From Planctomycetia bacterium (lineage in GTDB: Bacteria > Planctomycetota > Planctomycetia > Planctomycetales > Planctomycetaceae): DNA of 36,150 nucleotides. A program made the position numbers and the translations under genes. The DNA lies in the NCBI GenBank assembly GCA_016200145.1, contig JACQFH010000267.1:1-36150 (forward strand), given 5' to 3'. Position 1 is the stretch's first letter. Each line of letters opens with the position of its first letter. The notes under the pieces were generated by a model that was not told the DNA's origin, did not search any database, and saw nothing but the letters and a program-made list of their open reading frames with translations. Below, piece by piece: positions 1 through 36,150 of the stretch.

Positions 1-424
1 CGCGCCCCATCAGATGCCCATGCTGGAAGACATGGCGGGCCGCTTTCCGGGCGTGAAGATCGTCGTCGACCACGCCGGCAAGCCCGACTTGAAGGCCAAA
101 GACTGCTGGCCCGAGTTCCGCAAGATGTTCCGGCTGAAGAAGTTTCCCCAGGTGTGGATCAGCAACTCGGAACCGTACGAGATGTCTGAGATCAAGAAGT
201 ATCCGTACGAAGACACGTGGCCGTTCTACAAGGCGATCTACGAGGAGTTCGGCGGAAAGCAACTGGTGTGGGGGACCGGGTATCCTCGACCCCGCTTGGA
301 GCTGCCGATGGACAAAGAGCTGGAGTTCGTCGACAAGTTCTGCGACTTCTACAGCGACGCCGATCGGGAGCTGCTGCTCGGCAAGAATGCCCTGCGAATC
401 TGGAAGTTCCCCGAATCTGACTGA
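1..424 (+). CDS. Amidohydrolase-2 family metal-dependent hydrolase, C-terminal part
   Basis: The reading frame is open from the first bases of the window (in frame from base 2), so the gene starts upstream and only about 140 C-terminal residues are seen. A late TIM-barrel strand reads VVDHAGKPD, and the segment VWGTGYPRPR sits where amidohydrolase-2 proteins usually carry G-S/T-D-x-P near the last metal or substrate loop. The tail ends in a typical helix (ELLLGKNALRIW), the 'GxNAxRxxxL' signature that closes this family. Such enzymes hydrolyse or decarboxylate small cyclic or ester substrates in the cytoplasm; the substrate cannot be told. The usual Asp of the last motif is replaced here (GTGYP rather than GSDWP), so catalysis may be altered. 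Family assignment is fairly safe, activity is not. Confidence 0.75.
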   Translation, partial: APHQMPMLEDMAGRFPGVKIVVDHAGKPDLKAKDCWPEFRKMFRLKKFPQVWISNSEPYEMSEIKKYPYEDTWPFYKAIYEEFGGKQLVWGTGYPRPRLELPMDKELEFVDKFCDFYSDADRELLLGKNALRIWKFPESD

Positions 425-448
425 CTCTCTGGTGGCGTGGGCAGCAAC

Positions 449-1186
449 TCAGTTCCCCTCCGCGATATCCTTCACGCTCACGATCTTCAGCCGGCCATAG
501 GGATTGTGCATCGCGCTCCCGGCTTCGAATTCGTCGCTGTCCCGGGCGACGATCTGGAAACGCGGCCCGTGCTCATCGGCCAGCACGTGGCCGACGTCGA
601 TCGGCTTATCGCCGGCGCAGACGTAGCGAATAATTTCGATGACCATCTCGCCCCGCTCGTCGACGTCGGCCGACTGCATCAAGAGATCCGGAAACCCCAT
701 CGTCTGCATGCCCATCGTGTACAGCTTCTGACGGCCGCGAACGATGGACGCAAACGCGAAGCTGATTGCTTCGGGCCCTCCATCGTCGGTCATCGCGAGC
801 CAGTCGGATCCCCCGTGGGCCAGGGCGCAATTGTCGATGAACACGCCCGCCGCGCCGGCTCGCACGAAGGCTGCGCCGGCCTGCATCATCGTCCGCGCCG
901 ACTCCAACGAACCGCCGGGGCCGCCCAGGACGACGTTCACGGTATATCGGGCCAGCACCGCCAGTTCGTCTTCCGCAGGAGGCCGGCGGCACGCCGACTG
1001 GAACACTTGCGAAAACTGTCCATCCGCAGGCATCGGAGTGAAATCAACCTCGGTCCCGTCCGGCAGGACCAGGGCGTCGGGCGTCAGCCGAAACTCCTCC
1101 GGTAAGCGCTCCAGCAGCTCCCCCGGGTGCGACCAGTTTCCGGGAATGCGAAGCACGATTCGTGGAGCGACGACCGCCTCGCTCAT
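449..1186 (-). CDS. DUF4261-like conserved protein
   Basis: This encodes 245 residues starting at MSEAVVAPR. I chose ATG at 1186 because GGAG lies eight bases upstream; a longer frame to 1231 has no such support. No signal peptide or membrane helix is obvious. The middle holds a Gly/Ala-rich segment (ARTMMQAGAAFVRAGAAGVF) and a conserved-looking block HGGSDWLAMTDDGGPEA. The C-terminal half has YTMGMQTMGFPDL followed by a helix and a KPIDVGHVLADEHGPRFQI segment, which resembles the layout I recall for DUF4261 (Y-x-x-G-M-x-x-x-G-x-P-E/D-L, then a small beta domain). No function is established for that domain. It is convergent with the upstream amidohydrolase (24 bases apart). Confidence 0.6.
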   Translation of the reverse strand: MSEAVVAPRIVLRIPGNWSHPGELLERLPEEFRLTPDALVLPDGTEVDFTPMPADGQFSQVFQSACRRPPAEDELAVLARYTVNVVLGGPGGSLESARTMMQAGAAFVRAGAAGVFIDNCALAHGGSDWLAMTDDGGPEAISFAFASIVRGRQKLYTMGMQTMGFPDLLMQSADVDERGEMVIEIIRYVCAGDKPIDVGHVLADEHGPRFQIVARDSDEFEAGSAMHNPYGRLKIVSVKDIAEGN

Positions 1187-1294
1187 GGCTGATCTCCGTG
1201 ACCCCGCTGACTGCAAATAACGTCTCTCCACTTGTACTTAGCCCAGAGTCGATCGTAAAGGACATCGACAGTTGGCGCCCTATCTTGCGGGCGC

Positions 1295-1328
1295 AGTGCC
1301 CCGGCGGCTTTGGAGCGGCCGGGGCACT
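1295..1328. repeat. Palindrome AGTGCCCCGGC / GCCGGGGCACT
   Basis: A perfect 11-bp stem with a 12-base loop, followed by a short T run (TTTT). It could act as a terminator on the plus strand, but no plus-strand gene ends here. The same core, GTGCCCCGGC paired with GCCGGGGCAC, recurs at 27627-27659, so it is better seen as a member of a dispersed palindrome family. Confidence 0.7.
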
Positions 1329-1388
1329 TTTGGGCTTCGCGATCAAATCAGGACACTTCGGAGACCGACTCTCGCAAAGTATCAGGCA

Positions 1389-1542
1389 GGGGTGGCCGGG
1401 CCTGGACCGAAGGGAAGGCCCGGCGGTGAAGAACAGTGGATGCTTCCGAGCCACGAGTCGACACCACGGGCGTCAGGTGGTTTGGTGGCCGATTTTGCTT
1501 TTCACCACCGGGCCTTTGCGTTGCTCCAGGCCCGGCCACCCC
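1389..1542. repeat. 154-bp composite inverted-repeat element
   Basis: Two 42-base arms (1389-1430 and 1501-1542) are inverted copies of each other, matching at 36 of 42 positions, and flank a 70-base centre. Each arm is itself a hairpin with stem CCGGGCCT/AGGCCCGG and a 12-base loop. The architecture resembles a MITE or paired REP element. I see no target-site duplication and no open frame of note inside. It lies between the divergently placed 449-1186 (-) and 1676-3340 (+) genes, in a 489-base stretch without a gene. Confidence 0.75.
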
Positions 1543-1675
1543 ACGCGCGTTGTCTGCATGACATCTATCGATACACGGACACGAGCTGGTCAGAGCCTCG
1601 ATGGAACTCGAGCAGCGCCGGGTCTATCATGCACTCGCCACTGAGTCCAAACGAACCCACCGACGCGGAGCGAAA

Positions 1676-3340
1676 ATGAACATCAGCCGGCGGGATTTTC
1701 TGGTGCAGACTTCGGCCGGCGCGGCGGGCCTGGCCTGGGCACCCGGTCGTGGCGTGGCGGCGGCGGCTGAAGAACGCGCCGCGATCCCTGTCGGCCGCGA
1801 GACGCAGCTTGTGATCGACGATGCGATCATCGAGCGCCGCACCGGACTTGCCCGCACGCTGCACCAGCCGAAGAAACGCGGGCTCATTAAAGAAGCCGAC
1901 GGCCGCGACTGGGAACGGGGGGCCGTCTACGTCGGCAAGATCGTCTGCCGCGACAACGCCGGCAAGTTCCACATGACGTATCGCTACTACTGGTGGGACG
2001 CCGAATTGCAGAAGCTGCCTGCGATCGGCATCGACAAGGCGCATTGGTTCCACGAAACGGTCGGCTACGCCACCAGCGACGACGGCATTCACTGGACCAA
2101 GCCCGACCTGGGACTGTTCGAAGCGCCGGCCAAGTTCGTCCGCACCGACGAATTTCCGTTCGAAATCCCGCAGGGCATGTCGCGGCACAATAATTTCGAA
2201 TATCCGATTTTCTTCGCGCGCGACCTGCACGCGCACGGTAATATCTCTGACCCCGACAAGCGGTTTCTCCTCCAAGTCGTCGAGAAGCGCAACGGAACCG
2301 ATCCGTTCGCCAAACCGATCGACGCGAAAATGTACTTCGCCGCCGACTGGCCCGACGTGACCGATCCGCAGTGGAAGAGCAAGCTGACGCCGATTCCCAG
2401 AGGTGTGCTGTCGCCGCGCGGGCTGGGATTTCCCCTGATCACCGGCTACGACCACGACGCTTCGGAATGGTTCATGACCTGCCAGGACTCGATCGGCAAC
2501 TGGGTGAAGCGCAACGGGCGCGACATCGCCCGGTATTCGACGCCCGACCTGGTGTCGTGGAAAGGCCCCGAGCTCGTGCTCCCTGTACCGCAGGACGAAG
2601 CGCGCGACCCCAAAGACTGGGTCGAGTACATGGACCTGTGGGGCCATCGGGTCGGCGGACGAAAAACCGGGGCCTGGCTTGGCCAGTTGTGGATTTTCCA
2701 TTCCGACCGGTCGAACCCCGAATACCAGATGCCTCGCATTGAAAACGTGTGGCGCAAGGGAACGACCGAAGTCCGCCTGGTCATCAGCCGCGACGCGGGC
2801 CGCACCTGGCAGCGCGTGGGAGACCGCCAGGTCTGGCTGCCGCACCACGACGAAGACGACGGCTACGACCGGCTTCCCTGCTGTTCGTGCCCGATCGAAG
2901 TGGGAGACGAGCTGCGATTTTACTACGCCTGCTGGAATGGCGAGCACCTGGCGTTCTACCGCGACGGCACGCCCTACTACCGCAACCGCATGCGGAACAG
3001 CAGCACGGCGTGGGCGACGCTGCGTCGCGACGGCTACGTGAGCCTGGACGCCGGCGACGAACGGGGCGAGTTTTCGACCAAGGTGCTGAACGTCAACGGC
3101 GGCGCGATGTCGGTCAACCTGGCCGCCGCGCGCGGCGAGTTACGCGTGGAAGTGCAGAACGAATCCGGCGAGCCGATCAAAGGTTTTGCGCTTGCCGACT
3201 GCCAACCGATCACCGGCGACGGCGTCGCGCTGCCAGTTCGCTGGAAGGACAACCGCGATTTGAAATCTCTGGCAGGCAAGCCGATCCGATTGCGCGTCGA
3301 TCTGAAGCAAGCCGCCCTCTATTCATTCCAGTTTGCATAG
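1676..3340 (+). CDS. Tat-exported sialidase-like (BNR/propeller) glycoside hydrolase-type protein
   Basis: 554 residues starting at MNISRRDFLVQTSAGAAGLA, a clear twin-arginine signal (SRRDFL, then an Ala/Gly-rich helix), with GGAG five bases before the ATG. A frame open to 1601 would bury the signal and was not used. The mature part is rich in Trp and Asp and contains propeller-type segments such as VGYATSDDGIHWTKPDLG, ARYSTPDLVSWKGPELV and RLVISRDAGRTWQRVGDRQV, the last close to an Asp-box (S-x-D-x-G-x-x-W). The C-terminal about 90 residues look like a small beta domain found at the end of related planctomycete proteins. This fits an exported GH32/43/sialidase-type five-bladed propeller; substrate unknown. 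The neighbour at 3624 is a sialic-acid-mutarotase-like protein, which may hint at sugar-acid scavenging. Confidence 0.7.
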   Translation: MNISRRDFLVQTSAGAAGLAWAPGRGVAAAAEERAAIPVGRETQLVIDDAIIERRTGLARTLHQPKKRGLIKEADGRDWERGAVYVGKIVCRDNAGKFHMTYRYYWWDAELQKLPAIGIDKAHWFHETVGYATSDDGIHWTKPDLGLFEAPAKFVRTDEFPFEIPQGMSRHNNFEYPIFFARDLHAHGNISDPDKRFLLQVVEKRNGTDPFAKPIDAKMYFAADWPDVTDPQWKSKLTPIPRGVLSPRGLGFPLITGYDHDASEWFMTCQDSIGNWVKRNGRDIARYSTPDLVSWKGPELVLPVPQDEARDPKDWVEYMDLWGHRVGGRKTGAWLGQLWIFHSDRSNPEYQMPRIENVWRKGTTEVRLVISRDAGRTWQRVGDRQVWLPHHDEDDGYDRLPCCSCPIEVGDELRFYYACWNGEHLAFYRDGTPYYRNRMRNSSTAWATLRRDGYVSLDAGDERGEFSTKVLNVNGGAMSVNLAAARGELRVEVQNESGEPIKGFALADCQPITGDGVALPVRWKDNRDLKSLAGKPIRLRVDLKQAALYSFQFA

Positions 3341-3343
3341 GAC

Positions 3344-3376
3344 TCCCCCCCTTCGTAAGGGGGGGGTAGGGGGGGT
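3344..3376. repeat. C-run/G-run palindrome, copy 1 of 3
   Basis: Seven C, then TTCGTAA, eight G, TA and seven G. The same plan (C7-9, a TT-NNN-AA centre, G7-8, a two-base spacer, a second run) occurs at 13915-13946 in opposite orientation and at 15719-15763. It lies just after the stop codon at 3340, so it might also fold as a hairpin at the end of that transcript. The rest of the 283-base gap up to 3623 shows no gene and no convincing promoter. Confidence 0.8.
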
Positions 3377-3623
3377 GAGGTGAAAATATTTATGCGCTGC
3401 CCCGTCAAATCGTTTAACCGCGCCCCGCCAGGGAAGCGCGTATCGAACGTCTCTGACCGTTGATACATATCTACCTGCAACGCACAAATTGAGCCGTTGA
3501 CGTGCGGCCTGCGATACGCGCTCCGACCACTGCTATCCGCGGCGGTGCCCGGGTCGCGGTTAAACGCATTGCCCGCCAACCCGTTCTGCCTCGATTCGTG
3601 CAACAACGCCGGGAGCACGCACC

Positions 3624-4712
3624 ATGAACCTCTCCTGCCTTCTCGTCCTCCTCGCTCTGGCGGGCCAACCAGAACCCGCGGCAAACGCGCACCCGCTGAA
3701 ATGGGACAAGCTGCCGCCGCTGCCTGACCGCGAAGGCTTTGCCAGCATGTTCGCCGGGACGAGCGGCGGATCGCTGGTCGTCGCCGGCGGAGCAAACTTT
3801 CCGCGCGGCTTTCCCTGGGAAGGGGGCATCAAAGCCTGGTACGACTCGATCTTCATCCTCGACCGGCCCGACGGCCAATGGCGCGTGGCCGATGAAAAGC
3901 TGCCGCGCCCGCTGGCGTACGGTGTTTCGGTCACATGGAACAACGCGGTGGTCTGCATCGGAGGCAGCGATCTGAAACGCCACTACACCGACGTGTTCGC
4001 GATGCGGCTCGTCGACGGCCGCATTCGCTTCGAACCGCTCCCCTCGCTGCCCGAACCGTGCGCCAACTCATGCGGCTGCCTCGTCGGCTCAACGGTTTTC
4101 GTGGCCGGCGGAATGTCGAGCCCCGAGGCCACGACGGCGCTGCGGACCTTCTGGAGTCTCGATCTGTCGGCGCCGAAAGACAAATTGCAATGGAAGGTTC
4201 TGGAGCCCTGGCCGGGTCTCGATCGTTCGCATGCCGTGGCCGCATCGCTGAACGGCTCGTTCTACCTGATCAGCGGCTTCCGCTGGAAAGCCGGCGAAAA
4301 GGGGGAGCCGGTGCGTCTGAGCCCCTTTCAAACCGACGCATACCGGTACACGCCGAAAGACGGTGGCGGAACCTGGCAGCGCCTGGTCGACGTGCCTCGG
4401 GCTGTCGGGGCGGCCCCTTCGCCGGCGATGACCGCCGGCGCGTCGCAGATCTACGTGATCGGCGGAATCGATCACAGCGTGGTCCGCCCCGATCCGTCGA
4501 CGCATCCCGGATTTCCACTGGATGTTTTCTGCTACGATGCCGCGGCCGACAAGTGGAACAACGTCGGAGAGATGCCGGCCGGCTCCTCCCGCGTCACGGC
4601 AGCGTCGGCCGTCTGGCAGGACCGCTACCTGATCATCAACGGCGAACGCGCCCCCGGCCGCCGCTCGCCCGACATCCATGCCGCGCGAATCGCCGAAGAC
4701 AAACAAAGGTGA
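3624..4712 (+). CDS. Cyclically permuted mutarotase (NanM/YjhT-like kelch protein)
   Basis: 362 residues with a short secretion signal (MNLSCLLVLLALAGQ). Kelch-type blades follow. Segments match remembered parts of E. coli NanM, the N-acetylneuraminate epimerase, but in a different order: VVAGGANFPRGFPWEGGIK and LAYGVSVTWNNAVVCIGG come first here and last in NanM, while LIINGERAPGRRSPDI is at the end here and in the middle in NanM. That is the hallmark of the 'cyclically permuted mutarotase' family (TIGR03547/03548 type). NanM equilibrates alpha and beta sialic acid in the periplasm; whether this protein acts on sialic acid is inferred only. The gene follows a sialidase-like gene on the same strand after 283 bases. 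Confidence 0.75.
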   Translation: MNLSCLLVLLALAGQPEPAANAHPLKWDKLPPLPDREGFASMFAGTSGGSLVVAGGANFPRGFPWEGGIKAWYDSIFILDRPDGQWRVADEKLPRPLAYGVSVTWNNAVVCIGGSDLKRHYTDVFAMRLVDGRIRFEPLPSLPEPCANSCGCLVGSTVFVAGGMSSPEATTALRTFWSLDLSAPKDKLQWKVLEPWPGLDRSHAVAASLNGSFYLISGFRWKAGEKGEPVRLSPFQTDAYRYTPKDGGGTWQRLVDVPRAVGAAPSPAMTAGASQIYVIGGIDHSVVRPDPSTHPGFPLDVFCYDAAADKWNNVGEMPAGSSRVTAASAVWQDRYLIINGERAPGRRSPDIHAARIAEDKQR

Positions 4713-4757
4713 TGGACCGATCCCAAGCCGCACAAACATTCAGAAGGTGACTCGCAA

Positions 4758-4959
4758 ATGTCGACAGGCACGTCCAGAGTGACCATCCACATGGTGTCGA
4801 GTCTTGACGGCTTCATCGCGAAGACTGTCGATCGTGCCTGTGATTCTGGGTGACGGAATGCCGTTTTTTGACCGCATCGGACAAGAACAGGCGCTGCATC
4901 TGAAAGACGTGACGGCCTATCAGAACGGAATGGTGGAGCTGTGGTATGAAATAAAATAA
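4758..4959 (+). pseudogene. Remnant of a dihydrofolate-reductase/RibD-C family gene
   Basis: From ATG 4758 the frame reads a typical DHFR/RibD-C start (VTIHMVSSLDGFIAK) and stops after 31 codons at 4851-4853. In the next frame, 4831-4959 reads VPVILGDGMPFFDRIG and ends LWYEIK before TAA, a typical C-terminus of the same family (V-P-V-L-L-G-x-G-x-P-L-F ... L-x-Y). Thus the first 20 or so residues are joined out of frame to the last 40, and the whole centre, which holds most of the cofactor and substrate site, is missing. The intact family has about 180 residues. A large deletion with a frameshift explains this best; a sequencing error would not. Confidence 0.75.
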
Positions 4960-5000
4960 GAGCCTCGTCACCGGAATCTGCGGGTGAACTTCGGCTCACC

Positions 5001-5032
5001 GTCGCGCAGGCTGAAGCCTGAACTCCAGCGAC
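5001..5032. repeat. CAGGCT/AGCCTG palindrome
   Basis: Inner stem CAGGCT-GA-AGCCTG (5007-5020) within an outer GTCGC...GCGAC pairing. It abuts the stop codon of the leftward permease gene at 5033, so it could serve as its transcription terminator. The core AGGCT...AGCCT is shared with the hairpin at 36124-36143. Confidence 0.55.
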
Positions 5033-6271
<1,239 letters not shown>

Positions 6272-6273
6272 AA

Positions 6274-7566
6274 TTATCTCGGGCCGCCGAATCCCGCGAC
6301 GGGAACGATCTGCCCCGTCACAAGCTGGTCGCCGGGCTTGAGTTCCCCCTCGACCATCTCGGTGTAGCGGTTGTCGCTTAAGCCCGTGACGACCTCGACG
6401 GCCTTCAGCAGACCGTTTTCGGCGACCCACACGTGCCGGCGGTTTCGTTTGCGGCGCAGCTCGCTGCGCTGTTCGGCCGAGGCCATCTTTTCAGATTCCG
6501 CGGCCTGGTTGTCGGGCTCGCTGCGGGCTTCCTGGCCGTCGACGAGCTTCTGATCCTCTTTGCGGACGTGCGCCGAATTGGGAAAGAACCGCAACGCCGA
6601 ATTCGGGATCTTCACGACCGCCGCGCGCTCGTCCACTTCGAACGAAATGCTGGCGGTCATTCCCGGCAGAAGTTTGAGGTCGGCGTTCTCGGCGGCGACG
6701 ATCACTGGAAAAGTCACCACGTTCTGCGTCGTCGCCGAATTCATCCGCACCTCTTTGATCGTGCCATGAAACAGCTCGTCGGCGCAGGCGTCGACGGTGA
6801 ACGTCACGGGCAGTTTTCGCTCCTGCGCCTGGCGGATCAGGCCGACGTCGGCCTCGTCGACCGACGCGTGCAGGTCGATCCGCTCGCGGAGGTTGGGGGC
6901 GATGACGAACAGCTCGGGGGTCTGAAACTGCGCGGCGAGCATCTGACCGGGGTCGATCTTGCGGTTGATGATGATCCCCGCTTCGGGCGCCCGGATTTCG
7001 CAGTACTTGAGCTGCGTTTCTGAATACTCGACCTGCGACCGCGCCACTTTGACGTTCGCGTCGGCCACGCCGAGCTGTGCTTTGAACGACAGCACGTTGT
7101 ACGAATATTTGTCGAGCTCAGTCTCGGCGATGAACGTCTTGTCTTTCTCGCGGAGCTTCGTGACGCGGCTGAGATCGCGCTCGGCCTGTTCCAACTGGGC
7201 GTGGACGCGCCCCAGATCGGCCAGGCTCGACTCGAGGTTGGCCGCGTCGCGCTGCAGGTTGGCGTTGTGAATCCGCGGATCGATCTTGCAGAGCAGGTCG
7301 CCCGCCTGAACTTCCTGGTTGAACTCGGCGATCGGAACCGACGGGTCGATGGGGCCCGACACAAACGACCCGATCGTCAGCGAGCGGACCGGTTTGACGC
7401 TGCCCGTCGCGTTGACGAAGGCCACGATCTTGCCCTCGGAAACGGCCGCGAACCGCCACTGCGGGGCATTGCGGGCCTTCCAGTACTGCGCGGCCGGCTC
7501 GTACGCGGCGGCCGAAATCCCGGCCAGCGTCAGCAGAATCAACGACCAGATCAGAAACGACTTCAT
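6274..7566 (-). CDS. MacA/HlyD-type membrane-fusion (periplasmic adaptor) protein
   Basis: 430 residues starting at MKSFLIWSLILLTLAGISAA, one N-terminal helix. The first beta-lipoyl half reads VKPVRSLTIGSFVSGPI, followed by an alpha-helical hairpin (about residues 105-170, Leu/Glu/Arg-rich), the second lipoyl half (KYCEIRAPEAGIIINRKID) and a beta-barrel domain (LLPGMTASISFEVDERAAVV). Late in the protein there is a charged insert of about 45 residues (from VRKEDQKL to RRKRNRRHVW) unlike standard MacA. It would bridge the permease to an outer-membrane channel; no TolC gene is in the window. First gene of the leftward pair, facing the ATPase gene across 226 bases. Confidence 0.9.
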   Translation of the reverse strand: MKSFLIWSLILLTLAGISAAAYEPAAQYWKARNAPQWRFAAVSEGKIVAFVNATGSVKPVRSLTIGSFVSGPIDPSVPIAEFNQEVQAGDLLCKIDPRIHNANLQRDAANLESSLADLGRVHAQLEQAERDLSRVTKLREKDKTFIAETELDKYSYNVLSFKAQLGVADANVKVARSQVEYSETQLKYCEIRAPEAGIIINRKIDPGQMLAAQFQTPELFVIAPNLRERIDLHASVDEADVGLIRQAQERKLPVTFTVDACADELFHGTIKEVRMNSATTQNVVTFPVIVAAENADLKLLPGMTASISFEVDERAAVVKIPNSALRFFPNSAHVRKEDQKLVDGQEARSEPDNQAAESEKMASAEQRSELRRKRNRRHVWVAENGLLKAVEVVTGLSDNRYTEMVEGELKPGDQLVTGQIVPVAGFGGPR

Positions 7567-7766
7567 AGGGGCTGCACCCGAGAGACGGCCGGAATCAGCG
7601 CGCAATACAGGAAATACCCGCCGCCGGGGCAAATCGTTTCAGCCGTTGAATCCGAATCGCCATTTTCAGGGTACAATTGTATTCTGCGGCCTGCAACATG
7701 GCCCCGAGTGCCCCCCTCGGGAACGCAGAGGGGGAGAGGGGGAGACCAGGAGAGAGGGAGAATTCT

Positions 7767-7788
7767 GAGTACTCAGTACTCAGTACTC
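7767..7788. repeat. Three AGTACTC direct units between divergent genes
   Basis: GAGTACTC is repeated as three overlapping AGTACTC units, each containing the palindrome AGTACT, ending four bases before the ATG at 7793. This would occupy the place of the ribosome-binding site of the ATPase gene. It may be a dispersed repeat or an operator; a purine-rich stretch (GGAGAGGGGGAG type, about 7730-7760) lies just upstream. Confidence 0.6.
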
Positions 7789-7792
7789 TGTC

Positions 7793-8530
7793 ATGCCGCT
7801 GATCGAATTACGGGACATCTGGAAGATCTACGACCTGGGCGAGGTGAAGGTCGTCGCGCTGCGCGAGGCCAGCCTGTCGGTCGAGGCGGGTGAGTTTGTC
7901 GCGCTCACCGGCCAATCGGGGTCGGGCAAATCGACGCTGATGAACATTCTGGGTTGTCTCGACCGCCCCACCAGCGGCAGCTACCGGCTCGCCGGCGAAG
8001 AAATCGCCGATCTGTCGCGCGACCAGCGGGCCCGCATCCGCAATCAGCGGATCGGGTTCGTGTTTCAGAACTTCAACCTGCTGGCGCGGACGACGGCGGT
8101 CGAGAACGTCGAGCTGCCCCTGATGTACGCCAAAGGGGTCTCGGCCCGCGAGCGCCGGGCGCGGGCCATCGAAGCGCTCGAGCAGGTGGGGTTGGCCGAC
8201 CGGCACGAGCACCATCCCAGCCAGCTCTCGGGCGGTCAGCAGCAGCGCGTGGCGATCGCGCGAGCCCTCATCAACCGGCCCGCGATTCTGATGGGGGATG
8301 AACCGACCGGCAATCTCGACACGAAAACCAGCCGCGACGTCATGGAACTGTTCGAGAAGCTCAACCGCGAGCAGCAGATCACCGTGCTGCTGGTGACGCA
8401 CAATCTCGACGTGTCGCGCTGCGCGCGACGCAACGTGGTGCTCCGAGACGGCGAGCTGATCTGCGACACGCCCGATTTCCACGAAGCCGCGCGGGCCCTG
8501 CAAACCGCCCCCGAAGCCGCCGGGTCGTGA
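7793..8530 (+). CDS. MacB/LolD-type ABC transporter ATPase
   Basis: 245 residues with every ABC motif: Walker A GQSGSGKST (40-48), Q-loop Gln92 in FQNFNLL, signature LSGGQ (145-149), Walker B ILMGDE (165-170) and H-loop His203. It is the MacB/LolD subclass, judged from LGCLDRPTSG and GDEPTGNLD. It should power the permease at 5033-6271. The odd point is its orientation: in most macAB-type loci adaptor, ATPase and permease lie on one strand, here the ATPase is divergent. The AGTACTC repeat lies directly before the ATG, so no normal Shine-Dalgarno is visible. Confidence 0.92.
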   Translation: MPLIELRDIWKIYDLGEVKVVALREASLSVEAGEFVALTGQSGSGKSTLMNILGCLDRPTSGSYRLAGEEIADLSRDQRARIRNQRIGFVFQNFNLLARTTAVENVELPLMYAKGVSARERRARAIEALEQVGLADRHEHHPSQLSGGQQQRVAIARALINRPAILMGDEPTGNLDTKTSRDVMELFEKLNREQQITVLLVTHNLDVSRCARRNVVLRDGELICDTPDFHEAARALQTAPEAAGS

Positions 8531-8929
8531 TCGCGATACGGGCTGCGGCAGCAGATGGGCCGGGAGCGTCGAGACCAGAGTTGCGCGCCGGACGCCGCGT
8601 TGCTGCAATGCGGGGATTGGCGGGAGGCCACAGACCTCAATCTCGGCGGAGCGCGTCGGCGTTCTGAGCCATAATTCGACGCAAGCCGCCGTGCGCTCGG
8701 CACATGTGGAGCGCCTCACGAGGCTGTCCGGATTTTGATTTCATGGTCCATTATTCACTCTATAGATATTCAGAAGTTTTGTCTGACCCCGGGCTCGCCG
8801 CATTCGATCATGAGGGACTTACATCGACTGGAAAGCCGCATTTTCGAATCCATGCGGCACCTGGCATTTTCCAGTTCCCGGCCCATTCTCTGCAAACTCC
8901 GCATCTCTCGAAGTCCGCGCCTGTTGTTA
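8531..8929. other. Intergenic stretch without a recognised gene
   Basis: Between the ABC ATPase and the promoter of the LptD-like gene. A frame reads through part of it into the LptD-like gene (ATG 8735), but its product lacks a signal at the start and the promoter and ribosome-binding site downstream argue against it. I see no RNA gene or repeat here. Confidence 0.5.
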
Positions 8930-8958
8930 TTGACCCTCACTGGTCGCACGGCTAGAAT
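8930..8958 (+). promoter_or_regulatory. Sigma-70-type promoter for the LptD-like gene
   Basis: TTGACC at 8930-8935 and TAGAAT at 8953-8958 with a 17-base spacer, close to the housekeeping consensus. Transcription would start near 8965, giving a leader of about 135 bases before the GTG at 9101. Confidence 0.6.
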
Positions 8959-9100
8959 CCGGCCCCATTTTCCGGCAGCCCCTCTCAGGGCCGGCGTCTC
9001 ACCGGTCCAGCGACTGCAACTTCCCGCACATTCACGCTTTGCGACCGCCGACCCAGTCTCTGTTCCTCGATCTTCTGCGGCAGGCAATTCAGGAGCGCCC

Positions 9101-12100
9101 GTGTTGGGCCTGAAGACCTCGTTGCGATCAATTCAAGTTCCCGTACTCTGCGCCGTGGCGCTGCCGGTCGCGCTGCTGTGCGCCTACACGCTCGTGCGCG
9201 GCGAGTCGCGAACGCGCGTTTCGCAAGAGCCGATTTCGATCACCTCCACCTACGCACAAACCTGGCAGCAGGAACGCGAAACGGTGCACGTGCTGCGCGG
9301 CAAGTGCCAGATCGTGCAGGGCGCGACGACATTGCGCGGCGAGCGGATCGTCGTCTGGCGCCGGCTCGATCCGCAGGCGCCTGCACACGAACACGTGACG
9401 GTCTACCTCGAAAACGACGTGCGCGTTGACGAACCGGGCAACACTCTCACAGAGCGCACTCTGTTGCGCGAACTGTCGACGGCCGGAGGCGTCGAGGTGC
9501 TGCCGCAGCGACCGGTGGTCAATCAGCCCGGAACGTACGACCCCACATACCGGCGCGGGGCAGCGCAGCGCGATGCGGTCGGCCGCGGCGCCATTCGCCA
9601 GGTGCAGGATACCGGCGGCCCCCTGATTCCCGAACCCGAGCCCGAGATTCGCGTGTTCGACCTGAAGCCGGCCGCGGGGGGAATTCGGCGCGTGCGGTTC
9701 TCCGGTCGCAACGGCGGCAGTTTCTTTCTGGAAACCAAGCCCACTCAGAATACAACTCCAGCCGAGCAGATCGTCATCATCAAGAACGGCGTGACGGTGC
9801 TCATCGATACCGATGACGGACGTGGCGGCGGGAACAACATCGGCCTGATCGACCTGTCGGCCGATCAGGTCGTGTTCTGGACCGACGAGGCCAGCGCCAA
9901 CGGCTTCACCGGCGAGGTCACACAGTCGCAGGAAATGCCGTTTCAGATCTATCTCGAAGGCAACATCGTCGTCCGGCAGGGGAACAACGTGCTGCGAGCC
10001 CGGCAGGCGTTTTACGACGTGCGTGCCGAACGGGCCCTGCTGCTGGACGCCGATTTTCGCGCCAAGATCCCCAACGTGGACGGCAAGGTGCGAATCCGGG
10101 CAGACCGGCTCAGACAACTCGCCCGCAACACGTACCAGGGACAGAATGCGTTTATTACCACGAGCCCGCAATTGAAACCGGGTTTTCGGCTGCAAGCTTC
10201 CGAACTGTTCGTCGAGCCGCGGGACGACCATCCCTGGTTCTTGACCCAGCCGCGCGAGGTCGATCCGGTGACGGGAGAAATCGACGACAGCCCGGTCCTG
10301 TGGGCCACGTCGCTGAACAACACGTTCTTCGTCGAAGACGTGCCGGTGTTTTACCTGCCGTATCTCAGTGTGCCGGCGGAAGACCCGAACATTCCGATCC
10401 GCGACCTGGCCTACCAGAGCGACCGCATCTTCGGGCAGCAGATTCGCACCCGCTGGGACATCTTCAAACTCACCGGGCTCGACCGGCCGGCCGGCACGCG
10501 CTGGGACCTGAACCTCAACTACTTGTCGCTGCGCGGGCCGCAGGTGGGCACCGTCGACAGCTACTACGGCGTCGGCCGGTTCGGGCTCGACGGGCCGTAT
10601 TCCGGCACGGGCTACCAGTCGTTCATCTACGACCACGGGACCGACAACCTGGGCAACGACAGGCTCAGTCTCAATCCGCCGCACAAGGCGCGCGGGGGCC
10701 TCTTGCAGCGCGACCGGCAGGACTTCTCGGCCGACACGACGTTGTTCTCTGAATTGGCATTCCTCAGCGATCGCAACTGGCTCGAACAGTACCGCGAGCA
10801 GGAATTCGACGTCGGCAAAGACTACGAGACGATGCTCTACCTGCGGCACTTCGAAGACAACTGGGCCTGGTCGGGCATGGGACGCGCGCGCTTGTACAAC
10901 TATTACAACACGACCCAGTGGCTTCCGCGCGGCGACCTGTTCGGAATGGCCGAGCCGCTGTTCGGGGGCCTCGTGACATGGTCGTCGCACACCTATGCGG
11001 GCTACGCGACGCAGAAGATCGCCGATCAGCCGACCGATCCGCAGGACCTGTACACCGTGCTGCCGTTCGAAGGCAACGGCAGCGGCCTGGTGGCGGCAAC
11101 GCGACACGAGCTCGACCTGCCCCTGAATCTGGGGCCGTTCCATTTCGTCCCGTACGCCCTGGGCGAAGAGGCCTTCTGGGGAAGCGCGTTCCACAACGTC
11201 AACTCGACCACCCCGCTGGACGGCAGAATCTACGGGGCCACGCAGGTGGACGACGGTTCGCTCAACCGGCTGTACGGCAGCCTGGGCGTCCGCGGCAGCT
11301 TCGAGATGTGGCGCGTTTATCCGTCGGTGCAGAGCGACCTGTTCAACCTGAACGGGCTCGCACACAAGATGGTCTTCGACGCCGATTACTCGTATTCCGA
11401 GGCAACGGAGGCGCTCGGTAAGGTCCCGCAGTACAACGAGTTCGACGACAACTCGCAGGAACAGTTCCGCCGCCGGCTGCTGGTGAACACCTGGGGCGGA
11501 ACGCTGCCCGCGCAGTTCGAGCCGCGATTCTTCGCCGTCCGATCGGGTTCGGGCGCAAACGTGACGGCCCCCTACAACGAACTGGTCGACAACATGAACG
11601 TGCTGCGCATGGGCTGGCGGCATCGGTTGCAGACCAAGGTCGGGCCGGTGAATGCGCCCCGGATCAAGAACTGGATGACGCTGGACCTCGAAACGTCGTT
11701 CTTCCCCAGCGACAAGCGAGACAATTTCGGAGAGCCGTTCGGTCTGTACGGCGCACGGTACAACTGGTATGTCAGCGATCGCACCACGTTCACTGCCAGC
11801 ACGCTGTTCGACACGTTCGACAATCCCGAAAAGCTGTGGAGCTTCGGGATCATCAGCCAGCGGAGCACGCGCGGCAGCGTGTACGTGGGATTGCGGAACA
11901 TTCAGGGGGGTTCGCTGCACAGCGAAATTCTGACCGCCAGCTACAGCTATCTGATGAGCCCCAAGTGGATTTCGTCGATGAGCACGGCGTACGACCTGGC
12001 CGAGCACCAGAACCGCGGCCAGACGTTGATGATCACTCGCGTCGGTTCGGACTTCCTGGTCAACTTCGGCCTGACCGCCGACCCCACGAAGAACAATTTC

Positions 12101-12229
12101 AGTCTGGGGCTGTCGATCGAGCCGCGATTCGGGTCTTACAGCGGACTATCCGGACCTTACGGCAGCGGATCGCAGAACCGGGCGTTGCTGAACGGTCCGC
12201 CAGGTATGGGTGTCGGTCCAATCCACTAA
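9101..12229 (+). CDS. LptD/OstA-like LPS-assembly outer-membrane protein
   Basis: 1042 residues from GTG 9101, which has AGGAG five bases before it and is followed by a signal-type helix (SIQVPVLCAVALPVALLCAY). A longer frame to ATG 8735 would place 122 odd residues before the signal and would start upstream of the promoter. N-terminal region: an OstA-like strand domain (VHVLRGKCQIVQGATTLRGE, about residue 65). A second OstA-like segment is near residue 280 (YLEGNIVVRQGNNVLRARQA), followed by VEDVPVFYLPYLSVPAEDPN, the classic LptD junction. The rest is a long C-terminal beta-barrel with many aromatic alternating strands. LptD inserts lipopolysaccharide into the outer leaflet of the outer membrane. 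The gap of about 170 residues between the two OstA-like parts (Pro-, Gln- and Gly-rich) is unusual. No LptE or other Lpt gene is nearby. Confidence 0.85.
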   Translation: MLGLKTSLRSIQVPVLCAVALPVALLCAYTLVRGESRTRVSQEPISITSTYAQTWQQERETVHVLRGKCQIVQGATTLRGERIVVWRRLDPQAPAHEHVTVYLENDVRVDEPGNTLTERTLLRELSTAGGVEVLPQRPVVNQPGTYDPTYRRGAAQRDAVGRGAIRQVQDTGGPLIPEPEPEIRVFDLKPAAGGIRRVRFSGRNGGSFFLETKPTQNTTPAEQIVIIKNGVTVLIDTDDGRGGGNNIGLIDLSADQVVFWTDEASANGFTGEVTQSQEMPFQIYLEGNIVVRQGNNVLRARQAFYDVRAERALLLDADFRAKIPNVDGKVRIRADRLRQLARNTYQGQNAFITTSPQLKPGFRLQASELFVEPRDDHPWFLTQPREVDPVTGEIDDSPVLWATSLNNTFFVEDVPVFYLPYLSVPAEDPNIPIRDLAYQSDRIFGQQIRTRWDIFKLTGLDRPAGTRWDLNLNYLSLRGPQVGTVDSYYGVGRFGLDGPYSGTGYQSFIYDHGTDNLGNDRLSLNPPHKARGGLLQRDRQDFSADTTLFSELAFLSDRNWLEQYREQEFDVGKDYETMLYLRHFEDNWAWSGMGRARLYNYYNTTQWLPRGDLFGMAEPLFGGLVTWSSHTYAGYATQKIADQPTDPQDLYTVLPFEGNGSGLVAATRHELDLPLNLGPFHFVPYALGEEAFWGSAFHNVNSTTPLDGRIYGATQVDDGSLNRLYGSLGVRGSFEMWRVYPSVQSDLFNLNGLAHKMVFDADYSYSEATEALGKVPQYNEFDDNSQEQFRRRLLVNTWGGTLPAQFEPRFFAVRSGSGANVTAPYNELVDNMNVLRMGWRHRLQTKVGPVNAPRIKNWMTLDLETSFFPSDKRDNFGEPFGLYGARYNWYVSDRTTFTASTLFDTFDNPEKLWSFGIISQRSTRGSVYVGLRNIQGGSLHSEILTASYSYLMSPKWISSMSTAYDLAEHQNRGQTLMITRVGSDFLVNFGLTADPTKNNFSLGLSIEPRFGSYSGLSGPYGSGSQNRALLNGPPGMGVGPIH

Positions 12230-12264
12230 TCGTTGAAACTCGCGGAGCCACGAGGAGCAGCGTC

Positions 12265-12696
12265 ATGCAGAATTCGACCAGCCAGACGACAAAGCCTTCC
12301 GAACGGATTGTTGTCGATCCGCCGCACACGCACCGGTCCGCCTGGCGCGAAAAGCTCGTGCGGGCCGAACGGGGCCTCGTGCGCGGAATACGCTTCGACA
12401 GCGCCTTTTTCGTGCATTTCTTCGGAATCATCGTCGTGATCGCCGCGGGGCTGGTGCTGGGGATGGCCTGGATGCAATGGACGGCGATCGCCGGGTGTCT
12501 GACCCTGGTGCTGACGACGCAGATGTTCAATCAGGCGCTGAAAGCGCTGGCCCATACCGAAGAAGCGACCCCCGCGCCGCACGTCGAGCGAGCACTGGCG
12601 ATCGGCACGGCCGCCGTTCTCGTCTCGTGCACCGGCTCGAGCCTGATGCTGACAGTCATTTTCTGGCAGCGAATCCGCGAGCTGTTCGCTGGGTAA
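12265..12696 (+). CDS. DgkA-like membrane protein lacking catalytic residues
   Basis: 143 residues, ATG preceded by GAGGAG at seven bases. About 35 soluble residues, then an amphipathic helix (AERGLVRGIRFDSAFFVHFF) and three membrane helices. The plan matches the prokaryotic diacylglycerol/undecaprenol kinase family: the interface helix, then VLTTQMFNQALKALAH aligned with E. coli VEILNSAIEAVVD, and ERALAIGTAAVLVS aligned with AKDMGSAAVLIA. In that alignment the catalytic Glu69 becomes Gln, Glu76 becomes Lys and Asp95 becomes Ile, while Asn72 remains. So it has the fold but probably not the kinase activity. It follows the LptD-like gene after 35 bases and may be co-transcribed with it. Confidence 0.65.
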   Translation: MQNSTSQTTKPSERIVVDPPHTHRSAWREKLVRAERGLVRGIRFDSAFFVHFFGIIVVIAAGLVLGMAWMQWTAIAGCLTLVLTTQMFNQALKALAHTEEATPAPHVERALAIGTAAVLVSCTGSSLMLTVIFWQRIRELFAG

Positions 12697-12757
12697 CCGG
12701 CTGGATTCGACTGAATCCATCGTCTACGATCACCGGTGAACCACAGGGCGAACGACG

Positions 12758-13831
12758 ATGGCCAGCCATGATCCACGCGCGACGATCTGCATTGCCTGCG
12801 CGGCTCTGATTTCGGGCGCCGCGCTTGTGCCGATGCCGGTTCGTGCGGCTCCCACGGTGCCGCGCGTCGTCGAAACCAGCGGGCTGGAACTGGTCACTCC
12901 GGCGACGCAGCAGGCGATTAACCGCGGGCTCGAGTTTCTGGCGATTTCCCAGAATGACGATGGGTCGCTGGGTTCGGGCAGCACGTACCGCCGGCACGTG
13001 GCCGTGACGGCGCTGGCCGGGATCGCCTTCCTGTCGGCCGGGCACACCCCGCAGCGCGGGAAGTACGGCACGCACGTTGAGAAAATCGTGCAGTACCTGC
13101 TCAAATGCACCGACTCGACCGGGCTGATCTCGGCCCCTGAGCACCGCCAGCACAACCCGATGTACGGGCACGGGTTCGCCACGCTGTTTCTGGCCGAGGT
13201 CTACGGCATGACGCCGCGCCCTGAAATCCGCGAGAAGCTGAAGCTGGCGATCAACCTGATCGTCAGCACGCAGAACAAGGAAGGGGGCTGGCGCTATTTT
13301 CCCAAGCGGCATGACGCCGACGTGTCGGTCACCGTTTGCCAGATCATGGCGCTCCGGGCCGCGCGGAATGCGGGGCTGTTCGTTCCCAAGAACACGGTCG
13401 ACCTGTGTACGAAATATGTGAAAAGCTGCCAGAACAACGACGGCGGGTTCATGTACCAGAAGACGACGGGTAACGCCAGCATCTGGCCGCGCAGTGCCGC
13501 GGGGGTCGTGGCCCTCTACAGCGCGGGGATCTACGACAGTGACGAGATTCAGAAGGGGCTCAAGTTCCTGATGGATCATCAGCCGCGCGGCGAAGTCTTC
13601 CGCTACGAGGCGTTTTACTTCTATGGACACTACTACGCGGTCCAGGCGATGTGGCACGCGGGGGGGAATCACTGGCGGCAGTGGTATCCGGCGATTCGCG
13701 ACGAACTGCTGGTGAGGCAGATTCAGGACGGGAGCTGGGCCGACAACACGGTCAACAGCGAGTACGGCACGTCGATGGCTTGCATCGTCCTGCAGATGCC
13801 GAACAACTACCTGCCGATCTTCCAGCGGTGA
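12758..13831 (+). CDS. Exported alpha/alpha-toroid protein (prenyltransferase/squalene-oxidase repeats)
   Basis: 357 residues with an N-terminal signal (ICIACAALISGAALVPMPVRA). The mature part consists of repeats of the toroid type: GLEFLAISQNDDGSLGSG, AINLIVSTQNKEGGWRYFP, YVKSCQNNDGGFMYQ, GLKFLMDHQ and VRQIQDGSWADN, each a helix followed by a Q-(x)-D/E-G-x-W/F motif. The fold is that of squalene-hopene cyclase and protein prenyltransferases, but the DXDD acid motif of cyclases is not seen and the length is half that of a cyclase, so enzyme activity is doubtful. Planctomycetes encode many such exported proteins of unknown role. A second member, fused to DUF4159, lies at 32925. Confidence 0.85.
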   Translation: MASHDPRATICIACAALISGAALVPMPVRAAPTVPRVVETSGLELVTPATQQAINRGLEFLAISQNDDGSLGSGSTYRRHVAVTALAGIAFLSAGHTPQRGKYGTHVEKIVQYLLKCTDSTGLISAPEHRQHNPMYGHGFATLFLAEVYGMTPRPEIREKLKLAINLIVSTQNKEGGWRYFPKRHDADVSVTVCQIMALRAARNAGLFVPKNTVDLCTKYVKSCQNNDGGFMYQKTTGNASIWPRSAAGVVALYSAGIYDSDEIQKGLKFLMDHQPRGEVFRYEAFYFYGHYYAVQAMWHAGGNHWRQWYPAIRDELLVRQIQDGSWADNTVNSEYGTSMACIVLQMPNNYLPIFQR

Positions 13832-13838
13832 CGCGGGA

Positions 13839-13897
13839 ATGACGAATTCCGAAATCCGAATGTTCAAGGAAACTCGCATTCCGAAATCCGAAATCCG
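13839..13897. repeat. Dispersed ATTCCGAAATCCGAA-type repeat
   Basis: The 15-mer ATTCCGAAATCCGAA occurs at 13846-13860 and 13878-13892, with a third partial AAATCCG after it. Sequence of this kind translates into 'MTNSEIR...' peptides that I recall at the ends of many planctomycete gene models, which marks it as a dispersed intergenic repeat rather than old coding sequence. Confidence 0.6.
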
Positions 13898-15155
13898 GTC
13901 TCGCATTCCACCCGCCCCCCCCCGCCCCCCCCTTGCGAAGGGGGGGAGAAGGACTGCACTCGTCTTTGCGATCGCTCTTCTTGCGGCATCGACCGCAACT
14001 GCACAGCACGTCTCCCTCCGATCGGTCGAAGTGACCGAGGGCGATGGAAAGATCAAAGCCGGCACCCTGACCGAGTTGGGGTCGGGACAGCTTGGGCTGG
14101 GCATGCCCGATCCGGCGCAATTCAAGACCCGCAACCTCGTGCTGCTGAATTTCAAAGAACGCACGTCGACCCTCGGACCGAACGATCCGCTGGTTGTTCT
14201 GAGCGGCGGAGACCGGCTGGCCCTCATTCCGGAATCGATCGACGACGAAGCACTCACGGGGCGCTGGGCCCGTGCACCGGCGCGGCAGGCGATCCGCGTG
14301 CCGCTCGAATCAGTCCGCGGGATCATTTTCGACCGGCCTTCTCATGCAGCCGGTTTTTCCCGACTGCTCGATCTTCTGCTTGACGGCGGCGAATCGCACG
14401 ACACGGTCGTACTCGGCAATGGTGATGTTCTTCAGGGGGAATTCGGCGGTTTGAACGAGAAAGAGCTGACGCTCTCGACCCCGGCAGGAAGGTCGTCAAT
14501 CGATCGCCAGGGATTGCGCGCCGTTATCTTCAACCCGACGCTCACGAACAGCGAACCGCTGCGGGGCGAGGGGGCGCTCGTCTCCTTGACCGACGGCAGC
14601 CGTTTCCGGGCGCGCGACCTGAAATTCGCGCCGCGCGACCAGCTCTCGCTGCGGCCGCAGTTTGGCGGAGAGCTGAGCATTCCGCTGTCTGACGTTGCGT
14701 CAGTCCGGTTTCTGGAAGGGTGCGCGACTTACCTGTCTGACCTGCCGCCGGCCGATTACAAGTTCGAGCCGTTCTTCGACGTCGAGTGGCCGTTGCGTCG
14801 CGATCGGTCGGTGGCGGGCGGATACTTGAAGCTTCGCGGCGCCGAGTTTCCCAAGGGACTGGGAGTGCACAGCCGCAGCGCGGTGACGTATCGGCTCGAC
14901 GGCAAGTTCCGCAGGCTGCACGCGATCGTCGGCATCGACGACTCCGCGTCGGGCAAGGGGAGCGCAATCTTCGAAGTCCTGCTGGACGGGAAAGTGGCAT
15001 ACAGGAGTGACGTGCTGACAGGAGCGAGCCCTGCCGCAAAAATCGACATCCTCAACCTGGCAGGCGCGAAAACGCTGACGCTGCGCGTCGACTTCGCCGG
15101 AGACGGCGATATTCAGGACCACGCCGACTGGTGCGACGCGCTGGTTGTGAAGTGA
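13839..15155 (+). CDS. Exported NPCBM-domain protein with repeat-derived N-terminus
   Basis: 438 residues if ATG 13839 is used; ATG 13860 is the only other in-frame start before the signal. The first 36 residues are translated from two dispersed repeats (13839-13897 and 13915-13946); then comes a signal-like helix TALVFAIALLAASTATAQH. No ATG, GTG or TTG lies between the repeats and that helix, so translation must begin inside the repeats. The middle has two or three short beta-rich blocks that look alike (DRLALIPESI, NGDVLQGEFGGLNEKELTL, DGSRFRARDLKFAPRDQLSL). The last about 145 residues match an NPCBM domain (LRGAEFPKGLGVHSRSAVTY, then FEVLLDGKVAYRSDVL, then HADWCDALVV), a carbohydrate-binding module found next to glycosidases. 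It follows the toroid gene by seven bases. Confidence 0.75.
   Translation: MTNSEIRMFKETRIPKSEIRSRIPPAPPRPPLAKGGRRTALVFAIALLAASTATAQHVSLRSVEVTEGDGKIKAGTLTELGSGQLGLGMPDPAQFKTRNLVLLNFKERTSTLGPNDPLVVLSGGDRLALIPESIDDEALTGRWARAPARQAIRVPLESVRGIIFDRPSHAAGFSRLLDLLLDGGESHDTVVLGNGDVLQGEFGGLNEKELTLSTPAGRSSIDRQGLRAVIFNPTLTNSEPLRGEGALVSLTDGSRFRARDLKFAPRDQLSLRPQFGGELSIPLSDVASVRFLEGCATYLSDLPPADYKFEPFFDVEWPLRRDRSVAGGYLKLRGAEFPKGLGVHSRSAVTYRLDGKFRRLHAIVGIDDSASGKGSAIFEVLLDGKVAYRSDVLTGASPAAKIDILNLAGAKTLTLRVDFAGDGDIQDHADWCDALVVK
13915..13946. repeat. C-run/G-run palindrome, copy 2 of 3
   Basis: Nine C, G, eight C, TTGCGAA, seven G: the same plan as 3344-3376 in reverse orientation. It is translated as part of the N-terminus of the NPCBM protein. 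Confidence 0.8.
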
Positions 15156-15170
15156 ATGACTGAGCGCAGA

Positions 15171-15191
15171 CCCACGGGAAAAACCCGTGGG
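15171..15191. terminator. CCCACGGG-AAAAA-CCCGTGGG hairpin
   Basis: A perfect 8-bp stem with a five-A loop, 16 bases after the NPCBM stop and 35 bases before the convergent archease stop. It is placed to end both transcripts, though no T run follows. The stem is shared with 16825-16847, so it may be a dispersed repeat in a terminator position. Confidence 0.5.
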
Positions 15192-15225
15192 CTTGGGGGA
15201 AAGCAACTGAAATCGCGAATTTGAT

Positions 15226-15636
15226 TCAGATGTCGACGATGACTTCTGCGAGCCAGCCATCGCTCGTGCGTTCAACTTTGAGCTCGTGATACGTGATGGC
15301 CTTGATCTCGTGCGTGAGTCGGTGCCGACCAGCGTCGATCGGCTCGCCCCGCGCGGTGGCCACGAGGCCCGCGTCGTCGATCCGCAAGTCGAACTGCGAG
15401 AACACGAGCCGCTCGGTGTCGCACAGGTACAACAGCTCGTTAAGCCAGTCGAACAGCAGGTAAGTGACGTCGCTGCCGGCAACATGCAGCTCGCGCGACA
15501 TGGTCGGCTGTACCGACGCGAGGTCGTCGACCACCATCGCAAACAGGCCCCGGCCCGCATCGACGAACAGCTCGGGGAGCGCCGCCGCTCGCACGCGCAA
15601 ACCCAGGTCGGCCGTGTGCTCGAAGATTTCGTACAT
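15226..15636 (-). CDS. Archease, activator of the RtcB RNA ligase
   Basis: 136 residues, the usual size, from MYEIFEHTADLGLRV, which carries the H-T-A-D-x-G motif whose Asp binds metal. Further family marks are the central LLFDWLNELLYL and the end ITYHELKVER...LAEVIVDI, which closes with the conserved Asp-Ile. ATG 15636 was chosen because the longer frame to 15699 adds residues before the canonical start. Archease speeds guanylylation and turnover of the tRNA/RNA ligase RtcB; no rtcB is in this window. The upstream region faces the transporter gene and shares with it the C/G repeat at 15719. Confidence 0.88.
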   Translation of the reverse strand: MYEIFEHTADLGLRVRAAALPELFVDAGRGLFAMVVDDLASVQPTMSRELHVAGSDVTYLLFDWLNELLYLCDTERLVFSQFDLRIDDAGLVATARGEPIDAGRHRLTHEIKAITYHELKVERTSDGWLAEVIVDI

Positions 15637-15718
15637 CTTTTGTGTATCCCGCCCGCCGGCGTTATTGTGTCCCGAGCTGGCGACGGCAACAATCGCCACG
15701 CGACAGATTCAACCTAGT

Positions 15719-15763
15719 CCCCCCCTTTGCAAGGGGGGGGCAGGGGGGGGGGGGGGGGGGGGG
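15719..15763. repeat. C-run/G-run palindrome, copy 3 of 3, ending in 21 G
   Basis: Seven C, TTTGCAA, eight G, CA and then 21 consecutive G. It shares the plan of the other two copies but its last run has expanded. It lies at the beginning of the transporter gene, in the reading frame. The length as given may be uncertain because long G runs are hard to sequence. Confidence 0.8.
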
Positions 15764-15775
15764 CGATGGCTGCTG

Positions 15776-16594
15776 GTGGCGGCGGCCCTGCTCTGGAGCA
15801 CGAGCGGGCTGTTCGTGAAAAGCCCACCCCTTCAGGCCCTCGAAGAAAATGACCGAGCGCTGGTGATCGCCTGTTTTCGCGCGCTGATCGCCGGAACCTG
15901 TCTCTTGCCGTTTGTGAATTGGAAGCGGGCACGGTGGCACCTCAAGATGCTGCCGATGGTCGTTTGCTTCGCCGCGATGAATTTTCTGTTCATTGCCGCG
16001 CTGACACAGGGGACCGCGGCCGCCGCGATTTTTCTGCAATACACCGGCACCGGCTGGGCCTTTCTGTTCGGGGCGCTGTTCCTGAAGGAACCGGTGACGC
16101 GCGCCAATCTCGAGGCCCTCGCATTCGGATTCGCGGGCATCGTGTGCATCGTCGGGGGTCAGTGGCACGGGTCGCAGTTCACAGGAACTTTGCTGGCTCT
16201 CGGGAGCGGCCTGGCGTACGGCGGCGTGATTGCGTCGCTGCGGGCGCTGAACCGGGAAGACTCGGCGTGGCTCGTCGTGCTCAATCACCTCGTCAGTGGG
16301 GCCGTGCTGATTCCATGGGTGGCGACGCTGGGCCTTCTGCCGACCGGGCCGCAGTGGCTGGTGATCGGCGCTTTGGGCACATTTCAGATGGGATTGCCTT
16401 ACGTGCTCTTCGCGCGAGGGCTGGCGACCGTGCCGGCGCAGGAGGCAGGGTTAATTACGCTGCTGGAAGCGATCCTCAACCCGTTCTGGGTGTGGCTGTT
16501 CTGGAATGAGAAGGTGGCGCTCTCCACCTGGCTCGGCGGAGCGCTAATACTTATTGGACTGCTGGGCCGATATGTGGTCTTTCGCGGCAGGTAA
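15776..16594 (+). CDS. DMT-superfamily (EamA) transporter
   Basis: About 273 residues counted from GTG 15776; the true start is unclear. The hydrophobic pattern gives ten helices in two halves, with typical EamA marks: LLWSTSGLFVKS in helix 1, AMNFLFIAALTQGTAAAAIF, FLQYTGTGWAFLFGALFLKEP in the first half, and LPYVLFARGLATVPAQEAGL, then TLLEAILNPFWVWLFWNEK in the second. In this frame the sequence upstream of helix 1 is the 21-G tract (poly-Gly) and then the C/G repeat. No ATG lies in frame close by; TTG 15665 is a possible longer start. Long frames reaching 15464 run antisense to archease and are not credible. Substrate unknown, perhaps amino acids or metabolites. Confidence 0.82.
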   Translation: MAAALLWSTSGLFVKSPPLQALEENDRALVIACFRALIAGTCLLPFVNWKRARWHLKMLPMVVCFAAMNFLFIAALTQGTAAAAIFLQYTGTGWAFLFGALFLKEPVTRANLEALAFGFAGIVCIVGGQWHGSQFTGTLLALGSGLAYGGVIASLRALNREDSAWLVVLNHLVSGAVLIPWVATLGLLPTGPQWLVIGALGTFQMGLPYVLFARGLATVPAQEAGLITLLEAILNPFWVWLFWNEKVALSTWLGGALILIGLLGRYVVFRGR

Positions 16595-16769
16595 ATTGTC
16601 GCAGCCGGGCCGGGTCGACTTTGATTCCCCAGATTGCGAGCCACCGCATCACGATCGGACCGGGATGCCAGGCCGCCGCTTGCAGGATTGCGCCGTGGCG
16701 GTTGTCGCCGATGAATCCGTCGGACATTCTCGAATGACATTTTGGACATGTTTTAGTTGCGTTCGACAT
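16551..16769 (-). CDS. Small zinc-ribbon protein, possibly truncated
   Basis: 72 residues from MSNATKTCPKCHSRMSDGF. The start CPKC, then Gly-Phe, a Trp-x-Pro-Gly stretch and WGIKVDPARLRQFTC, resembles the small DUF6487-type zinc-ribbon proteins, which end with a second Cys pair (R-C-x-x-C-G-Y). Here only one Cys (FTCRERPH) remains and the end does not match, so zinc binding by four cysteines looks lost. The 3' end overlaps the 3' end of the convergent transporter gene by 44 bases, which may be where its tail was lost. It could be a gene remnant. Confidence 0.45.
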   Translation of the reverse strand: MSNATKTCPKCHSRMSDGFIGDNRHGAILQAAAWHPGPIVMRWLAIWGIKVDPARLRQFTCRERPHIGPAVQ

Positions 16770-16824
16770 GATTTCCCTCGCTGATGATGCTGAATGCTGC
16801 ACAGCGCATGCAGAGAGCGCCGGA

Positions 16825-16847
16825 CCCACGGGGAAGCGTCCCGTGGG
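16825..16847. repeat. CCCACGGG/CCCGTGGG palindrome
   Basis: An 8-bp inverted repeat (extendable by one G-T pair) with a seven-base loop, the same stem as at 15171-15191. It lies upstream of the small zinc-ribbon gene and about 90 bases after the end of the SPFH gene; it may help to end the latter's transcript. Confidence 0.55.
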
Positions 16848-16935
16848 CTTCGGCGCTTACGCAGAACTTTTCTCCCTTCACTCTTCCTTTCCTCCGCAGG
16901 TTGAGTGACGCGCGCGGCGAACGCACCCGGCGGGC

Positions 16936-19212
16936 TTACGCCCGAGGTTCGCCGTTGGCGACGGGAGGTTCCTTTGTCTGCATCGAATCCATCGCCAGGC
17001 GCGTCATGCGATCGGAGAGTTCCTTGAGCTCCGCCTGGTCGGTACCTTCAGAGAGCTGGAACCCTGATTTCTCGGCGACCAGCAGGTTGATCAAGAGGCC
17101 CACCATGCCCTGGCTCGACGAAGAATGCCCGTTCTGACCATCGCCGCCGGCCACGAACACCCGCTCGGGAACGAGCGGTTGCTTGCTCTGAGCCAGTTGC
17201 TCTGAGACTCGCGACAGCGCGTACAGGCGCGGATCGCCGAACGACGAAATCTTCTTCATCAGCACCGATGCTTCCGCCAGGCCCACCTGCATCACGCGTT
17301 GCGATTCGCCCTTGCCCGAGAGCACCTTCTGACGGATCTCGGCCTCGGCGGCAACGACGGTCTGCTCGGCGGCCTTGCGGGCGCAGGCCAATTCGGCCTC
17401 GGCGACGACGATCGCCTGGTCAGCCTGACGCCGCGAACGGGCCAGGTCGGCTTCGGCCATCACCACCGTCTGCTCGGCCTGTCTCCGGGTGCGGGCCAGT
17501 TCGGCGGCAGCCTGGCTGTCGGCGATTTCGACCTGCACGCGGGCATTGGTGAGCTGCGTTTGCATCGTGGCCTGGGCCTGAGCCTCGTTCAGCAGCTTGA
17601 GTTTGTCGACCGCGTCGCGCTGCCTTTCGTAGGTTTCAAGCTGCTCGATCGAGAGTTGCCTCTGTCGCAACTGCTCGAGGAGCGTTTCGATTTTTCCGCC
17701 GGCCTCGGCCGTATCGGGTTTGCCGATCAGCACGTCGACGCATTCGATGTCGAATTCACGGAACCGGCGTCGCAGCTCTTCCCGCGCTTCGGTTTGAATC
17801 ACGTCGCGTTCGTGGAGCAGTTCGAGCATGGTCTTCTTATGGGCGATGTCCCGGAAAAACGCACTGAGCATCGGATCCAGCGTTTGTGTGATCAGTTTCT
17901 TCACGTCGCCAAACCGCTGAATGACGTTCGGCGCGCACTGGTAGTCGATGTGCACGACGACCGACAGCGGCAACTGCGGTTCATAAGCGTCCTTCGTGAC
18001 CAGATCGATCGACCGCAGCGATTCGTCGTAGCGGTGTGATTCGTTCTTGCCGGTGACCCAGTGCAGCACGAAGTTCGTGGTGGGGACCAGCACGATGTTC
18101 CCTGCGAACGTGTTAAAGGCGTATTTGCCCGGGCCGAGTGGCTTTTCCCACACCCCCCGTTCCCCTTCGGCGACGCGCTCGCCGTGACGGAACGCTGCTC
18201 CCGACAGGTCGCGCCCCGCCTTGCCGTAGTAACTGACAACGACGCCGACGTAACCGATCGGCACGACCGTCTTGGGGTGCATCTGCACCGAGGCAAACCA
18301 GCGGTTGACGAAGTACGTTCCGTCGGTGAGGGTCTGGTACTGCCGCCCGCGGCGGCCCCCGGCGCGCAAGAACGCCTCGGGATCCTGGAAATTATTGTGA
18401 TAGTTCGGATCGCTGGCCTCGTTGCCGACCGGCGGAGCGATAATCTCTCCCGGTTCGAGTGAAGCACCGTCGTGAATGGTGACGATGCCGATGCTGTCGA
18501 CGGTGATCGACTTCTCGGGATTGAGCGGATCCTGGGTCTCGATGCCTCCGCCGATGACGACGGGGCTGAAGCCTCCGATATCCGAGAGCACTTTCTGCCA
18601 GTCCGAAATCGCCTTCGTCTCCTGCGAGCCCTGCAGGTTGCGAAGCGAGAACACCGCGTCGTCGGCCATCACCACGAACAGGGCGGGATTGATGGCATAC
18701 ACCCCTTCGCGCAGGATCGAACGTTGCCGGCCGCGCTGGCCGCGCACCGACGGTGTGTTGCGCGCCGCCGCAATTCCCAGAAACGCGCGGGCGTCCTGGA
18801 AGTTATTGCACTCGACGATCCGGCCCAGAGTCTGGCTGGGGGGAAGCGGTTCGCCGTCGCGCGCATAAACGTAGCCGATCCGCCCCTGGCGGATCGTCAC
18901 CAGCGGCGCCTTGTGCAGGCGATACTGCCAGCGCCACAGCCCGAAGTGCAGTCCACCACGGAGCAGCTCGACCTGATAGCCGGCTTCGCCGTTGAGGGCC
19001 AGGATCTGACCCTCCGGCACCGAGCCGGTCGCCGACCACAGCTTCTCGACAATGCCGACCTTGTTGTGCGGAATATACCGCACGCCCAACCAGACGACGA
19101 CGGCCGCGGCTATCAATAGACCCACAGCGATCTGTCCGAAGCCGCCCAGTGACCAGATCGAATCGAAACCAGAGCGCGCCGAAACTTGAGCCACTACGAA
19201 TGAAGTGAACAT
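16936..19212 (-). CDS. Large SPFH/flotillin-type membrane protein
   Basis: 758 residues from MFTSFVVAQV; GGAGGGG lies eight bases before the ATG. One membrane helix (about 26-46, FGQIAVGLLIAAAVVVWLGV) is followed by VRYIPHNKVGIVEKLWSATG, as in flotillin-like proteins. Two similar blocks come next: CNNFQDARAFL...RGQRGRQRSILREG (135-170) and HNNFQDPEAFL...GRRGRQYQTLTDG (272-298), each leading to a short beta stretch. The SPFH part is about 300-500 (VVVHIDYQCAPNVIQRFGDV, then AFFRDIAHKKTMLELLHERD). A coiled coil follows, with three exact-length 18-residue repeats at 571-624 (ELARTRRQAEQTVVMAEA and kin). The C-terminus is a loose Ser/Gly linker and a helix. Such proteins oligomerise in the membrane as scaffolds. 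A frame reaching 19542 would cover the riboswitch and was rejected. Confidence 0.87.
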   Translation of the reverse strand: MFTSFVVAQVSARSGFDSIWSLGGFGQIAVGLLIAAAVVVWLGVRYIPHNKVGIVEKLWSATGSVPEGQILALNGEAGYQVELLRGGLHFGLWRWQYRLHKAPLVTIRQGRIGYVYARDGEPLPPSQTLGRIVECNNFQDARAFLGIAAARNTPSVRGQRGRQRSILREGVYAINPALFVVMADDAVFSLRNLQGSQETKAISDWQKVLSDIGGFSPVVIGGGIETQDPLNPEKSITVDSIGIVTIHDGASLEPGEIIAPPVGNEASDPNYHNNFQDPEAFLRAGGRRGRQYQTLTDGTYFVNRWFASVQMHPKTVVPIGYVGVVVSYYGKAGRDLSGAAFRHGERVAEGERGVWEKPLGPGKYAFNTFAGNIVLVPTTNFVLHWVTGKNESHRYDESLRSIDLVTKDAYEPQLPLSVVVHIDYQCAPNVIQRFGDVKKLITQTLDPMLSAFFRDIAHKKTMLELLHERDVIQTEAREELRRRFREFDIECVDVLIGKPDTAEAGGKIETLLEQLRQRQLSIEQLETYERQRDAVDKLKLLNEAQAQATMQTQLTNARVQVEIADSQAAAELARTRRQAEQTVVMAEADLARSRRQADQAIVVAEAELACARKAAEQTVVAAEAEIRQKVLSGKGESQRVMQVGLAEASVLMKKISSFGDPRLYALSRVSEQLAQSKQPLVPERVFVAGGDGQNGHSSSSQGMVGLLINLLVAEKSGFQLSEGTDQAELKELSDRMTRLAMDSMQTKEPPVANGEPRA
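17341..17502 (-). repeat. Three in-frame 54-bp tandem units
   Basis: Within the SPFH gene, residues 571-588, 589-606 and 607-624 are copies of an 18-residue heptad-like unit (ELA-R/C-x-R-x-A-E-Q-x-V-V-x-A-E-A). They build the coiled coil that follows the SPFH domain. Not a CRISPR array, as there are no spacers. Confidence 0.8.
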
Positions 19213-19314
19213 GAAAGTCCCCTCCGGCGCGGCAGACCGCGCGAGCACCAGGGACGGGGCAGCCGCTCGGGGTTGATCTTGCCCGGGCCGCCTCCACCTC
19301 AGGTGGGATACGCC

Positions 19315-19374
19315 TCTGCCGCGCCAAAAAACCAGCAGGGCTCTTCGTCGTGCCAGCGCGAAGAGCGCGGCAGA
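19315..19374 (-). promoter_or_regulatory. Possible expression platform of the riboswitch
   Basis: Between the aptamer and the SPFH start, a perfect 10-bp stem (TCTGCCGCGC at 19315-19324 with GCGCGGCAGA at 19365-19374) encloses an 8-bp hairpin (19340-19366, GCTCTTCG/CGAAGAGC). On the minus strand the hairpin is followed after eight bases by six T (19326-19331). The two stems overlap by two bases, so they could compete. The gap before the T run makes a strong intrinsic terminator doubtful. Confidence 0.4.
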
Positions 19375-19416
19375 GCGGGGGTGCCCTTTCAAATAGGGCC
19401 ACGGCACCGAGCCGCG

Positions 19417-19545
19417 ACCGCCGACGAGGTTAGCTGACGGGCTAGGGCTTGAAAGTACCCCGGTTCGAAATCTCGAACCTGCGCCCCTGGAGAAAGCCGT
19501 CGTGAAACGGCCTCCCCGATGGTTCCCCCGCACCGGCGCCACAAG
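19417..19545 (-). ncRNA. c-di-AMP riboswitch (ydaO/yuaA class) upstream of the SPFH gene
   Basis: Reading the minus strand, the conserved blocks of the ydaO aptamer appear in order: GCGGGGGAACC (compare CGGAGGAACC in the Thermoanaerobacter tengcongensis aptamer as I recall it), a variable hairpin (GGCCGTTTCACGACGGC), AGGGGCGCA (compare GGGGUUAAUC), a second hairpin (GGTTCGAGATTTCGAACC), GGGGTACTTTCAAGCCC (compare GGGAUACCUUCUGUCCC), and CCCGTCAGCTAACCTCGTCG (compare CCCGACAGCUAACUCCGGAG). A closing helix can be drawn as CGCCG/CGGCG, but that pairing is the least certain part. The element begins about 20 bases after a promoter start and ends about 205 bases before the ATG. In this class ligand binding usually lowers expression. 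Confidence 0.82.
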
Positions 19546-19574
19546 GACGCCGAATTAGGCTACACAGGAGTCAT

Positions 19575-19602
19575 ATCATACAAACGCAAAGGGGTGGCAC
19601 AA
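19575..19602 (-). promoter_or_regulatory. Promoter upstream of the riboswitch
   Basis: On the minus strand, TTGTGC (19597-19602) and TATGAT (19575-19580) are 16 bases apart. Transcription would start near 19567, just before the aptamer, which supports both calls. Confidence 0.5.
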
Positions 19603-19676
19603 GGATCAAGGAATCGGATTGTGCACAAGTCATTGTTACACAAGGCATTGCACTGACCGAGAAGAGCAGACGCAGC

Positions 19677-19703
19677 GAGCCGCGGGGTTTATCCCCGCGG
19701 CTC
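19677..19703. terminator. GAGCCGCGGGG-TTTAT-CCCCGCGGCTC hairpin
   Basis: A perfect 11-bp stem with a five-base loop, 30 bases after the stop of the PhyH-type gene (minus strand). It is the likely end of the psd-pssA-phyH transcript. No T run follows it on the minus strand, so it may be a factor-independent pause or a dispersed palindrome. Confidence 0.5.
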
Positions 19704-19732
19704 GATCGGTCGAACTGCAGAGCTCGCTGGGA

Positions 19733-20569
19733 CTACTCGACCTCTGGGCGCGGTCGATTCGCCCAGTGGCCCGAAGGGTCGCTGCCGGAGACAATGACCC
19801 CTTTCTGGCTCCAGTCCATGTGCGCGCGGACCTCGGCGGCGCAGTAGCGCAGCGTGAGGCCGCAGCGGCGGCGGTCGGAATCGTTGGCTTCCGAGCCGTG
19901 CAGTAAGAGGTCGCTGTGGATCGAAACTTCGCCGGCCTTGAGGACGTCGTCGACCGGTGTGCCATACTGTTCCGCGTTTTCGATCGTCTGGTTGAGCACG
20001 TTGTGTTCCGACGAATCGCTGGGGCGGTACGTCAGGTGCCCGACGTGATGCGATCCGGCGATGAACCGCATGCAGGCGTTCTCGACGTCGGCATCGTCGA
20101 TCGCCAGCCAGACGGTTGCCGCTTTGGACGGGGTGAGCGGCCAGTAGCTGGCGTCCTGATGCCAGGCGACCGCCTTGCCGTCGTGCGGCATCTTGCAGAA
20201 GAAGTGCGAGCCCCAGGCGACGACGTTTTCCCCCAGCAGGTCTTTGACGCAGGCCACGATGCGGCGGTCGGTGAGGATGTCGTAGACGCGACCGTATTTC
20301 GCGTGGGCCGTGCTGATCGAATAGCTGTCTCCCCCGGCGGCAATGGTTTTTGCCAGGAGTTGATCGAAGTACTCGCGGATTGCGATGATTTCCGCATCGC
20401 TGAAAATGCGGATCCCGCGAATGTAGCCGTCGCGATTGAACTGGGCGATCTGGTCTCGCGACAGCGTGCCAGGATTGTTATTCACAGCGGGGTGAAATCG
20501 CAGATCGCGCTCGATCTGGTCGAGCTCGGTCTGCCCCGGAATCATTTTGAAGTCGGCACGTGCGGTCAT
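19733..20569 (-). CDS. Phytanoyl-CoA dioxygenase (PhyH) family protein
   Basis: 278 residues from MTARADFKMIPG. Fe(II)/2-oxoglutarate dioxygenase marks are present: His137-x-Asp139 in VAWHQDASYWPL, the distal His224 in DLLLHGSEANDS, and an Arg shortly after (RRRCGLTLRY) to hold 2-oxoglutarate. The centre AGSHHVGHLTY is also typical. PhyH enzymes hydroxylate fatty acids, small metabolites or phosphonates; the substrate is not told. The gene lies 13 bases after pssA on the same strand, so lipid-related chemistry is tempting but unproven. No Shine-Dalgarno is visible before the ATG, which would fit translational coupling to pssA. Confidence 0.85.
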   Translation of the reverse strand: MTARADFKMIPGQTELDQIERDLRFHPAVNNNPGTLSRDQIAQFNRDGYIRGIRIFSDAEIIAIREYFDQLLAKTIAAGGDSYSISTAHAKYGRVYDILTDRRIVACVKDLLGENVVAWGSHFFCKMPHDGKAVAWHQDASYWPLTPSKAATVWLAIDDADVENACMRFIAGSHHVGHLTYRPSDSSEHNVLNQTIENAEQYGTPVDDVLKAGEVSIHSDLLLHGSEANDSDRRRCGLTLRYCAAEVRAHMDWSQKGVIVSGSDPSGHWANRPRPEVE

Positions 20570-20582
20570 GAGGAGCGAGCTT

Positions 20583-21521
20583 TCAGGTGGGTAGAGGCGG
20601 TCCGGGGAGCTGCGGCGGCTGGGGCGTCTGCGATTCCGTGGCACCCGGGGTTTCACCGGGAGCCGGACGGCTGCGCGAAAGTGCGCGCCACGCGGCTCGT
20701 AGGGGTGATTCGAACGAGAAGATGCAGAAAATCAGCGGTACCGCCAGCTCTTTCACCATGATGGCGATGGCCAGCCCCAGCACGAGCTGCAGAATGTGCC
20801 TGTAACTGCGGCGGCCACGGAACCACTGGTTGAACACGTGCGAATACCGCACCCGCGAAACCATCAGGCAGGCGCAGGCCAGAGCCACGATCGGCAGAAC
20901 GAACTGCAGCGCCGGCAGAATCGAAGCCGCCGCGGAGTGAATCGTACGCTCTATTGCGCCCGCATCCGGGCCGGCACCCTTGGCGAGAGATTCGAGCTCG
21001 GGGAGCGCAATCATGAACGAGGCCACCGTGCCCGCCGCCGCGGGGGACGGCAATCCGCTGAAGTATTCGTGCGTGTCTTCTTCGTCGGTCTCGACGTTGA
21101 AGCGGGCGAGCCGCAGGATCGCGCACACCACGAACAACACGGCGATGACCCATAGCAATCGCGCGACCAGCATCGGCGGCTCTGACTCCGCGGTGAACTT
21201 GATCAGAATGACAGCCGGAGCGACGCCGAAGCTGACGGCGTCGCACAGGCTGTCGAGCTGGGCGCCGAACTCGCTGGTTTGCTTGGCCCAGCGGGCCGCG
21301 CGCCCGTCGAGCATGTCGAACACCATCGCCAGAAAAATCAGGATCGCGGCGATCCACAGGCAATCGGTGTCACTGCCCCCCCAGCCGACCGGTTTCAACC
21401 CGACTTTGGCCGCAAACGTGATCGCGCCAAAGCCGCAGGCGGCGTTGCCCAGCGTGAGCAGTGTCGGCAGGACGGCAAACACCTTCTGGCGACGCGGTAT
21501 GCGGAAGCGTTTTATCTTCAT
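20583..21521 (-). CDS. pssA: CDP-diacylglycerol-serine O-phosphatidyltransferase
   Basis: 312 residues. The CDP-alcohol phosphotransferase signature D-x2-D-G-x2-A-R-x8-G-x3-D-x3-D is exact at residues 69-94 (beginning DMLDGRAAR). About eight membrane helices surround it, and LRLARFNVE with FSGLPSPAAAG is the usual mark of the type II PssA subgroup. It makes phosphatidylserine from CDP-diacylglycerol and serine in the inner membrane, the substrate of the decarboxylase encoded nine bases upstream in the same operon. The Pro-rich C-terminal tail of about 35 residues (PGETPGATESQTPQPP) is not part of the family core. Confidence 0.93.
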   Translation of the reverse strand: MKIKRFRIPRRQKVFAVLPTLLTLGNAACGFGAITFAAKVGLKPVGWGGSDTDCLWIAAILIFLAMVFDMLDGRAARWAKQTSEFGAQLDSLCDAVSFGVAPAVILIKFTAESEPPMLVARLLWVIAVLFVVCAILRLARFNVETDEEDTHEYFSGLPSPAAAGTVASFMIALPELESLAKGAGPDAGAIERTIHSAAASILPALQFVLPIVALACACLMVSRVRYSHVFNQWFRGRRSYRHILQLVLGLAIAIMVKELAVPLIFCIFSFESPLRAAWRALSRSRPAPGETPGATESQTPQPPQLPGPPLPT

Positions 21522-21530
21522 CTCGGCGGC

Positions 21531-22469
21531 TCACGTCTGGGCATCGGTGGCTTCGTAACGGGCGAGAACACTCGAACCCGCCTGAACCATGTCCCCCAGG
21601 CGGGCTGCGATGCGCAATCCCGGTTCGTGCGGCACGACAAGCTCGGTCCGCGAGCCCAGTTTTATCATACCGAATTGATCGCCGGCGGCGAGTACGTCGC
21701 CTGGTTTCACCCAGCACACGATGCGGCGGGCAATCGCCCCGGTAATCTGACGAACAATCATCCGCCGGTGGGGCGCGGCGGAGGCCTCGATCCGCACCGC
21801 AAGCTGCTCATTTTCACGTGACGATTCGGGACGCAAAGCATTCAGGAATTTGCCTTTGCGATATCGCAGACCGATCACGCGGGCGGAAACCGGAACGCGG
21901 TTGATGTGGACGTTGAAGATCGACAGAAAAATGCCGATTTCGACTGCCGGCCCCCCCAGGAAATCGTCGTGTGCGATTTCTTCGATGTGAACGATTTTTC
22001 CGTCCGCCGGAGAGACGACCACCCCCGGTTCCCGTGGAATGTTCCGGTGTGGATTGCGGAAGAACCAGATGATGAACAGACCCAGTACGGCGGGAACCGA
22101 CGCGACAAGTCGCAGGCCCCAGATCGCCAGAGCACCACCCGGCAGGGACGACAGATTTGCAATCAAAACGATCAAAAGCAAGTTGAGGAGCGCGGCGGCG
22201 GCGAAAAATGCGCCGGTGACGAGCCACAGTTCAGTCAGGCCCGAGCGCGCGAATCCAAGCCGGTCGCGCCAGGCGAATGGATCGTCGTGCGGCTCCCAAT
22301 AGTAGCCTCCGAGATTGCGATAGAATTTGACGTCGCGCGGGTCGAGGACCTCGAACGGGCAGACATTTCTGTCGCCGCGACGCAACGAGGCCATCCTGGC
22401 GACATAGCCTTTGCGAAACGTCTTGAGATACCAGCGACGGATGTGCCCCCAGGCAAGCTCGAGTCGCAT
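21531..22469 (-). CDS. psd: Phosphatidylserine decarboxylase proenzyme
   Basis: 312 residues from MRLELAWGHIRRW, chosen because GGCGGAG stands five bases before the ATG; earlier ATGs at 22514, 22538 and 22544 have no such site. Two membrane helices lie at about 80-105 and 112-136. The catalytic domain has SPADGKIVHIEE (Asp156), FLSIFNVHINRVPVSARV (His188) and the self-cleavage motif LGSR (271-274), where Ser273 would become the pyruvoyl group. The sequence GMIKLGSRTELVVP places it in the group with G-S-R rather than G-S-T. It turns phosphatidylserine into phosphatidylethanolamine. It is followed by pssA, the step before it in the pathway. Confidence 0.92.
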   Translation of the reverse strand: MRLELAWGHIRRWYLKTFRKGYVARMASLRRGDRNVCPFEVLDPRDVKFYRNLGGYYWEPHDDPFAWRDRLGFARSGLTELWLVTGAFFAAAALLNLLLIVLIANLSSLPGGALAIWGLRLVASVPAVLGLFIIWFFRNPHRNIPREPGVVVSPADGKIVHIEEIAHDDFLGGPAVEIGIFLSIFNVHINRVPVSARVIGLRYRKGKFLNALRPESSRENEQLAVRIEASAAPHRRMIVRQITGAIARRIVCWVKPGDVLAAGDQFGMIKLGSRTELVVPHEPGLRIAARLGDMVQAGSSVLARYEATDAQT

Positions 22470-22694
22470 GCAGACTCCGCCCCCTGGCTGAATCGACGTA
22501 ATCTGCGGGTCCATCGGCTCGAGAGGCAGTCTGGTCATCGTCATCGAGTCTAGCCGGTGCGATTCTGATTGGCGATGAACCCGAACTACGAAACGAAACC
22601 GCCGTGCTCCGGCCGCTTTTGCGGCGGCCTGGGCACTGCAACTGCAGACGTATGAGGTCCACGAGAGACGCGAATCCACCGATGGACAAACAGG

Positions 22695-24218
22695 TCAGCC
22701 GCCAGCAAACGTTCGACGTGGGCCTGCATAAATGCGAGGTTGCATTCCGGGGATCTCTGCATCTCGAGGGAAGAAGGGCCGACGCAGCCGATGGAATTCG
22801 ACGTGCCGCAGTGTCGGTGGAGTCGGGCCGGGCGTATCGAGCACGAAGATTGCCTTGGCGAAATCGCCGTACGCCATGCGGTAGTTCATGGGGTTTTTGA
22901 CCACCACGAATTTTGCCGTCCGCGGGTCCATCCCCATCAGCTCATACTGCTCGCGGCACCAGTCGTACGTGGGGTGCGTGGCAATGCAGATCTGCATCGA
23001 GCCGACCTGCAGACACGCAGCCGGGCCCATGTTGCCCGCCTGCTTGTCCCAGATACCGCCCGTGTAAGTGAACCGTCCGTCGCTGAGGCGGCGGACGACC
23101 CCCTGCACGGTCTGAGGGGTGCCCCACTGGGAATCAACGTGATGTCCGAGCGATAATGACAGCTCGCTTCCAACGCCCGCAGCGTGGCAGGCGCGGGCGG
23201 CTGCCGGATCCACGACAGGAACAAGGCTGGGCTCGCGGACTTCTGCCGACAGAAGCGCCTTGAGCGCCGCCACGCTGTCGCCGGCCGCGCCTCCCCCGCA
23301 GCAGTCGGCCGTCTCCACAAGCAGCACCGGCCCGCCTTTGACGGCCAGGCCCCGTTGCACTGCATCCGCGGGGGAATACACCACAGGCTCGAGATCGAAT
23401 CGTTTTTTCCAATAAAGGTGGGCGATCTCACCCGCCAGCGAACGAGCCAGATTGTCGTCTCCGTCGGTAATCACGAGCCCACCGCCCCCCATTTCAGGAA
23501 AGTCCAGATTGGGGTGCACGTGAAAAGCGCTCGTCGAATAAACTCCGCGGCGTTGTTCGAACGATTTGGCCAGCCGCATGACTTCTGCGAACGGCCCCGG
23601 CCCTTCGGTCTGGCCGTTGATCGCTCCGGTCACGATGGGCACCGTTGCCATGGCCATTGCCGGCCGGAGTGTCCCGGAGAGAATATCGCACAGCGCCCAT
23701 GCAGCGCGCTCACCGGTCTGGAATGCGTCGCGGTGCGGGTAGGTCTCCCAGGCGACGAGCGCGTCGGCGGCCTGAATCATCGCCTCTGTCACGTGCGCGT
23801 GGAGATCGAGTGATGCCACGACCGGGATTGCCTCGCCGACGACCGCACGGACAGCCGGAAGAAGATCGCTTTCGAGATGTCCCGTCTCGTAAACGGCCGC
23901 GGCGCCATGTAGCGCGAGAAGCACCCCGTCGACCGGCAGCTCCGTTTTGAGACGGGACAGCAATTCGGATTTCAGGTGTTCGTAGCACGCGGCAGTAACT
24001 GGAGCGCTCGGACAGGCGCTCGCGACGATGAGCGGCCGGATCGCGGTTTCCCGTTCGCCGAGCACACGCAGCATCCCGCCAACGGTGCCTCCCGTGCGCT
24101 CGAGAACGTTCGGACCGTAAAACAGCTCCGATCGGCGAAACGCTTCGAGGTCCGCCGGGGCGCCGCCGAAATGGTTGCATTCAATGAAGATCGAGCCCAG
24201 AGCGATCCTGTTTGGCAT
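22695..24218 (-). CDS. M81 family metallopeptidase (MlrC/DUF1485-like)
   Basis: 507 residues from MPNRIALGSIFIECNHF, the usual start of MlrC-like proteins. Presumed metal-site segments are ECNHF, VASLDLHAHVTEAMI and WETYPHRDAFQTG in the N-terminal DUF1485 part; the C-terminal MlrC part includes LVETADCCGGGAAGDS, where most relatives read D-x-x-D-N-x-G-G-G, so one loop looks altered. MlrC hydrolyses linear microcystin fragments in sphingomonads, but most family members act on unknown peptides or amides. No signal peptide. Gap of 225 bases to psd on the same strand and 225 bases to a divergent enolase-superfamily gene. Confidence 0.85.
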   Translation of the reverse strand: MPNRIALGSIFIECNHFGGAPADLEAFRRSELFYGPNVLERTGGTVGGMLRVLGERETAIRPLIVASACPSAPVTAACYEHLKSELLSRLKTELPVDGVLLALHGAAAVYETGHLESDLLPAVRAVVGEAIPVVASLDLHAHVTEAMIQAADALVAWETYPHRDAFQTGERAAWALCDILSGTLRPAMAMATVPIVTGAINGQTEGPGPFAEVMRLAKSFEQRRGVYSTSAFHVHPNLDFPEMGGGGLVITDGDDNLARSLAGEIAHLYWKKRFDLEPVVYSPADAVQRGLAVKGGPVLLVETADCCGGGAAGDSVAALKALLSAEVREPSLVPVVDPAAARACHAAGVGSELSLSLGHHVDSQWGTPQTVQGVVRRLSDGRFTYTGGIWDKQAGNMGPAACLQVGSMQICIATHPTYDWCREQYELMGMDPRTAKFVVVKNPMNYRMAYGDFAKAIFVLDTPGPTPPTLRHVEFHRLRRPFFPRDAEIPGMQPRIYAGPRRTFAGG

Positions 24219-24443
24219 GAAGTCAGCGTAAATGAGGGGCACCGGCGGGGCAAGGACGGACCGATACGTGTCGAGTCCTCTGGTTCGTTGATTTGTGTCG
24301 CCGCGCGGCGCGCCATGGCGCGATTGCCGGCGAGACGCCTTCACCAGGAGCATTGATACGACCTCCAGACGCATTGCCTTTCGCCCGGCTGCCGTTCGTT
24401 TTACGATCCAGCGTCGCGTTGCCAGTCAGCATTCGAGGTCCCC

Positions 24444-25607
24444 ATGAAGATCGACAGAATCGAAACCATCAACCTGTTGTTTGAATACACGGATGGGTTC
24501 GAGTACGCGGGCGGCAAGTGCACCGGGCGCCTGACGACGCTGGTCCTGGTGCACTGTGACAACGGAATGGTCGGTGTGGGATCGGCCTACACTCATCCGG
24601 CCCTGGCGTGGCTGGTGGTGCAGCAGCAGCTCGCGCCGCTCCTCGTCGGTGAAAATCCTGCCGAGGTCGAAAAGCTGTGGGAACGGATGTACCTTGTCAC
24701 TCGCTGGTATGGCCGCAAGGGCGCCACGATGTCGGCCCTGGGGGCGGTTGATACGGCTCTCTGGGACCTTCGCGGCAAAGCCGTGGGAAAGCCGGTCTGG
24801 GAACTGCTGGGCGGGAATCGACCACGGTGCCCCGCATACGCCAGCGCTCTGCTGTGGAAACCGGTGCCCCGGCTGGCGGACGAAGCAGGGGAGCTGGTCG
24901 CGCGGGGCTTTCGCCGGGTGAAGATGAGGCTCGCTCGGGGCGACGAATACGACCGCGCCGCCGTGACCGCCGTCCGAAAGGCGATTGGACCGGGCTGCGA
25001 CATCATGTGCGATGGCTCGATGCGTTACTCGCTCGACGCGGCGCGGGACCTTGGCCGGCATCTGGCTGCGCACGGCGTCTTCTGGTTCGAAGAGCCATTC
25101 GCGCCGGAAGACATCGACTCGTTCGCAGCGCTCAGGGGGACCGTGGGCGTGCGCCTGGCCGCTGGAGAAAACGAGTTCGGTTTCCAGGGCTTTCGCGAAC
25201 TGATTCGGGCTGGGGCTCTGGACATCGTGCAACCGGATGCCAGTCGCTGCGGCGGGATTTCGGAGGTCCAGCGCGTTGCCGTGCTGGCGCGGTCGGCCGG
25301 CCTGGCATTTGCTCCGCACACGTGGAGCGACGCAGTCGCCGTCATGGCCAATGCGCAGCTGGTCGCCGCGCATTCGAACGGGCTGACCGTCGAGGTCGAC
25401 CAGACGGGCAATCCCTTCATCGCCGAACTGCTGGTCGAACCCCTGTCAATCATCGACGGTGAGCTGACGCTGAGCCGCGCGCCAGGCCTGGGAATCGAGT
25501 TGAACCAGGCCGTTGTGGAACGGTACCGCCTCCGCGATCCCCTCGCGATTCCCGACGGCTGTTATTCAGACATGGTCTTTGGACGCCAGTTCTGGCGCCC
25601 CTCGTAA
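24444..25607 (+). CDS. Enolase-superfamily enzyme, mandelate racemase/muconate lactonizing type
   Basis: 387 residues. N-terminal capping domain, then the barrel with Lys160-Met-Arg162 (a K-x-R form of the K-x-K motif), metal ligands Asp190 (MCDGS), Glu216 (FEEPF) and Glu242 (AGENE), Asp265 (VQPDASRCGG) and His292 (FAPHTWSD). The His-Asp pair on strands 7 and 6 together with K-x-R is the mandelate racemase subgroup, mostly acid-sugar dehydratases and racemases. The substrate cannot be read from sequence. GAGG lies five bases before the ATG. It is divergent from the M81 gene, which could point to shared control. Confidence 0.88.
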   Translation: MKIDRIETINLLFEYTDGFEYAGGKCTGRLTTLVLVHCDNGMVGVGSAYTHPALAWLVVQQQLAPLLVGENPAEVEKLWERMYLVTRWYGRKGATMSALGAVDTALWDLRGKAVGKPVWELLGGNRPRCPAYASALLWKPVPRLADEAGELVARGFRRVKMRLARGDEYDRAAVTAVRKAIGPGCDIMCDGSMRYSLDAARDLGRHLAAHGVFWFEEPFAPEDIDSFAALRGTVGVRLAAGENEFGFQGFRELIRAGALDIVQPDASRCGGISEVQRVAVLARSAGLAFAPHTWSDAVAVMANAQLVAAHSNGLTVEVDQTGNPFIAELLVEPLSIIDGELTLSRAPGLGIELNQAVVERYRLRDPLAIPDGCYSDMVFGRQFWRPS

Positions 25608-25781
25608 CGGCGCAACTCGATTCGGGAACTATTCAGCTCCAGATGGACTCTAATCAGCGCGTTCGGACGGTTTCGTGTGCGGGCAGTCGCCGGCTTGTGC
25701 CGGTTGTGAAGCGAACTCCAAAAGCTCCTGGCCCATTCAGCGAGAGCGAGGTTTCCTGTGTCCGAATCACGAGGTTCTCCT

Positions 25782-27068
25782 GTGAAGCCAGTACTGTTTC
25801 ACAAAAGGGCCCTGGCCGGTCTTCTGGCCGCTGTGGCGTTTGGAGTTCCCGCCGTGTCGTGGTGGAGCGGGCGGGAGGGGCTGACTCCCGCCGGTGTCGG
25901 GGCCGTCGTCGCTGCGGAACCAGGACCGGTGGACCCGGCGGTCGCCGCACCGAAGGATGTCTCCGCACCCCAATCCGTCAATCCTCGACCAGCCGGTGCG
26001 ACGCACGACGAAGCTCCCCAGATCGAGTTCTTCCCGCGCCCGTCAAAGACGGAATCCCGGATCTTCGAAGCGCTCGACAAGCCCACCACCGTTGATTTTG
26101 CGGACACGTCTTTGGTGTTCTGCCTGGCGTACTTGCAGGACTACCACAAATTCAGCGTGTTGATCGACCGGCGGGCCCTGGACGATGCAGGGGTGAAGCT
26201 CGACCAGCCGATCACGTTGCGAGCGGCTGGAATCACGCTCAGAAGCATTCTGAAATTGCTGCTGGAACCGGTCCAGTTGTTGTACGTCGTCGAAAACGAC
26301 CTGTTGAAGATTACGACCGTCTCGTCGTACAGCAAGAGACTGATCACCCGCATTTATCCGGTGCGCGACCTGTCGTCGAACCAAGTCGTCGCCAGGGAGG
26401 GGACGAAAGACGCACCTGTGACTGAGCGCCCCGGCGACCTGGAGACGGCGATCACGAAGACGATCGATCCGGATTCATGGGACGACAAAGCGGGTCCCGC
26501 GTCGATTACTTTCGTCACTGCCTCCGGCAGCCTGGTGATTCGCCAGACGCCGCCGGCGCACGAAAAAATTCTAAGATTGCTCCGAGATCTGCGCGAAGCC
26601 AGGCGCATCGGACAGCGCGTCCCGGATAAGAAAGTCGCCCCAACAACCAGTTGGCGATTCCGCGGTCCGCGGCGAGCGGAAGCCTATTCGCTGGTCGGAA
26701 TTCTGGATCTCGACGGAGATGGCAAAGGGGACCGCGACCTGATCCTGGATATGATTGCCGCCAGCACCGGAAAGGTCGACAACGAGATCGACGAACAAGG
26801 CGTCCTGCGGGTCGACGGCCAGGTCGAGGACAGGCCGTCCTTTTCCGACAGGACGAAATTCATTGTGCTCGGCAAGATCCCCCAACCCGCCGACTTGTCT
26901 GACGCCGACCAGATCGCCACGAGCCTGAAGATCGCCGAGCATTACATGTTGCTGGAAGCCCAGGCCCGTGAACGCGGCGTACGCACCATCGGCCTCGAAG
27001 AATTCGTGCGCTTCATCGGCTTTGAGCGAGTGACCGCACCGGGTCCGGATACGCCCCCCAGGGATTGA
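25782..27068 (+). CDS. Exported protein with secretin-N/STN-like domain and Ca-binding-like loop
   Basis: 428 residues from GTG 25782 (GAGG seven bases upstream); GTG 25758 would add eight residues. The N-terminus is a signal or anchor helix (ALAGLLAAVAFGVPAVSWW). A Pro/Ala-rich linker leads to a domain at about 98-180 (TTVDFADTSLVFCLAYLQDY, then LRSILKLLLEPVQLLYVVEN) with the pattern of secretin N0/STN modules: L-x-x-x-x-V-x-x-D, then a beta-alpha-beta. The region at about 309-320 reads DLDGDGKGDRDLI, an EF-hand or dockerin-like loop that is one residue short of the canonical spacing. No secretin pore domain is seen, so this is not a full PilQ or GspD. Function unknown; such proteins are common in planctomycetes. 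Confidence 0.65.
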   Translation: MKPVLFHKRALAGLLAAVAFGVPAVSWWSGREGLTPAGVGAVVAAEPGPVDPAVAAPKDVSAPQSVNPRPAGATHDEAPQIEFFPRPSKTESRIFEALDKPTTVDFADTSLVFCLAYLQDYHKFSVLIDRRALDDAGVKLDQPITLRAAGITLRSILKLLLEPVQLLYVVENDLLKITTVSSYSKRLITRIYPVRDLSSNQVVAREGTKDAPVTERPGDLETAITKTIDPDSWDDKAGPASITFVTASGSLVIRQTPPAHEKILRLLRDLREARRIGQRVPDKKVAPTTSWRFRGPRRAEAYSLVGILDLDGDGKGDRDLILDMIAASTGKVDNEIDEQGVLRVDGQVEDRPSFSDRTKFIVLGKIPQPADLSDADQIATSLKIAEHYMLLEAQARERGVRTIGLEEFVRFIGFERVTAPGPDTPPRD

Positions 27069-27171
27069 TGCCCAGCATCTCGCAGCGCGAGCATACTATC
27101 GCATTGCTGAACTCTCCGACGATCAGCCGATCCAGACGGAATTCCGTACTGCCGCCGAGAACGTCGTCGCT

Positions 27172-29084
<1,913 letters not shown>

Positions 29085-29170
29085 GGCTGAAGCGCCACGG
29101 CGGCGAGCCGAACCCGGCTGCCTGTCGATGATTTGTTGAGAGCACCGAACGACTGCGAACGGTTCGTCCC

Positions 29171-29674
29171 ATGTCATCCCCATCCGTCGCTCGCGATCCC
29201 TGGCAGGGCTGGCTCACGTCGCTGGCCTTCTGGGCGTGTCTGTTCCTGGCGGCGGCGCTGTACGCGGCGGTGGCGCTGGCGCCCAAGCTTCTGGCGTATC
29301 TCGCCCTCGAACGCGAATTCGAGGCGAATCAATGGCGGCTGGTTGCGCTCGACCGGCAGGTGTCGCACCTGGAGAAGGTGATCGAAGCCCAGACTCACGA
29401 CCCGGCCTTCGTGCGCGAGCAGGCCCGCTCGGCGTTCGACATTACCAGCCCCGATGAGCAGCGGATTCCGGTCGACTCGCACCTGCGACTCAGTATCGAG
29501 GCGGCGGCGCCGGCTGCGAAATCCCCGGCCCGATCGCTTCCCTGGTACTCACCGCTGCTGGCGGCAGTGGCCCGTTCGCGCGACGCCGGCTCTGCGCTGC
29601 TGGGAGTCGCCGCCGCCCTCGTGCTGTATGCGTTCACTTTTTTGACCGATCGCCGGTATGCACCGCGAGCGTAA
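29171..29674 (+). CDS. FtsB/DivIC-like septum-formation-initiator protein
   Basis: 167 residues. A membrane helix (about 14-44) is followed by a coiled coil (LALEREFEANQWRLVALDRQ, then VSHLEKVIEAQTHDP) and by AFVREQARSAFDITSPDEQR, which matches the FtsB/DivIC end (D-P-x-x-I/V-E-x-x-A-R-x-x-x-x-x-x-x-P-x-E). The family is a bitopic periplasmic-coil protein of the FtsQBL divisome complex. Unusual here is a C-terminal extension of about 70 residues with a second membrane helix (SALLGVAAALVLYAFTFL). The gene comes 86 bases after enolase; eno-ftsB/divIC order is known from proteobacteria and actinobacteria. Family call is reasonable but rests on a weak, short motif. Confidence 0.68.
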   Translation: MSSPSVARDPWQGWLTSLAFWACLFLAAALYAAVALAPKLLAYLALEREFEANQWRLVALDRQVSHLEKVIEAQTHDPAFVREQARSAFDITSPDEQRIPVDSHLRLSIEAAAPAAKSPARSLPWYSPLLAAVARSRDAGSALLGVAAALVLYAFTFLTDRRYAPRA

Positions 29675-29737
29675 GATCTGTCGCCTCTCGATTCTCGCCT
29701 CTCCCCCGCTTCGTTCCCATTCACAACACACGCACCC

Positions 29738-29770
29738 GGGGCGGACCAATTCTCTTCGAATTGGTGCCCC
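29738..29770. terminator. GGGGC..ACCAATTC-TCTTC-GAATTGGT-GCCCC hairpin
   Basis: An 8-bp perfect inner stem with a five-base loop, extended by five further pairs across a two-base bulge. It sits between the convergent FtsB-like gene (stop 29674) and the 29799 gene, so it can end both transcripts. Confidence 0.6.
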
Positions 29771-29798
29771 TGCCCCGGCTCGCAGGCCCGCGCTTGCA

Positions 29799-30662
29799 TC
29801 ACGTTCCCGGCGCCCCCTCACCCGCGGCCGGGCGGGCGTAGAACTGGGACAGATCGAGATTTCCCTTGAGCTCGGATTCGACGAGGTGCAAGCGCTTTTC
29901 GAGCTGCGCGAGCTTGGCCTGCAGAGCGGGCAATTCGCGCTCGGCATCGTAGGCGGGACGCGCACGCGGCACCACGGGGTAGCCCAGTTGCCGCTGCAGT
30001 GCGGCGAACATGTACAAGGGCTCTTTGCCGCGATTGGCTTTGGCGATCCGCCCCTCCTTCGCTCCGAATAACACGGCGTGCGGCGATTGAAATCCCGCGT
30101 CGCCCATCGCGCGACGGGTGTCGTTCACAAATTCTTCGCTGCTGAGGTACATCAGGTCGGCGAATTCCAGGGCTCCCAATTGCAATCGCGCCCGCAGGAT
30201 CCAATCGCGCCATGCTTCGTCGTACATCGGGTCCAGGGCGATCGCTTCCATCCCGCGGTCGTAACCCAGCTTGTTGCGGCTGATGGATTCGAACTGGTAC
30301 ACGAACAGCCCGGCCGGTGTCGGCAAATTGGCCCGGTACTGGGCCTCATATTGCAGCACTTCGAACGCCGTGCGCTGGTCGAATCGCGACCGGTCCTCTT
30401 CGGCCCGTGAAATGACGAACGTCTGAAATGGACTGAAGTAATGCACGAGGTGCGCCATTCCCGTGCTGAGCCTCCCCGTATGCAGAATTTCTCCCTTGAG
30501 GAATTCGATCGCCAGGGGGAGTTTCGTCGTCGACAGGATTTCTTCGTGGATCGTCGCCAGAATCTCCTGGGCAGGGACGTTTTCGCCGAGCCGTTCACGA
30601 ACGACACGAAAGAAGTACGCCTGCTCGATGTATTCTTCGCGATCGAGAGCCTGACTGGTCAT
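29799..30662 (-). CDS. Conserved cytoplasmic protein of unknown function
   Basis: 287 residues from MTSQALDREEYIEQAYFFRV; a longer frame to 30707 has no ribosome site either. No membrane helix or signal. The body is mostly alpha-helical with motifs FLKGEILHTGRLSTGMAHL, HYFSPFQTFV, GLFVYQFESISRNKLGYDRG and EAWRDWILRARLQLG, which look conserved and globular. The C-terminus holds a short coiled coil (ALQAKLAQLEKRLHLVESEL) and a loose tail. I do not recognise the family. Convergent with the FtsB-like gene; the upstream gene on the same strand ends 141 bases away. Confidence 0.7.
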   Translation of the reverse strand: MTSQALDREEYIEQAYFFRVVRERLGENVPAQEILATIHEEILSTTKLPLAIEFLKGEILHTGRLSTGMAHLVHYFSPFQTFVISRAEEDRSRFDQRTAFEVLQYEAQYRANLPTPAGLFVYQFESISRNKLGYDRGMEAIALDPMYDEAWRDWILRARLQLGALEFADLMYLSSEEFVNDTRRAMGDAGFQSPHAVLFGAKEGRIAKANRGKEPLYMFAALQRQLGYPVVPRARPAYDAERELPALQAKLAQLEKRLHLVESELKGNLDLSQFYARPAAGEGAPGT

Positions 30663-30803
30663 TGCGGATCGGATGGGATCAATCGAAGCGTGACGGCGAC
30701 GGGCCAACGGATAGCGACAGTCATTCCATTATACGACCGCCTCGGTATCCAAGTCATCCGCCTTTCGCGCGACACGGCAATCCCGTGCAGCCCGCCCGGG
30801 GAA

Positions 30804-31502
30804 TCAGGCGACAGTCAGGTGGAGGTCGAGACCGCGAAGCGCGGACTCCGCTGCTTCTCGAAGAATACTGTCTGTGCTCTCGGTGGCGATTTTCAGAGCG
30901 TCGACGATCGGACGGGTGCATTCCCCAATTTGTCCCACCGCATAGGCTGCCGCGGTCCGCGCGTTGTTGTCGGCGGATTCGAGAACGATCAGCAAGACGG
31001 GGAGGGCCCTTTCTCCCAATGCAATGACGGCGGACACCGTGACGTCCGTGGGATTCTGCGTCATCGCCTGCACTTTGGCGCTCGTGCGCATCCACGTGCG
31101 CACGACAAACACCAGGACGGTTGTCGGGACCAGACATAACCCGAGGAGCGCCGTGAGCAAGCGGCCGGAGATCGAAAACTCGATGACCAAGAGCGCTGCC
31201 AGAATGCAGAAATGGAGACTCCAGAATCCGATAATCCGCTCGATGCCCCAGGCTCGAAAATTCCAGGCGGCAGTCCAGAACCGCCCGAATGTCCAACGGA
31301 ACGCATAAATCGCCGGCAGGACGAGCAGCGAGGCCAGCATGGCCAGAGGGCTTCTTCCACACTGCGAAAGCAAGTCGGATGCGTCGCGAGTAATCAATTC
31401 ACGAGGTTCCGCAAACAGATTCCCGTAGACGTACACGCAGATGACGTTCACGACGACGCCTGCGACGAAGAGCGTCAGATTCACCTTGTCAGGATCGCTC
31501 AT
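30804..31502 (-). CDS. Membrane protein with C-terminal HEAT-like repeat
   Basis: 232 residues. Four membrane helices: FVAGVVVNVICVYVYGNLF, LAMLASLLVLPAIYAF, LHFCILAALLVIEFSI and LLTALLGLCLVPTTVLVFVV. The last about 75 residues are soluble and read as HEAT-type helix pairs (ALGERALPVLLIVLESADN, then RTAAAYAVGQIGECTRPIVD, then ILREAAESALRGL). A cytoplasmic protein-binding tail on a membrane anchor is likely; no enzyme motif is seen. Weak ribosome site. Divergent from the HEAT+PDZ gene at 31762, across 259 bases that contain the palindrome at 31637. Confidence 0.65.
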   Translation of the reverse strand: MSDPDKVNLTLFVAGVVVNVICVYVYGNLFAEPRELITRDASDLLSQCGRSPLAMLASLLVLPAIYAFRWTFGRFWTAAWNFRAWGIERIIGFWSLHFCILAALLVIEFSISGRLLTALLGLCLVPTTVLVFVVRTWMRTSAKVQAMTQNPTDVTVSAVIALGERALPVLLIVLESADNNARTAAAYAVGQIGECTRPIVDALKIATESTDSILREAAESALRGLDLHLTVA

Positions 31503-31636
31503 CGTTTAACCGCCCCCCCTGGCACGGCATTCCAAAAGAACCGATGTCGGCGTCGTTGTCGAAGCCGGCGCAGAATGCCCCTCTCGGTCTTCCAGATTAC
31601 CAGGAAAGTGCGAGACTTCAACAATACTGCATCTGG

Positions 31637-31659
31637 TTCCCACGCTCTGCGTGGGAACG
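31637..31659. repeat. GTTCCCACGC-TCT-GCGTGGGAAC palindrome
   Basis: A perfect 10-bp stem with a three-base loop. The core TTCCCACGC...GCGTGGGAA is a REP-like sequence that I recall from many bacterial genomes. It lies between divergent genes; nothing else is evident in this gap except a weak TACAAT at 31706-31711 that could serve as a -10 box for the plus-strand gene. Confidence 0.7.
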
Positions 31660-31761
31660 AGGCGAAGAAGGCACTGCGGTCTTTTCGTGGCTCGCTGGAA
31701 TGCCGTACAATATGATTTCGAGGAAACCCGGACCTCGTCGCGCGTGAATCGGCGTGAAGCT

Positions 31762-32784
31762 ATGACAGGAATGCGGACAGTGAGGATCATCGCCGTGCTG
31801 CTGGTCGCAGGTCCGTGGGCCTGGGTTGCCGCAGAAGACTCGCCGCGCTCCGAGACCGACGCCAAAGCAGAGACGCGATCGGCGATCGCGGCAGAGATCG
31901 CGCGGCTGGGCGACGCGCGCTTCGAGGTTCGCGAAACGGCGATGCAACAGCTCGGGCGCGCCGGAATCGAGGCCGTCGAGCCGCTGCTGGCGGCAGCCCA
32001 GGGAGAAAATCTGGAGGTGACCTGGCGGGCCACTCGGGCCCTGGGGCGACTGATCGATACCGATGATGCAGCTCGATTTGCGGCAGCCGAACGAGCCCTC
32101 GAGCGGCTCGAGGCCTCCGGCCATCGCGCGGCCGCGCGGCGCGCCGTGGCGGCGCTCGAAACGCAGCCTGAGAAACGCTGGAGATTTGCCCTGGCGCGGT
32201 TCGAGGCCCTGGGAGGCTGGGCCGCGCCGCGACGCGACGACGAACAGGGAACGCCGGTGCCGACTCCGCCTCCACCGATCATCTTGCCGCAGTATTTCGT
32301 CGTCCCGCCGGATTGGAAGGGAGGCGCCGCAGGACTGGCCAACATCCGGCGCATGGACAGCGCTCTGCAGACCCTGCTGCCGCTCGACCGGAAGCTCGGA
32401 ATCTACGTGATCGACGGCGCCGACGTTGCGCCGCAAGCGGTCGACGAGACACAAAACTCGCTGCGGTTCATGGAATTCGCATCGCGAGGCCGGGCGCGGC
32501 TGGGAGTTTCGTTTCTGTTCGACGTGCGCGGGCGGGGGCTGGAAGTCCGCGACATCGAGCGCGACGCGGCCGACGCCACAAAAGACGCCCTGAAGCGGGG
32601 CGACCTGGTCATCAAGTACGACGGAGAAACGCTCACCGATTTCGATCATCTGACCCGCATCACGCGACGGCACGACGTGGGGGACAAGTTGCGCGTGGAA
32701 GTCCGCCGCAACGGCGAACCGGTCGAATCCGAGATCGAGCTGACCGGCTGGAAGAAGCCCGAGATCTCGCCGAAGGGGAAATGA
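31762..32784 (+). CDS. Exported HEAT-repeat and PDZ-domain protein
   Basis: 340 residues from ATG 31762 (ATG 31771 is three codons on); a frame from 31651 precedes the signal and was not used. Signal peptide VRIIAVLLVAGPWAWVAAE. The first part (about 25-150) is HEAT-like: IARLGDARFEVRETAMQQLG, then AVEPLLAAAQGENLEVTWRA. A Pro-rich linker (TPVPTPPPPIILPQ) follows, then the last about 95 residues form a PDZ domain: RARLGVSFLFDVRGRGLEVR, DALKRGDLVIKYDGETLTDF, and DKLRVEVRRNGEP. No protease catalytic triad is present, so it should bind, not cut, proteins in the periplasm. Same strand as the following toroid-DUF4159 gene, 140 bases apart. Confidence 0.75.
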   Translation: MTGMRTVRIIAVLLVAGPWAWVAAEDSPRSETDAKAETRSAIAAEIARLGDARFEVRETAMQQLGRAGIEAVEPLLAAAQGENLEVTWRATRALGRLIDTDDAARFAAAERALERLEASGHRAAARRAVAALETQPEKRWRFALARFEALGGWAAPRRDDEQGTPVPTPPPPIILPQYFVVPPDWKGGAAGLANIRRMDSALQTLLPLDRKLGIYVIDGADVAPQAVDETQNSLRFMEFASRGRARLGVSFLFDVRGRGLEVRDIERDAADATKDALKRGDLVIKYDGETLTDFDHLTRITRRHDVGDKLRVEVRRNGEPVESEIELTGWKKPEISPKGK

Positions 32785-32924
32785 GGGGCGATGTCTCACT
32801 CTTGGTTACGGTCTCGGGCCGGAATAATCTCCAATTCTCGCGGCCTGTCGGGTCTGGTATCATTCAGGAGAGCGAGCATTTCTGCCGCGAGATCCGCGGA
32901 ACGGTCACCCCCGGAGTCGTTTCG

Positions 32925-35312
32925 ATGCGCCGGCCCCTCTTGCGTCTGCTGACCTGTCTCGTTGTAATCGCCGCGATTGGGCTCCCGCAGGCGGCGGGCG
33001 TCGCGCAGGCCGAGGTGACCGGCAAACAGGTGGTCGATGCGATCGAAAAGGCCAAACAGGTGCTGATCTCGGTGCAACAGCCGAGCGGCTCGTGGCGGTC
33101 GAGCATTGGCGGCGACATGCACGAAACGGGAATCACGAGCCTCGTGCTGCTGGCATTGCTCAACACCGGCATGACTCCCGCCGATCCGCCGATCGAGCGC
33201 GGCCTGACCTGGCTGAGGCGCCAGAACCCGTCGCTCACGTACGAGATTTCGCTGATGATTCAGGCGCTGGCCGCGGCGAAAGACGGAAAACGCGACTTCG
33301 CCCGCGTCGCCGAATTGGCCGCGCAGCTCGAAGACATGCAGATCCGCACCGGCGTCAACGCCGGCTCGTGGACGTACACCCGGGGAGGGGGGGGCGACCG
33401 CAGTAACGGCCAGTTCGCCGTGCTCGGCCTGCGTGAAGCCCAGGAAATGGGGATTTCCGTCAGCTTCGAAACATGGAAGCGGGCGCGCAACCACTGGCTG
33501 ACGACGCAGAACGACGACGGGAGCTGGTCGTACAGCGGAGGCAGGCAGCCCGGAGGCGGCAGCGGCAGCATGACCGTTGCCGGAATCGCCACCCTGGTCA
33601 TCACGCAGGCCATGATGCGGGCCGGCGAGAAAGAGCTGAACGCCGACGGCACACCCAACTGTTGCGGCGATCCGGTGGTCGACAAGCCGCTCGAAGACGC
33701 CTGCCGCTGGATGGGAGACCATTTCGCGGTGACCAACAATCCCGGCGACGGGCGCTGGCTGCTGTATTACCTGTACGGCCTCGAGCGGGCAGGCCGATTC
33801 AGCGGGCGGCGATTCTTCATCGGCAGCCGGAACCAGAAGCGCGACTGGTATCGCGAGGGGGCCGAGTACCTCGTCAGCATGCAGAACCAGTTCAGCGGCA
33901 CGTGGAAAGAGGGGGACCAGAATGCCGTCGTGGGCACGAGCTTCGTGCTGATGTTCCTGTCGAAAGGGCTGGCGCCGGTGCTGATCAATAAGCTTCAGCA
34001 CGGACCGCGCGACGGGAATCGGCCGGGCATCGCGAACATCGACTGGAACCGGCACCCGGACGACGTGCGGAACCTGACGCAGCTCATCAGCTACCGCCCC
34101 AAATGGCCGAAACTCTTGTCCTGGCAGACGGTCGACGTGTCGCAGGCGACGGTCGGCGATCTGATGCAGGCGCCGATCCTGTTCATCAGCGGCTCCGACG
34201 CACCGCAGTTCACGCCGCAGGACGTCGCTTTGCTCAAAGAGTACATCCTGCAGGGCGGGTTTATTCTCGTCAACAACAACAACTGCAAGGGCCTGGCGTT
34301 CGACGAAGGGTTCCGCGACCTGGTGCGGCAGATGTACCCCCCGCCGGAGGCGCAGCTCAAAAAGCTGGGGCCCGATCACCCGGTGTTTCGCAGCGAATGG
34401 AACCTGATCGATCCGGAAACCGGCAGCCCGTCGGTCGAGATGTGGGGGGTCGACGTCGGTTGCCGCACGAGCATCATGTATTCGCCGTACGATCTGGCCT
34501 GCCTGTGGGACAAATGGACGTCGTTCAAGGTCCCCGGCCGGCCGCAGCAGATTGTGTCGATGATCGACAAAGCCACCAAGGCGGGGACCAACATCGTGGC
34601 GTACGTGACGGGCCGCGAGATCATGAACAAGATTCAGCAGCAGGAACAGGTGCTGGCCGCTGCCGAGCCCGACCGGGTTGCCCGAGACCTTTTGGAGATC
34701 AAGAAAATCCGTTACACGGGCGACTGGGACGCGGCCCCGCAGGCACTCAAGAACCTGCTGATCGCGCTGGGGCGCACGACCGGCGCGCCGGTCGCTTCGA
34801 AGCCGCGCGATTTGCAGCTTCTCGATCCGAAACTGTTCCGCAGCCCGATCGTGTACATGCACGGCCGGCACGATTTCAATTTGAGCCGCAACGAGCAGGA
34901 GAAGCTCAAAGAATACATCGGCCAGGGGGGGGTGCTGTTTTCAGACGCGTGCTGCGGGGTGCCGGCGTACGATCGCAGTTTTCGGGCGCTGATGAAACAG
35001 CTCTTCCCCGACAATCCGCTCAAGCGGATTCCTCCCGATCACGAAATCTTCCGGATCGGGCACGAGTTGAAGACCGTGAAGCGCCGCGAGCCCGACGTCG
35101 ACCAGGTGAATTCAGCCCTGCAAGTGAGCGTGCGGACGGTTGAGCCGTTTCTCGAAGGGATCGAAATCAACGGCCGCTACGTCATCGTCTATTCGAAGTA
35201 CGACATCAGTTGCGCGCTCGAGCGGCAGGCTTCGGTGGCATGCACAGGCTACGTGCATGAAGACGCCGTGCGCATCGGCATCAATGTGATCCTCTATTTC
35301 CTGAACCAGTAG
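32925..35312 (+). CDS. Exported alpha/alpha-toroid protein fused to two DUF4159 domains
   Basis: 795 residues from MRRPLLRLLTCLVVIAAIGL, ATG with GGAG eight bases before it; a frame from 32313 overlaps the PDZ gene and was rejected. After the signal, residues about 30-360 carry toroid repeats (AKQVLISVQQPSGSWRSS, LTWLRRQNPSLTYEIS, HWLTTQNDDGSWSYSGG, YLVSMQNQFSGTWKEGD). Two DUF4159 copies follow: about 410-535 (APILFISGSDAPQFTPQD, LKEYILQGGFILVNNNN, MYSPYDLACLW) and about 635-795 (SPIVYMHGRHDFNLSRNE, LKEYIGQGGVLFSDACCG, VYSKYDISCALE). DUF4159 has a Rossmann-like layout and no known role. The N-terminal half is of the same class as the 12758 gene. It is likely a periplasmic protein. Confidence 0.85.
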   Translation: MRRPLLRLLTCLVVIAAIGLPQAAGVAQAEVTGKQVVDAIEKAKQVLISVQQPSGSWRSSIGGDMHETGITSLVLLALLNTGMTPADPPIERGLTWLRRQNPSLTYEISLMIQALAAAKDGKRDFARVAELAAQLEDMQIRTGVNAGSWTYTRGGGGDRSNGQFAVLGLREAQEMGISVSFETWKRARNHWLTTQNDDGSWSYSGGRQPGGGSGSMTVAGIATLVITQAMMRAGEKELNADGTPNCCGDPVVDKPLEDACRWMGDHFAVTNNPGDGRWLLYYLYGLERAGRFSGRRFFIGSRNQKRDWYREGAEYLVSMQNQFSGTWKEGDQNAVVGTSFVLMFLSKGLAPVLINKLQHGPRDGNRPGIANIDWNRHPDDVRNLTQLISYRPKWPKLLSWQTVDVSQATVGDLMQAPILFISGSDAPQFTPQDVALLKEYILQGGFILVNNNNCKGLAFDEGFRDLVRQMYPPPEAQLKKLGPDHPVFRSEWNLIDPETGSPSVEMWGVDVGCRTSIMYSPYDLACLWDKWTSFKVPGRPQQIVSMIDKATKAGTNIVAYVTGREIMNKIQQQEQVLAAAEPDRVARDLLEIKKIRYTGDWDAAPQALKNLLIALGRTTGAPVASKPRDLQLLDPKLFRSPIVYMHGRHDFNLSRNEQEKLKEYIGQGGVLFSDACCGVPAYDRSFRALMKQLFPDNPLKRIPPDHEIFRIGHELKTVKRREPDVDQVNSALQVSVRTVEPFLEGIEINGRYVIVYSKYDISCALERQASVACTGYVHEDAVRIGINVILYFLNQ

Positions 35313-35404
35313 GGGTGTCGTCTGTGCCAGAGAGCGGCATGGCGACTCTTCCCAGCCGGATCAGCCCGCTCGCCGTTCACCGCGGATTCCACTACAATTG
35401 CAGC

Positions 35405-35995
35405 ATGGCGAATGTTGAGCTGAGTGAATTTTCACTCGAAAGGATGGTCCGGGCGGTGGAAAAGGTCCGCGATCGGCTCGTGCGCGCCGCCGCCGCGCTG
35501 GAACAGGCGGGGATTCCTTACGCCGTGACAGGGGGCAATGCAGTTGCGGCATGGGTCTCGCGCGTCGATGAGGCAGCCGTCCGCAATACACAGGATGTTG
35601 ATCTGCTCGTGCGGCGCGGCGACATCGCGCGCGTTTCGGCTGCGCTGGAATCGGCCGGTTTCATCCATCGACACGCTGCCGGAATCGACATGTTCCTGGA
35701 TGGCCCGAACGCCAAGGCCCGTGACGCCGTTCACGTGCTATTCGCCGGCGAAAAAGTTCGACCCGAATATGCGTATCCCGCCACCGATGTTGAACCGGCA
35801 GACCAGGCGAACGGCTACCGAATCGTGGCGCTTGAGTCGCTCGTCAGAATGAAACTTACGTCGTTCCGGCGCAAAGATCAGGTTCACCTGATCGACATGC
35901 TCGATGTCGGCTTGATCGACGCAACCTGGCTTCCGAAACTGCCGGCCGACCTGGCTGCGCGGTTGCAGGAACTGATCGATACGCCCGATGGGTGA
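35405..35995 (+). CDS. Nucleotidyltransferase-fold protein
   Basis: 196 residues from MANVELSEFSLERM. The motif AVTGGNAVAAWVSRVDEAAV with RNTQDVDLLV is the pol-beta-type nucleotidyltransferase signature (G-G-x-A-x-x-x-W, then D-x-D). A helical C-terminal part (LESLVRMKLTSFRRKDQVHL) carries the conserved K-L-x-x-x-x-x-K-D of the AbiEii/MNT-like group, which includes toxin enzymes and antitoxin partners. No HEPN or AbiEi partner is next to it. No Shine-Dalgarno is visible; TACAAT at 35393-35398 lies six bases before the ATG, which would give a leaderless mRNA. An upstream frame to 35315 is not favoured. Confidence 0.7.
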   Translation: MANVELSEFSLERMVRAVEKVRDRLVRAAAALEQAGIPYAVTGGNAVAAWVSRVDEAAVRNTQDVDLLVRRGDIARVSAALESAGFIHRHAAGIDMFLDGPNAKARDAVHVLFAGEKVRPEYAYPATDVEPADQANGYRIVALESLVRMKLTSFRRKDQVHLIDMLDVGLIDATWLPKLPADLAARLQELIDTPDG

Positions 35996-36123
35996 GTGAA
36001 TTCCATCAAGCCAGCGGGTTCCGGCCAACACCCATGGGCTGGCACGATCGCCGACTGAACAGCGCCTGCGGTGCGCGATGAGTATTAGCCTGGGGACCCA
36101 AGCTTACGGTCGTGCACATTGCT

Positions 36124-36143
36124 GTCAGGCTGGAAAGCCTGAC
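36124..36143. repeat. GTCAGGCT-GGAA-AGCCTGAC hairpin
   Basis: A perfect 8-bp stem with a four-base loop at the end of the window, related to the CAGGCT palindrome at 5001-5032. The rest of 35996-36150 shows no gene. Confidence 0.65.
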
Positions 36144-36150
36144 CTACGCC

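Follow-up and report, generated by a model that had tools for sequence, protein, structure and literature searches.

Intrastrand triplex repeats and variable G tracts

The class II purine-motif intrastrand triplex is laid out as a C arm, a loop, a G arm, a short loop and a second G arm (Holder et al. 2015, PMC4666352). In the sections of that paper drawn on here, a related E. coli sequence forms a stable triplex in vitro and causes polymerase stops in vitro, a stable triplex is not found in vivo, and small deletions, together with other changes and rearrangements, are commoner at such loci among E. coli strains. Many REP elements found at the NH2 end of genes may be extragenic, through misannotated starts, according to the part of Di Nocera et al. 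(2013, PMC3733652) considered. G/C tracts of at least eight nucleotides are mostly variable in Neisseria meningitidis (PMC5084427, in the portion used), and by analogy G/C homopolymers as long as 21 would be expected to be unstable.

The G tract is one arm of a dispersed element

The window, which is the whole stretch of 36,150 nucleotides analysed, belongs to an 8.28 Mb planctomycete MAG of 742 contigs. Its forward strand at 15719-15763 reads C7, TTTGCAA, G8, CA and G21, followed by CGATGG, in agreement with a first-pass annotation that had described a C/G-run palindrome ending in 21 consecutive G. The 21 G precede the frame of an EamA-family transporter, the first codons of which follow directly (CGATGGCTGCTG). 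The tract is far beyond chance expectation, as 10 overlapping 12-G matches are seen in the window against a mean of 0.01 in dinucleotide shuffles, and approximately 0.0004 G runs of 21 or more would be expected in the 8.28 Mb genome under an independent-base model. That annotation overlooked that the tract forms one arm of a repeat dispersed over the genome, three copies of which lie in the window:

15719..15763, + strand: dispersed C-G-G element, whole copy with class II intrastrand-triplex layout (83 strict cores in the genome, backwards control 0)
15719..15725, + strand: C7 arm, pyrimidine strand of the hairpin (sequence, copy consensus)
15733..15740, + strand: G8 arm, partner of the C arm (hairpin in DNA fold, sequence, copy consensus)
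15743..15763, + strand: second G arm, proposed third strand of a triplex, with 21 G where 7 is usual (sequence, copy consensus)
3345..3375, + strand: element copy with arms of 7/8/7
13915..13946, - strand: element copy with arms of 7/8/9 as read on that strand

The strict core is CCCCCTTNNNAAGGGGG. When 15640-15900 was compared by BLAST with its own genome, at least 43 matches were found, a lower bound with 40 of the 134 candidates scored; these are the window itself and at least 42 others, all of them limited to the element. The consensus from 60 distinct cores, which come from fetched contigs rather than from all copies in the genome, is T, C7, TTNNNAA, G7-8, 1-4 nt, G7, (T)CG. A second G run is present in 42 of the 60, and a few of the loosest cores that lack it may be chance matches.

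ITxF stems follow the order C-G-G and are 6-15 nt long; those at 15719-15763 are C7, G8 and G21 (at least 7 usable), and all 42 complete copies are three-armed, a few having arms of 4-5 nt. For loops of 1-6 nt, the second loop conforms (1-4 nt), and the first is 7 nt, or 3 nt if its TT and AA pair as they do in the predicted fold. Folding of the region as DNA gave z = -1.37 relative to shuffles, with a program that does not model triplexes. A further ITxF criterion is enrichment over scrambled sequence: the window has 3 C6-G6-G6 motifs, whereas 10 dinucleotide shuffles of it gave 0, and 20 contigs picked for element or transposase candidates have 20, with a shuffle maximum of 0. A sample of 60 other contigs, taken by number and totalling 0.58 Mb with many of them short, has 0 complete motifs, with a shuffle mean of 0.1; thus, the copies are unevenly spread. 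From its order of bases, the element is best read as having a class II intrastrand-triplex layout, and triplex folding is proposed for it.

Distribution among the 40 genomes compared is patchy. Strict cores number 83 in the own genome (G000), 6 in G001, 24 in G004, 170 in G012 and 1 in G036, and the other 35 have none.

The window copy at 13915-13946 lies immediately ahead of, and in frame with, what is probably the signal peptide of an NPCBM-domain protein (13839-15155). The start of this protein is also doubtful, because its in-frame ATG sits upstream in another repeat (TTCCGAAATCCGAA). Hairpins of the form CCCACGGG...CCCGTGGG are found at 15171-15191 and 16825-16847, 3' of two genes, and there are 5 in the 0.95 Mb of fetched sequence including the window; they are possibly another type of dispersed palindrome or of terminator.

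Relationship to described repeats

In its C-G-G arm order, tens of copies and G/C-rich composition, the element resembles the PIT, BoxC and TM-ECO elements as described in the portion of PMC4666352 used. Some copies also occur in inverted pairs (contigs C95 and C507), and copies are many in some relatives and absent in others. The TM-ECO/BoxC family consensus given there, CCCTCNCCC N3-6 GGGNGAGGG N3 GGGNGAGGG, does not describe it, as the arms are pure C or G runs, C7/G7/G7 in place of CCCTCNCCC/GGGNGAGGG. The first loop TTNNNAA, the (T)CG end, the planctomycete host and, in this copy, the third arm of 21 nt further distinguish it from PIT, BoxC and TM-ECO. None of the papers searched contained both 'intrastrand triplex' and 'Planctomycet'; thus, a planctomycete family of class II type seems undescribed among them.

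With the REP elements, as presented in the part of PMC3733652 considered, the family shares a short, palindromic, dispersed nature and an occasional position at or inside the 5' ends of genes. However, it differs from the GTAG and CGTC super-families in its asymmetric third arm and in lacking their tags, the commonest ends being TCGC (14), TCGG (7), CGGG (6) and TGTC (5) among the 42 copies. Ownership by a RAYT was considered and rejected, as no copy lies beside any of the 7 Y1_Tnp matches in the genome, some of these loci being cut by contig ends. The tract itself is like the poly-G/C contingency loci of Neisseria meningitidis (PMC5084427) and Campylobacter (PMC8355987), in the parts of those papers used, in that a long run of G lies close to the 5' end of a gene for a membrane protein. 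Unlike them, it is an arm of a dispersed repeat, it is not conserved at the gene, and it has no defined start upstream.

The EamA locus in relatives

The features flanking the element are as follows:

15226..15636, - strand: divergent archease gene, starting at ATG 15636 as aligned with relatives (PF01951, E 3.5e-43)
15665..15667, + strand: TTG, the nearest canonical in-frame start upstream of the tract, without a Shine-Dalgarno-like sequence
15764..16594, + strand: EamA-family transporter gene, from its first conserved residue (RWLLV), with an ambiguous start codon (PF00892, E 9e-27)
15776..15778, + strand: GTG in frame downstream of the tract; starting here would place the tract in the leader and make helix 1 shorter

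The EamA frame has 276 codons from CGA 15764 and scores 94.4 bits against PF00892 (curated cut-off 28.2). As had been annotated, the tract is in frame with the first membrane helix, the frame being open through it from CGA 15764. Of 40 genomes, 25 have an EamA homologue, the window's own genome among them, and an alignment-based search of the named collection gave the best 80 of 266 qualifying loci. Among those 80 loci and the 40 genomes, the closest homologue is that of G001, with 80% identity.

Relatives start with ATG, GTG or TTG approximately 7-23 codons before the conserved RLLLV and first helix, the G001 protein beginning MSSERVPPKSWSG-RLLLV. Among the best 80 of 266 loci, 66 have an ATG no more than 45 codons upstream, and the other 14 have a GTG or TTG nearby. 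In the window, the element occupies the place of this start region. The same 80 loci were scanned over the 250 nt preceding the match start and the 30 nt following it, or as much of this as each locus covers, and in none was there a C5-G5 hairpin core or a G/C run of at least 10. The divergent archease/EamA pair is found in 5 of the 80 and in 3 of 23 other loci of the first set. This order is kept in relatives, and both flanks of the element therefore belong together.

The leader to the left of the element was compared with the 80 leaders by local alignment. For L267 and L338, 0 of 200 shuffles aligned as well, and for L268, 2 of 200; the L267 match spans its ATG, and L268 shares with the window leader a 12-nt match, GCAACAATCGCC. 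This suggests an old EamA start at ACG 15698, in frame and upstream of the element, from a leader match that is weak after 80 tests. G001 aligns a similar leader stretch approximately 130 nt before its own start, and a MAFFT alignment of the window and G001 leaders was uninformative.

Arm length, slippage and assembly

The 42 complete copies examined have 126 arm runs between them; 124 measure 4-10 nt and the remaining two exactly 21 nt each. The second 21-nt run is the C arm of a copy on contig C149 (16659-16679). Counted over the whole genome, 16 G/C runs reach at least 10 nt: ten of these are 10 nt long, three are 11, one is 13 and two are 21. Five of the 16, both 21s among them, fall in element copies, and none is of 14-20. 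The tract is an outlier of a tight arm-length distribution, without intermediates. The 13-G run lies outside any element, in AT-rich sequence before a possible membrane-protein reading frame (contig C104, approximately 2725-2737).

On balance, it is probable that the tract arose by slippage expansion in the third arm of a triplex-type repeat beside the gene start. While replication leaves the G-rich strand single-stranded, the C arm would fold with both G arms into a hairpin or triplex, the folded arms would stall the polymerase, and slippage in the unpaired third arm would lengthen it from approximately 7 to 21 G. The element would sit by chance where relatives have their EamA start, and its lengthening may alter the leader or an N-terminal extension as a by-product. 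This explanation is weakened by the lack of runs of 14-20 in the genome, since gradual slippage should leave such intermediates, and it leaves two runs of exactly 21 in one genome as an unexplained coincidence. The folding step is further weakened because the sections of PMC4666352 used find no stable triplex in vivo, where triplex competes with duplex.

An assembly artefact is a rather unlikely alternative, in which the G arm was lengthened or bridged during short-read assembly by way of a poly-G k-mer, the assembler perhaps passing over the true gene start. Possible sources of poly-G are assembly at k = 21 and dark-cycle poly-G. We give this alternative its weight because both overlong runs in the 742-contig MAG are exactly 21, with nothing between 14 and 20; because the native genes of relatives carry GGGCG or similar where the element ends (CACGGGCGATGG in G023, AGCGGGCGGTTG in G001), a site at which sequences could easily be joined falsely; and because the window lacks the start region that relatives have. 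Several poly-G/C runs in related MAGs are likewise at contig ends. However, the runs in related genomes range in length from 17 to 52, and those of 17-20 are also found on contigs of more than 1 Mb (G269:C1, G035:C1, G309:C1 and G204:C1). Exact-21 G runs occupy 21 places against 23 for exact-20 in 80 related genomes, hand-picked and non-random, of the 103 with a run of at least 17. This count has no excess at 21, which weakens the idea of a ceiling set by assembly at k = 21. The conserved divergent order of the archease and EamA genes also argues against a false join. A detached EamA 5' end elsewhere in the MAG was sought and rejected: neither window flank recurs in the assembly among the 40 of 134 candidates scored, and the 252-nt leader of G001 finds only a chance-level match of 20 nt (E 0.0115), although leaders may be too diverged to detect.

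Within the class, 103 of 397 related planctomycete genomes have G/C runs of at least 17. They are many in G103, G192, G249 and G278, and are often near contig ends, with some on contigs of more than 1 Mb.

Possible starts of the EamA gene

The frame at 21 G is open 100 codons upstream of the gene, from 15464, with in-frame starts at TTG 15665, GTG 15614, ATG 15500 and GTG 15464. The last three overlie the antisense archease gene, and ATG 15500 is the nearest in-frame ATG upstream, which bears out the earlier remark that none is close by. ATG 15766, directly 3' of the tract, cannot be brought into frame by any change in tract length. Read by eye, none of the listed upstream start contexts holds a Shine-Dalgarno-like sequence. 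With 20 or 23 G the frame would reach TTG 15727, and with 19 or 22 G it would extend to a GTG close to where the archease gene begins. At every tract length tested, 18-24 G, a weak non-ATG start lies somewhere upstream in the open frame, so that a clean on/off switch is not evident.

It had been proposed that changes in tract length could vary the translated start between cells. The instability expected of long G/C tracts fits this in part; a clean switch does not follow from it, as every phase reaches some weak start, no upstream start has a Shine-Dalgarno-like sequence, and a start at GTG 15776 would leave the tract untranslated. A slippage switch of EamA is possible in principle, without a clear on state. 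The full form of such a phase-variable switch, in which translation begins at TTG 15665 or some non-canonical codon, the element encodes an N-terminal extension and tract length sets the frame, appears improbable. In its favour, the frame at 21 G runs open from 15464 across the tract, the tract has a length that would be hypermutable by analogy with contingency loci, and the resemblance of the leader to the L267 and L268 start regions would put the old start at ACG 15698. However, this leader match is weak after 80 tests, the nearest relative aligning the same stretch well before its start, and the reading has neither an ATG nor a Shine-Dalgarno-like sequence. Its off states are unclean, as a GTG or TTG is also within reach of the frame at 19 or 22 G and at 20 or 23 G, and the element is not conserved at the gene among the best 80 of 266 loci. 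Since the repeat is genome-wide, with arms normally of approximately 7 nt, the tract did not evolve with the EamA gene, and it is no evidence of an evolved switch.

Alternatively, the tract may be untranslated, altering only the leader or promoter spacing, if anything, with the gene starting at GTG 15776 or decaying after loss of its start; this we consider unlikely. GTG 15776 is the nearest canonical start in frame and is preceded by a G-rich stretch, but its use would remove RWLL from helix 1 along with the extension seen in relatives. Gene decay is not visible, because none of the 276 codons is disrupted and identity with the G001 homologue is 80%. Promoter and terminator consensus sequences were searched for at 15500-15900 and none was found. 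The absence of a promoter match in that interval argues against a spacing that could vary.

The probabilities that we attach to slippage expansion and to its alternatives overlap in part and do not sum to one. The analysis ties an odd G tract to a genome-wide repeat with the layout of an intrastrand triplex. Should the expansion from 7 to 21 be real, repeats of this kind could give rise to hypermutable stretches where genes begin; should it be an artefact, it would call for caution in interpreting poly-G tracts in MAGs built from short reads. There is little support here for the idea that phase-variable gene starts are seeded by a dispersed repeat. It is very doubtful that the element is a portable generator of contingency loci, the self-folding of which would expand the third G arm and make gene starts hypermutable and phase-shifting.

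A search of Rfam gave no family at the tract and a single one farther away, a c-di-AMP riboswitch (RF00379, 55.8 bits) at 19404-19571 on the minus strand, at the 5' end of an 868-aa ORF (16936-19542, minus strand).
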